Assembly (NCBI GenBank): GCA_002084825.1
Contig: NBMF01000006.1
Location: forward strand, 1 to 55,357
Direction: 5' to 3'
From: Fusobacteriia bacterium 4572_74
GTDB taxonomy: Bacteria > Fusobacteriota > Fusobacteriia > Fusobacteriales > Fusobacteriaceae
DNA: 55,357 nucleotides
In this document: positions 1 through 55,357 of the stretch, piece by piece
How the letters are laid out: each line of letters opens with the position of its first letter
How positions within the stretch are numbered: the first letter of the stretch is position 1
The notes under the pieces: model-generated
Databases searched by the model: none
Seen by the model: only the letters and a program-made list of their open reading frames with translations
Told to the model about the DNA's origin: nothing
Made by a program: the position numbers and the translations under genes

Positions 1-122
1 CCATCCTTTAAGTAGATTTTTTGTAGTGAATCAATTCTAACATAAATTTTGGTCTTCCTTTTTATTTTTTGATAATTTACCTACAATTATTATACTCTAA
101 CGACGTTGCATTCAGATTAAAA

Positions 123-147
123 AAAGGAACCCAAGGTTCCTTATAAA
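123..147 (-). terminator. Intrinsic terminator downstream of EamA gene
   Basis: Hairpin GGAACC-CAA/TTG-GGTTCC followed by a T-run on the minus strand. Confidence 0.7.
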
Positions 148-155
148 TAAATAAA

Positions 156-1021
156 TTAAATAAAGAAAAGAGATGCTCCTCCTACAGATATAACAGCCCC
201 TAAAACTTCTATAGGTTTTACCCTTTCCTTGAATATCAATATACAGAATGGTATTATGAGTATTGGACTTGTAGATGAAAGAGTGGAAACTATCCCTGTA
301 CTTGCATTTTTAAGTGCTATAAGCATTGATGTGACTCCCATAAATGGGCCAAAAAACGATCCTATAACTAACCATTTAAGAGCTTTTTTATTTTTTACTC
401 CTTTTTTTACTTCTCCCCATTTTCCCCTTATGGATATAAGGATCATAAAGGCTACCATAGCTACGACTACTCTAATCTGGGTAGCAGCAAGAGGATCATA
501 GGACTCTAGACCTATTTTACTGAAAACCAACCCTAAAGATTGTCCTAAAACTCCACCTATAGCACACAGAATACCTTTTGTTGGGAATTTTTTTTTTTTT
601 CTCCACTTCCATTTCCATAAAACATTACTAAAAATATTCCTCCTACAGTAAGAAAAACTGCTAGTCCTTCTTTAAAACTTAAGGTTTCTCCGATTAAAAT
701 CCATGCTGAAAGTGCAGTCACCACAGGTACTGCAGTCATTATTAAGGTAGTTATACGAGCTCCTAATAGAACAAAGGATTCAAACATAAATAGATCACCT
801 AAAAACATTCCTATAAAGCCAGATATCCCTAAAAATGTATATTCTTTTAAACTGGCATCTGTCGGGAAAGGCAGGCCCCTCATATATAAAGAGGTAATAC
901 TTAAAAAAATCATACCTTGTATAAGTCTCATAATGTTTACCGTAAGAGACCCTACTTTTTTACCAGCTATTTCAAAGGAAATAGATGCTCCTACCATTCC
1001 AAATGCTGCTACTAATGCCAT
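156..1021 (-). pseudogene. EamA/DMT family transporter split into two ORFs by a frameshift at a 13-nt A tract
   Basis: ORFs 557..1021 and 156..530 are the two EamA halves; the second-half frame (FPTKGILCAIGGVLGQSLGLVFSKIGL) is open immediately after the homopolymer at 588-600. Confidence 0.8.
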
Positions 1022-1351
1022 TGTTTCCCCTAAATATTTAAATCTAATCCCCTCCTATAATATATTATTTATCAAATTATAGTATCTGTAGGAGTTTAAA
1101 GTCAACATATATTAAATTAAATGCAATCTAATTTTCTATCTTCCCTTATATGACATAGCCTATTTAAAAATAATAATTATCTTTATATTTTAAAATTATA
1201 CTCATTATCTTGTGTTACTTTTATGTTTATTAAAAAGTGTGTTGCTGTATAATCATTTCAAGTCGACCACTTGAAATAAAAAAATACCTTTTTTTATGAA
1301 AAAACGATATAATGTAGTTACCACAATAAACATTAAAAGGAGAGTATTTGT

Positions 1352-2200
1352 ATGGAGATAATTACTTTAGTTGAAAATTTAGTTTATAAAGCAAATTTAA
1401 AAGCAGAGCATGGGTTATCATTTTTAATTAAGACAGGAGATTGTAAAATATTATTTGATACTGGGCAAACAGGAATAGTTCTTGAAAATGCAAAATTGAT
1501 GGGAGAAGATTTAAAAGACGTAGACTTTATAATATTAAGCCATGGTCATTATGATCATACAGGTGGACTAGAAAAAATTTTAGAAGTTAATAAGACAGCA
1601 AAAATAATTATGAAAAAAAATGCCCTTCAACAAAAATATTCAAGTAGTACTGGACATATTAGGGAAATAGGTTTTAAACTGAGGAATAAATACAAAAATT
1701 ATCCCAATGAATTTTTATTTCTTGAAGAAGATTATATATTGAATGAAAATATCAAAGTTATTACAGAAATAAGTGAATATACAGATTTTGAAAAAGTTGA
1801 ACAAAATTTATTTGTTAAAGATAGTGATAATTATGTGGTGGATAAATTTCAGGATGAACTATTTTTAATTATAGAAAAAGATAAAAAACTAAATATTATT
1901 ACCGGATGTTCACACAATGGAATTATAAATATTTTAAAATCAGCTATGAATAAAACAAGAATATATAATATAAATTTAGCCCTAGGTGGAATGCACCTAA
2001 GTGGAATAAAACTAAACGAAAAATTCCTTCAAGAAAAAAATAATGAAAAAATAAAAAAAACAATTGAAGAGTTAAAAAAAATAAACATAGATAAAATTTA
2101 TACAAATCATTGTACAGGTATAGATGGTTTTATAAAATTAAAAAATGCAATGGGGAATAAAATTTTTTATAGTTATACAGGAAGTAAAATAAGAATATAG
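1352..2200 (+). CDS. MBL-fold metallo-hydrolase
   Basis: Motif SHGHYDHTGG, C-terminal GGMHL and TNHCTG; RBS AGGAGAG upstream. Confidence 0.85.
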   Translation: MEIITLVENLVYKANLKAEHGLSFLIKTGDCKILFDTGQTGIVLENAKLMGEDLKDVDFIILSHGHYDHTGGLEKILEVNKTAKIIMKKNALQQKYSSSTGHIREIGFKLRNKYKNYPNEFLFLEEDYILNENIKVITEISEYTDFEKVEQNLFVKDSDNYVVDKFQDELFLIIEKDKKLNIITGCSHNGIINILKSAMNKTRIYNINLALGGMHLSGIKLNEKFLQEKNNEKIKKTIEELKKINIDKIYTNHCTGIDGFIKLKNAMGNKIFYSYTGSKIRI

Positions 2201-2639
2201 TAGAGGTAAATAAAAAATGGAGGTTAATTTTTTGATACTTTATACTACTTTTAGAATAAACTACATTGATGTCTACTTTTCAGGTATTTATGTAAAAAAA
2301 TTATTATTTTGAAGAGCATAATGGAAAGATATTTTATCATAAGCTATCTAGAACCTACAATAAATTTTTAGAGAGATAATAAAAAATATCATATGAAAAT
2401 AGAGATAATAGAAAAAAAGTAAGGTAAAATGATCAAATTATATAAATTACTTAGTTATTGATGCCTATTTTAGATTTTAAAAAAAAGATTAATTTTTAAA
2501 ACCTATTATATACATATAGTTCTAATATATTAAAAATGAGAAGCAATAATTAAAGGGATTATCGCTCCTCATTTTATAGAAGTTTTATATTAATTTTTAA
2601 AGTTTACACAAAACTTGCAACAGCCCCTAACAAACTTGG

Positions 2640-3284
2640 TTATAATTTTTTATGACAGAACCACCAATCAAAACATGTAATAGTTTTGTCTTCTAAACGT
2701 TTTTTAGCATTGCCTTCAGTAGTTGCAGGTGAGACAATTACATTTGAACCAATCAAATCATTATTTGGCCAGTTAGCAGGTGTTGCTACACCATTTGTAT
2801 CAGAAGTTTGAAGAGCTTTGACAGATCTCAAAACTTCATCCATATTTCTACCAATTTCTTGTGGATAATACATAATTAGCCTAACTTTTCCTTCTGGATC
2901 AATAATAAATACGGCTCTAACAGTATTAGTACCTTTCCCTGGATGTAACATTCCTAGTTTATTAGCAATGGTATCATTTCCAGCAATTATAGGAAATTTT
3001 ATCTCCACTTTCAAATTTTCTTTAATCCATTCTACCCACTTAATATGAGAAAAAACTTGATCAATAGACATCCCAATAAGTGCACAGTTTAATTTTTCTA
3101 ACTCTTCTTGAATATTTTGAAATCCAACAAATTCAGTGGTACAAACTGGTGTGAAATCAGCAGGATGACTAAATAGTACAAACCATGATCCCTTTAAATC
3201 GTTTGGTAAGTTTAATGGTCCATGTGTAGTTTGGACCTCTAATTCAGGGAACCTGTCTCCTAATAATGGCATGTTATTTTCCAT
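2640..3284 (-). CDS. Peroxiredoxin, AhpC/TSA (Prx6-like)
   Basis: [13 protein letters not shown] motif; start set at MENNMPLL because GGAGGT lies just upstream (ORF track starts 11 codons earlier). Confidence 0.88.
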
Positions 3285-3444
3285 AATATTACCTCCTAAA
3301 TTTTTTTTATTACTCATTATATTAATACCTTATAATATATATTAAGTCAATTTAAAAAAATATGTGGATGGTATCAAGTTGTTGTAGATAGTTGGTATTC
3401 TTTTTAAGGTTTTATAAATAGAACTCAAAATTAAATAAATCGAG

Positions 3445-4191
3445 TTAGAGATTAAATAATATCACCCCTTTAACATCTTTTAATCTTATTTTTGTATTAT
3501 CAATAATTATCTTTCCCCCAAAAAAATTATATTTTATTTTACCATAAATTACTTTTAGTTTTTGTTTATCGATATAGTATATCTTATAAAAAATTCCTTT
3601 TTTTAATCTGTATTTAGATATTTTTTTCTGATTCCATAGATAATCTAAATAATTTAAATAGACTAAAGCTTTATCTTTTAGAGATTTTTCATAAAAATCA
3701 ATGATATTTTCAATATCTATATTTTTATAATTATTTATATATTTATCTTTATGAGAGTGAATATCATAAGTTGTTTCCAAAATTTTAAGTTGAGATAGAG
3801 TATAAAATTTTGTGGGCAGTAAGCTGCTTTTTTGGTTATTACACCTTTTACAGAGGAGAACTGCGTTATACCTATCGCCTATTTTTAAACCATACCCTAG
3901 AGATAGGGGCATATGATGATCGATTTGTAAATTTTTTTTACTTCCACAATTAAAACATCGGTGTTCAAACAGATGTTTTATCCATTGATTATCAGCATAT
4001 GTAAAATTTGAATCTATAATTTTATGTCTTTCGTATCGTTTTCCTTTAATTTTAAATATTTTATTAATTCTTTTTTCAGTAACACTAAAAGAGATTCTAC
4101 TTTTAAAATCTCCTTTAATTATTCTGTATGCAACCTCTTCTTTTCTTTTAATAAGTTCATCTATCCCATAAGGTTTCCCCCTTATATAAAT
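3445..4191 (-). pseudogene. HNH endonuclease; open frame extends well upstream of the tracked ORF but lacks an in-frame start
   Basis: Conceptual frame reads ...HRCFNCGSKKNLQIDHHMPLSLGYGLKIGDRYNAVLLCKRCNNQKS..., HNH with two CxxC pairs; ATG at 4167-4169 after GGGGG is one base out of frame. Confidence 0.65.
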
Positions 4192-4847
4192 TTATATCCA
4201 TTTTTTTTCAACCATCTACGGTAAAATTTTGGATTTTCTATATATTCCCCTATATATTTCCAATATTCCTTAGAATGATTAGGGTGTTTTAAGTGTCCTA
4301 GTTCATGCACCACCAAATATTCAATTACATCCAAGGGAACTTTTATAAGATTGAGGTTGAAAGTAATAGTCCCGTTAGAATAGCAAATTCCCCAGGCAGA
4401 TTTTAATGGTTTAATCTTTATTTTTTTAGGATAAAGTTCCATAAGTTCAGTATATTTTTCAAGGTATGCTTCTAAAATTATTTTTATTTTTTGTCGATAC
4501 CACCCATTTAATGCGAAATCAAATTCTTTAGAGTTATTGCAAATTATATCTTTTTTTCCTATCTTTATTTCAAATTTAGATTTTTCTATTTTTCAAGGAT
4601 AGAGTTCACCAAGATAATAGATCCCTAAAACATCAGATACAGAGGAATATTTTTCTAACTTATCCTCTATCCATAAATATTTTCTTTCTATTAATTTTAA
4701 CCCGTAGGAGTAAGAGACTCTCATAGGAATACTTAAAATGATCTCTAGAGATGGCTTTACTTGAAGAGAAATATTTTTCTTTTTTTTCTTAAGTATAATA
4801 ACTTCTCGTTCTTTATTCCCAATAGTTATCTTATATCTCTTTATCAT
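4182..4847 (-). pseudogene. YgjP-like (M48-type/DUF45) metallopeptidase interrupted by an in-frame TGA
   Basis: ORFs 4593..4847 and 4182..4442 are in the same frame; joined protein is ...YYLGELYP*KIEKSKFEIKIGKK...VVHELGHLKHPNHS...; HELGH zinc motif. Confidence 0.8.
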
Positions 4848-5431
4848 TTTTTCCCTACGAGTAAGAATAATGGGTATTTTTTATCATTTTTTTCCATAAT
4901 AAAAATATTTTTAACTACTTTTATCTCTTTAAATCCTGCTTCTTTAAAAATTTTTTCTAAAAATTCATTTGAGAATCCCAAGGCATAAACTCCGTCAAGT
5001 GAATTGTGAAATGAACCATCTTCTTTCATGAGGTCTGCAATAGCTATCATTCCATGAGGATTTAAAGAATCATATAATTTTTTTGCTAGTTTAGTTATAT
5101 TTTCGATATGGTGCATAACCATAGAACTCATAATCAAGTCAAAAGTTGATGTAATTTCAAATATTCCTGTAAGTTCTGTGGTTAAATTTTTATAATTCTT
5201 TCCTTTTTCTTTTAAAATATCTAACATATTAGGAGATAAATCTATTCCATGGATTGCTCCAACCTTTTCTATTAAAGGGAAAATTAGTAGTCCAGTACCA
5301 CATCCAAAGTCTAAAACATTCATATTTTTATTTAATTTTATATTAGTTTTTATTGATTTAGCAATTGCATTGCCACGTTCTATCTTTGACTCTACATCCC
5401 AATTTTTTGCACGTTCATTAAAATCACTCAT
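4844..5431 (-). CDS. Class I SAM-dependent methyltransferase
   Basis: VLDFGCGTGLL motif I, GIDLSPNML. Confidence 0.9.
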   Translation of the reverse strand: MSDFNERAKNWDVESKIERGNAIAKSIKTNIKLNKNMNVLDFGCGTGLLIFPLIEKVGAIHGIDLSPNMLDILKEKGKNYKNLTTELTGIFEITSTFDLIMSSMVMHHIENITKLAKKLYDSLNPHGMIAIADLMKEDGSFHNSLDGVYALGFSNEFLEKIFKEAGFKEIKVVKNIFIMEKNDKKYPLFLLVGKK

Positions 5432-5518
5432 ATTTACTCCTCCTAATTATTTTTTTAATATATTATACAATAAAAAAGCTATAAACAAAATCATTTGCTT
5501 ATAGCTTTAAATTTTATA

Positions 5519-7045
5519 TTATGAAATTTCTAATTCCGCCTCTGTTATTTTTGTATTTCTATCTTCAGTTCTTATATCATCCCAAAGTTCAAAATCACCT
5601 TTAATTCCAATTGCATTAGGATTGAAATCCCAATTATCTTGAGTTCCATTTTCCATTCTAGTTTTGTAATCTTTTAAACATAATATAGTTGGTTTAAACA
5701 TAATTAAGATTCCTATTATATTAACCCATGCCATCATTCCTACACCAATATCTCCTAATGTCCAAGCTAGACCCCCAGATATAATTGTACCTAAAAACGT
5801 AAATACTAAAAATACTATATTTAATAACGTTCTAATCTTTTTACCTGAAGCTGATTCTCCAAATAGATAGATTATAGCGGTGTCTCCGTTCCAGAAATAT
5901 GCTAAGATTGTTGTGAATGCAAAGAACATGATAGCTATTGCTACGATATAAGCTCCATAACCAATACCAGTATCCAATGCGACAGTTGTATTAAGAGAAC
6001 CAATAGTAGAGGCTGTCATCTGAGCAGTAGATCCAAATCCTGAATATATCTCTTTTCCAGTAGGACTGAAAACTTTGTATGCACCAGTGATAATAATCAT
6101 CAATGCAGTTGCTGTACATACGAATATAGAATCTATATATATAGAAAAAGCTTGTATCAATCCTTGTTTTGCAGGATGTGAAGTTTCAGCGGCTGCAGCA
6201 GATGCAGGGCCAGTACCTTGTCCAGCTTCATTAGAATAGATTCCTCTTTTAACACCCCACATAACAGCAGCACCCACGATCCCAGCAAAGGCTTTTTGTT
6301 GACCAAATGCAGATTTAATGATTAATGCCAATGATGGAATAATATCTCCAACATTTAGAGCTAGAACTATAAGAGCTATTATAATATAAGCTATAGCCAT
6401 AAATGGGACTACTATACTAGCAAATTTAGCTACCCTTTTAGCACCACCAAATATAATTATGGCTAACAATGCAACTATCGCTAATCCAGTTACCCATGTA
6501 GGGATAGCAATAGCTGTTTTTATAGATCCTGCAATTACATTAGCTTGTACAGAAGGCATAAATAATGACATACTAACTACAGTTACAATAGCAAATAAGT
6601 TACCATACCAAGCTTTACCACCTAATAAACCTTTTTTAAAATAGTAAGCTGGCCCTCCTCTATATCCACCCTCAAATTTTTCTTTATATAATTGACCCAA
6701 CGTAGATTCAACGTATGATGAAGCTGCACCTAGAAGTGAGATAATCCATAACCAAAAGATAGATCCTGGTCCTCCCAAAGCAATGGCTGTAGCAACCCCT
6801 GCAATATTACCAGTTCCTACTCTTCCAGAAACTGACATACACATTGCCTCAAATCCACTTATTGAATTTTTAGATCTTTCTCCCTGTTTAACATCTTTAC
6901 CCAATAATAATCTTATCATCTCTTTGATCATTGAAAATTGTGACCCTTTAATCTTTATAGTGAAAAAAAGCCCTGCCCCTAGGCAAAGGTAGACAAGTAG
7001 TGGTGACCAAATAATACCATTTAATAGATTAATAAAACTTTCCAT
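5519..7045 (-). CDS. Sodium:alanine/glycine symporter, AGCS family
   Basis: GRVGTGNIAGVATAIALGGPGSIFWLW and SNEAGQGTGPASAAAAETSHPAKQG signatures. Confidence 0.93.
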   Translation of the reverse strand: MESFINLLNGIIWSPLLVYLCLGAGLFFTIKIKGSQFSMIKEMIRLLLGKDVKQGERSKNSISGFEAMCMSVSGRVGTGNIAGVATAIALGGPGSIFWLWIISLLGAASSYVESTLGQLYKEKFEGGYRGGPAYYFKKGLLGGKAWYGNLFAIVTVVSMSLFMPSVQANVIAGSIKTAIAIPTWVTGLAIVALLAIIIFGGAKRVAKFASIVVPFMAIAYIIIALIVLALNVGDIIPSLALIIKSAFGQQKAFAGIVGAAVMWGVKRGIYSNEAGQGTGPASAAAAETSHPAKQGLIQAFSIYIDSIFVCTATALMIIITGAYKVFSPTGKEIYSGFGSTAQMTASTIGSLNTTVALDTGIGYGAYIVAIAIMFFAFTTILAYFWNGDTAIIYLFGESASGKKIRTLLNIVFLVFTFLGTIISGGLAWTLGDIGVGMMAWVNIIGILIMFKPTILCLKDYKTRMENGTQDNWDFNPNAIGIKGDFELWDDIRTEDRNTKITEAELEIS

Positions 7046-7253
7046 AAAATACCTCCATTTAAATATAAAATAATTGAAATAAAATTTTTTATCTTTTAAT
7101 ATTAAATAAGAGTATCATCATAATAAATAAGTGTCAATTCGATAAATAAACGTTTTATTTGTTTTTTAGGTCATTTTATGTATAAGCCGTTTAAATTTGT
7201 GAAAAAATTATTTTATTTGTTTGTTTATATAAAATAGAAGTGTATTTGAAGTA

Positions 7254-7287
7254 AAAAAATTCCTTATTAATGAATAAGGAATTTTTT
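7254..7287. terminator. Perfect 15-bp hairpin, bidirectional terminator
   Basis: AAAAAATTCCTTATT-AATG-AATAAGGAATTTTTT. Confidence 0.75.
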
Positions 7288-7321
7288 GAACGTTTACAGT
7301 ACATTCAGTACATATATGCTG

Positions 7322-7351
7322 TTGACATAATGTATATATATACGTTATAAT
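7322..7351 (+). promoter_or_regulatory. Near-consensus sigma-70 promoter without a downstream ORF on this strand
   Basis: TTGACA - 18 nt - TATAAT. Confidence 0.6.
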
Positions 7352-7478
7352 GGTTTGAACAACAACAACAAATGTACGCTAAACAAGTAATGTTTGTTGC
7401 AACTGTAATTAATAAGTTATAAAAAGTGAATTAAATAACAGTGTTTCTAAATCATTTTGTTTTTTTAAAAAACAAAAA

Positions 7479-9947
7479 TTAACTATTTTTTAACTGTTTT
7501 TTAATTAAACCCTCGCTTTTTATTACGATTTCATCAATCTCTAAATCTTTGGGATATAGAGGAGGAAGAAATGTAAGATCAACATCTGTAGATTTAGGGA
7601 ATTTGCTCCCAATAGGCATAGATTTATAAGCTCCGTCGATAACAAATGGCTGAATTGGTATATTTAGAGTTTTGCTTAATATAGCAAAAGCTTTTTTAAA
7701 TTCTGTCATCTCTCCATCTCTGCTTCTAGCCCCTTCAGGAAATATAACTAGGTTTTTCCCTTGACGAAGAACCATAGCAGCAGCTTGTAAAGTTTTACTT
7801 AAGTTATTGTCTACATCTAAAAGAATTATATTCCCATGGTCAGCACCCCATTTTTTGAATGAACCTTTAAAATGTTTAGATACAGCTAAGTAATAGGTGT
7901 CTTTTAAAATTTTCTTATTTAAAGCATTGATTAAGATAAAGGCATCTAACATACTTTGGTGATTCCCTATGAAGATTGCTGGTTGATTAATTATATTTTC
8001 TAAACCACTTTTATTTATTTTAATATATCCCTTAAAAAATGGAGTTAAAATAAATTTTGTAAATTTCAAGGATACACTGGATTTAGGAATAAAGACATCG
8101 ATATCCTTATTTAATATTTTAGACCAGTTATTTTCTTTTTCTGTTATATTTACACCTTTATCATGTAAAAATTTAGATAGGTCATATAGAGTCGGATACT
8201 GTGAAAGTTCTTCTTCCATAATGGTAATATTAAATGTATTTTCTACAAATGATAATAATTCTACAAAATCCAAAGAATCCATACCTAGATCTAATTCAAA
8301 ATGATCTTTTGGTGTAGAAGATATTCCTTTTAAATTTTCTATGAATTTTTTCAATATTAGATATTCTTCTATAGTTGGCTCTGCAATTTTTTCTATGACT
8401 CTTTTTTTCTCCTCTAATAGATCTTTTAACTTAAATCTTCTAAGTTTTCCAAGTCTTGTTTTAGGCAGTTCCTCCTGCACGATCTTGATATCTAATATTT
8501 TTCTATAATTAGGAGCTTCGATATTATATGGATCTACAACATTCCATTTTATAGCTTCACTTATATTTTTTATTCCCTCTTGCTCAATAACTGAAAAATT
8601 AGGATATACAATTGCAACCAGATGACTTTTATGTTCAGTAATAGCTAATTCAGAAATTAAATTAGTTCTTTTCATAATATTATCTTCTATATCTTGTGGA
8701 TTGATATTCTTACCATTTGGAAGGACAATCATTTCTTTTTTTCTACCTACAATATAAAGGTAAGTATCTCTTATCTCTCCTAAATCTCCAGTATGAAACC
8801 AGCCATCTTTATCTATTACTTCTGCTGTAGCTTTTGGTTTATTATAGTACCCTTTCATTATATTTTTTCCACGGGCAATGATTTCACCATCATCAGCTAT
8901 TTTTAATTCAACTCCTGGGAGTGCTCCACCACAAGAGCCAGGTCTTATATCGCCATATCGGGTAAATGTAAGGATTGGAGATGTTTCCGTAAGACCATAC
9001 CCCTCTAACATTCTAAATCCTAGAGTATTAAAATCTTTGATTATTTGTGGATCTATCTTAGCACCTCCAGAAACCATAACATGCATTTCTCCACCAAATC
9101 CATCTTGTACTTTTTTAAATATCTTTCTACCAAGTTCTATATTATTTGTTTTAGCAACTATTTTAAATAGTGTTCTAGGAATAAAACTTGAATTTATTTT
9201 TTCCATTATTCCCTTATGAAACATTTCCCATAATCTAGGAACTCCTACAAATAATGTAATCTTATATTTCTGTAATGCACCTTTAATAGCGGTAGATGAG
9301 AGATCATCCAAGATGATAACTGTACCTCCGATTTTTATAGGGAGAATCAAATTTCCCATAAGTGGAAGGATATGGTGCATAGGTAAAAGAGCTAAAACTC
9401 GATCAATTTCTCGATATAAACCAACTTTAGCAATATTATCGATATTAGAAAGGAGATTGTCCATAGTGAGCATAACTCCCTTAGGATCTCCAGTAGTACC
9501 AGAGGTGTAAAGGAGTAAGACGGTACTATCTCCCATTGGAGCTTCAATATAATCTTTTTTACCTACGTATTTTTCTGGGACTTTTACTTCGTCTAAGTTG
9601 ATGATAGGGATATTGAGTCCAGATATTTTTAGTGCTTCCACAGCAACTTCTAAATTTTTATTACTGGTGTATAAATATTTTGGTTTTGCATCGGTTAAAA
9701 AATATGCGATTTCAATAGCATTACTTCCTGCATCTACATTTATAGAGATTCCTTTTCTTTCCCAAATAGAAAATATAGCATATGCGATCTCAGGTCGATT
9801 TTCTAAAAATATCAAGACCTTATCCTCTGGATGTTCTAATTTTAACATATTTGAATAATATAAAATTCTTCTCACTAATTCTTTATACGAAATTTCAGTT
9901 CCCTTGTATATAAGGGCTGGTTTGTCTCTTGAAATAATAAATTTCAT
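7479..9947 (-). CDS. Three-domain AMP-dependent acyl synthetase - acyl carrier domain - PlsC-like acyltransferase
   Basis: LLLYTSGTTGDPKGVMLT (AMP-binding), DLGMDSLDFVELL (phosphopantetheine site), GNHQSMLDAF...FPEGARSRDGEM (acyltransferase motifs). Confidence 0.9.
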   Translation of the reverse strand: MKFIISRDKPALIYKGTEISYKELVRRILYYSNMLKLEHPEDKVLIFLENRPEIAYAIFSIWERKGISINVDAGSNAIEIAYFLTDAKPKYLYTSNKNLEVAVEALKISGLNIPIINLDEVKVPEKYVGKKDYIEAPMGDSTVLLLYTSGTTGDPKGVMLTMDNLLSNIDNIAKVGLYREIDRVLALLPMHHILPLMGNLILPIKIGGTVIILDDLSSTAIKGALQKYKITLFVGVPRLWEMFHKGIMEKINSSFIPRTLFKIVAKTNNIELGRKIFKKVQDGFGGEMHVMVSGGAKIDPQIIKDFNTLGFRMLEGYGLTETSPILTFTRYGDIRPGSCGGALPGVELKIADDGEIIARGKNIMKGYYNKPKATAEVIDKDGWFHTGDLGEIRDTYLYIVGRKKEMIVLPNGKNINPQDIEDNIMKRTNLISELAITEHKSHLVAIVYPNFSVIEQEGIKNISEAIKWNVVDPYNIEAPNYRKILDIKIVQEELPKTRLGKLRRFKLKDLLEEKKRVIEKIAEPTIEEYLILKKFIENLKGISSTPKDHFELDLGMDSLDFVELLSFVENTFNITIMEEELSQYPTLYDLSKFLHDKGVNITEKENNWSKILNKDIDVFIPKSSVSLKFTKFILTPFFKGYIKINKSGLENIINQPAIFIGNHQSMLDAFILINALNKKILKDTYYLAVSKHFKGSFKKWGADHGNIILLDVDNNLSKTLQAAAMVLRQGKNLVIFPEGARSRDGEMTEFKKAFAILSKTLNIPIQPFVIDGAYKSMPIGSKFPKSTDVDLTFLPPLYPKDLEIDEIVIKSEGLIKKQLKNS

Positions 9948-10173
9948 GATATTCCTCCTAAATTTTTAATAAACATTTTAAACTATTATACTATATTTAT
10001 TGATGTAAAACAAACATGCTTAAGGAAAAATAAATACAAAGGAATTATTTCCCTTGTTTGTGGATCTAAAGGGAATTAAATATAAAATTTTTTAATTAAT
10101 TTAACAGGAAATTATAAGGAAAGAAGGTATAAACTATTATTCAAATAAAATGATTGATAAGGAGGAGCTGATC

Positions 10174-12543
10174 ATGTATGCACAAGAAAATAATAGTCAA
10201 TTAATTAATGTAGAACACATCTTGCCAGAAAATTTAACAATTTTACCAATGCTAACAAGACCAATATTTCCAAACATTATGATCCCTATAACTTTTTCAG
10301 GGGAAGTTTTTTTAAAAACTATCAAAATGGTTGAGGAAACAGAAAATAAATTATTAGGTTTAGTTTTTGTAAAGGAATTAAATCAATTTGATATTTTTAA
10401 ATCAGAGCTATATGAAGTTGGAACAATAGTAAAAATTCATAAGATAACACCTCTTTCAGCCAATACAATTCAAATAATAGTTCAAGGATTGAATAGGTTT
10501 GAACTTTTAAAAGTGGTAAAAAAAGAGCCGAATATCATTTGGAATGTGAAATATGACAAAGGTGAGGAAGGACCTCCAAATGATGAAATACGTGCTTATA
10601 TGCTAGCCATTATGTCATCTTTAAAGGAAATTTTTAAGGTTAATCCTATCCTTCAGGAAGAATTGAAATTACTGATGACACAGGTAAATTATGAAAAGCC
10701 AGGTGTACTTATGGATCTTATCACATCTATGTTAAAAATTGAGAATAAAAATCTACAAGAAGTTTTAGAAGAGTGGGATCTAGCTAAGAGAAGTAGATTA
10801 CTATTAACTATGTTGAAAAAGGAACTAGAAATATCACATCTTCAACAAAAACTCCAAAAACAAATTGAAGAAAAAGTAAGTAAACAACAAAAAGAATATT
10901 TTTTAAGAGAACAATTAAAATTGATCAAAAAAGAATTAGGAATAGAACAAGATGATAAAGAAAGCGAAGTCGAAAAAATACTACAAATACTAGAAGGGAA
11001 AACTCTAAGTGAGGAAGCGTTAAAGACCGTAGAGGAACAAATAGAAAAGTTAAAATTATTGGACAGTCATTCTCCAGAACACAATGTCGTAAGATCCTAT
11101 CTTTTAGCCATAGCAGAATTACCGTGGGGGGTCTATTCAAAAGATAGCTTGGATATAAATAAATCAAGAAAAAAACTGGATGAAGATCACTATGGATTAC
11201 AGGATGTTAAAAACAGTATATTAGAATTTATTAGTACCATTATGAAAACTGGGACTGTAAGTGGAGCAATCCTTTGTTTAGTAGGACCTCCAGGGGTAGG
11301 GAAAACTTCCATTGGAAAATCAATCGCAAATGCATTAAACCGTGAATTTTTTAGATTTTCTGTAGGTGGGATGAAGGATGAAGCAGAGATTAAAGGTCAT
11401 AGAAGAACTTATATTGGTGCTATGCCAGGGAAGATATTACAGGCTATAAAGAAAGTCGGAACGTCAAATCCAATAATAATGTTAGATGAAATAGATAAAA
11501 TAGGAAATAGTTATCAAGGGGATCCAGCATCGGCTCTCTTAGAGGTATTAGATCCAGAACAAAATGTTGAATTTCTAGATCATTATTTGGATGTAAGATT
11601 TGATCTTTCTAAAATTTTATTTATAACTACAGCCAATCAGTTAGATACTATTCCTAGACCACTTTTGGACAGGATGGAAGTAATTCAACTGCCTGGATAT
11701 ATATTAGAAGAAAAAGAAGAGATAGCAAAAAAATATTTAATTCCACATCAAATGAAACAACATGGATTAACAAAAAAAGAGATATCAATAACAGCTTCAA
11801 CACTGAGAGAAATTATTGATAAATATGCTAGAGAAGCTGGAGTAAGGGGACTAGAAAAGAATATTAAAAAGATTATGAGAAAAGCTACACTGAAGATAGC
11901 CGAAGGGGAAGATAAAAAAATAAATGTAAATAAAAAAAATATGGAAGAATTTTTAGGTAAACCAATCTTTACTACTGAAGAACTATATAATAAAAACATT
12001 CCTGGAGTTACACTAGGGTTAGCTTGGACATCTATGGGTGGAGTTACCTTATATATAGAGGCAAGAATTATTGGTCATCAAGGTGGATTTAAACAAACAG
12101 GTCAATTAGGAGATGTAATGAAAGAATCTTCAATTATTGCTTATTCATACGTTAAATCTTTAATGTGTAAAGAAGATTGTGATAAAGATAAAAAAGACTT
12201 CTTTGATAAACATAGTATCCATCTTCATGTACCTGAAGGTGCTACACCGAAAGATGGACCATCTGCCGGTGTAACTATGGCACTTGCACTATATTCACTT
12301 GCTAAAAATAAACCAATTAAAAACAATATAGCTATGACTGGTGAAATTACTTTAACTGGAAAAATATTACCTATTGGAGGAGTAAGAGAAAAAACAATAG
12401 CTGCAAGAAGAGTAGGAATAGATACGTTATTAATTCCTAAAGATAATAAAAATGATTTTGAAAGACTGCCTGATTATATAAAAAAAGGAATTACAGTGCA
12501 TTATGCTGATTATTTTGAAGATATTTTAAAAATAGTATTTTAA
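10174..12543 (+). CDS. lon: ATP-dependent protease Lon
   Basis: GPPGVGKTSIGKSIA Walker A, DEIDK, PKDGPSAGVTMA catalytic Ser; start moved to ATG after AAGGAGG. Confidence 0.96.
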   Translation: MYAQENNSQLINVEHILPENLTILPMLTRPIFPNIMIPITFSGEVFLKTIKMVEETENKLLGLVFVKELNQFDIFKSELYEVGTIVKIHKITPLSANTIQIIVQGLNRFELLKVVKKEPNIIWNVKYDKGEEGPPNDEIRAYMLAIMSSLKEIFKVNPILQEELKLLMTQVNYEKPGVLMDLITSMLKIENKNLQEVLEEWDLAKRSRLLLTMLKKELEISHLQQKLQKQIEEKVSKQQKEYFLREQLKLIKKELGIEQDDKESEVEKILQILEGKTLSEEALKTVEEQIEKLKLLDSHSPEHNVVRSYLLAIAELPWGVYSKDSLDINKSRKKLDEDHYGLQDVKNSILEFISTIMKTGTVSGAILCLVGPPGVGKTSIGKSIANALNREFFRFSVGGMKDEAEIKGHRRTYIGAMPGKILQAIKKVGTSNPIIMLDEIDKIGNSYQGDPASALLEVLDPEQNVEFLDHYLDVRFDLSKILFITTANQLDTIPRPLLDRMEVIQLPGYILEEKEEIAKKYLIPHQMKQHGLTKKEISITASTLREIIDKYAREAGVRGLEKNIKKIMRKATLKIAEGEDKKINVNKKNMEEFLGKPIFTTEELYNKNIPGVTLGLAWTSMGGVTLYIEARIIGHQGGFKQTGQLGDVMKESSIIAYSYVKSLMCKEDCDKDKKDFFDKHSIHLHVPEGATPKDGPSAGVTMALALYSLAKNKPIKNNIAMTGEITLTGKILPIGGVREKTIAARRVGIDTLLIPKDNKNDFERLPDYIKKGITVHYADYFEDILKIVF

Positions 12544-12684
12544 AATATTAATGTAATGAAATTAGTATTGATTTTTTCTTTAGCTCACATACAAGTCCGA
12601 TAATTATAGATTATAAAATATTATTATTATTTATAAAAAAATATGATATAATAATATCATTATATAATAAGTGGAGGTTAAATA

Positions 12685-12981
12685 ATGATATTAATTGAAG
12701 AAAAATTAAGAAAATATATGACTAAAAAAAATCTTAATGTTATAAAAGTTTCTGTTGAAATTGCTCAAGGTGGCTGATGTGCTGGAATGCAAACGCTTCA
12801 GGTTGAAGCAATAAAAGAGATGGAAAATCAAAATGGATTTACAAAATATGACATAGATGGTTTGGATGTATATATCTATGATGGTTTGGAATTGACAGAT
12901 GAAGTAGAGATAAGATATTTATATTCAATACCTATGATAGGAACAGTTCTGACTGCTCGTGGAATAAGAATAAAAGATTAA
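12685..12981 (+). CDS. HesB-like / CC-Se motif family selenoprotein (98 aa, Sec at TGA 12775-12777)
   Basis: Continuous frame MILIEEKLRKYMTKKNLNVIKVSVEIAQGG[U]CAGMQTLQVEAIKEME...; RBS GTGGAGG; SECIS-like hairpin downstream of TGA. Confidence 0.85.
12795..12809 (+). promoter_or_regulatory. Candidate bacterial SECIS apical stem-loop
   Basis: GCTTCA-GGT-TGAAGC, 6-bp perfect stem with a G at loop start, 17 nt after the TGA. Confidence 0.65.
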
Positions 12982-12987
12982 AAAATG

Positions 12988-13020
12988 AGGCTGGCCCAAA
13001 AGGGTCAAGCCTTTTTTTTA
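12988..13020 (+). terminator. Intrinsic terminator
   Basis: AGGCTGGCCC-AAAA-GGGTCAAGCCT then T-run. Confidence 0.75.
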
Positions 13021-13207
13021 TTACTTGTATTATACAATGAAAAAGAATAGAAGAATAGTTACTTTAAAAAGAAGGATTACAGGATAATAAAAGTAAAATA
13101 AATGTATAATCTGTAGCTCTCTATGACGGCGGATGAGCTTGTTCGTTACATACAATTAATTGTTTAATGTTTTTTTATTATCATTTCAATATGAGGAGGA
13201 ATAAAAA

Positions 13208-14416
13208 ATGAATAAATACAATAAAATTAAAATCTTCGTGGGTATTACCAGAAGTGTATTTATATTAGGATTAGTTAGTTTATTTACTGATTTTTCAAGC
13301 CAGATGATCTTTCCGTTAATTCCTTTATTCTTAACTACTGTTTTGGGTGCTGGCGCTTATGTGGTTGGTATCGTTGAAGGTGCAGCAGAAACAACTGCTT
13401 CTTTATTACAAGTTATATCCGGCTATTGGTCTGATAAAATAAAAAAAAGGAAACCTTTTGTTTTGTTTGGCTATTCTCTGTCGGCTATAACAAAACCTTT
13501 ATTCGCCTTTGCCAATGTTTGGTCTTTTGTTCTTTTAGTCAGAATAATAGAAAGAATCGGTAAAGGACTCAGAAATGCTCCAAGGGATGCGATTGTGGCT
13601 GAATCTTGTGATGAGGGGATGAGGGGAAAGGCGTATGGGTTTCATCGAGCTATGGATGGGATTGGATCAGTTTTAGGAGCAATCCTTGCTTTTCTTCTTC
13701 TTCCAGTTTTAGGGTATAAAAATATCTTTCTATTTGCTTTTATACCAGGGGCAATTGCAGTGTTTATTATTTTATTTATCAAAGAAACGAATACTCCAAC
13801 AATAACAAAAGAAAAAGAAATTTCCTTTAAGCTAAGTTTTAAAGAATTGCCTTGGGATTTGAAATTTTTTATTGTCATTTCCTCAATATTTGCATTGGGA
13901 CATTTTGGATATGCCTTTCTCCTATTAAGGGCTAAGGATATAGGGATAGCTGATAATACGGTAATCCTTCTTTATGTCATTTTTTATGTTGTTTACACTA
14001 TTTGTGTAATACCTTCAGGAATATTGTCAGATAAAATTGGAAGAAAACCGGTTTTGATGATAGGTTATTTGATATTTGCAATAACTTCTTTTGGTTTAAT
14101 GTTTGCATTAAATATTTACAGTATTCTGTTATTATTTATAATCTATGGAATATTCTATGCCCTGATAGATGGTGTTCAAAGAGCATTTGTAGTGGATTTA
14201 GCACCAAAACATCTAAAAGCAACAGCATTAGGAACATATCACACAGCAATAGGTCTGGTAGCTCTTCCAGGTAAATTTATTGCTGGCTTGCTGTGGGATA
14301 AAATAAATCCAGAAACAACATTTTTGTATGGACTTATACTGACAATAATTTCAATGATTCTATTTATATTTTTAAAGGACAAAACAAATCATGAAAAAAT
14401 GGGGAGAAGATATTAA
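13208..14416 (+). CDS. MFS transporter
   Basis: 12-TM-like protein, GYWSDKIKKRKPFVLFGY and SDKIGRKPVLMIGY MFS loops. Confidence 0.88.
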   Translation: MNKYNKIKIFVGITRSVFILGLVSLFTDFSSQMIFPLIPLFLTTVLGAGAYVVGIVEGAAETTASLLQVISGYWSDKIKKRKPFVLFGYSLSAITKPLFAFANVWSFVLLVRIIERIGKGLRNAPRDAIVAESCDEGMRGKAYGFHRAMDGIGSVLGAILAFLLLPVLGYKNIFLFAFIPGAIAVFIILFIKETNTPTITKEKEISFKLSFKELPWDLKFFIVISSIFALGHFGYAFLLLRAKDIGIADNTVILLYVIFYVVYTICVIPSGILSDKIGRKPVLMIGYLIFAITSFGLMFALNIYSILLLFIIYGIFYALIDGVQRAFVVDLAPKHLKATALGTYHTAIGLVALPGKFIAGLLWDKINPETTFLYGLILTIISMILFIFLKDKTNHEKMGRRY

Positions 14417-14563
14417 ATTTAATTGTTGATAAATACCTGTAGTGTTATGTAAAAAAATGATAAAAAAACGCAAGTCGATGGATTAAGTCAAAATGTCTTT
14501 TAGGATATATATAAATAAATGTGAAACGGTAGTTTTATAATCCCAGTTCACCAAGGAGGAATT

Positions 14564-15385
14564 ATGGGAAAAAAATTAGAAAAAAAAGATATAGTCTTAA
14601 AAAAACGGGATCTGGAAGGATATAAAGGGGATTATGGGCATGTGATAGTAATAGGGGGAAGTCAGGGATTTACAGGAGCCCCTGTAATTACAGCTAATTC
14701 AGCAGTGAGGTCAGGAGCAGGTCTTGTAACTCTTTGCATAGAAGATAAGATAGAAAATGTGGTAGTGTCCAACCTTTTGGAAGCCATGAGCTGTGTTTTT
14801 TCAAATGAAACTAAAATAAAAGAATTATTAAAAAATGCTGCAGTAATAGCCTTAGGTCCAGGAATGGGAAAGAAAAAAACATTAGATATCTTAAAATATA
14901 CTTTAGATAATTCTACCTGTCCCTTGGTAATAGATGCAGATGGGATAAATGTATTACATGGAAATATGGAATTATTGAGAGGGAAAAAAGTGGTTTTAAC
15001 TCCTCATTTGGGAGAATTTTCAAGGCTCACAGGATTAGATATAGAAGAAATAAAAAAAGATAGATTAAACATAGTTAAAAAATTTGCTCAAAGTCATGAT
15101 GTGATTTTACTTTTAAAAGGACATAGAACTCTTATCACCGATGGGAGGGAGGTATATATAAATACAAGCGGAAATCCTGTCATGGCAAATGGAGGTATGG
15201 GTGATTCTCTTACAGGGATAATCGCTTCCTTAATAGCACAGGGATATGATGTATTAGAAGCTGCCTGTATAGGGACTTATATTCATGGTTTTATAGGGGA
15301 TGAATTATCTAAAGAAAGGTTTTGTATTACAGCAAGGGATATAATAGAACACCTTCCTATATATATGAAAAAATTCCAAAAATAA
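14564..15385 (+). CDS. nnrD: ADP-dependent NAD(P)H-hydrate dehydratase
   Basis: GDYGHVIVIGGSQGFTGAP, LTPHLGEFSRLTG, NPVMANGGMGDSLTG. Confidence 0.88.
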   Translation: MGKKLEKKDIVLKKRDLEGYKGDYGHVIVIGGSQGFTGAPVITANSAVRSGAGLVTLCIEDKIENVVVSNLLEAMSCVFSNETKIKELLKNAAVIALGPGMGKKKTLDILKYTLDNSTCPLVIDADGINVLHGNMELLRGKKVVLTPHLGEFSRLTGLDIEEIKKDRLNIVKKFAQSHDVILLLKGHRTLITDGREVYINTSGNPVMANGGMGDSLTGIIASLIAQGYDVLEAACIGTYIHGFIGDELSKERFCITARDIIEHLPIYMKKFQK

Positions 15386-15450
15386 GGGCTGTTAATTTAG
15401 TAAAAATGCTATTCTCACATTGTTTTTTTCACATATAAGTTTTTATATTT

Positions 15451-16887
15451 ATGTTTGTTTATTTAAAAAAATCAATAGATACAGATTATAAAAATTTAGA
15501 AATTATTAGATCAAAATCTGTATATCATTTGATAGACAATGAGTTTAAAGGAATGTATAAAAATTTAGAAAAAACGAATATTGATTGGAGTAAGTGGGAT
15601 GATACATATGAATTTATAGGAGGAGATGATAACACAAGAAAAACATTTATAAAGAGTAATTTAAATTTGGGAATATTGTCTGATTTAAATTTAGATTTTA
15701 TTATTTTTGTAGATGGTTCTGGAAAAATTTTATACAAGCAAGGTTATGATAATTTTAATAATAATAAAATTCCTGTTAAAGAAATTAAGATGATAACAAA
15801 AAAAACATCTAATTATGTAGAGAAAACAGGGATGCTGATTGGAGATAATAATAAAGTCTTTATTTTTTCTAATTTAAAAATAACTGATAGCAAAAATGTA
15901 AAAAAATCAAATGGTAATTTAATAATGGGTTATTTTTTAAATAAAAATAGGGTCGCATCTATTGAAAAAAAATTAGGAATTCAACTTAATATGGCAAGTA
16001 TTTCTAATAGATTAGAAATCCCATATGAAGTTAAGGTGGGTAAGGATAAAATATATAATAAGATATATATTTCAACTCTCTCAGGGAGAAGTGTTGCTTT
16101 TAATAATCAAAGGAATGCTGATATATTGATCCTGGGGAAGAAAAATGTAAAAAAATATGTAGTTATGTTATTTATTAATTTTATAATTTTAGTGTTTGCT
16201 ATTTATATCTTTATGGAGCATTTTATAGTAAAAAGATTAAGAAAAATGGATTATTCAGTAAGGGAAATCATAGAATGTCAGGATTTAAGAAAACGTCTTA
16301 AAGTTAAAGGTAGAGATGAAATTGATAATTTAGGAAAAAATATAAATAATTTATTGGAAGGTCTTGAGATTACGAAGGAAAGATTATATAGCTTGGCTAC
16401 TTATGATGTGATGACTGGAATTTTAAACAGATATGCAGGATTGGAAAAATTGGAGGGGAATTTTAAACGGGCTAAAAATAATAATGAAGTTTTTACAATA
16501 GCTTTTGTAGATATAAATGATTTGAAATATGTAAATGATAGATACTCCCATGAAGAGGGAGACAAATTGATTAAGAACATTGTTGAAATTATAAAAAAAC
16601 ATTTAGAGTTAGAAGATATTTTTTTAAGATTTGGAGGAGATGAATTTATTTTAGGATTTAATAGATTAAACTTATTAGAGATACGTCTATTATTTAATGA
16701 AATTGAAGAAAATTTGGAAAGTTACAATAATAAATCCAAAAAAGAATACACACACAGTATTAGTGTAGGGATAGTAGAATGCCGAGAAAATAAAACTTTA
16801 GATGAATTTATCAATATAGCCGATATCAATATGTATGAAAATAAAAAATATAAAAAGAAATTTCCTGAAAGAAAATATGTAAGATAA
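15451..16887 (+). CDS. Diguanylate cyclase with CHASE4-like sensor and HAMP-like linker
   Basis: IDWSKWDDTYEFI (CHASE4-like), RFGGDEFILGF (GGDEF). Confidence 0.85.
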   Translation: MFVYLKKSIDTDYKNLEIIRSKSVYHLIDNEFKGMYKNLEKTNIDWSKWDDTYEFIGGDDNTRKTFIKSNLNLGILSDLNLDFIIFVDGSGKILYKQGYDNFNNNKIPVKEIKMITKKTSNYVEKTGMLIGDNNKVFIFSNLKITDSKNVKKSNGNLIMGYFLNKNRVASIEKKLGIQLNMASISNRLEIPYEVKVGKDKIYNKIYISTLSGRSVAFNNQRNADILILGKKNVKKYVVMLFINFIILVFAIYIFMEHFIVKRLRKMDYSVREIIECQDLRKRLKVKGRDEIDNLGKNINNLLEGLEITKERLYSLATYDVMTGILNRYAGLEKLEGNFKRAKNNNEVFTIAFVDINDLKYVNDRYSHEEGDKLIKNIVEIIKKHLELEDIFLRFGGDEFILGFNRLNLLEIRLLFNEIEENLESYNNKSKKEYTHSISVGIVECRENKTLDEFINIADINMYENKKYKKKFPERKYVR

Positions 16888-16888
16888 A

Positions 16889-16931
16889 TTAAAAAAAGAG
16901 GCTTAATCCTTTTGGGGTTAACCTCTTTTTT
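16889..16931. terminator. Bidirectional terminator between convergent genes
   Basis: AAAAAGAGG...CCTCTTTTTT hairpin. Confidence 0.7.
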
Positions 16932-16942
16932 ATGGAAATAAA

Positions 16943-17965
16943 TTATTTTTCACAGTAAAAACATACTTTTTTTCCTTTAAAATCTATCCATTTCCCTCCT
17001 AAATTTTCTACTTTTGATATACATTTAGGATTTTTACAAATTTTATCTATCCCGTCATATGCAGGTTTAATATGATTTTTTATGAGTAAACTCATGATAG
17101 CCTGTCTGACAAAAACACCATTTTTAGCCTGGGAAAAATAAATTGCATTAGGAGTGGAATCTAAATTTGTATGGATCTCTCCTACCCTAGGCAGAGGATG
17201 AAGAATTTTTAAATCAGGTTTAGATATTTTTAATATTTCTTTATCTATTTGATATTTCCCAGCACATTTTTTAAAATCTTCGGGGTCATCAAATCTTTCC
17301 TCTTGTATCCTGGTCATATATATAATGTCTACATCTTTCATAATAGCTTCATAATCTTCTAAAACTTCATATTTTAAAGAGAGAGAGTCTAAAATATATG
17401 ATGGAATCTGCATCTCAGGAGGGGCTATAAAATAAATTTTATTTCCACTAAATTTATCTAATGCCTTAGCCAATGAATGAACAGTTCTTCCATATTTGAG
17501 ATCTCCTACAAATGCGACCTTTAAATTATCTAGTCTCCCTTTTTCTTTCTGTATAGTATAGAGATCTAGTAAAGTCTGGGTAGGGTGTTGGTTAGCTCCA
17601 TCCCCTGCATTTATTACAGGAATATTTAAAATTTCACTAGCTCTTTTGGCTGTTCCCTCATAGGGACTTCTGATTGCCATGATATCAGTATAGAGGCCCA
17701 TCATAGTGAGGGTATCAGATATTGTTTCCCCTTTTTTTAGGGAGTTATTCCCTCCTCCATCTAATTCTATTACCTTCCCTCCTAATCTATACATAGCACT
17801 TATAAAAGATAACTTAGTTCGGGTAGATGGTTCGAAAAATACAGTAGATAAAATTTTATTTTTTAATTCATAAGGTTTAGGATTTTTTTCCAATTCTTTT
17901 GCTTTATCTAAGATATTTAAGATATCTTTTACCGTTAAATTATTTAATGATAGTATTTCTTTCAC
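16943..17965 (-). CDS. pyrB: Aspartate carbamoyltransferase with C-terminal PyrI-like zinc-binding domain
   Basis: FFEPSTRTKLSF, HPTQTLLDLYTI, HPLPRV; C-terminal CKNPKC...CFYCEK. Confidence 0.93.
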   Translation of the reverse strand: MKEILSLNNLTVKDILNILDKAKELEKNPKPYELKNKILSTVFFEPSTRTKLSFISAMYRLGGKVIELDGGGNNSLKKGETISDTLTMMGLYTDIMAIRSPYEGTAKRASEILNIPVINAGDGANQHPTQTLLDLYTIQKEKGRLDNLKVAFVGDLKYGRTVHSLAKALDKFSGNKIYFIAPPEMQIPSYILDSLSLKYEVLEDYEAIMKDVDIIYMTRIQEERFDDPEDFKKCAGKYQIDKEILKISKPDLKILHPLPRVGEIHTNLDSTPNAIYFSQAKNGVFVRQAIMSLLIKNHIKPAYDGIDKICKNPKCISKVENLGGKWIDFKGKKVCFYCEK

Positions 17966-17982
17966 TTATTTACCTCCTATAA

Positions 17983-18100
17983 CCCCCTCCGGTTCTGACG
18001 AACACCCTCTCCCTCTAAAGGAGAGGGAATTTTCACTTAAAATTTCTACTATAGGTTTCCACCTGTGAGGGGAAACACTAAAAAAGGAAGAGGGTAAGGA
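17983..18100. repeat. Candidate palindromic intergenic element (MITE/REP-like)
   Basis: Locally GC-rich stretch with CCCTCTCC...GGAGAGGG and GTTTCC...GGAAAC inverted repeats and related ends. Confidence 0.4.
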
Positions 18101-18104
18101 GTGG

Positions 18105-21100
18105 CTAAATCTTGCTGATATCAAAGATATCTAAGTCTCTAGTATTTACATCTTTTTCCATGATATTTAATACTGCATTTAGTGTATCTAATGAAGTTAA
18201 TACTTCTACACCATATTCTATAGCTGTTCTTCTTATCTTAAATCCGTCTCTTTGAGCATCATTTGCTTTTGTAGGAGTATTGATGAGTAGATCTATTTGC
18301 TGAGTTTTTAGTCTATCGATTATATTAGGAGATGCTTCGTTGATCTTATTGACAATTTCACATGGAACACCATTATTATTTAGATATTCAGCAGTTCCGC
18401 CAGTACCAATCATTGTACATCCTTGATTTATAAGTCTTTTAGCTAGGCTTAAGAATTCATCTTTATCGCTTCCTTTAATAGTAGCTAAAACTCTCTTATT
18501 TTTAATCTCATGTATTCTGTACCCTCCTACAAGTCCCTTGTAGATAGCTTCGTCCATATTATTTCCTATTCCCAGGACTTCCCCCGTGGATTTCATTTCA
18601 GGACCCAATGATACTTCTACACCACCAAGTTTTTCTGTAGAGAATACTGGTACTTTTACTGCTACTATATTTGGTTTCTTGTATATCCCCACACCATATG
18701 GCAAATTAGATAATTTTTGTCCCATCATTACTTTTGTTGCTAGTTCGATCATTGGAACTCCAGCTACCTTGGAGATATAAGGAACGGTTCTAGATGATCT
18801 TGGATTTACTTCTATGATATATAATTCATTTTCATAGGCTATAAATTGTATATTCATCATTCCTATTATATTTAATTCTTTAGCTAACTTTTTAGTGATC
18901 TCTAATATCTCTTCTTCCGTTCCTTCATATAAATTTTGTTGTGGATAAACTGTGATTGAATCACCAGAATGTATTCCCGCTCTCTCAAGATGCTCCATGA
19001 TCCCAGGAATAAGAACATTTTCACCGTCACAGATTGCATCTATTTCGATTTCTACACCATTCAAATATTTATCTACCAATACTGGATTTTTAGGGTCTCT
19101 AATGAAAGAAGCTTCTAAATATCCTTTTAAGTTTTCTTCTAAATAGCAGATCTCCATCCCCTGTCCTCCTAATACATATGAAGGTCTTACTAATACGGGA
19201 TATTTTACTTTTTCAGCCTCTGCTACACCATCTTCAGTATTCCAAACAGCTCTTCCCTTCGGTCTTTTTATATCTAATTTTTCTAGAATAGCTTCAAATC
19301 TTTCTCTGTCTTCAGCAGCATCTATCATGTCGGCAGAAGTACCGATGATATTAATTCCTAAGTCTGCTAAATCATTGGCTAATTTTATAGCAGTCTGCCC
19401 GCCGAATTGCAGGATAACTCCCTCTGGGTTTTCTTTTTCAATAATATTCATTACGTCTTCTAGCACTAATGGTTCAAAGTATAATTTATCAGCAGTTGAG
19501 AAATCTGTGGACACAGTCTCAGGGTTGTTGTTTATGATAATAGTCTCTATATCTAAACTTTGCAGTGCTTTTACTGTATGTACTGTACAGTAGTCAAATT
19601 CAATTCCTTGTCCGATTCTAATAGGCCCAGATCCAATTACTATAACTTTTCTTCTGCCTGATATTTCAACTTCATCATATAGGTCATAGGTTGAGTAGTA
19701 GTAAGATGAAGAAGCTTCAAATTCTCCAGCACAGGTATCGACCATCTTATATACAGGTATAATGTTTAATTCTTTTCTTTTAGCAATTATATCATCTTCG
19801 TTTAAGCTCATAAATTCTGCCATAGCCCTATCTGAAAATCCTTTTTTCTTCCAATTTCTAAGGTTTTTAGGAGTAAGGTCAGATAATTTTGTTTTCTTTA
19901 AAATTTCCTCCTGTCTTACTATCCATTGGAGTTTTTCCATGAAGAATGGATCCATTCCAGTAATTTTTTGTAACATAGTCTTAGTATATCCACGTCTTAA
20001 CATTTCAGCTAAATCAAATATTCGTTCATCATCCGGGCTTACTACTCTCTTTTTTAGTTCCTTCATAGACCTTATTTTAGATGCTTTATGCTCCAAGCTG
20101 TATTGTCCTATTTCCAGTGATCTAATACCTTTTAAAAATGCAGCCTCAAAGTTATTCCCAATAGCCATAATCTCCCCAGTAGCCATCATTTTGGTACCTA
20201 ATTTTCTATCAGCTTTTTCAAACTTATCAAATGACCATTTTGGAATTTTTACTACTATATAGTCCAGTGCCGGTTCAAAACAAGCATATGTTTTTCCTGT
20301 TACCTCATTTTTAACTTCATCCAAAGTGTACCCCAACGATAATTTTGCTGCAACTCTTGCAATTGGATAACCAGTAGCTTTAGAAGCTAGTGCTGATGAT
20401 CTAGATACTCTAGGATTAATTTCTATAATTGCATATTCAAATGAATTAGGATTGAGAGCAAACTGTACATTACACCCTCCTACAATTCCAATTTCATCTA
20501 TGATATTAAGTGCAGATGTTCTCAACATTTGGTATTCTTTATCAGATAATGTTTGAGATGGTGCTACTACGATACTATCTCCCGTATGGATTCCAACTGG
20601 ATCAATATTTTCCATATTACAGACCGTAATTCTATTACCATTAATATCTCTCATTACTTCATATTCTACTTCTTTCCATCCAAGGATCGATTTTTCAACT
20701 AATACTTGTCCTACACGAGATAATACCAATCCCTTCAATAAGATATCTTCCAACTCTTGAGGGTTAGCTGCCATTCCTCCTCCAGTACCACCCAGTGTAT
20801 ATGCAGGTCTTACAATCAACGGGTATCCTATTTTTGCAGCGAATTCTAATCCATTTTCCAGGTTCTCAACTATCATACTCTCTATAGTGGGTTCCCCTAT
20901 CTTATTCATTGCATCTCTAAATAGGTCCCTGTCCTCTCCCCTTTTTATAGAATCAATAGTTGTTCCTAATACCTTGATATTTTGTTCAGTTAATATTCCA
21001 CTATCATCTAATTCTACTGCCATGTTAAGAGCAGTTTGTCCACCCATCCCCACCAAAATTGAATCAGGTTTTTCTTTCATAATTACCTTAGTTACAAACT

Positions 21101-21311
21101 CCAATGTGATGGGTTCAATATATATTCTATCAGCTACACTTTTATCAGTCATTATCGTTGCAGGGTTAGAGTTTATTAATACTACTTCTATTCCCTCTTC
21201 CTTCAATGCCTCACAAGCTTGAGTTCCAGAATAATCAAATTCAGCAGCCTGTCCTATTACAATTGGTCCCGATCCTATTACAAGGGTTTTCTTTATATTT
21301 TTATCTAACAT
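18105..21311 (-). CDS. carB: Carbamoyl-phosphate synthase large subunit
   Basis: 1068 aa, duplicated ATP-grasp: [23 protein letters not shown] and [21 protein letters not shown]. Confidence 0.97.
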
Positions 21312-21425
21312 TCTATTACCTCACTTTAAAAAAATTTACCAAAGAGATGACTCTTCTTTTTTATGGTTTCCCTTGGTTAAAGAAACCAACGAAGAATATT
21401 AAATTATCGTTTCCCGATTCACGAG

Positions 21426-22487
21426 TTATCCCAGCATATCAATGAAATCATCAAATATATACTGTGAATCTTCCGGTCCTGGTGCTGCTTCTGGATGGTA
21501 TTGTACCGATGCTATTTTATTCTTATAATCTTTCATTCCCTCTACTGAATTATCGTTTAAGTTTATTTGAGTTATCTCTACACCTTCTGGCATTTTGTCT
21601 ACTACATACCCATGATTTTGAGATGTTATAAATATCTTATTTTTTTCTAAATCTTTTACTGGATGATTAACTCCTCTATGACCAAACTTTAATTTGCTAG
21701 TTGATCCTCCTAATGCCCAGGCTAACAGTTGATGACCTAGACATATTCCAATTATAGGAATATTTCCAACCATTTTTTTTATCTCATCTATTACACCTGT
21801 TAAATCAGCGGGATCTCCAGGCCCATTGGATAAGAAGACACCATCTAGATCATAGGATAAGATCTCCTCAGCAGTTGTATTCCATGGAAATATAGTTAAG
21901 TCACAATTTCTCTTATGAAATGATCTGATAATATTTTGTTTTATTCCAAAATCAATCATTCCAATTTTTTTATTAACTTTTTCTGCACCACATGGAGCTT
22001 CGTAGATTTCCTTTGTACTTACTATGCTCACTGCATCTATATTTGAAAAATCATTCATTGTATTTTTTATTTCTTTTTGTGTGAGCTCATCTATGGTTAT
22101 GATAGCTTTCATAGATCCGCTATCTCTGATAACCTTAGTTAGATGTCTTGTATCAATTCCTTTAAATCCCATGATTTTATATTGTTTTAAATAACCATCC
22201 AGGGTCATCTCACATCTGAAATTACTCGGTAGTTTAGCAGGTTCTTTTATTACAAATCCTCTTACCTTAGCACCATTACTTTCTAAATCATCTAGGTTAA
22301 GCCCGTAGTTTCCTACCATTGGGTAAGTCATTATAACTATTTGTCCATAATAAGATGGATCAGTAAGGACTTCTTGATATCCCGTCATAGATGTATTAAA
22401 TACTAATTCTCCTACAGCTTCCTCTGTATATCCAAAAGCTTTTCCCTCGAATATCATTCCATTTTCTAATATCAATTTTGCCTTCAT
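21426..22487 (-). CDS. carA: Carbamoyl-phosphate synthase small subunit
   Basis: FLSNGPGDP, GICLGHQLLAWALGG, SVQYHPEAAPGP. Confidence 0.97.
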   Translation of the reverse strand: MKAKLILENGMIFEGKAFGYTEEAVGELVFNTSMTGYQEVLTDPSYYGQIVIMTYPMVGNYGLNLDDLESNGAKVRGFVIKEPAKLPSNFRCEMTLDGYLKQYKIMGFKGIDTRHLTKVIRDSGSMKAIITIDELTQKEIKNTMNDFSNIDAVSIVSTKEIYEAPCGAEKVNKKIGMIDFGIKQNIIRSFHKRNCDLTIFPWNTTAEEILSYDLDGVFLSNGPGDPADLTGVIDEIKKMVGNIPIIGICLGHQLLAWALGGSTSKLKFGHRGVNHPVKDLEKNKIFITSQNHGYVVDKMPEGVEITQINLNDNSVEGMKDYKNKIASVQYHPEAAPGPEDSQYIFDDFIDMLG

Positions 22488-22518
22488 AACGCCTCCTATG
22501 GTCTCATAAGTTTATGCT

Positions 22519-22561
22519 AAAAAAAAAGAATAATAACTAAAATAGATTAGTCATTATTCTT
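22519..22561 (-). terminator. Attenuator-type terminator between leader ORF and carA
   Basis: AAGAATAATGACTAA-TCTATT-TTAGTTATTATTCTT plus T-run; 15-bp stem with one G-T pair. Confidence 0.85.
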
Positions 22562-22705
22562 CATAATAAAGTTATTATTAAAATTTAAAAAAAAAGATAT
22601 CACTCCATATGTTATATAGGGAACATCTTTCAAAAATAGAGATTTGTTAAATTGAAACAGATCATTAAATTTAATTGGTATTATTAGTAATCTATTATTT
22701 TTCAA
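22547..22705 (-). CDS. carAB-pyrB leader peptide, 52 aa, TTG start
   Basis: AGGAGG 8 nt before TTG; MKNNRLLIIPIKFNDLFQFNKSLFLKDVPYITYGVISFFLNFNNNFIMKNND; stop inside terminator left arm. Confidence 0.75.
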   Translation of the reverse strand: MKNNRLLIIPIKFNDLFQFNKSLFLKDVPYITYGVISFFLNFNNNFIMKNND

Positions 22706-22735
22706 ATTTAACACCTCCTAAAAATTTCTTATGTA

Positions 22736-22764
22736 AGAATACCAAAAATAACTAGATGTGTCAA
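22736..22764 (-). promoter_or_regulatory. Promoter of car leader transcript
   Basis: TTGACA - 17 nt - TATTCT on minus strand. Confidence 0.7.
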
Positions 22765-22797
22765 TATTTATTTTTGAATTTATCACAATATTAGTGT

Positions 22798-22815
22798 AGG
22801 CTTATATATAAGCCT
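22798..22815. repeat. 18-nt perfect palindrome between divergent genes
   Basis: AGGCTTATATATAAGCCT. Confidence 0.6.
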
Positions 22816-22849
22816 GTAACATAAATAAAAAAGGGAAGGGGGAGAAAGT

Positions 22850-23833
22850 ATGAAGAAAATATGTGTTTTATTGTCTATAATTTTAATTTCAGCTTGCAGT
22901 TTTTCAGAGTCAAAAAATATTTTTGGTAAATTTGCAATTGGAGAAAATATAGTTGTAAATGATAGGGATGAAGGAGATTTAGTTGTCGCAGGCAGAGAAG
23001 TACTTATAGATAGAAATTTTTCTAAGCGTGTAATTATTGCTGGTGAAGAAATTACAATTAAAAGCAGATCAAAAGAACTCTACCTGGCAGGGAAAAATGT
23101 CATAGTAGATGGGATGGTAGAAGAAAATTTAAATATAATAGCTAAAAATTTATATATAAATGCTCCTGTAGGTGGAGATGTTAGGATGGTTGTTCAAAAC
23201 GCCGTTCTCTCAGAGGGGGTAGTTATAAGTGGTGATATTGAAGTAGATGGGAATTTGCTAGTATCGAAGGGTGCAGCTGTTAAAGGAAATATTTATTATA
23301 AGGATAAATTGCCTGTAATAGAAGGACGTGTAATAGGAAAACTTATAAAAAAAACAGATAAGAATTATTTCTATGAAAGGCATTTTACTTTCCTCCCGTT
23401 TAAATTATTTTCAGTATTTTATTTATTTATACTCACCTATATAATTTTCAAACTAAAAAAGGAGTTAGGAAAAGAAAGACTTGGCAGATATTTAAACAAT
23501 AAAAGTTTGATTTTATTTAATGGGTTTGTAGCTTTAATCCTCACACCAGTAGCCGTATTATTATTATTTATTACAATTTTAGGATTTCCTGTAGGAATCT
23601 TATTGATTTTATTATATTTAATATTAATGTTCTTGGCTATTCCTATAGCAAATCTAATAATAACTGCTAAATATTTTGATAAAATAAATTTTCTCAAGCT
23701 TCTATTATCTAGTTTTATTATAACAATTTTAATGAGTTTACCCTATGTAGGTTGGTTGATAAAATTATTTTTAATCTTACTTGGATTAGGAAGTATAATA
23801 GATAGTTTTAAAAATAGAACGAAATTATTATAA
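22850..23833 (+). CDS. Bactofilin-like/polymer-forming lipoprotein-signal membrane protein
   Basis: Signal with lipobox ISAC, repetitive beta-helix-like (GDLVVAGREV..., LYLAGKNVIVDG), then C-terminal TM helices. Confidence 0.65.
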   Translation: MKKICVLLSIILISACSFSESKNIFGKFAIGENIVVNDRDEGDLVVAGREVLIDRNFSKRVIIAGEEITIKSRSKELYLAGKNVIVDGMVEENLNIIAKNLYINAPVGGDVRMVVQNAVLSEGVVISGDIEVDGNLLVSKGAAVKGNIYYKDKLPVIEGRVIGKLIKKTDKNYFYERHFTFLPFKLFSVFYLFILTYIIFKLKKELGKERLGRYLNNKSLILFNGFVALILTPVAVLLLFITILGFPVGILLILLYLILMFLAIPIANLIITAKYFDKINFLKLLLSSFIITILMSLPYVGWLIKLFLILLGLGSIIDSFKNRTKLL

Positions 23834-24054
23834 TCTTCTAAATAATAAAAAAGGTACCTTAAGTATTTTATACTGTAATCTGTGAACTATACACTAGAAA
23901 AAAAACGTCAAAATCTACAGGTTTTTTGTATATTTAAAAATAAAAATGTTTAAAAAATTTCATCCAAATCTATTGTTTATATTTTTTAATTTAAAGAAAA
24001 ATTTGTAAATTATTATAATAACTATAGATACCAGTAGATATCTATTAAGATTAA

Positions 24055-24095
24055 AAAAAGATGATTCCTGTAGAATACAGAAATCATCTTATATA
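24055..24095 (-). terminator. Intrinsic terminator
   Basis: AAGATGATTTCTG...CAGGAATCATCTT then T-run on minus strand. Confidence 0.75.
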
Positions 24096-24157
24096 TATTG
24101 TTCTATTTTTTTTTAATCTAAAAGTATTAGTGACTATAAATAAATATAGTATTATTA

Positions 24158-24820
24158 CTAACTCTTTACCGGTAATTTATAGCCATTTTTTTCTAATATT
24201 CTACCCATAGTAATACCACTTAAGATAACAAGTGGGATAGAGGCTATGATACGAATAAGACTAAATTTCCAACCAAGAAATGTTGATTCAAATAGAATCA
24301 TAGGAATACGACCAATTCCGACAGCACCCAAAAATGTAAGAATAACTGTCAAACGAGCACCTTTTTGATAAAGAGAATAAGCAATAGGAAACGCAGGTAG
24401 AAGACCTCCAGCCATAGGACCTGCTAAAATAAATACCCAGATAAAACTTTTAGCACCACCATCTTTACCAAGATGTTTTACTATTGTTTCTTTTTTTACC
24501 CAAACATCAAAAAAACCAATCAAAATGAAATCATAAGAGATGAAGAGAATGCTGCAATAACACTGTATGATACACCTTTTTCTACAAGAATCCCACAAAG
24601 AGGGTAAACTATAGGCCCAGGCATAACAGTAACAGCACCAATTATTAAAGCAATTGCAACACCGAAATAAGAATCTGAACCACCAAGATAATCTACAATC
24701 AGATTGTGTGGTATAAAATACAATACCATAGAAACAGATATTAGAATAGAAACAAATGTAGGTGCAATTTTCCATAATTTTTTTATCCTTAAACTTAAAA
24801 TAATTATTGCTTAAAATATA
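24158..24820 (-). pseudogene. Frameshifted permease (predicted permease, COG0701-like)
   Basis: N-half in frame of ORF 24520..24729 (VMPGPIVYPLCGILVEKG), C-half in ORF 24158..24775 (GFFDVWVKKETI...); one T missing near 24530 restores frame; no in-frame start seen. Confidence 0.7.
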
Positions 24821-24944
24821 AGATTAAACAACAACCTAATTATTATATTTACATATATTAATTTACTTATATAATACATAATTATTCAATTAAAATCAAA
24901 TAATATTGAATAAGAGTGTCATATAGTGTGTCCTGCAACCTTAA

Positions 24945-25105
24945 ATATAAGTGGTGTTGTAATTTGAAAACTCTATATTTGTAGTTACAATTAGGTGTTT
25001 CCTTTCATAATAATCTGCTATTACTTGAAAAAAGTTCCTTGCCACATTCTCCTAAAAGAACATAGCTCAATTCATCAACAAAGATTACAGTATACTCTTC
25101 TCTTT
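24945..25105 (-). mobile_element. IS21-family istB (AAA ATPase helper) remnant
   Basis: Frameshift-corrected translation EEYTVIFVDELSYVLLGECGKELFFQVIADYYERKHLIVTTNIEFSNYNTTYI resembles IstB Walker B region. Confidence 0.7.
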
Positions 25106-25211
25106 TTTAATTAATCTCTATTAGATTCAAAAATCAAATTAAATTTTTAATTAAGTTCAAAAGATAGATATAACTTTTAACGGTATTATTAGTCATAATG
25201 TTTACAACTCC

Positions 25212-25604
25212 TTAATTTTTTCCACAGCATTTTTTATATTTTTTACCTGATCCACATGGACACGGGTCATTTCTACCGATTTTAACGTCTTTTTTTATTG
25301 TCTTTTGTGTAGAAAGTGATGAATCATACATCCATGCTCCATCTATCTTTTTAAATAATGATCTTTCATGATGAAATAATGTTTTTCCATCTTCTGAATA
25401 GTAGCCTTTAAATTCTACAATACCTTTAGAATCATCGGCTTCTCCACCTACAATTTCAATTATCTCTAACTTATTCCAGTCTGTAGATTCAGACCAGTGT
25501 TTGATCTCTTCTTTACTAAGAGTCCCACGTGTTTTAGGATTATGTGTATTATAGACATAATCTACCTCTCCTACAACATAGGCTGTATATCTAGATCTCA
25601 TCAT
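25212..25604 (-). CDS. YchJ-family SEC-C motif protein, N-terminally truncated
   Basis: [11 protein letters not shown] and C-terminal [17 protein letters not shown]; upstream in-frame [18 protein letters not shown] preceded by TAG. Confidence 0.8.
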
Positions 25605-25789
25605 ATCTTCAGCAGTGGTTGGTATTTTTTCACCTAATATATATGGCTTACAACATTTGGGGTAAATATCCTAAGAGTTACTCATATTTAAACAGGGGAA
25701 TACAAATATTAAAAAAATAAAAATTTAATTAGAAAAATAATAAAAATAAGGTATACTAGAAAGAAGACAAAAATTTTAGGGAGGGTAAA

Positions 25790-26167
25790 ATGACTAAAAA
25801 ATTAGATATTTATAAATGTGAAATATGTGGTAATATTGTGGAGATGTTGCATACAGGAGCTGGAACATTAAGCTGTTGTGGAAAAGAGATGGTTTTACAA
25901 GCCGAAAATACAAAAGATGCCGCTATAGAAAAACATATACCAAAAGTTGTTAAATTAAGTGATGGCTATGAGGTCCAAGTGGGATCGACTCTTCACCCTA
26001 TGACAGAAGATCATTATATTGAATGGATAGAATTAATAGTGGATGGCTGTGTATCTACTAAATTTTTAAAACCAGGAGATATACCAAAAGTTGATTTCAA
26101 AGCATGTTATGGAGAAAAGGCAGAGGCTAGAGCTTATTGTAACCTTCATGGGCATTGGAAAAAATAA
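25790..26167 (+). CDS. dfx: Desulfoferrodoxin (superoxide reductase)
   Basis: YKCEICGNIVEMLHTGAGTLSCCGKEM; ARAYCNLHGHWK. Confidence 0.93.
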   Translation: MTKKLDIYKCEICGNIVEMLHTGAGTLSCCGKEMVLQAENTKDAAIEKHIPKVVKLSDGYEVQVGSTLHPMTEDHYIEWIELIVDGCVSTKFLKPGDIPKVDFKACYGEKAEARAYCNLHGHWKK

Positions 26168-26173
26168 AAATCA

Positions 26174-26202
26174 TTGACAATCCTTTATTAATATGGTATT
26201 TT
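26174..26202 (+). promoter_or_regulatory. Promoter of pyrK leader transcript
   Basis: TTGACA - 17 nt - TATTTT. Confidence 0.55.
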
Positions 26203-26234
26203 TTTTAAAAGATAAAAAAATGAGGGGGGATAAG

Positions 26235-26378
26235 ATGAAATTTTTAACGACAAACAATGATTTTATAAATTTCATGGATAAATTTCTTATTTTTTTAACT
26301 GATGTTCCTTATATTATATTTGGAGCAGTCAATTCAATTTTTAATTTTTATATTTATAATAGTGGGAATAAAAACTAA
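26235..26378 (+). CDS. pyrKDFCE leader peptide, 47 aa
   Basis: GAGGGGGG RBS, ATG; MKFLTTNNDFINFMDKFLIFLTDVPYIIFGAVNSIFNFYIYNSGNKN; stop inside terminator left arm. Confidence 0.78.
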   Translation: MKFLTTNNDFINFMDKFLIFLTDVPYIIFGAVNSIFNFYIYNSGNKN

Positions 26379-26405
26379 TATTTTAGTTTTTATTCCTTTT
26401 TTTTT
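26365..26405 (+). terminator. Attenuator-type terminator between leader ORF and pyrK
   Basis: GGAATAAAAACTAA-TATT-TTAGTTTTTATTCC then T9; perfect 14-bp stem. Confidence 0.9.
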
Positions 26406-26437
26406 AGAATTAATATGAGAGTATCTAGGAGGAATAT

Positions 26438-27241
26438 ATGTTTTTAGAGGATGTTAAGATCATAGAGAATATACAAATAGCAGATAACTATTATTTGATG
26501 AGGGTAGAAGGAGATAAAATGTCTCAACATTCTAAGCCAGGGCAATTTTTCATGCTCCAGTGTAAAGATCGTTCAAGAGTTTTAAGGAGACCAATAAGTT
26601 TACACAATGTAGATGGCAATATTTTAGAATTTTACTATGAGTCTCTGGGAAAAGGAACTAAAGAATTTACTAAACTATCTATAGGTGAAACTATAAATAT
26701 TCAAGGACCTTTGGGGAATGGCTATGATACAGATCTTGAGGGGAAAAATATAATAGTAATTGGAGGAGGAATGGGGATGGCTCCTATTAAATATCTCATT
26801 AAAAATTTAAAAGATAACAATGATATTACTTTTATAGGTGGAGGGAAAAATGTTGGAGCTGTAAAAATAATGGAGAAATTTGATTTTGAAAATATTAAAC
26901 TAAAGGTAACAACTGATGATGGCAGTGTAGGGATAAAAGGAAATACTGTGGATATATTAAAAGAAATACTAAAAAGTCAGAATAAAAAAATAGATATAAT
27001 TTATACTTGTGGTCCTCATCCTATGATGATGGCAGTAGCAAAAATAGCACAAGAAAATAATATAAGATGCCAAGTATCTTTAGAAGAGAGGATGGCATGC
27101 GGAATAAAAGCCTGTGTAGGATGTTCAATATTAACTAAAAAAGGAATGAAAAAAGTCTGTTATGATGGGCCTGTATTTGAGAGTACAGATATAGTAGATG
27201 TAGATATGGTAGATCCAAATGGAGGATGTAATAATGAGTAA
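26438..27241 (+). CDS. pyrK: Dihydroorotate dehydrogenase electron transfer subunit
   Basis: RVLRRPISLHN, GPLGNGYD, C-terminal Cys cluster CGIKACVGCSI...C. Confidence 0.93.
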   Translation: MFLEDVKIIENIQIADNYYLMRVEGDKMSQHSKPGQFFMLQCKDRSRVLRRPISLHNVDGNILEFYYESLGKGTKEFTKLSIGETINIQGPLGNGYDTDLEGKNIIVIGGGMGMAPIKYLIKNLKDNNDITFIGGGKNVGAVKIMEKFDFENIKLKVTTDDGSVGIKGNTVDILKEILKSQNKKIDIIYTCGPHPMMMAVAKIAQENNIRCQVSLEERMACGIKACVGCSILTKKGMKKVCYDGPVFESTDIVDVDMVDPNGGCNNE

Positions 27242-28202
27242 TAGATTAAATATAATTTTTTTAGGAAAAAAATTAAATAATCCTATAATGACAGCATCAG
27301 GATGTTTTGGATATGGGTTGGAATATAAAGATTATTTTAATCCAAATGAATTAGGAGCTGCTGTATTAAAAGGAATAACTATGGAACCTAGAAATGGAAA
27401 TGCCGGTACTAGGATTGTAGAAACACCATCTGGAATGTTAAATTCAGTTGGATTGGAAAACCCAGGTATTGAAGAATTTAAAAAAATAATACCATCTATA
27501 AAAAAAGAACTTAATATTCCATTGGTAGCAAATATAAATGGTAAGATCTTGGAGGAATATATAGAGATAGCCAGAGAGGTTGAACAGTTGGTGGAGATAG
27601 AGATGGTAGAATTAAATATATCCTGCCCCAACGTCAAAGATGGGGGGATGGCTTTTGGAGCTAATCCAGAGATGGCAAGGTTAGTAACCCGTGAAGTAAG
27701 AAAAGTTTTAACTAAACCTATGATTGTAAAACTATCACCAAATGTCACTAATATAGTGGAAATTGCAAAAATAGTAGAGGAAGAAGGAGCAAATGGTATA
27801 GCCCTTATCAATACTTTATTAGGAATGGCAATAGACATAAGAAATAGAAAACCAATTTTGGGGAATATAATGGGAGGGTTGTCTGGGCCTGCTGTAAAAC
27901 CAGTTGCATTAAGAATGATATATCAAGTATCCCAAGCAGTATCCATCCCAATCCTTGGAATGGGAGGTATATCTTCTACAGAGGATGCGATAGAATTTAT
28001 TATGGTAGGAGCCAGTGCTATATCTTTAGGAACAGGGATGTTTAGTAACCCTAGATTACCAATAGAGATAAAAAAGGGATTGAAAAAATATTGTATAGAA
28101 AATAATATAGACAATATCAGTGATATTGTAGGAGCAGCCCATCCTGATGGAGGAATAGCTTATAGAAATAGACTAGGAGGTAATTATGAAATTAAAAGCT
28201 AA
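27234..28202 (+). CDS. pyrD: Dihydroorotate dehydrogenase, catalytic subunit
   Basis: NPIMTASGCFGYG, ELNISCPNVKDGG, GMGGISSTEDAIEFIMVGA; start set after GGAGG. Confidence 0.95.
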   Translation: MSNRLNIIFLGKKLNNPIMTASGCFGYGLEYKDYFNPNELGAAVLKGITMEPRNGNAGTRIVETPSGMLNSVGLENPGIEEFKKIIPSIKKELNIPLVANINGKILEEYIEIAREVEQLVEIEMVELNISCPNVKDGGMAFGANPEMARLVTREVRKVLTKPMIVKLSPNVTNIVEIAKIVEEEGANGIALINTLLGMAIDIRNRKPILGNIMGGLSGPAVKPVALRMIYQVSQAVSIPILGMGGISSTEDAIEFIMVGASAISLGTGMFSNPRLPIEIKKGLKKYCIENNIDNISDIVGAAHPDGGIAYRNRLGGNYEIKS

Positions 28203-28905
28203 AGACAGATTGATCGTAGCATTAGATTATAAAACATTAGACGAGGTAAAAGATATCGTAAATGAAATTGGAGATGCTATATCTACATATAAGGTAGGAT
28301 TAGAGTTGTTTTTAAATACTCATGGGAAAGCGGTAGATTATTTACATAATTTAGATAAAAAAGTATTTTTAGATCTAAAATTTCATGATATTCCAAATAC
28401 AACGACTATGGCATCAATATTTGCAAATAAACAAGAAGTTTTTATGTTTAATGTCCATGCAGGTGGAGGGCCGACTATGATGAAGTCCGTTGCAAATATG
28501 CTGAAGGAAAGTAATTCTGACTCAATAGCAATAGCAGTTACTGTACTAACGTCGTTTACTGAGGAAGAGGTGGCTGCACATTTTAGGAGTAATTTTAATA
28601 TCAGTGAGTTAGCTAATCATTGGGCAATAGAAACTAAGGAATCAGGGTTACATGGAGTAGTATGCTCTCCATTAGAAGCCAAGAAAATAAAGGAACTTTG
28701 TGGAGAAAACTTCTACACAATCTGTCCAGGAGTTAGACCGTTATGGGCAGTTTCTAATGACCAAAAAAGAATTCTGACTCCTAAGATGGCTATTGAAAAT
28801 GGGGCTGATTTCTTAGTAGTAGGAAGGCCAATAACTAAATCAGAAAATCCAGTCTATGCAGCTAAATTAATACTAGATGAAATACAGGAAGGATTAAATA
28901 ATTAA
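28186..28905 (+). CDS. pyrF: Orotidine-5'-phosphate decarboxylase
   Basis: LDLKFHDIPNT, VVGRPITKSENP. Confidence 0.96.
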   Translation: MKLKAKDRLIVALDYKTLDEVKDIVNEIGDAISTYKVGLELFLNTHGKAVDYLHNLDKKVFLDLKFHDIPNTTTMASIFANKQEVFMFNVHAGGGPTMMKSVANMLKESNSDSIAIAVTVLTSFTEEEVAAHFRSNFNISELANHWAIETKESGLHGVVCSPLEAKKIKELCGENFYTICPGVRPLWAVSNDQKRILTPKMAIENGADFLVVGRPITKSENPVYAAKLILDEIQEGLNN

Positions 28906-28981
28906 TAGTTAAAAAGGTTAATAAAATTTTGATTTGAAAGTTGAATCCAAAAAAGATCAGAGGAATGAGGAGGAATTAAAT

Positions 28982-30235
28982 TTGTTAATAAAAAATGCCA
29001 GAATAAATACTATAGATAATAAATATGAGATAAAAGATATCTATATAAAAGATGGTAAAATAGCTGAAATTGGCTTTGATATCAATAGTTTAAATATAAT
29101 TAAAAAGACATTTTTGACCTCAGATAAAAATATAAAAAAATTAGAAATTATAGATTTGAAGGGAAAAAAATATCTTATCCCAGGAGTTATCGATCCTCAT
29201 GTACATATGAGAGATCCAGGGCTGATTCATAAAGAAGATCTATATACTGGATCTCGAGCATGTGCTAAAGGTGGAATCACTACTTTTATAGATATGCCAA
29301 ATACAATACCTACCACTACAGATTTAAATGCACTCCAAGATAAAAAAAATTTAGCTTCAATTAAATCACTTGTAAACTATGGATTTCATTTTGGTGGAAC
29401 CAATACAGACAACAGTGATATTATACCCAGTAAGGGGGTGGCTTCTACTAAGGTCTTTATGAATATATCCACAGGAAAGATGTTAGTAGAAAAAGATGAA
29501 GTTTTAAAAAATATATTTTTAAAATCAAAGATGGTTTCAGTTCACGCTGAAGGTGAAATTGTAGAAAAAGCTATTGTCTATAATGAAAAATATGGAAAAA
29601 ATCTATACATTTGTCATATTTCAAGTAAAAAAGAGTTAAATATTATTAGAAAGAGTAGAAAAAAAAATCTTAAAAAAATCTATACTGAAGTAACTCCTCA
29701 TCATCTTTTTCTTACTGAAAATGATATAAAAGGTAAAAATAAAATGTTATTAAGAATGAAACCAGAGTTAAAAACAATCCACGATGTAGAAGCTTTATGG
29801 AAAGCAATAAATGATGGAATTATTGATACTATTGGTAGTGATCATGCACCTCATCTACTTTCAGAGAAATTAGAAAAGGTAACGTTTGGAATTCCAGGAG
29901 TAGAAAATTCATTACCATTGATGTTAAATGCGGTATCTAAAGGGAAAATAACTTTATCTAAATTGATAGAATTGATGTCTAAAAATCCAAGTAAAATATT
30001 TGGAATAAAAGATAGAGGAGAAATTAAAGAAGGTTACTATGGAGATCTTGTAGTAGTTGATCTAGAAAAAAAGTTTACTTTAGAAAATAAAACTACACTG
30101 TCAAAATGTGGTTGGACTCCATTTGATGGTTATATAGGATACGGTAAGATTGAAACTACAATAGTTAATGGTAATATAGTATATAATAAAGATCAAATAA
30201 TTGAGAATATAGGGAGTGAGATTGAATATGAATAA
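28982..30235 (+). CDS. pyrC: Dihydroorotase
   Basis: PGVIDPHVHMRDPG, DMPNT, GSDHAPH; TTG start 8 nt after GAGGAGG. Confidence 0.93.
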   Translation: MLIKNARINTIDNKYEIKDIYIKDGKIAEIGFDINSLNIIKKTFLTSDKNIKKLEIIDLKGKKYLIPGVIDPHVHMRDPGLIHKEDLYTGSRACAKGGITTFIDMPNTIPTTTDLNALQDKKNLASIKSLVNYGFHFGGTNTDNSDIIPSKGVASTKVFMNISTGKMLVEKDEVLKNIFLKSKMVSVHAEGEIVEKAIVYNEKYGKNLYICHISSKKELNIIRKSRKKNLKKIYTEVTPHHLFLTENDIKGKNKMLLRMKPELKTIHDVEALWKAINDGIIDTIGSDHAPHLLSEKLEKVTFGIPGVENSLPLMLNAVSKGKITLSKLIELMSKNPSKIFGIKDRGEIKEGYYGDLVVVDLEKKFTLENKTTLSKCGWTPFDGYIGYGKIETTIVNGNIVYNKDQIIENIGSEIEYE

Positions 30236-30851
30236 CGCTAAAAAAGTAGCCAGAGCACTATTAAAAGTAGAAGCTGTAATATTAAACGTAGCAGATCCAT
30301 TTACATTTGTATCAGGAATAAAATCTCCTATATATTGTGACAATAGAAAAGTTATTGGATTTCCAAAAGAAAGAACAGATATAGTAGATGCTTTTATAGA
30401 AGCTTTAAAAGATAAAGAATTTGATATCTTAGCAGGAACTGCAACAGCAGGAATTCCATGGGCAGCATTTATTGCAGAAAAGATGAATAAACCAATGGCT
30501 TATATCAGATTTAAACCTAAAGAACATGGTGCAGGAAAGCAAATAGAAGGAGCAAATGTAGAAGGGAAAAAAATAATCGTAATTGAAGATCTTATCTCTA
30601 CTGGGGGGAGTTGCATCTCAGCACTTGAAGCAGTAAGGAGAGAAGGGGCTAAAGATGTAGAAGTTATGGCTATATTCTCATATGAATTTAAAAAAGCATA
30701 TGATAGATTTGAAGAAGCTAACTGTAAATGGGAAACACTTTCTGGATTTCCGGATTTAATAGAATTAGCAGTTGAAGAAAATTATTTATCACCTGAGGAT
30801 GCAGAGGAAGCTAGTGAATGGAATAAATCTCCAAATACTTGGAAAAAATAA
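30228..30851 (+). CDS. pyrE: Orotate phosphoribosyltransferase
   Basis: IIVIEDLISTGGS PRPP motif. Confidence 0.95.
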   Translation: MNNAKKVARALLKVEAVILNVADPFTFVSGIKSPIYCDNRKVIGFPKERTDIVDAFIEALKDKEFDILAGTATAGIPWAAFIAEKMNKPMAYIRFKPKEHGAGKQIEGANVEGKKIIVIEDLISTGGSCISALEAVRREGAKDVEVMAIFSYEFKKAYDRFEEANCKWETLSGFPDLIELAVEENYLSPEDAEEASEWNKSPNTWKK

Positions 30852-30862
30852 ATTTTTTATAT

Positions 30863-30896
30863 TTATCCCTATAATTAAAATTATAGGGATTTTTAT
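30863..30896 (+). terminator. Intrinsic terminator after pyrE
   Basis: ATCCCTATAATT-AAA-ATTATAGGGAT then T-run. Confidence 0.8.
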
Positions 30897-31302
30897 CTCT
30901 GTAGAAAATTAGTATAAATTAGTGGCGAAAAAGATTGAAATTTTCATCCTATAATCAAAATTATAGAAATTTTTAACAAATAGAATAATTAAGTACTCTA
31001 GAAATCAATAAAATCAGTGATTTTTATTAAATTTGCGATTTAAAGGCCTAGTAAAGAAAAATATTAGTATTTATACCATTAAATCTCTTAAAATCAAAAT
31101 AAAAGCTTCCTTAATTTTCCCTTTCTCAAAAACAAAGTCCGATTAATAAAAATATTAAATATTACTTTTGAAAATTTATAATTCGGAATGTAATCTATCA
31201 AATTTTAGAAAAAACTTTATATTTTAGTTTTTTATAATGGAACATTCGAATTTTGATAAATAAATGGGAACTTTCCCCCCTTTATTTTCAATGATTTATT
31301 TC

Positions 31303-31334
31303 GAAAGTTCCAAAATAAACATTTTGGAACTTTC
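31303..31334. repeat. 13-6-13 perfect inverted repeat, candidate tyrosine-recombinase core site
   Basis: GAAAGTTCCAAAA-TAAACA-TTTTGGAACTTTC, 80 bp upstream of recombinase ATG. Confidence 0.6.
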
Positions 31335-31413
31335 ATTGAAATATAATGAATTTTAAGGTATTATATAGTGTATTAAAATTTAAGCTAAATAATAAAATTT
31401 ATAGGAGAAATTT

Positions 31414-32145
31414 ATGGATATAAATCAATTGGATGCTCTGAAAAAAAAACTAGAAGAAAATAAAAATGATATGGTAATAAGCATCTTATTAGAAGATAAG
31501 ATAAAGGAACTTGAAAAACAGTTGAAAAAAGGAAAGAAAAAAAGATCTGTAAATAGGGAAATCAAATATTTGACCCATGCAGAATTTGACAAGTTGATGT
31601 TATCTTTTGAAGAAGCTGAAAGGTTGTTTTTAATGGATAAAAAGAAACAAAAATTTAAATTTTTCGTAAGAGATAAGTTGATTTTTCTCCTTGCCTATGA
31701 ATGCGGGCTGAGAGCAAGTGAAATTTCTAACTTGAAAAAGGAAGATTTCCACGAGAATAGTAAAGAATTATTTTGTAGGAGATTGAAGGGAAGCAGGAAT
31801 AATACTATTCGTTTAACTAAAGGAACAAGTAGACTATTAAGTAATTATATAACTTATGAAAATAATTCAAAGTACATATTTTTGAGTAGAAAATCTACAC
31901 CTTTGAGTCGTCAACATCTCACAAGGTTATGTAAAAAATATTTTGATTTGGCAGATATACCAAAAGAAAAACAACACTTTCATACCTTAAAACATACAGC
32001 AGGAGTTCATTTGGCTGATTATGGACTAGACATAAAGGAAGTTCAATACATTTTAGGGCATAGAAATGTCGAAAATACTATGATATATTTTGATTTCACA
32101 TCTAAACAACAAGAAGTTTTATATGGTAAATTAGGTAGAAATTAA
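31414..32145 (+). CDS. Tyrosine recombinase/integrase, short (243 aa)
   Basis: AYECGLRASEISNL (Arg I), HTLKHTAGVHLADYG (HxxK variant), LGHRNVENTMIYFDF (His, Tyr). Confidence 0.9.
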   Translation: MDINQLDALKKKLEENKNDMVISILLEDKIKELEKQLKKGKKKRSVNREIKYLTHAEFDKLMLSFEEAERLFLMDKKKQKFKFFVRDKLIFLLAYECGLRASEISNLKKEDFHENSKELFCRRLKGSRNNTIRLTKGTSRLLSNYITYENNSKYIFLSRKSTPLSRQHLTRLCKKYFDLADIPKEKQHFHTLKHTAGVHLADYGLDIKEVQYILGHRNVENTMIYFDFTSKQQEVLYGKLGRN

Positions 32146-32187
32146 GCAATCTAAAAAATAAAAATTACTCCACATAATGATTAAATG

Positions 32188-32229
32188 AACTAAAAAAAAA
32201 GGAGATAAAATCTCCTTTTTTTTAGTTCA
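32188..32229. terminator. Bidirectional terminator between recombinase and HU genes
   Basis: GAACTAAAAAAAAAGGAGA...TCTCCTTTTTTTTAGTTC. Confidence 0.8.
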
Positions 32230-32497
32230 TTTTGTCATTTAATTTTTTTCCAGCTTTAAACTTAACAGCTTTTTTTGCAGGAATAGTGATCTCTTCACCG
32301 GTTTTAGGATTTCTTCCTTTTCTTTCAGCTCTTGCAACTACTTCAAATTTTCCCCATCCGATAAAGTTAACTTCATCACCGTTTAATAATACTTCTTCAA
32401 CAGTTGCCATAAATGTATCTAATTTTCTTTCAGCTTCTGCCTTAGATTCAAAATTTCCTCTCTCTGCAAATAATGCTACAAATTCTTTTTTAGTCAT
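32222..32497 (-). CDS. hup: HU family DNA-binding protein
   Basis: FIGWGKFEVVARAERKGRNPKTGEEITIPAKKAVKFKAGKKL; start after GGAGGT. Confidence 0.95.
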   Translation of the reverse strand: MTKKEFVALFAERGNFESKAEAERKLDTFMATVEEVLLNGDEVNFIGWGKFEVVARAERKGRNPKTGEEITIPAKKAVKFKAGKKLNDKMN

Positions 32498-32707
32498 TTT
32501 AATACCTCCCATTTTTTATCCCTTATAAAACAAGGGCTTCAATGCTTCTATCAATTTATACCATATTTAATAGAGGATTTCAACTTTTTTATATAATTAT
32601 TATTCTATTTGTTATTTTTAAATAAATAAAATTTATTTTAACATTTCATATTTTTAAAAAAAAAATTTTGAAAATATGAAAATGAGTGGTAATATATATA
32701 ATATAAA

Positions 32708-32723
32708 ACACAATATCTAGTGT
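32708..32723. promoter_or_regulatory. NrdR-box-like operator
   Basis: ACACAATATCTAGTGT resembles NrdR box ACACWATATATWGTGT with one deviation, near TATAAT and upstream of RNR. Confidence 0.6.
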
Positions 32724-32763
32724 TAAAATAAAATAAAAAACTATATAATGGGGTGAAGTTATT

Positions 32764-35025
32764 TTGAATGAAGTAAAGTGGTTAGGAGAAGAAAATATTT
32801 TAGGTCAAGATATTTGGAGAAAAAAATATAAATACAATGATGAAACTTTTAAAGAATGGTTGGAAAGAATTTCCAATGGTGACCTCTCATTAAAGGAAGC
32901 TATCATTAATAAAGAATTTATTTTTGCAGGTAGAATATTAGCCAATAGAGGACTACATAAGTTAGGAAGGAAGATAACTTATTCAAATTGTTATGTATTG
33001 ACTCCTCCAGAAGACAATTTAGAATCGATATTTGAAACAGCTAAAAAATTGGCTCGTACTTTTTCTTACGGTGGTGGATGCGGAATAGATATATCTAATC
33101 TGAGACCTAGGGGATCTGTAGTTAATAATTCGGCTATGGAAACTACGGGATCGGTATCTTTTATGGATCTATACAACCTTACTACAGAGATCATAGGACA
33201 AAATGGTAGGAGGGGGGCACTGATGCTTTCTCTTTCAATAGATCATCCGGATATTCAAGATTTTATAGGAGTAAAAGGAGATCTTTCTAAAGTTCAGAAA
33301 GCTAATATTTCTATTAGAATGACTGATGAATTTATGGAAAAAGTAAAAAAAGATGAATTATTTACATTGAAATTTGAAGTTTTAGATACAGATCAGATTG
33401 TTCAGATTGTAAAAAAAGAAGTTAGAGCTAAAAAATTATTTAAAGAATTAGCTCGTCAAAATTGGAATTACGCTGAACCAGGAATGTTATTTTGGGATAG
33501 AATATCTAATTGGAATCTTTTGAGTGAAGATGAAAATTTTGAATTTGCAGGTACTAATCCCTGTGCAGAAGAACCTCTTCCTGCAGGTGGTAGTTGTTTA
33601 TTAGGATCATTGATTCTTCCTAGCTTTTTGAATGAAACAAAAGACGAGTTTGATTTTGACAGGTTAAAAAAAGCCGTGAGAATAGGAGTAAAATCCCTTA
33701 ATAATGTTTTAGATGAAGGTTTACCTCTACATCCATTAAAGGAGCAGAGAGAGTCAGTAGCTGACTGGAGACAGATAGGATTAGGTATCTTAGGATTAGG
33801 AGACCTCCTTATCCAACTAGACCTCAGATATGGTTCTCCTGAATCAATAGAATTCTGTGATACTCTGAGTAAAATTATTATTATTGAAGCTCTCAAAGAG
33901 AGTGCTCTCCTTGCAAAAGAAAGTGGAACTTACCCTAATTTTAATTTAGAGGCGACCTTAAAGTCACCATTTTTAATTGAAAATTCTAATGAAGAAGTTA
34001 TAGAATTAATTAAAAAAGATGGATTAAGAAATTCACAATTACTTACAATAGCTCCTACAGGATCTATTGGTACTATGTTACAAATGAGTACAGGAATCGA
34101 ACCTAACTTTGCTTTTTCTTATACAAGAAAGACAGAAAGTTTACATGGAGAAGATGTATTTTATGAAGTTGTTTCTCCTATTGCTAAAGAATATATGGAA
34201 GAATATGATATTGAGAGTATTGATGATCTTCCTGAATTTTTTATAACTGCTCAAAATTTAGATCCTATTGAAAGGTTAAAAATGCAAGCTATTTGGCAAA
34301 ATAGAATAGATGCCAGTATCTCCTCTACTGTAAACTTAATAAATAAAACTACCATAGAAGAAGTGGAAAATATTTATTTAAAAGCTTGGGAGTTAGGATT
34401 AAAAGGAGTTACTGTATATAGATCTGGATGTGCCCGTGAGGGAATATTAACATTAAAAAATGAAGAGGAAGAAGAAACTACAGAATTATCTAGGGGAGAA
34501 TTAAAAAGTATAGTTGAAGACACAATATACTATCCTAAAAACTTACGAATTGGTTGTGGAAAATTAAAGGTAATGATCGGGTATTCTCCAAGTGAAAATA
34601 TGATCCAAGATCTATATGTAATAAGAAGTGGATCTGGTGGTTGTGAAAAAAACATTCAAGCTGTGGCTATATTTATGTCTGGGATGCTTAGGCTAGGAGG
34701 AAACTTATTTATGCTAGAAAAATCTATCGAAGGTATTAGTGGTTGTCCTGCTTTTGCAAGGGGAAATGCCATAGGAAAAAAATTATCTAAAGGTGATACT
34801 TGTCCACTTGCGATCTTGAATACATTAAAGGAATTCGAAACTGAGATGGGCTTAAAAAACTTTGAAAAAGCACAGGCTTTTATAAAACAAAAAGAAGAAA
34901 AATTTAATGAAAGTATCGATGAAATACATATTCATAAAGCAATTTGTCCTGACTGTGGAGAATTATTAGAAATATCTGGTGGTTGCTATTCTTGTAGAGC
35001 TTGTGGATATTCAAAATGTGATTAA
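32764..35025 (+). CDS. nrdJ: Adenosylcobalamin-dependent (class II) ribonucleoside-diphosphate reductase
   Basis: SYGGGCGIDISNLRPRGS, NPCAEEPLP, APTGSIGTM, C-terminal TSCPD-like and zinc-ribbon CPDCGELL...CYSCRACGYSKC; TTG start. Confidence 0.9.
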   Translation: MNEVKWLGEENILGQDIWRKKYKYNDETFKEWLERISNGDLSLKEAIINKEFIFAGRILANRGLHKLGRKITYSNCYVLTPPEDNLESIFETAKKLARTFSYGGGCGIDISNLRPRGSVVNNSAMETTGSVSFMDLYNLTTEIIGQNGRRGALMLSLSIDHPDIQDFIGVKGDLSKVQKANISIRMTDEFMEKVKKDELFTLKFEVLDTDQIVQIVKKEVRAKKLFKELARQNWNYAEPGMLFWDRISNWNLLSEDENFEFAGTNPCAEEPLPAGGSCLLGSLILPSFLNETKDEFDFDRLKKAVRIGVKSLNNVLDEGLPLHPLKEQRESVADWRQIGLGILGLGDLLIQLDLRYGSPESIEFCDTLSKIIIIEALKESALLAKESGTYPNFNLEATLKSPFLIENSNEEVIELIKKDGLRNSQLLTIAPTGSIGTMLQMSTGIEPNFAFSYTRKTESLHGEDVFYEVVSPIAKEYMEEYDIESIDDLPEFFITAQNLDPIERLKMQAIWQNRIDASISSTVNLINKTTIEEVENIYLKAWELGLKGVTVYRSGCAREGILTLKNEEEEETTELSRGELKSIVEDTIYYPKNLRIGCGKLKVMIGYSPSENMIQDLYVIRSGSGGCEKNIQAVAIFMSGMLRLGGNLFMLEKSIEGISGCPAFARGNAIGKKLSKGDTCPLAILNTLKEFETEMGLKNFEKAQAFIKQKEEKFNESIDEIHIHKAICPDCGELLEISGGCYSCRACGYSKCD

Positions 35026-35041
35026 TTTTTGTTTATATTGA

Positions 35042-35087
35042 AAACCTCCTATTTTTATAGTATTATATAAAAAAGAATAGGAGGTTT
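35042..35087 (+). promoter_or_regulatory. Inverted repeat that includes the aroQ Shine-Dalgarno, with embedded promoter
   Basis: AAACCTCCTATT...AATAGGAGGTTT 12-bp arms; TTGAAA-17-TATTAT overlapping. Confidence 0.55.
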
Positions 35088-35089
35088 AT

Positions 35090-35542
35090 ATGAAAATTTT
35101 AGTTATAAATGGGCCCAATATAAATATGTTAGGAATTAGAGAAAAAAAAATATACGGGGATCTATCATACCCTAGATTAGTAGAGATGATAGAAGAAAAA
35201 TCAAAAGCATTAAAAATTCAAATCGAGTGTTTTCAAAATAATATTGAGGGTGAAATAATCAATAAAATCCAAAGTGCATATGCTGAATATGATGGTATTA
35301 TAATAAACCCTGCAGCATATACCCACTATAGTATTGCTATCTTAGATGCAATCAAATCAGTATCCATCCCAACGATAGAAGTTCACCTTACTAATATTCA
35401 CTCTAGAGAAAAATTTAGACATCAATCTGTTACAGCTTCTGCTTGTGTAGGTCAGATATCTGGATTTGGACCTTATGGATATCTTATGGCATTGAATTAT
35501 TTTAAACAGATAGGAGTTATTGATGAAAAAATTTGTAATTAA
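35090..35542 (+). CDS. aroQ: 3-dehydroquinate dehydratase, type II
   Basis: INGPNINMLGIRE, NPAAYTHYSIAILDAI, EVHLTNIHSRE. Confidence 0.95.
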   Translation: MKILVINGPNINMLGIREKKIYGDLSYPRLVEMIEEKSKALKIQIECFQNNIEGEIINKIQSAYAEYDGIIINPAAYTHYSIAILDAIKSVSIPTIEVHLTNIHSREKFRHQSVTASACVGQISGFGPYGYLMALNYFKQIGVIDEKICN

Positions 35543-36065
35543 GAAAAATATTATATTTATAGTCTTATTTATTGGTTTTCTTTCATTTTTTACATTTTTT
35601 AAGATAAAAAATAAGTATAGTCTATCATCCTTATCTAATACAAATAAAAACCTTACTCTAGTTAGAAGGGCGGTAGATGATTTCTATAGTACATATAAGA
35701 GATATCCTAGTGAGGAAGAGATAAAGGGTTGCGATGAAGAAAAAAAATTCTTCTCTATACTAGCTGATAACAGTGACAGAGGATTTAATCTCTTAAAGAA
35801 TTTTGAATTTCCAGGGACTCCCACATATACAAAGGATGTAGATGGTATATCTGTAGAGATAGAAAGAAACAATAACATTAAAATTTGTAATAGATTAGAG
35901 AATTTAGGTTTAGATAATGAGTTTTATACTTCAAATGGGGGATGGATCTACTCACCTAAAAACGGTGAATTTAGGGCAAACATTCAAGATTATCGGGCTA
36001 AAGATAAAAAAATATCTCCTAGTAGACCTAAATGGGGAAATAATATAGATTGGTATTATAAATAG
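35523..36065 (+). CDS. Single-TM protein with type II secretion pseudopilin-like C-terminus
   Basis: N-terminal TM helix, AVDDFYSTYKRYPSEEE, NGGWIYSPKNGEFRANI; overlaps aroQ end. Confidence 0.55.
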   Translation: MKKFVIKKNIIFIVLFIGFLSFFTFFKIKNKYSLSSLSNTNKNLTLVRRAVDDFYSTYKRYPSEEEIKGCDEEKKFFSILADNSDRGFNLLKNFEFPGTPTYTKDVDGISVEIERNNNIKICNRLENLGLDNEFYTSNGGWIYSPKNGEFRANIQDYRAKDKKISPSRPKWGNNIDWYYK

Positions 36066-36092
36066 GAGGATTTCTCCTCCTATTTATATATT
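36058..36092. terminator. Bidirectional terminator overlapping gene ends
   Basis: AAATAGGAGGA-TTTC-TCCTCCTATTT. Confidence 0.65.
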
Positions 36093-37435
36093 TTTAAAAT
36101 TTTTAATTTTAATTTATCTGGGACTATATAATTATTATTAGAGATATTCTTTATAGCAATAAAAGGTTTATGTCGATAGTTTTTCTTGATCCTATTTTTT
36201 CCTTCTAGCTCTTCTTCTATATCATTTGTAAATTCCACTATTTCTCCTATTTTTTTATTGATCAATCTCCTAATTCCTTTATTATGTCTTCTGCTGACAA
36301 GACGTGTTTCCTCATCCCTCCAAATGTGCTCATCTTTATCATATACAGCTACATATGGTATTTTGTATTGATTTAATAGCCTTATAAATTGAGGAATACT
36401 ACTTTTACTTCCACATTCCACAATGGAATATTCATACTTATATACTCCTAATTTTTTTGCTAAAAATGGTATAATTATCTTATCCGTCTGGCCCTCTACT
36501 AATATGACTTTTTTTGCAAAAAAAAGTTCTCCTCTATCAGGATTCATCCAATAATTCATATTGAAATTTTGTATTTCATCTCCTTTAAATAAATCTCTCT
36601 TATGCTGTATTACATGGGTTCCACTATCATTTCTTCTAACTAAACATATAGATTTATAATTATTTAGCTCTATAAATGAACTAGAATGGGTAGTCACGTA
36701 TATCTGTCCACCATATCTGGCAATATTTGTCATAACTGAATGTAGTTCCCTTTCAGCTTGTGGATGTAGGTATAGTTCCGGTTCCTCATACATAATTATT
36801 GCGTTTCCCAATAGATTATATCGGGTACTCTTTGTCACACTGGCTATTCTTCTCATTATCCTAAACATTACTTCCCTCTGAAGACCTCTACTGGCATATC
36901 TTTCTTCTAGATACTGCATCTCTAAATCTAATTTATCAATTAATTTTTCCACATAAACAAGTTTATTGTTATTACTTAAAACCAATATAATTTTTTCATA
37001 TATATCTAAGATCGTCTTATTTGACGAAGCAGAGAATGATGGAATAAATATAATCTCTATATTTTCTCTTATATAATATTCTAAATGTTCTGATAAAGGA
37101 ATAAAGTTGTTATTTTTTTTATAAAAATATTCTTTTTTGTCCGATGAAAGAACTTTTTTTATGATAATTTCATCATCAGAATTTTTAATTTCTTTAAAAA
37201 CATTTAGTTCCTTTAACTTCAAACTGTCAAAAGTTAGAATAAGTTCTGTAGGAATATTTATATGATAACTATGTTTATTTTTAAATGTAATCTTATCAAA
37301 AAATAAAAGTATAGCAGATAAAATATTTGATTTACCGTGGTTACTCTGCCCTATAAATAATAAGAAATTTTCAAATTCTATATAAGTTTCATCTATAGAT
37401 TTCCAATTTTTAATTGTTAAATTTTTAATATACAT
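36080..37435 (-). CDS. OLD-family ATPase/TOPRIM nuclease
   Basis: FIGQSNHGKSNILSAI (Walker A), YEEPELYLHPQAE (ABC-type), VILVEGQTDKIIIPFLA...VAVYDKDEH (TOPRIM). Confidence 0.85.
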   Translation of the reverse strand: MYIKNLTIKNWKSIDETYIEFENFLLFIGQSNHGKSNILSAILLFFDKITFKNKHSYHINIPTELILTFDSLKLKELNVFKEIKNSDDEIIIKKVLSSDKKEYFYKKNNNFIPLSEHLEYYIRENIEIIFIPSFSASSNKTILDIYEKIILVLSNNNKLVYVEKLIDKLDLEMQYLEERYASRGLQREVMFRIMRRIASVTKSTRYNLLGNAIIMYEEPELYLHPQAERELHSVMTNIARYGGQIYVTTHSSSFIELNNYKSICLVRRNDSGTHVIQHKRDLFKGDEIQNFNMNYWMNPDRGELFFAKKVILVEGQTDKIIIPFLAKKLGVYKYEYSIVECGSKSSIPQFIRLLNQYKIPYVAVYDKDEHIWRDEETRLVSRRHNKGIRRLINKKIGEIVEFTNDIEEELEGKNRIKKNYRHKPFIAIKNISNNNYIVPDKLKLKILKIYK

Positions 37436-37577
37436 CTTTCTCCTCCTATTATTTCTTTAAGCCCATTACTAGTATACCTAATGTTTCATGGAAATGCTAG
37501 AAATACTAAATTTTAAAGGTGTTCAAAGATTTATTTTGTATAAAAAAAAGACTATAACATTACTAGGAGGTATAAAT

Positions 37578-38483
37578 ATGAAGATAGGTATCATAGGTTT
37601 AGGAAAAATGGGAGGGAAAATTGCTTTGAGGTTATTAAAATATAATCATGAAGTTTTTGTATACGAACATCATCGTGACAAGATTGATCACATGGTAGAT
37701 CATGGAGGTGTTGGATTTGATAATGTAGATAAATTCATAGAAGAGATAAATACCCATGAAACACCTGTAATTTGGGTTATGATTCCATCTGGTGATATTA
37801 CAAATAATGTTTTGATAGAACTTGGTGAAAAATTAAAAAAAGGTGCAATAGTCATAGATGGTGGAAATTCCAATTATAAAGATAGTATCAATACAGCAGC
37901 TTTATTAAAAGAAAAATCAATAAATCTATTAGATATAGGTACCAGTGGAGGACTTTGGGGATTTGAAAATGGATATTGTTTAATGGTTGGAGGAGAGAGA
38001 AAAATATTTGATACAGTAACACCACTCTTAAAAGACCTGAGTGCTCCAGGAGGATATGAATATATGGGAGAAAGTGGCAGTGGCCATTTTGTAAAGATGA
38101 TACATAATGGTATTGAATATGGAATGATGCAGGCTTATGCCGAAGGATTTGAAATATTAAAATCTAAGAAAGAATTTAATATAAATCTTGATAAGGTTAC
38201 CAACGTATGGCAACATGGAAGTATTATCGAATCTTTTTTGTTAAATCTAACTAAAGACATGTTTAAAAATGATCCTGATTTAAATAATATCAAAGGGTGG
38301 GTAGAAGATTCAGGAGAAGGTCGATGGACAGTATTAGAAGCATTAAAAAACAATGTTTCTGCACCTGTAATTACCTTATCTCTTATGCAGAGATTTCGAT
38401 CTCGAAAAGAAGAAACATTCAGTGATAAAGTTTTGGCAAGTTTGAGAAAGGAGTTTGGAGGTCATAGTATAAAAGAGAAGTAG
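37578..38483 (+). CDS. gnd: 6-phosphogluconate dehydrogenase, short (GndA/YqeC-type) form
   Basis: IGLGKMGGKIALRL, IDGGNSNYKDS, GHFVKMIHNGIEYGMMQA; start after AGGAGG. Confidence 0.92.
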   Translation: MKIGIIGLGKMGGKIALRLLKYNHEVFVYEHHRDKIDHMVDHGGVGFDNVDKFIEEINTHETPVIWVMIPSGDITNNVLIELGEKLKKGAIVIDGGNSNYKDSINTAALLKEKSINLLDIGTSGGLWGFENGYCLMVGGERKIFDTVTPLLKDLSAPGGYEYMGESGSGHFVKMIHNGIEYGMMQAYAEGFEILKSKKEFNINLDKVTNVWQHGSIIESFLLNLTKDMFKNDPDLNNIKGWVEDSGEGRWTVLEALKNNVSAPVITLSLMQRFRSRKEETFSDKVLASLRKEFGGHSIKEK

Positions 38484-38493
38484 GAGGATTAGA

Positions 38494-39999
38494 ATGGATT
38501 TAGATATGAAAACATTATGTGAACCAGAGGGTATCGATGTAAATACCCAGCCATTTATTTTAATTATTTTTGGAGGAGGAGGAGATTTAAGTCAGAAAAA
38601 ATTAATCCCAGCTCTTTATAATCTCTTTAAATTAGATAAACTAAATAATGATTCTTATATTCTCTCCTACGGTAGGAGAGAAAGAACTCAAGCTGAATAT
38701 AGGACGTTGGTAAAAACTTCTATTGAAAGAAATTTTGAGAAAGAATATATACATATTGAAGATGCTTTTTTAGAAAAATTTAGTTATATTGATGGAGATT
38801 CTGAAAAATTAGGAGGAGTAGAGAAAATAAATAAATATATTTGTAAATTTAAAGATATAAAAAAATATCAAATAATATTTTATCTAGCAACTCCTCCAAA
38901 TTTAGCAAAAAATATTTTAAATTTAATTCAAAAATTAAAACTATGTGACAAACCTTTTAAAAAGAAGATTGTCATGGAAAAGCCTTTTGGAATAGATACT
39001 GTATCTGCAATAAATTTAAATAAGGATCTGAATAAAATATTTAAAGAGGAAGAAATATATAGGATAGATCATTATTTGGGGAAGGAAACCGTCCAAAATA
39101 TCTTATTTTTTAGATTTGGAAACAGTATATTTGAACCTCTGTGGAATAGAAGTTTTATAGATCATATCCAAATTACAGTAGCAGAAGATATTGGGATCGG
39201 GTCTCGTGGAAATTTTTATGAAAAAGCTGGTGTTTTAAAAGATATTATTCAAAACCATATGATGCAGCTTATAGCTCTCGTAGCTATGGAGCCTCCTACT
39301 AACTTTGAGGCTGACTGTATAAGAGATGAAAAAGTAAAAATATTTAAAAGCATTTCTAGTATGAGTAAAGAATATATGGAGGAGAACTTGGTCTTAGGTC
39401 AGTATGGACCCGGCGAAATAAATGGTGAAAATATTGTGGGATATCAAGATGAAAAAAACGTAAGCAAAGATTCAAATATGGGAACATTTTTTTCTGGTAA
39501 ATTCCATATAGATAATTGGCGTTGGGCAGGAATTCCTTTTTATGTGAGGGCAGGTAAGAGGCTTAATAAAAAATTAACTGAAATAGTAGTAACTTTTAAA
39601 ATACCACCATTAAAATTATTTGGGAATACTTGTAGAGATATACTGGCTAACGAACTTGTTTTTTCTATCCAGCCTGAAGAAAAAATATCCATATCAATAA
39701 ATATGAAATATCCCGGAGTGGAAAACTATCCTCATCCGGTAGAAATGAACTTCAATTATTCTAAATTAGATACCGTATTTCTTACTGCTTATGAGAGATT
39801 GTTGGTTGACTGTATAAAAGGGGATTTAACATTATTTTCAAGACAAGATGGTATAGAACAGATGTGGAAAGTATTGGATCCTATAGTGGATTATTTCAAT
39901 AAAGCAGATTTTAAATTTCCAAATTATTCTCCTGGTACTTGGGGGCCTATAAAAAGTGATATTTTGTTGAAAAAAGATGGTAGGAAGTGGAGGATATGA
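38494..39999 (+). CDS. zwf: Glucose-6-phosphate 1-dehydrogenase
   Basis: FGGGGDLSQKKLIPALY, RIDHYLGKE. Confidence 0.96.
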   Translation: MDLDMKTLCEPEGIDVNTQPFILIIFGGGGDLSQKKLIPALYNLFKLDKLNNDSYILSYGRRERTQAEYRTLVKTSIERNFEKEYIHIEDAFLEKFSYIDGDSEKLGGVEKINKYICKFKDIKKYQIIFYLATPPNLAKNILNLIQKLKLCDKPFKKKIVMEKPFGIDTVSAINLNKDLNKIFKEEEIYRIDHYLGKETVQNILFFRFGNSIFEPLWNRSFIDHIQITVAEDIGIGSRGNFYEKAGVLKDIIQNHMMQLIALVAMEPPTNFEADCIRDEKVKIFKSISSMSKEYMEENLVLGQYGPGEINGENIVGYQDEKNVSKDSNMGTFFSGKFHIDNWRWAGIPFYVRAGKRLNKKLTEIVVTFKIPPLKLFGNTCRDILANELVFSIQPEEKISISINMKYPGVENYPHPVEMNFNYSKLDTVFLTAYERLLVDCIKGDLTLFSRQDGIEQMWKVLDPIVDYFNKADFKFPNYSPGTWGPIKSDILLKKDGRKWRI

Positions 40000-40640
40000 T
40001 ACCTATAAAAATATTTGAATCTGAAATATCCATGGCTATGAATGCTATAGATATAATTAAGTCTGAATTACAGAGAAAAAAAAAGTTGTCCATAGCTTTT
40101 TCCGGTGGGAAAACACCCATTAAATTCTTTCAATTATTAGCTACAGAAGATATAAATTGGGAAAATATAAATATTTTTTTAGTGGATGAACGGTGGGTTC
40201 CGTTAGATGATTTAGATAGTAATTATAACATGATTAATATTTTTTTATTAAATTATATTATTATTCCTAATAAAAATATCCACCATGTACACTACTCCTC
40301 ATCTATAGAGCAATCCAAAAAAGAATATGAAGATGACCTTTTAAAATACTTTAAGGGGAATATAATGTTTGATCTAATTTTTTTAGGAGTAGGAAATGAT
40401 GGGCATACTGCATCTATCTTTGAAAAAAATGAAACGGATCTGTTAGAGAACGTTATTATAACATCTAGTAGGAGACATCTACATAAGAGAATTTCATTGG
40501 GAATGAGTATAATTAATAGAGCCAAAAGAAAAATTTTTTTATTGGGGCCTGAAAAAATATCTATTATAAAATCATCAGTTTCTAAAAATCTACCTATATC
40601 TAAGGTAGTCAATCCAAAATTTTTATCCTATACAAAATAA
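39996..40640 (+). CDS. pgl: 6-phosphogluconolactonase
   Basis: LSIAFSGGKTPIKFF, FLVDERWVPLDDLDSNYNMI, LGVGNDGHTASIF. Confidence 0.9.
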   Translation: MIPIKIFESEISMAMNAIDIIKSELQRKKKLSIAFSGGKTPIKFFQLLATEDINWENINIFLVDERWVPLDDLDSNYNMINIFLLNYIIIPNKNIHHVHYSSSIEQSKKEYEDDLLKYFKGNIMFDLIFLGVGNDGHTASIFEKNETDLLENVIITSSRRHLHKRISLGMSIINRAKRKIFLLGPEKISIIKSSVSKNLPISKVVNPKFLSYTK

Positions 40641-40647
40641 ATTAAAA

Positions 40648-40687
40648 ATAGAGGGAACAATTATTTAGTTGCTCCCTTAAAAAAAAT
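40648..40687. terminator. Terminator between convergent genes
   Basis: AGGGAACAA...TTGCTCCCT hairpin with flanking A/T run. Confidence 0.65.
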
Positions 40688-41163
40688 TATAGACTAGATA
40701 TTGTATTTACAGTAAAATAAACGATAATTCCGATTATCACAGCTCTTTTATCTGTTCCACCAATGGACCTCATTTCTTTTTCCATCTCTTCATTTAAAAC
40801 AGACTTACTTTCTATAATAGTTTTTGATTTTAAGTATCTCCTGTATACAAGATTATGAAGTAATCCTCCTGAAAGTAATCCAATAAATAAGGATGCTGCT
40901 CCTACCATTTGAGCTAGATCTGGCATATATTTACTTATGAACCCTCCTAGCATATGAACTAATAAAAAATAAGATATTCCTTCAAGGTAGCATTTTCTAT
41001 ATAGTAAATATAACCAATTCCCTAAAAATGCCCACCAAGACCATTTCCATGAAAAGCCTCCTGAAAGGTCTCCTTTTTCAAAGGAATCTTTATACCAATC
41101 TAAAGTTTTTTCTCTATTTTCTTTTTCACCTATATAGGCACTGATCAGTCTATCTTTATCCAC
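40687..41163 (-). CDS. DUF2628-like membrane protein
   Basis: FSWKWSWWAFLGNWLYLLYRKCYLEG. Confidence 0.65.
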   Translation of the reverse strand: MDKDRLISAYIGEKENREKTLDWYKDSFEKGDLSGGFSWKWSWWAFLGNWLYLLYRKCYLEGISYFLLVHMLGGFISKYMPDLAQMVGAASLFIGLLSGGLLHNLVYRRYLKSKTIIESKSVLNEEMEKEMRSIGGTDKRAVIIGIIVYFTVNTISSL

Positions 41164-41909
41164 TATTTATCCCCCTTATGCCGTTGATATACGGCTGTTT
41201 TCAGTTCTTTTATATATTCTGTTTTTTTAGGCATATCTGTAGCAGTCGCATCAGCTATAGATTTTTTTATATCATAGGGAACTCTCACCAATGATGTTAG
41301 TGTAGGTGAAGATTTCCATGATTGATAATACCCTTCTATTATAGCATAAGATGCTTGAGGAATCTCTAATGGGTTTCCTACACTGCCTACATTAAATAAA
41401 CTTTTCCCTCTAAAATTATCTATAAAAGCTCCATGAATATCTCCATATCCTACTATATCCGAAAAATTTTTTAAATCACTAGGTGGTTCAAATAATTTCA
41501 TTTTTTCATCCGTAGTATTAGTAATATATGTTCTTTGAAAAAGATCTTTAGGTGATGCATGGAACAATCTTACTAATTTACCACTAATATAAAATTCTAA
41601 ATAAAGGGGTAGATTTTTTATATATTCCAATCTTTCCTCCCCTAATTTATTTTTATGCCATTCTAATTCTTTAGAAATATTTTTTTTAGTAACATAATAA
41701 TCCCAGTTCCCTTTAACTACCCATTCACAATTTTCTCTAACTGTATCAACTACACTTGCCGAACTAGGACCTTTTCCTATAAGGTCTCCTAAACAAAATA
41801 TTCTTTCTATTCCTCTGTTTTTTATATCTTCTAGTACCGCTGAAAGAGCTGGTAAATTTCCATGTATATCTGAAATAATAGCTATTTTTTCTATTTTTCT
41901 CACCTCCAA
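41163..41909 (-). CDS. Metallophosphoesterase family protein
   Basis: IAIISDIHGNLPAL, CLGDLIGKGP, VGSVGNP. Confidence 0.9.
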   Translation of the reverse strand: MEVRKIEKIAIISDIHGNLPALSAVLEDIKNRGIERIFCLGDLIGKGPSSASVVDTVRENCEWVVKGNWDYYVTKKNISKELEWHKNKLGEERLEYIKNLPLYLEFYISGKLVRLFHASPKDLFQRTYITNTTDEKMKLFEPPSDLKNFSDIVGYGDIHGAFIDNFRGKSLFNVGSVGNPLEIPQASYAIIEGYYQSWKSSPTLTSLVRVPYDIKKSIADATATDMPKKTEYIKELKTAVYQRHKGDK

Positions 41910-42065
41910 CTCTGCTTGTATAAAAAAAACTGTAAGAATCTACAGTTTTAATTCTTTTATTTTTTAAATAATTCTCCTCTTTTGATGAATAAAATAAACC
42001 CCATTACTATTTATATACCTCAGTTTTAATGATTTATCAAGGTGTTAATTAAAATTTATAAATCA

Positions 42066-42106
42066 ATAAAAACTTATCTACTCAATTTTGAATAGATGAG
42101 TTTTTA
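42066..42106 (-). terminator. Terminator after EamA gene
   Basis: AAACTTATCTACTCA...TGAATAGATGAGTTTTT. Confidence 0.65.
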
Positions 42107-42115
42107 TATTTAATA

Positions 42116-43024
42116 TTAATTTATTTTTAACTTAGTTATTTTAATTATAGAAAAAACCATAATACTCATACTTAACCATTGAAATGGAGATAAAATATTT
42201 CCATTGAAAAGGTAATCAAATAAGATACTTGAAATAGGAAATGAAAGTTCACAAATTGTAGCTACATTTGCCTTTACATGTCTCAATCCATAATAATATA
42301 TAAATGCTGCTCCACTTCCACTAGTCAATCCAATGATTATAAATATATACCAGTTAAGAGTAGTTATTTTAGAAAATTCACCAAAGTTATTACTTAAAAC
42401 ATTTATAACTAAAAGAATTAATGTCGTAAGTCCATATCTAAAAAACAATGTCTGTTTATGTGTAATTGTAGAAACCATTCTTTTCCCAAAAACAGTAGAA
42501 CTTCCAAAGGCAAAGGCTGCAATTATAGCATACATAGATGCTTCTAAAATATTTTGATGTTCAATATCAAATGGATTATTAAATTCAAAAGTTAAAAAAT
42601 AACCGGCTGTTAAAGCTAATATAGCCCATACAGCAAATTTTTTAGCTATCTTTTCTTTGAGAATAAATCTAGCTAAAATAATGGCAAATAATGGCTGTAA
42701 TTTTTGCAGAAGTGTTACTATTGTCAAATGCTGAAAATTTAATAAAAATAGTGCTTTTACTATGGATAGTGTGCCTATAGCTCCTCCAAAGACTGCAATT
42801 AAAGTCATAAATATATAGTCATACTTAGTAAATTTTTTTAAAACTCTATACTCCTTATAAAATATAAAGTTCATTGCTATAAAGGGCAGCAGATGGAGCA
42901 TAAACACCACAAATTTTGTATCTAGGTTGTATAGACGTGGTGTAAGAACTATCCCATCTAATCCCCATAAACTAGCGGCTAAAATTATTGCTAACCCACC
43001 TATTTTGCTCTTTCTTTCTTCCAT
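42116..43024 (-). CDS. EamA-family transporter, candidate riboflavin transporter
   Basis: 10-TM EamA repeat protein; preceded by FMN riboswitch. Confidence 0.85.
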   Translation of the reverse strand: MEERKSKIGGLAIILAASLWGLDGIVLTPRLYNLDTKFVVFMLHLLPFIAMNFIFYKEYRVLKKFTKYDYIFMTLIAVFGGAIGTLSIVKALFLLNFQHLTIVTLLQKLQPLFAIILARFILKEKIAKKFAVWAILALTAGYFLTFEFNNPFDIEHQNILEASMYAIIAAFAFGSSTVFGKRMVSTITHKQTLFFRYGLTTLILLVINVLSNNFGEFSKITTLNWYIFIIIGLTSGSGAAFIYYYGLRHVKANVATICELSFPISSILFDYLFNGNILSPFQWLSMSIMVFSIIKITKLKIN

Positions 43025-43043
43025 TTTTTTTCCTCCTAATAAA

Positions 43044-43070
43044 AAAATACCCTAAGTAAACTTAGGGCAT
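43044..43070 (-). terminator. Riboswitch expression-platform terminator
   Basis: GCCCTAAG-TTTA-CTTAGGGT then T7 on minus strand. Confidence 0.75.
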
Positions 43071-43111
43071 TAAAATTTAGGATATTTATTCCAATTTTTT
43101 AAATAACTTCT

Positions 43112-43209
43112 ATCATCCAGACTTTACTGTCGGTATCAGAATTTCACTGATTCAGCCTAGGCTTGCGGACTCTTACCGCCGGTAGGGAATCAAACCCTGC
43201 CCCGAAGTT
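43112..43209 (-). promoter_or_regulatory. FMN riboswitch (RFN element)
   Basis: Minus strand: CTTCGGGGCAGGGTTTGATTCCCTACCGGCGGTAAGAGTCCGCAAGCC...GACAGTAAAGTCTGGATGA, matching RFN consensus blocks. Confidence 0.95.
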
Positions 43210-43304
43210 TTATACAATTTATTATTATTATAAACTATATCAATTTATTCTGTCAACATTATTTATTATAGTAAGTCATAGTTTCTAGTAGGTCTCTACC
43301 AATA

Positions 43305-44621
43305 TCATCTATCGAATAATTTTATAAATATTTCTAAATTCCCATAAAAATGAACATGTGGATATCCCGCTATAATTTTATCTTTCTCATAACCACACGA
43401 CCATCTTTTCCCATTTTTTTTCTTTAATTCAAAATATAATTTTTTTTCATTTATATCATAGATATCTGAATAGTGAAATTCATGGCATCTCCCAGTTATT
43501 TCATCCTTACTTTTATAATTCACATATCCAAACCTTCTGATATTAAGTTTAGATTTCATTTCTATTTTTATATCTAATAGTCCACACATAGGATCAAAAT
43601 CACCATTTAACTGTTTTATTCCATTTGTAAGGTACATGAAACCTCCACACTCAGCATAGATAGGCATTTCCTTAGAAACCTTCCTTATATCCTCCATCAT
43701 AGAGGTATTTCCATATAATTTTTTACTGAATATCTCTGGGTATCCTCCTCCTAAATATATATAATCTAGGTTAGGTGGCAGGTGGAGATCATTTGTAGGA
43801 GAAAACTCTACTATTTCCATCCCTGTATACTCCATAAGTTTCAAGTTTTCAGAATAATAAAATGAAAATGCCCTATCCTTTGCCACTCCTACTCTCTTCC
43901 CTTTAAACCTATCTTTTAGATGTTCAGCTGGATTTTTAAGTTCTACAGCGTCTTTCCCATCCTCTGCAATCTCTAATATCTTATCTAAATCTATATACTT
44001 TCTTGCCATATCCTTTAATATCTCGATCTTTTCATTCAGATCCTCTATCTCACTGGCCTGCTGTAACCCAAGATGACGCTCACCTATAGATACCCTGTCA
44101 TCCTTTGGAAAATATCCTACACATGGAATTTCGGTATACCTCTCTATTCCTTCTCTCAAAAGATTATATAATCCCTCACTTCCGACATTATTTAATATAA
44201 CTCCTCTTATCTTTACTCTCGGATCTAAATTTTTAAATCCCAATACTGTGGCTGCAATACTTGTAGAAGTCCCTTTTCCACTGACTACCAATATTATAGG
44301 AATATCTAAAACACGAGACAGATGAGCACTGCTGTAATTATCTAATTCATGGTTTAATCCGTCATAAAGGCCCATAACTCCCTCTATTACGCTAATTTTT
44401 TTAGCATTTTTAGAGAATATATATTTCACTGCCTCTTCACCCATCATAAAAAGATCCAAATTATTAGATGGATTTTTAGTTATAAATTCATGAAATTTTG
44501 GATCGATATAATCAGGGCCTGCCTTAAAAGGTGACACCCCTTCTAAAGCACCCATTATAGCTGTACTGATTGTTGTTTTTCCCGCTCCGCTAGATGTTCC
44601 GGCAATAAGTATTTTTTTCAT
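43305..44621 (-). CDS. cbiA: Cobyrinate a,c-diamide synthase
   Basis: ILIAGTSSGAGKTT, GPDYIDPKFH, YLGGGYPE, YAECGGFMYL. Confidence 0.94.
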   Translation of the reverse strand: MKKILIAGTSSGAGKTTISTAIMGALEGVSPFKAGPDYIDPKFHEFITKNPSNNLDLFMMGEEAVKYIFSKNAKKISVIEGVMGLYDGLNHELDNYSSAHLSRVLDIPIILVVSGKGTSTSIAATVLGFKNLDPRVKIRGVILNNVGSEGLYNLLREGIERYTEIPCVGYFPKDDRVSIGERHLGLQQASEIEDLNEKIEILKDMARKYIDLDKILEIAEDGKDAVELKNPAEHLKDRFKGKRVGVAKDRAFSFYYSENLKLMEYTGMEIVEFSPTNDLHLPPNLDYIYLGGGYPEIFSKKLYGNTSMMEDIRKVSKEMPIYAECGGFMYLTNGIKQLNGDFDPMCGLLDIKIEMKSKLNIRRFGYVNYKSKDEITGRCHEFHYSDIYDINEKKLYFELKKKNGKRWSCGYEKDKIIAGYPHVHFYGNLEIFIKLFDR

Positions 44622-44760
44622 TTTTCCCCCTATTCTAGGAATGTAGATATTCCTATAAATCTTAATACTAAAATTATACGATTCATTGGTAACTTTTGTA
44701 AAGATTATTAGATAAAAAAAAAAAAAAAGATTAGGATTATCTAGTCTTTAGCTGGTTTTA

Positions 44761-44814
44761 TTAAATATTTTTATTTCTTTTTCTAATCGTTGCACCTGAA
44801 CCAATCTTTTTCAT
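44761..44814 (-). CDS. Candidate 17-aa basic microprotein/leader peptide upstream of cbiA
   Basis: GAGGAGTGTAAAC-ATG; MKKIGSGATIRKRNKNI; followed by a weak stem and T14. Confidence 0.45.
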   Translation of the reverse strand: MKKIGSGATIRKRNKNI

Positions 44815-44835
44815 GTTTACACTCCTCTTTTTAAA

Positions 44836-44857
44836 TTGTGCTATATTTATCGCACAA
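44836..44857. promoter_or_regulatory. Operator-like inverted repeat
   Basis: TTGTGC-N10-GCACAA. Confidence 0.45.
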
Positions 44858-45011
44858 AAAAAATACATGAATAAATAAAATGAAAAAATTAATTGTACAT
44901 ATAGAGGACATACAATTTTTGAAAAATATGACAAATATTACTTCCAGTCTTCAAGATGTAAAAACTTAACATTTTTATGCTATAATATAGTTAAATAAAA
45001 AATAAAATAGG

Positions 45012-45755
45012 ATGGAACAAATTATGATAGATAGAAATTCAAGAGTGCCAATTTATGTACAGATAGAAAAGTACTTTTTAGATATTATAAATAGAAAAGA
45101 GATAAAACCAGGAGAACTTTTCCCCTCTGAAACGACACTAAGTAAGGAACTAGAAGTAAGCAGAATGACCATTAGGCAGGCTATAAATAACTTAGTTTTA
45201 AATGGATATTTAGAGAGAAGCAGGGGAAAAGGAACCTTTGTTTTGGAGAGAAATCTAGAAAAATTAGAACTTCCCCTAGATAAACTGAGAAACTTCTCAA
45301 GGGAAGTGCAGAAATCAGGAAAGATCCCCAAAAATACTGTAGTAGAATTTAAGCTAGTAGAAGCTAGTGAGGAAATTGCCCAGATTCTAAAGATAAAAAA
45401 AGGAGAGAGAGTTTACTATATGGAGAGACTCAGATGTCTGGGAGATATTCCTGCCGTATTGGAGCAGACCTATATGAGATATGATCTCTTTGAAGATCTT
45501 ACAGAAGATGTCATAATGGCCTCCAAATATAAATATATCAAAGAAAAAGGGTATAAAATTAAGGAAAGTAAAAGAGAGATACTAGCTGAAGTTCCCCTAG
45601 GGGATGTAGCTGCTCTTCTTAAACTAAAAAGAAATGAACCAGTACTTAAAGCAAAATCAGTGACCTATTTAATAGATGGTACTCCCTTTGAGTATTCAGA
45701 AATAAGCTACAATCAAAATAAGTACAAGTTTACTTTAGTGGCCGAATATGATTAG
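45012..45755 (+). CDS. GntR-family (HutC/UTRA) transcriptional regulator
   Basis: wHTH LFPSETTLSKELEVSRMTIRQAINNLVLNGYLERSRGKGTFV plus UTRA domain. Confidence 0.92.
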   Translation: MEQIMIDRNSRVPIYVQIEKYFLDIINRKEIKPGELFPSETTLSKELEVSRMTIRQAINNLVLNGYLERSRGKGTFVLERNLEKLELPLDKLRNFSREVQKSGKIPKNTVVEFKLVEASEEIAQILKIKKGERVYYMERLRCLGDIPAVLEQTYMRYDLFEDLTEDVIMASKYKYIKEKGYKIKESKREILAEVPLGDVAALLKLKRNEPVLKAKSVTYLIDGTPFEYSEISYNQNKYKFTLVAEYD

Positions 45756-45780
45756 ATCTGTTCAACAAAAAAACTTTTTG

Positions 45781-45825
45781 TTGACAGATTTGATTTTTTT
45801 TATTATTATTTAATTGTCTAGACAA
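45781..45825 (+). promoter_or_regulatory. Promoter and GntR-type operator of the alpha-glucoside operon
   Basis: TTGACA-17-TATTAT followed by palindrome TTGTCTAGACAA (45814-45825). Confidence 0.7.
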
Positions 45826-45904
45826 CTAGATGATGTCGTTAACCTTTTAACAAAAAATTTAGAACGTATAATTTGAAATTTAATTATTCAAAAGGAGTGT
45901 AATT

Positions 45905-47143
45905 ATGGAAAGTAAATTTAATATTGTGTTAGTTGGTGGTGGATCAACGTGGACACCAGGAATCTTAAAGGCTATTTGTAAGAAAAAGGGGGATTTCCCT
46001 CTGGCAAAGATTGTACTTTATGATGTAGATGAAAATAGACAAGAACCAATTGGACAGTTTGGTGAGATTCTATTTAAAGAAGACTACCCTGAGTGTGAGT
46101 TTATCTATACAACAGATAAAAAAGTAGCTTTTACAGAGATGGACTACGTGTTCTGTCAGATGAGAACTGGTGGATATACTATGAGAGAGTTGGATGAGAA
46201 GATTCCTCTAACTGAAGGTGTAGTAGGACAGGAGACTTGTGGCCCAGGTGGATTTGCATATGGAATGAGATCTATAAGAGATATGATAGCACTTGTAAAT
46301 GATGTAAGATCTATAATTCTTAATATCTGTGACCAGCCAGTAAATTTATTGAGGTCATATGGAAGACTGCTTAATATTGATCCAAATGAATTAGAACCTG
46401 TATACTTTGGTCTTAACCACTTTGGATGGTTTACAAACCTTTATAACAAAGATGGAGTTGATATGGTACCAAAGCTTAAGGAGATCATTACATCTAAAGG
46501 GTTTATTCCTGTAGATGCTGAGCAGAGAGATCAATCTTGGCTAGATACATATTCAATGGTAAGAGATATGCTGGTAGATTTTCCTGAGTATCTACCAAAT
46601 ACATATCTTCAATACTATCTATATCCAGAATATAAGGCAGCTAAGCTTGATTCTAACTACACAAGAGCAAATGAAGTAATGGATGGAAGAGAAAAGAGAG
46701 TATTTGAAGAATGTAGAGCCGCTGTAAAAGCTGGAACAACTAAGCTTTCAAGTGTTGTCCACAACGATGCCCATGGAGATATGATCGTAGAGGTAGCTGA
46801 ATCCATAGCATACAATAAGAATAAGACATACATTGTAATCATGCAAAATAATGGTCTGATAGAAAATATACCTAATGATGCTATGGTAGAGGTAGCAGCA
46901 TCCCTTGGAATAAATGGACCTAAGCCTTATGGTGTAGGAAAGGTCGATACCTTCTACAAGGCTATGATAGAAAACCAATTTGCTTATGAGAGACTCACTG
47001 TAGAAGCTTATTTCGAAGGTTCATATAACAAAGCACTTAAGGCGCTTACATTAAACAGGACTGTAATAGATGCAAAAAAAGCAAGAAGAGTTCTTGATAA
47101 GCTTATTGAAGCTAATAAAGACTATTGGCCAGCACTAGTGTAA
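45905..47143 (+). CDS. GH4 family 6-phospho-alpha-glucosidase with apparent internal deletion
   Basis: LVGGGSTWTPGI, GVVGQETCGPGGFAYGMRS, LNICDQPV, GLNHFGWF; NYxNPA segment absent. Confidence 0.88.
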   Translation: MESKFNIVLVGGGSTWTPGILKAICKKKGDFPLAKIVLYDVDENRQEPIGQFGEILFKEDYPECEFIYTTDKKVAFTEMDYVFCQMRTGGYTMRELDEKIPLTEGVVGQETCGPGGFAYGMRSIRDMIALVNDVRSIILNICDQPVNLLRSYGRLLNIDPNELEPVYFGLNHFGWFTNLYNKDGVDMVPKLKEIITSKGFIPVDAEQRDQSWLDTYSMVRDMLVDFPEYLPNTYLQYYLYPEYKAAKLDSNYTRANEVMDGREKRVFEECRAAVKAGTTKLSSVVHNDAHGDMIVEVAESIAYNKNKTYIVIMQNNGLIENIPNDAMVEVAASLGINGPKPYGVGKVDTFYKAMIENQFAYERLTVEAYFEGSYNKALKALTLNRTVIDAKKARRVLDKLIEANKDYWPALV

Positions 47144-47264
47144 TTTACATAATTATACATACATGTTATGATGCAACTAACATACTTTTTCTATAGAATT
47201 GCATAAAAAATAATTTCATTGTAATTTTTATAAGAGGTATTGTTTGTAAAGGGGGAAAGAAGAA

Positions 47265-48788
47265 ATGATTATAAAAGATAAAGTTATGAAATATCTGCAG
47301 GATTTTGGAAGAAGTTTAATGCTTCCTATAGCACTTCTTGCAGCAGTGGGAATATTATTTGGATTTACAGCAGCACTTTCTAGACCACAGATAAAAGAAA
47401 TCCTTCCGTTTCTAAATGGCGGAGGAGTTGCATATGGACTTTTTCTAATAAGAACAATGAGTATAAAGGTGTTTGGATTAATTCCAGTATTATTTGCAAT
47501 ATCTATATCTCTTGGACTTGCTAAAAGAGAAAAAGAGATAGCGGCACTGGCTGGTTTTGTGTGCTATTATATATTAATGTGGAGTGCAGGATACATGGTA
47601 GCTTCAGACTATATTACATTCCCGCCATCAGCTCTTGGTAATTCACTGGGACTTGGCGGAATACCTGAAATGGGTGCTGTGGGAGGAATGATAGCGGGTA
47701 TGTTAACTGCCAGTATCCACAACAAGTACTATAATATAGAACTACCTGTGGCAATTGCTTTCTTTGGAGGTAAAAGATTTGTAGCTATCGCTGTAATCAT
47801 TGCGGGAGCGATACTAGGGCAGATAATTCCATTTATCTGGCTTCCCGTAAGTAACGCTATACAGGTTGTAGGTATTGAAATTGCAAGCTTAGGACTCTTT
47901 GGTACATTTCTATATGGTTTCTTAGAGAGATTACTGATTCCTACAGGATTACATCACATTATAAATGGTATTTTCAGAACTACAGCAGTAGGCGGGGAGC
48001 TAAATGGTACTGTGGGAGTATGGAATATCTTCTTTGAATACTTTGGAAAGGTAGATATAAATGAATTGAAGAAATACACTAGATTCCTAGCTCAAGGGAA
48101 AATCCCTTATATGGTCTTTGGTCTGCCTGCAGCAGCTCTTGCAATGTACAAAACAGCTCCAGAATCTAAGAAAAAGGGGATAGAAGCTCTTCTTATTGCA
48201 GGGGTGTTAGCCTCTATGACTACGGGAATTACTGAGCCTCTAGAGTTTACTTTCTTGTTCATTGCCCCTGTATTATTCCTATTCCACTCGGTAATGGCAG
48301 GAATTTCCTTCTTATTAATGGATCTTCTGAATGTAGGTATAGGAAATACTCAGGGAGGACTTATTGATTTATTTGTATACGGTACTCTTGTACCAGGATC
48401 AAACTGGATTTATCCGGTGGTAGTAGGTCTGGCTTACTCTGTAATATATTTCTTCGCGTTCAAATACTACTTCCTTACTAAGGGAATAACAATAGACGGA
48501 GGAGTAGATGACACAGTCGTAGTATCTAAGAATAAAGCAGCAAATGCGGATGGAAAGCTGGCTACAATCATAGAGGGGTTAGGTGGAAATAATAACATTG
48601 TATCTGTGGACAACTGCTTTACAAGACTGAGATTAGAAGTAAAGGATTCTAATAGTTTGGATGTACCTTTATTAAAGTCTACAGGAGCAGTAGGAGTAAA
48701 CGTAATTTCAGATACTCAGGTACAAATCATCTATGGTCCAAAGGTAAACATTATTGCAAGTGGAATAAAAGAATATTTGGGACATTAA
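47265..48788 (+). CDS. PTS alpha-glucoside transporter subunit IICB
   Basis: IIC membrane domain (TGITEPLEFTFLF) and IIB domain with VDNCFTRLRLEV active-site Cys. Confidence 0.92.
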   Translation: MIIKDKVMKYLQDFGRSLMLPIALLAAVGILFGFTAALSRPQIKEILPFLNGGGVAYGLFLIRTMSIKVFGLIPVLFAISISLGLAKREKEIAALAGFVCYYILMWSAGYMVASDYITFPPSALGNSLGLGGIPEMGAVGGMIAGMLTASIHNKYYNIELPVAIAFFGGKRFVAIAVIIAGAILGQIIPFIWLPVSNAIQVVGIEIASLGLFGTFLYGFLERLLIPTGLHHIINGIFRTTAVGGELNGTVGVWNIFFEYFGKVDINELKKYTRFLAQGKIPYMVFGLPAAALAMYKTAPESKKKGIEALLIAGVLASMTTGITEPLEFTFLFIAPVLFLFHSVMAGISFLLMDLLNVGIGNTQGGLIDLFVYGTLVPGSNWIYPVVVGLAYSVIYFFAFKYYFLTKGITIDGGVDDTVVVSKNKAANADGKLATIIEGLGGNNNIVSVDNCFTRLRLEVKDSNSLDVPLLKSTGAVGVNVISDTQVQIIYGPKVNIIASGIKEYLGH

Positions 48789-48792
48789 ATTA

Positions 48793-48823
48793 AAAAGGAT
48801 AGATTTTATCTATCCTTTTTAAT
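48793..48823 (+). terminator. Intrinsic terminator
   Basis: AAAAAGGATAGA-TTTTA-TCTATCCTTTTT. Confidence 0.85.
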
Positions 48824-48940
48824 TGTTTTATTACTTGGATTATAATAAAAACTATAGGATTAAAAATAGTAAAAAAGATTGAAGTGTGATCATACATTTT
48901 TAAAATTAAGTTGTTTTTTCTATAAAATGGAGGATGTAAT

Positions 48941-49897
48941 ATGAAGATTGTTATAGCAATTGATTCCTTTAAGGGAAGTCTTAGCTCCTTTGAGCTAGGA
49001 GAGGCCATTGAAAAAGGAATCAAGAGAGTCTATTCAGATGCAGAAGTAAAGAAGGTTCCCATTGCAGATGGAGGAGAGGGAACTGTAGAAGCGCTTGTAG
49101 ATGGAACCGGAGGTAGGTTTGTGGACATGGAGGTCAAGGGCCCCCTCATGAAACCTATAGATGCCAGATACGGAATAATGGGAAATGATAAGACTGCGGT
49201 CATAGAAATGGCCTCGGCTTCGGGACTTCCTCTGATAAAGTTAGAGGAAAGAAATCCGCGAAAAACAACGACCTATGGAACGGGTGAACTTATTAAGGAT
49301 GCCATCCAAAAGGGTTGCAGGGAATTTATCATAGGAATCGGCGGCAGTGCCACTAATGATGCAGGGCTTGGAATGTTGCAGGCGCTTGGCTATAAATTCT
49401 TTGATAAGAAAGGACGGAAACTGGGAGCAGGCGGTGAGATCATGGAACAGGAGTTAGGGAAGGATGTGGCAGAGATCCCAGGAGCAGGTGCAGCAGGGGG
49501 CCTCGGTGGAGGCTTTCTTGCCTTTTTAGAGGGAGAGCTTAGACCTGGTATTGATATAGTTTTTGAAAAGGTTAAGCTTGCTCAGGAGATAGAGGGAGCG
49601 GACTTCGTCATAACCGGAGAGGGAAGAATAGACTTCCAGTCGGTTATGGGAAAAGCTCCAACAGGGGTATCCAAGCTGTGCCAAAAATATGGAATACCTG
49701 TAATAGCAATAGCGGGATGTGTGGCAGATGATGCGGATGCAGTACATGACTACGGGATAGAGGCACTCTTCTCTGCAATAAACTATCCTATATCTCTAGA
49801 GGAAGCCATGAGCAGAGACAGGGCGAGAACCTTTGTAGAGAAAAATAGCGAAGAGATATTCAGGCTCATAAGAGTGTGCGAAAAAAAGTTTGGTTAG
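48941..49897 (+). CDS. Glycerate kinase (GlxK/GarK family)
   Basis: IDSFKGSLSS, PIADGGEGTVEAL, GIGGSATNDAGLGMLQALGY, TGEGRIDFQS. Confidence 0.93.
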   Translation: MKIVIAIDSFKGSLSSFELGEAIEKGIKRVYSDAEVKKVPIADGGEGTVEALVDGTGGRFVDMEVKGPLMKPIDARYGIMGNDKTAVIEMASASGLPLIKLEERNPRKTTTYGTGELIKDAIQKGCREFIIGIGGSATNDAGLGMLQALGYKFFDKKGRKLGAGGEIMEQELGKDVAEIPGAGAAGGLGGGFLAFLEGELRPGIDIVFEKVKLAQEIEGADFVITGEGRIDFQSVMGKAPTGVSKLCQKYGIPVIAIAGCVADDADAVHDYGIEALFSAINYPISLEEAMSRDRARTFVEKNSEEIFRLIRVCEKKFG

Positions 49898-49987
49898 AGT
49901 AATAAAGTAATATAAAAGGCATTAATTAAGACAGTAGTTAAATTTAATTTGAGAGGACACCTCTGTTTAATTTAAGATTTTTTTTGA

Positions 49988-50205
49988 TTAACTACTTATA
50001 AACGTTTCTTCTGCATTTAATAAATGAAAGATAATTCTTAATAATTTAGTAGCTCTATGACTCATAGCTTCTTTTATTTTCTTATCTAAAAGATCTATTT
50101 CATATTGGGTATGTTGAACTAGTCTTATTCTTCATATTAATCCTAAAGGTTTTAAAGCGATTAGAAGGTTCGGGTTTTACGCCCGTAACATTAAAAGTAC
50201 TCTTA
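49988..50205 (-). pseudogene. Degenerate C-terminal ORF fragment, possibly transposase-derived
   Basis: Frame reads NPNLLIALKPLGLI*RIRLVQHTQYEIDLLDKKIKEAMSHRATKLLRIIFHLLNAEETFISS*, no start, in-frame stops. Confidence 0.35.
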
Positions 50206-50335
50206 AAGATAAATTTAAATTCCTTTTTTTATGCAATTTTTCTAAAAATTGATTGCTTAAAACTTATCTTTGAACTTCAAATACTACTTTATTGTAAATT
50301 TCTAACGATATTCACTTTTATAATTTCTTTGATAA

Positions 50336-50374
50336 TAAAAAATACTCTCATATAAATTTGAGAGTATTTTTTAT
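50336..50374. terminator. Bidirectional terminator
   Basis: AAAAATACTCTCA...TGAGAGTATTTTT. Confidence 0.8.
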
Positions 50375-50427
50375 ATTGCATTGTATCTTAGCTGTAAGGT
50401 ATCTAAAATAATTTCTATAAATCTTAT

Positions 50428-50646
50428 TTATTTCATTATTATTCCCACAATAAGTAAACCAATAGTAAACAATAATAATTTATAATTATTGTCGTCTACA
50501 CCATTATCATTTTCTAAATCGTATATTTTTTCATGTAAATTTTGATTTTTTTTTATTAAATCTTCATTTTCTTTTCTAAATTCCTTAATTTCTTTCATTA
50601 CTGTTTTTAACTCTTTTTCAAGAATTTCATATTTTAATTTTGTCAT
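50428..50646 (-). CDS. Small coiled-coil protein with C-terminal TM helix
   Basis: 72 aa, heptad-like N-terminus, LLLFTIGLLIVGIIM C-terminus, RBS AAGGAG. Confidence 0.6.
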   Translation of the reverse strand: MTKLKYEILEKELKTVMKEIKEFRKENEDLIKKNQNLHEKIYDLENDNGVDDNNYKLLLFTIGLLIVGIIMK

Positions 50647-50905
50647 CTATATTCTCCTTAGATTATTTATTATTTTTTTCTATCCATTTCTTAAAAATGA
50701 AAAAATAAATCTATAATCTTTTATCCGTAAATCTTTTCAATCCACTAAATAATTTCAAAAATAACTTATCTTTTCTTTTTTCATTCATTTGACGAAAATA
50801 AATAAACAAAAGTTTAAAAACATTAAAAAAAATTAATTTTTTAATCAATAAAAAAAATAAAGGACAAACAAGCCCTTCATTTTCATTTTATCTATATTTT
50901 TTTAT

Positions 50906-52330
50906 CTACTTCTTTACATAATAATTATAAAGAGTTCTTACTATTTGTCCAGTCCCGCCATGGGTATAATAACCATATGGTGTATCTGCACATGAAGTTC
51001 CTGCAATATCAAGATGCATCCAAGGAGTCTCTCCTACAAATTCCTCTATAAACATTCCTGCAGTGATACTTCCAGCAAATCTCCCGCCTGTATTTTTAAG
51101 GTCTGCTATCTTAGATTTATAAAGTTCTTTGTATTCAGGGAAGTTAGGTAATCTCCATACTCTCTCTCCTGCTATCTCAGATGCTTCCTCTAACTTTTTA
51201 TACATCTCATCATTGTTTGCTAGAACACCTGTTGTAGTCATTCCTAAAGCTACTAATACTGCTCCTGTAAGTGTAGCTACGTCTATTACTTCCTTTACAT
51301 TTTCATGATTGATGATATAGTGTACTGCATCAATAAGAGTCAATCTTCCTTCAGCATCTGTGTTATCTACTTCTATAGTTTTTCCTCCCATAGATCCAAT
51401 AATATCTCCCGGTCTATAAGCATTCCCTCCAATCGAATTTTCACATGCAGCAATTACAGTTACTATATTTTTCTTTACTTTCATTCTAGAAAGAGCACAC
51501 ATAGCTCCTATAACAGTTGCAGCTCCGCCCATATCTGTTTTCATATTAGACATACTTGCACTAGGTTTTAATGATAATCCTCCTGTATCATATGTTAATC
51601 CCTTTCCTACCAGCCCATGGATCTCTGTAGGATTAGAAGAATCTCCTAGATGTCTCATGACGATAAATTTAGGTCTTTTTTCAGCAGCTCTGGCTACCGA
51701 TAAAAATGCTTCCATCTTTAATTCTGTTATCTTCTCTTCATCAAATATTTCTACTTCAAACTCATATTTTTTTCCCAATACTTTAACTTCATGAGCTAAA
51801 CTTTCAGGAAAAATAACATTTGCAGGTTCATTTACCAAATCTCTAGTTAACATTACAGATTCAGCTAATACAATCCCCTCACAGATAGCATCTGTATCTT
51901 CCTCTACGAAGATATCAAAATTAGATTCTTTCTTCTCTTTTTTATCTGTTTTATATTTATCAAAATCATATTTAGCATAGTGTACAGCTTCTACCACCTG
52001 GGTAACTTCTACACCATGGGTTCCTACTAAGATCTCCCCTTCTAAATTCTTAAGTACTTTATAAAAAGCTTCTATTACATCATAGGTCTTTAATTCTTCT
52101 CTTTTCCCAAGACCAATATAAGTTATGTTAACTAATTTATCTTTATGCATCAATTCACAGCTAATAGAGGTTTTCTTTTTACCTATAAACTCTTTTTTTT
52201 CAATCAATTTTTCTAAAATTATCTTTTCTTCGTCACTCAATCTGTCGTAGATCTTTACTTCACCTTCGAATTTTGGCATCACATACGCATCATAGATCTT
52301 GTTAAAATCCTTAACTAATTTAATATTCAT
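50906..52330 (-). CDS. pepA: Leucyl aminopeptidase (M17)
   Basis: NTDAEGRLTLIDA, GKGLTYDTGGLSLKP, MKTDMGGAA. Confidence 0.94.
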   Translation of the reverse strand: MNIKLVKDFNKIYDAYVMPKFEGEVKIYDRLSDEEKIILEKLIEKKEFIGKKKTSISCELMHKDKLVNITYIGLGKREELKTYDVIEAFYKVLKNLEGEILVGTHGVEVTQVVEAVHYAKYDFDKYKTDKKEKKESNFDIFVEEDTDAICEGIVLAESVMLTRDLVNEPANVIFPESLAHEVKVLGKKYEFEVEIFDEEKITELKMEAFLSVARAAEKRPKFIVMRHLGDSSNPTEIHGLVGKGLTYDTGGLSLKPSASMSNMKTDMGGAATVIGAMCALSRMKVKKNIVTVIAACENSIGGNAYRPGDIIGSMGGKTIEVDNTDAEGRLTLIDAVHYIINHENVKEVIDVATLTGAVLVALGMTTTGVLANNDEMYKKLEEASEIAGERVWRLPNFPEYKELYKSKIADLKNTGGRFAGSITAGMFIEEFVGETPWMHLDIAGTSCADTPYGYYTHGGTGQIVRTLYNYYVKK

Positions 52331-52466
52331 AATCTCCTCCAGTTTTAATTTTTTCTAATCTTAGTATAGTATATGAAAACTATATAATCAAGTAAAATTG
52401 TAATGATTATAAAAAAATAAAAATTTATTGATTAATCTTCTCAAAAGTAATAAATAATCATAGCTA

Positions 52467-52498
52467 AAAAAAACTCTAGTATTTAAACTAGAGCTTTT
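52467..52498 (-). terminator. Terminator after asr operon
   Basis: GCTCTAGTTTAAATACTAGAGTTTTTTT on minus strand. Confidence 0.75.
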
Positions 52499-52501
52499 GG
52501 T

Positions 52502-52858
52502 CTAATTGTTATTAATTTTTTCCTCGATAGCTTTTATTACAAGCGAATTAAGTAATAATGAACTTTCCAATAAAAAACTTAAATTTTTTAAGTTTGATTC
52601 CATCTCTTTTAAGATCTTAGGAATATGTTCTGTTACATGTGATCCATTGGAGAGGAAATAGGGAATTACCGTAATTTCTCTAAATCCTTCAGCATACATA
52701 GATTGTATAACATCTTTTAACATTGGAACAGCTAGGGTTAAATTTGCCCCTCTAACGTCTCTCCCTGTCTTTTGCCTCAAAACTTCAATTAACTCTTTAA
52801 AATTTTTATTTACCTCTAAAACTTTACTTCCATGTCCTACTACCAAAATTCCTCTCAT
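52502..52858 (-). CDS. CbiX/SirB-family sirohydrochlorin chelatase
   Basis: ILVVGHGSKVLEVN, VIPYFLSNGSHVTEHIP. Confidence 0.88.
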   Translation of the reverse strand: MRGILVVGHGSKVLEVNKNFKELIEVLRQKTGRDVRGANLTLAVPMLKDVIQSMYAEGFREITVIPYFLSNGSHVTEHIPKILKEMESNLKNLSFLLESSLLLNSLVIKAIEEKINNN

Positions 52859-52868
52859 ACCAAATTAC

Positions 52869-53843
52869 CTACTTTATTCCAGGATATTTCATGCCAGACC
52901 AATATACATTGTTTTTCATAACAGAATATTCAGGCAGGTCTACATCCTTTAAAGCCCATTTCTTAAACTCCATAAACCCTGTCCTATCCACTATATACCC
53001 TATATGCTCTTTTGGCAAGCTTCTATCAATATATTTATCTACATAGTCATAGGTATTTTTAATTATCTTTATGATGCTGGCCTCATCAGCCCAGATAATC
53101 CAGTCTTCAGCTAAACGAGGGTTTCTTTTTCCAGTTCTTCCCATGATAGCTAGTCTGTAGTATTTTTCAGCATCTCTAGTCCAAGCAGATGTAGGACAGT
53201 TTAAAGCACACTCTCCACATCCGATACATCTGTCATGATCTCTTTGCGGCTTATAATTAACCATCTTTATAGCCCCTGTAGATAATCCTTTACATTTTTT
53301 TTCACATCTTCCACATGATACACATTTTGATATGTCTAACTTAGGTAACGTCATCCCAATTATTCCAAAATCGTTACTTCTTACTTTTTGACAGTCATTG
53401 GGACAGCCTGTAAGTGCAACTTTAAAATGAAAATCATGGGGGAATATTGATTTTTCTATCTTCTTAGCAAATTCAGTAGTATTATATTGAGCTTTTAAAC
53501 ATACTTTATTACCTATACAGGCAGCTATATTTCTTGTTCCTGCTGCTGGATATCCTGCATTAGCATCAACATGATTTATTTCTAATTTATCCATTAGAGG
53601 AGCTACCATAAGATTTACTTTGTCAATATCTTCCCATTTAATCCCCAAAATTTCAAATCCCTGCCTGGTAGTTAAATGGATTCTTCCATCCCCATAAGTA
53701 TTTGCTATTTTAGACACTATCTCTATCAGATCCCCTGTAATCTCTCCTCCAGGAACTCTCACTCTTAAAGCAGTTTCTTCTTTATTTTTACATATTCTAT
53801 AAGCATTTTTCTTTATATTTTTTATATTAATATCCAAAGTCAT
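52869..53843 (-). CDS. asrC: Anaerobic sulfite reductase subunit C
   Basis: Siroheme/4Fe-4S Cys motif AACIGNKVCLKAQ...TGCPNDCQKV plus 2[4Fe-4S] ferredoxin motifs. Confidence 0.94.
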   Translation of the reverse strand: MTLDINIKNIKKNAYRICKNKEETALRVRVPGGEITGDLIEIVSKIANTYGDGRIHLTTRQGFEILGIKWEDIDKVNLMVAPLMDKLEINHVDANAGYPAAGTRNIAACIGNKVCLKAQYNTTEFAKKIEKSIFPHDFHFKVALTGCPNDCQKVRSNDFGIIGMTLPKLDISKCVSCGRCEKKCKGLSTGAIKMVNYKPQRDHDRCIGCGECALNCPTSAWTRDAEKYYRLAIMGRTGKRNPRLAEDWIIWADEASIIKIIKNTYDYVDKYIDRSLPKEHIGYIVDRTGFMEFKKWALKDVDLPEYSVMKNNVYWSGMKYPGIK

Positions 53844-53853
53844 CTTATCCCCC

Positions 53854-54672
53854 TTAATCTAAAAGTTTTTTACCTTTTGTATAATTAAACACAGGTCCTT
53901 CCAAACACACATATGTTTCATCTATTTTACAATGCCCACATTTTCCCACAGCACATGACATTTTTCTCTCGAATGACAGCCATATCTTATCTTCAGGCAC
54001 CCCGTGTTTTTCAAACTCTAAGGCTGCAAATTTCATCATCATAGGTGGTCCTACTATTACTACTTCTAAATTTTCTATATCCGATAGGTCTAATTTATCT
54101 ACATGTTGTGTTACAAGCCCCTCATTGATCTCTAAGTCGCAGGTATCTCCCTCGCACATCTTATCTACAGTAAGCACTAAGTTATTTTCTTTCTGCCAGC
54201 TTGAGATCTCATCCTTAAAAATTATGCAATTTGTATCTTTAAACCCGAGGATAAGCTCCATCTTCTTAACGGATTTAAACTTTTTATGAACCGCATTGAT
54301 CATAGACCTTACCGGTCCGCACCCTGATCCACCGGCCACTATAACTAAATGTTTTTCTTTATATTTTTCATCAAATGGGAATCCATTTCCATAGGGTCCT
54401 CTCAGGAATAGAGTATCCCCGGCTTTTAAGTCAAATAAAACATCTGTAACCTTTCCTATTTTTCTGATTAAAAATTCGATCCATCCTTCTTCTGGATTAA
54501 ATTCCGTTACAGAGATAGGAGCTTCTCCTACTTTAGGGATTGATATTTGAATAAATTGACCGTAATTAATTTCATCTGCTCTATCAAATTCTACTTTAAA
54601 AAGCCACTCCATATTTGTTACTTGTTGAATCTCCAAAATTTTATAAGGCTTTGGCATATAAATATTATTCAT
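53854..54672 (-). CDS. asrB: Anaerobic sulfite reductase subunit B
   Basis: RGPYGNGFPF, GGSGCGPVRSMI, CAVGKCGHCK. Confidence 0.94.
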   Translation of the reverse strand: MNNIYMPKPYKILEIQQVTNMEWLFKVEFDRADEINYGQFIQISIPKVGEAPISVTEFNPEEGWIEFLIRKIGKVTDVLFDLKAGDTLFLRGPYGNGFPFDEKYKEKHLVIVAGGSGCGPVRSMINAVHKKFKSVKKMELILGFKDTNCIIFKDEISSWQKENNLVLTVDKMCEGDTCDLEINEGLVTQHVDKLDLSDIENLEVVIVGPPMMMKFAALEFEKHGVPEDKIWLSFERKMSCAVGKCGHCKIDETYVCLEGPVFNYTKGKKLLD

Positions 54673-55357
54673 TTTCTCCTCCTAATACTGCTGTTAATTT
54701 TTTTATACAATTTGAAAAAGAAATATACTCAGGACAAGCATCGTCACATCTCCCGCAGCCTGTACACATATGATATCCAAATCTCTTTTTAAAATCTCCA
54801 ATTTTATGCATAGTTTTAAATCTCATTCTGTCCCCATGTTTTTTCCTGAATTCATGACCTCCTGCCATATCTGTAAATCCATCTACATGACATGATGCCC
54901 ATACTCTTCTTCTCTCACCTGTATTCTCATTTTCACTGTAGAAAATATCCTGAGTAGTTGTACATGTACAAGTTGGACATACAAAATTACATTTACCACA
55001 GGCTACACATCTTTTATCATATTCTCTCCATAAATCTAAATTGATTACATCTTCTAAATTTATCTCATCTGGAACTTTTAATTCAATCTGATTTTTCATA
55101 ACTGCATCTATTTCAAATGATTTTTCTTCACCTGAAAAATTGTTTTTTAACTCATCATCTAAAATTTCTAATTCCACTTCATTTTCTCTGATATTTATTC
55201 CCATATGATAATTTTCAGGAATGTTAGTCTTCATGCTTACACAGAAACAGCTGTCAAAACCTGTTTTACATCCTACAACAACAAACTTTATCTTATCTCT
55301 TCTCTGAGCATAGTAGATGTCAGAAAACTTATTTCTTAAATAGATTTCATCAAACCT
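54665..55357 (-). CDS. asrA: Anaerobic sulfite reductase subunit A, partial (runs off window)
   Basis: CVACGKCNFVCPTCTC and CTGCGRCDDACPEYISF; frame open to the window edge (RFDEIYLRNKFSDIYYAQRRDKIKFVVVGCKTGFDSCFCVS). Confidence 0.93.
   Translation of the reverse strand, partial: RFDEIYLRNKFSDIYYAQRRDKIKFVVVGCKTGFDSCFCVSMKTNIPENYHMGINIRENEVELEILDDELKNNFSGEEKSFEIDAVMKNQIELKVPDEINLEDVINLDLWREYDKRCVACGKCNFVCPTCTCTTTQDIFYSENENTGERRRVWASCHVDGFTDMAGGHEFRKKHGDRMRFKTMHKIGDFKKRFGYHMCTGCGRCDDACPEYISFSNCIKKLTAVLGGENE

Follow-up and report, generated by a model that had tools for sequence, protein, structure and literature searches.

The pyrimidine genes of Fusobacteriia bacterium 4572_74 lie in two operons, each preceded by a short leader ORF, and the two predicted leader peptides carry a common motif, FLxDVPYIxxG. 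Why should two attenuator-like leaders keep the same stretch of peptide? The earlier note, which drew attention to the motif, offered three options: a nascent-chain pause or sensor, an RNA element at which RNA polymerase (RNAP) pauses, or a duplication. Here, we analyzed a window of 55,357 nt (the whole stretch considered, on contig NBMF01000006.1) and compared the leaders in eight genomes of its genus. The features of the two leaders and of the operons that they precede are as follows.

22736..22764, minus strand: predicted promoter of the carA leader, TTGACA-17-TATTCT with an extended -10 TG (consensus match)
22547..22705, minus strand: carA leader peptide ORF, 52 aa, with a TTG start and its stop inside the 5' arm of the terminator
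22593..22630, minus strand: putative pause hairpin of the carA leader, encoded by (K)DVPYITYGxxS (predicted fold)
22562..22592, minus strand: U-rich spacer between hairpin and terminator of the carA leader, 31 nt, 58% U, presumed UTP-dependent pause zone
22519..22562, minus strand: intrinsic terminator (attenuator) of the carA leader, AAGAATAATGACTAA-TCTA-TTTTAGTTATTATTCTT plus a T-run
16943..22487, minus strand: regulated operon carA-carB-pyrB (ORFs; Pfam domains for CarA and PyrB; CarB by sequence)
26174..26202, plus strand: predicted promoter of the pyrK leader, TTGACA-17-TATTTT with an extended -10 TG (consensus match)
26235..26378, plus strand: pyrK leader peptide ORF, 47 aa
26300..26331, plus strand: putative pause hairpin of the pyrK leader, encoded by (T)DVPYIIFGAV (predicted fold)
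26332..26363, plus strand: U-rich spacer between hairpin and terminator of the pyrK leader, 32 nt, 59% U, presumed UTP-dependent pause zone
26364..26405, plus strand: intrinsic terminator (attenuator) of the pyrK leader, GGGAATAAAAACTAATATTTTAGTTTTTATTCC plus T9
26438..30851, plus strand: regulated operon pyrK-pyrD-pyrF-pyrC-pyrE (ORFs; Pfam domains)

Both leader ORFs were recovered where they had first been placed, encoding (M)KNNRLLIIPIKFNDLFQFNKSLFLKDVPYITYGVISFFLNFNNNFIMKNND before carA and MKFLTTNNDFINFMDKFLIFLTDVPYIIFGAVNSIFNFYIYNSGNKN before pyrK, with the DVPYI codons at 22627-22613 (minus strand) and 26301-26315 (plus strand). A translated leader ORF with a ribosome-binding site precedes both operons in all eight genomes of the genus. 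The TTG start of the carA leader, 7 nt downstream of AGGAGG, is kept in 8/8 of them; an alternative GTG at 22714 falls within the Shine-Dalgarno sequence. Farther upstream, the other genomes keep TTGACA and a similar -10 before the carA leader and a TTGACA before the pyrK leader. The relatedness claimed for the two peptides was borne out (local alignment score of 64, reached by 4 of 20,000 shuffles), and the motif is real, present as FL[TKE]DVPY[IV]xxG in all 16 leaders (carA and pyrK, eight genomes), 24 to 25 codons before the leader stop and at a constant distance from it. A phylum-wide profile search showed that it is kept throughout the genus but absent from the other 90 Fusobacteriota genomes; the best match outside the genus had an E value of 0.0018 and was interrupted by stops. 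One match with two copies of the motif (G085) was discarded as chance similarity in unrelated sequence. None of the remaining fusobacterial leaders of carA or pyrB that were examined had the motif, and in other genera the two leaders of one genome have no peptide motif in common. The leader peptides matched no known protein family in NCBIfam or Pfam, and the open-access literature searched yielded no description of fusobacterial pyr leaders. In the CarA search of contigs, there was one useful named fusobacterial locus among the matches listed.

At the nucleotide level, carA and pyrK leaders were 62 to 77% identical over 66 nt, against ca. 50% for unrelated U-rich leaders. The mean identity was 0.65, compared with 0.50 to 0.54 for unrelated leaders, and a single one of 750 unrelated comparisons was as high. 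In the closest-looking pair tested, 50 of 66 nt were identical, while codon shuffles never exceeded 41. On these sequence comparisons, the carA and pyrK leaders are homologous. Ilyobacter has one intact carA-carB-pyrB-pyrK... operon with a single leader and, for this reason, we consider it probable that splitting of the operon brought the second copy, which would make this an example of leader duplication accompanying such a split.

Silent sites within the motif are constrained. The synonymous differences between the leaders, which had been taken as a sign of selection on the peptide, proved to be few, and conservation extends from the residues to the nucleotides. Both leaders have GAT GTT CCY TAT ... 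GGA as a fixed sequence; all 16 use GTT for V and GGA for G, and 14 of them use CCC for P, a codon that is rare in the genome (6.9% of proline codons). Among the D, V, P, Y, and G codons, 8/10 were invariant across the eight genomes (P = 1.4e-4, computed at carA and pyrK rates), and at all 10 the deepest lineage (G001) agreed with the majority of the other genomes (P = 0.003).

A hairpin is predicted exactly over the motif codons in every one of the 16 leaders. That of carA, AAAGAUGUUCC-c-UAU-auaac-AUA-u-GGAGn-nnn-AUCUUU, has a predicted energy of -11.4 kcal/mol in the source genome (z of -3.4 and -3.7 versus dinucleotide shuffles), and that of pyrK, UGAUGUUCC-uu-AUA..-..-GGAGC-a-GUCA, of -9.4 kcal/mol (z of about -2.7); both have the core GAUGUUCC...GGAnC plus flanking pairs. 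In 40-nt windows, the mean was -7.9 kcal/mol at the motif, compared with about -1 to -2 in the flanking sequence. Native hairpins averaged -8.7 kcal/mol versus -6.5 after recoding (0.002 of synonymously recoded sets, in a comparison that ignores the relatedness of the leaders). For single leaders, the recoding test was modest (P of 0.04 to 0.5) because the VP...G codons yield CC...GG under any codon choice. Covariation is thin overall: the carA stem of G001 has one A-U pair replaced by G-C, together with K->E and L/F->S replacements, and this one compensated pair was equaled in 74/500 shuffles; there were no compensatory pairs in the pyrK leaders or over the carA and pyrK sets combined. Pairing does not require every letter of the motif: FL is dispensable for it, as are the third base of CCC and, in the carA leader of G001, Y.

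The position of the hairpin is fixed as well. In the 16 leaders it ends 30 to 36 nt before the terminator, with the U-rich spacer between them (50 to 61% U in 31 to 32 nt, versus 36 to 46% in the N-terminal part), and the leader stop lies 12 nt into the 5' arm of the terminator in all of them (TAA in both leaders of the source genome). The carA leader of another genus (g14) encodes an unrelated peptide but is predicted to form a 12-bp hairpin in the corresponding position, followed by a spacer of 32 to 33 nt. Several other genera showed zone-specific stability in their carA leaders, which was lacking in the control zone and in most of their pyrB leaders. We rejected the idea that the hairpin is universal in fusobacterial pyr leaders, as Fusobacterium-type genera, like most pyrB leaders, have a weak one or none. 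Many Fusobacterium-type leaders have no hairpin beyond chance, so it is inessential to the general switch.

We think it likely that both leaders are UTP-sensing attenuators of the pyrBI type and that the DVPYI residues chiefly reflect the coding of a putative pause hairpin that was duplicated and selected. A ribosome would translate the short leader while RNAP crosses the U-rich stretch before the intrinsic terminator. At low UTP, the hairpin and the U-rich spacer would make RNAP pause, and the leading ribosome would catch up with it, melt the hairpin, and occupy the 5' arm of the terminator at the stop codon, giving readthrough. At high UTP, RNAP would not wait, the terminator would form, and transcription would end. 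Conservation, the homology of the leaders, the constraint on silent sites, and a predicted hairpin of fixed position come from computation; that RNAP pauses, that it does so in response to UTP, and that the ribosome takes part are what we infer here. As for its origin, an ancestral carA-carB-pyrB-pyrK-... operon would have split in two, duplicating one leader, and the motif would be common to both leaders because of this duplication and because selection has since kept the hairpin. Two of the three options first proposed, the RNAP-pause element and duplication, are thus jointly favored by the homology of the leaders and by a hairpin at the pyrL geometry. The peptide letters of the motif are probably a by-product of the hairpin, and the case would illustrate that what looks like a conserved motif of a leader peptide may reflect the coding of a hairpin held at a set distance from the terminator.

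The remaining option, a function of the peptide itself, would have the FLxDVPY nascent chain arrest or slow the ribosome from within the tunnel and so tune coupling or sense a pyrimidine-related signal. We regard this as unlikely, even though dN/dS-like ratios of ~0.3 to 0.7 in the N-terminal part (outside the hairpin) and of 0.14 to 0.27 in the motif would fit it, as would the constant distance to the stop and the F and L just before the stem, which are kept through TTA/TTG/CTA synonymous changes. The motif is restricted to one genus, whereas the same switch is found across Fusobacteriaceae with unrelated peptides; silent sites are constrained too, and a ribosome arrested at DVPYI would stand ~24 codons upstream, at a distance from which it could not cover the terminator. 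TnaC, SecM, ErmCL, and SpeFL also have a short leader ORF with conserved residues, but those of the fusobacterial leaders are conserved in one genus only, along with their silent sites, and lie 24 to 25 codons before the stop, too distant to block the terminator. The data give no direct support for a nascent-chain sensor, and none is required to explain the motif. Equally doubtful, in our judgment, is that FLxDVPY is selected as a peptide in addition to the hairpin, the nascent chain slowing the ribosome over the hairpin and setting its following distance to RNAP; if true, this would be a pyrimidine attenuator with an RNA hairpin and a peptide selected together.

It is rather improbable that the motif is a plain relic of duplication, at which the leaders have not yet diverged and neither hairpin nor peptide is selected. 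Such a relic would agree with the clear homology of the leaders and with the weak covariation, but ca. 50% of the fourfold sites of carA/pyrK differ between G001 and the rest and the N-terminal halves of the leaders have largely diverged, yet the motif codons are fixed, with zero nonsynonymous changes in DVPY among 16 sequences.

An antiterminator, with the motif as one arm, would pair GUUCCC-UAUUAUA of the pyrK leader with UAUAAUAGUGGGAAU at the base of the terminator 5' arm and would employ the rare third C of CCC. When the RNA was folded with RNAfold as far as the stop codon, 6/8 pyrK leaders preferred this structure (-14.0 kcal/mol in five and -11.9 in G005). G001, the pyrK leader of the source window (CCT), and all of the carA leaders lack it, so the common motif would be left unaccounted for, and the region would be covered by the translating ribosome; we find this antiterminator very unlikely. 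PyrR attenuators also control pyr operons, and those of Bacillus likewise have an intrinsic terminator upstream of pyr genes, but a hairpin acting as a PyrR site is hardly credible here, given that the Rfam scan gave no pyrimidine or PyrR element in the region with E values up to 5 (nor any other Rfam element) and that the architecture is instead a translated leader with its stop codon in the terminator. A +1 frameshift at CCC-U was also discarded: the +1 frame of pyrK (a 38-aa ORF) passes the terminator, but most carA leaders stop at once, so it is no shared device.

The reading that we prefer, pyrBI-type attenuation with a duplicated pause hairpin, would extend the range of this kind of control to a fusobacterial genus, where it would cover the pyrimidine pathway in both its halves. 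As in E. coli pyrL/pyrBI, the leader ORF overlaps an intrinsic terminator and aspartate transcarbamylase is regulated. The layout is also the same, with a hairpin in the pyrL leader codons (LPRLKKDAG, -11.6 kcal/mol) and then a U-rich spacer, of 35 nt compared with 31 to 32 nt in the source genome when counted in a like manner; an informal comparison revealed no similarity of peptide or nucleotide sequence. In contrast, the E. coli leader extends beyond the terminator, while the fusobacterial one stops inside it, and the fusobacterium has two copies, one controlling carA-carB-pyrB and the other pyrK-D-F-C-E. What the E. coli hairpin contributes to pausing is disputed, and the pyrL pause was insensitive to NusA and to compensatory mutants of the stem, although the pause studied lies ~24 nt upstream of the classical one (PMC9291695). 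The same layout in leaders of no obvious sequence kinship makes this disputed role testable by comparison. The amino acid leaders hisL, trpL, leuL, and thrL1 share a leader-encoded hairpin just before a pause that synchronizes RNAP with the ribosome. Unlike them, the fusobacterial leaders have no regulatory run of codons for one amino acid and no antiterminator common to both, and control is presumably exerted through the supply of UTP in the U-rich spacer.

The two leaders described in the earlier note are present, and the similarity of their FLxDVPYIxxG motif is real. The carA leader starts with a TTG at 22705 (minus strand), 7 nt past AGGAGG, a start retained in 8/8 genomes, and the pyrK leader with an ATG at 26235 (plus strand); their local similarity score of 64 was reached in 4 of 20,000 shuffles. 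The window belongs to an incomplete genome of 1.37 Mb, which was compared together with seven more genomes of the genus. An FL[TKE]DVPY[IV]xxG leader precedes both pyrK (8/8) and carA (8/8). A profile search of Fusobacteriota with the leaders recovered exactly these two matches per genome within this genus and no credible match in 90 other genomes. In other genera, leader ORFs that end in a terminator form the same type of switch ahead of carA and of pyrB, but their peptides are unrelated, and within a genome the two leaders show no resemblance. Leader-peptide attenuators precede carA in most Fusobacteriaceae genomes examined, and also pyrB where its operon is separate (e.g., loci L040-L057, L181-L207, and L211-L230), with a common layout of Shine-Dalgarno, short K/R-then-F-rich ORF, U-rich stretch, and terminator at the stop codon, and peptides that vary by genus.

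The carA and pyrK leaders share 62 to 77% identity over 66 ungapped nt. The pyrK leader of genome G005 and the carA leader of G001, the deepest lineage of the genus, are identical at 50 of 66 nt, against a maximum of 41 in 20,000 codon shuffles. Unrelated leaders aligned at the terminator had a mean identity of 50 to 54%, and a single one of 750 comparisons between genera was as high as the carA/pyrK pair. In Ilyobacter (locus L092), a single leader precedes one operon of carA-carB-pyrB-pyrK-pyrD-pyrF-pyrC, a unit that in the source genus is split into two divergent operons. From this we infer, as the simplest reading, that the leader was duplicated along with the operon split.

Local folding of the motif codons is predicted in 16/16 leaders, as follows:

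carA leader hairpin, predicted: AAAGAUGUUCC-c-UAU...AUA-u-GGAGC-nnn-AUCUUU
pyrK leader hairpin, predicted: UGAUGUUCC..UAU...AUA..GGAGC-a-GUCA

Sliding 40-nt windows gave an energy valley exactly at the motif (mean, -7.9 kcal/mol), with flanks of about -1 to -2 as far as the terminator, which lies 30 to 36 nt from the hairpin end across a spacer of 50 to 61% U. Synonymous recoding of the same peptides gave less stable folds than the native leaders had (mean, -6.5 versus -8.7), the difference being modest for each leader taken singly. Among the motif D, V, P, Y, and G codons, 8/10 are invariant over the eight genomes (P = 1.4e-4 at carA/pyrK rates), and the deepest lineage has the majority codon of the others at 10/10 of these positions (P = 0.003); at fourfold sites of carA and pyrK, about half differ between that lineage and the others. 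One carA stem pair is A-U in seven leaders and G-C in G001 via two amino acid replacements, but formal covariation in the hairpins is weak. All of these tests are uncorrected for relatedness and for the choice of a conserved stretch. The DVPYI proline codon is CCC in 14/16 leaders, a codon used for only 6.9% of prolines in the window; since most of the predicted hairpins leave its third C unpaired, pairing does not fully account for this conservation.

Selection on the motif as a peptide, which the earlier note had raised as a nascent-chain pause or sensor, appears improbable. Even in the N-terminal part of the leaders, nonsynonymous changes are less frequent than synonymous ones (ratios of 0.28 to 0.74), and the FL before the stem is kept despite synonymous changes. 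However, the motif is limited to one genus, its codons are constrained as well as its residues, and a ribosome that stopped at DVPYI would still have some 24 codons to go to the terminator. The shared motif is attributed mainly to leader duplication together with the conserved hairpin of a pyrBI-type attenuator.

The same calculation on E. coli K-12 pyrL gave a hairpin of -11.6 kcal/mol in the codons for LPRLKKDAG, followed by 35 nt with a U-tract and then the terminator. The carA leader of another genus, g14 (three genomes; L041, L042, and L181), encodes an unrelated peptide and carries, at the position of the DVPYI hairpin, a perfect 12-bp hairpin, UUGAGAUAUUUA-UAG-UGAAUAUUUCAA, 32 to 33 nt ahead of the terminator. 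By genus averages, most genera show greater stability than shuffled sequences in the zone ca. 26 to 76 nt ahead of the carA terminator, an excess that is missing upstream of this zone and in most pyrB leaders. Because this geometry recurs in pyrL, g14, and the carA zone of most genera, the evidence favors an RNA element at fixed spacing over a peptide motif.

The leaders are laid out as in pyrBI attenuation. When UTP is low, RNA polymerase is expected to pause behind the hairpin, within the U-rich spacer; the ribosome would then catch up, melt the hairpin, and reach the stop codon within the 5' arm of the terminator, which therefore could not form. At high UTP, the polymerase would get away before the ribosome and terminate. 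UTP-dependent pausing and ribosome-blocked termination are supported in E. coli (PMC10135430, PMC5021804, PMC4824070). A pausing role of the DVPYI hairpin is a prediction, given that neither NusA nor compensatory stem mutants affected the E. coli pyrL pause examined in a 2022 study (PMC9291695).

Other features of the window were as follows. PyrB (16943-17965, minus strand) has a C-terminal stretch resembling the PyrI zinc-binding domain (PF02748, just under cut-off) but no obvious counterpart of the nucleotide-binding portion of PyrI; many fusobacterial relatives have a PyrB with a similar cysteine-rich tail. The ORF at 22850-23833 (plus strand), which diverges from the carA leader, has a lipoprotein-like N terminus, C-terminal membrane segments, and a weak bactofilin match (PF04519, under cut-off). 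Between the two pyr operons, a permease-like gene (24158-24775, minus strand) occupies two frames (24520-24729 and from 24158 on), either because it is a pseudogene with a frameshift or through an error in the assembly. An FMN riboswitch lies at 43101-43213 (minus strand; Rfam RF00050, 108.8 bits).
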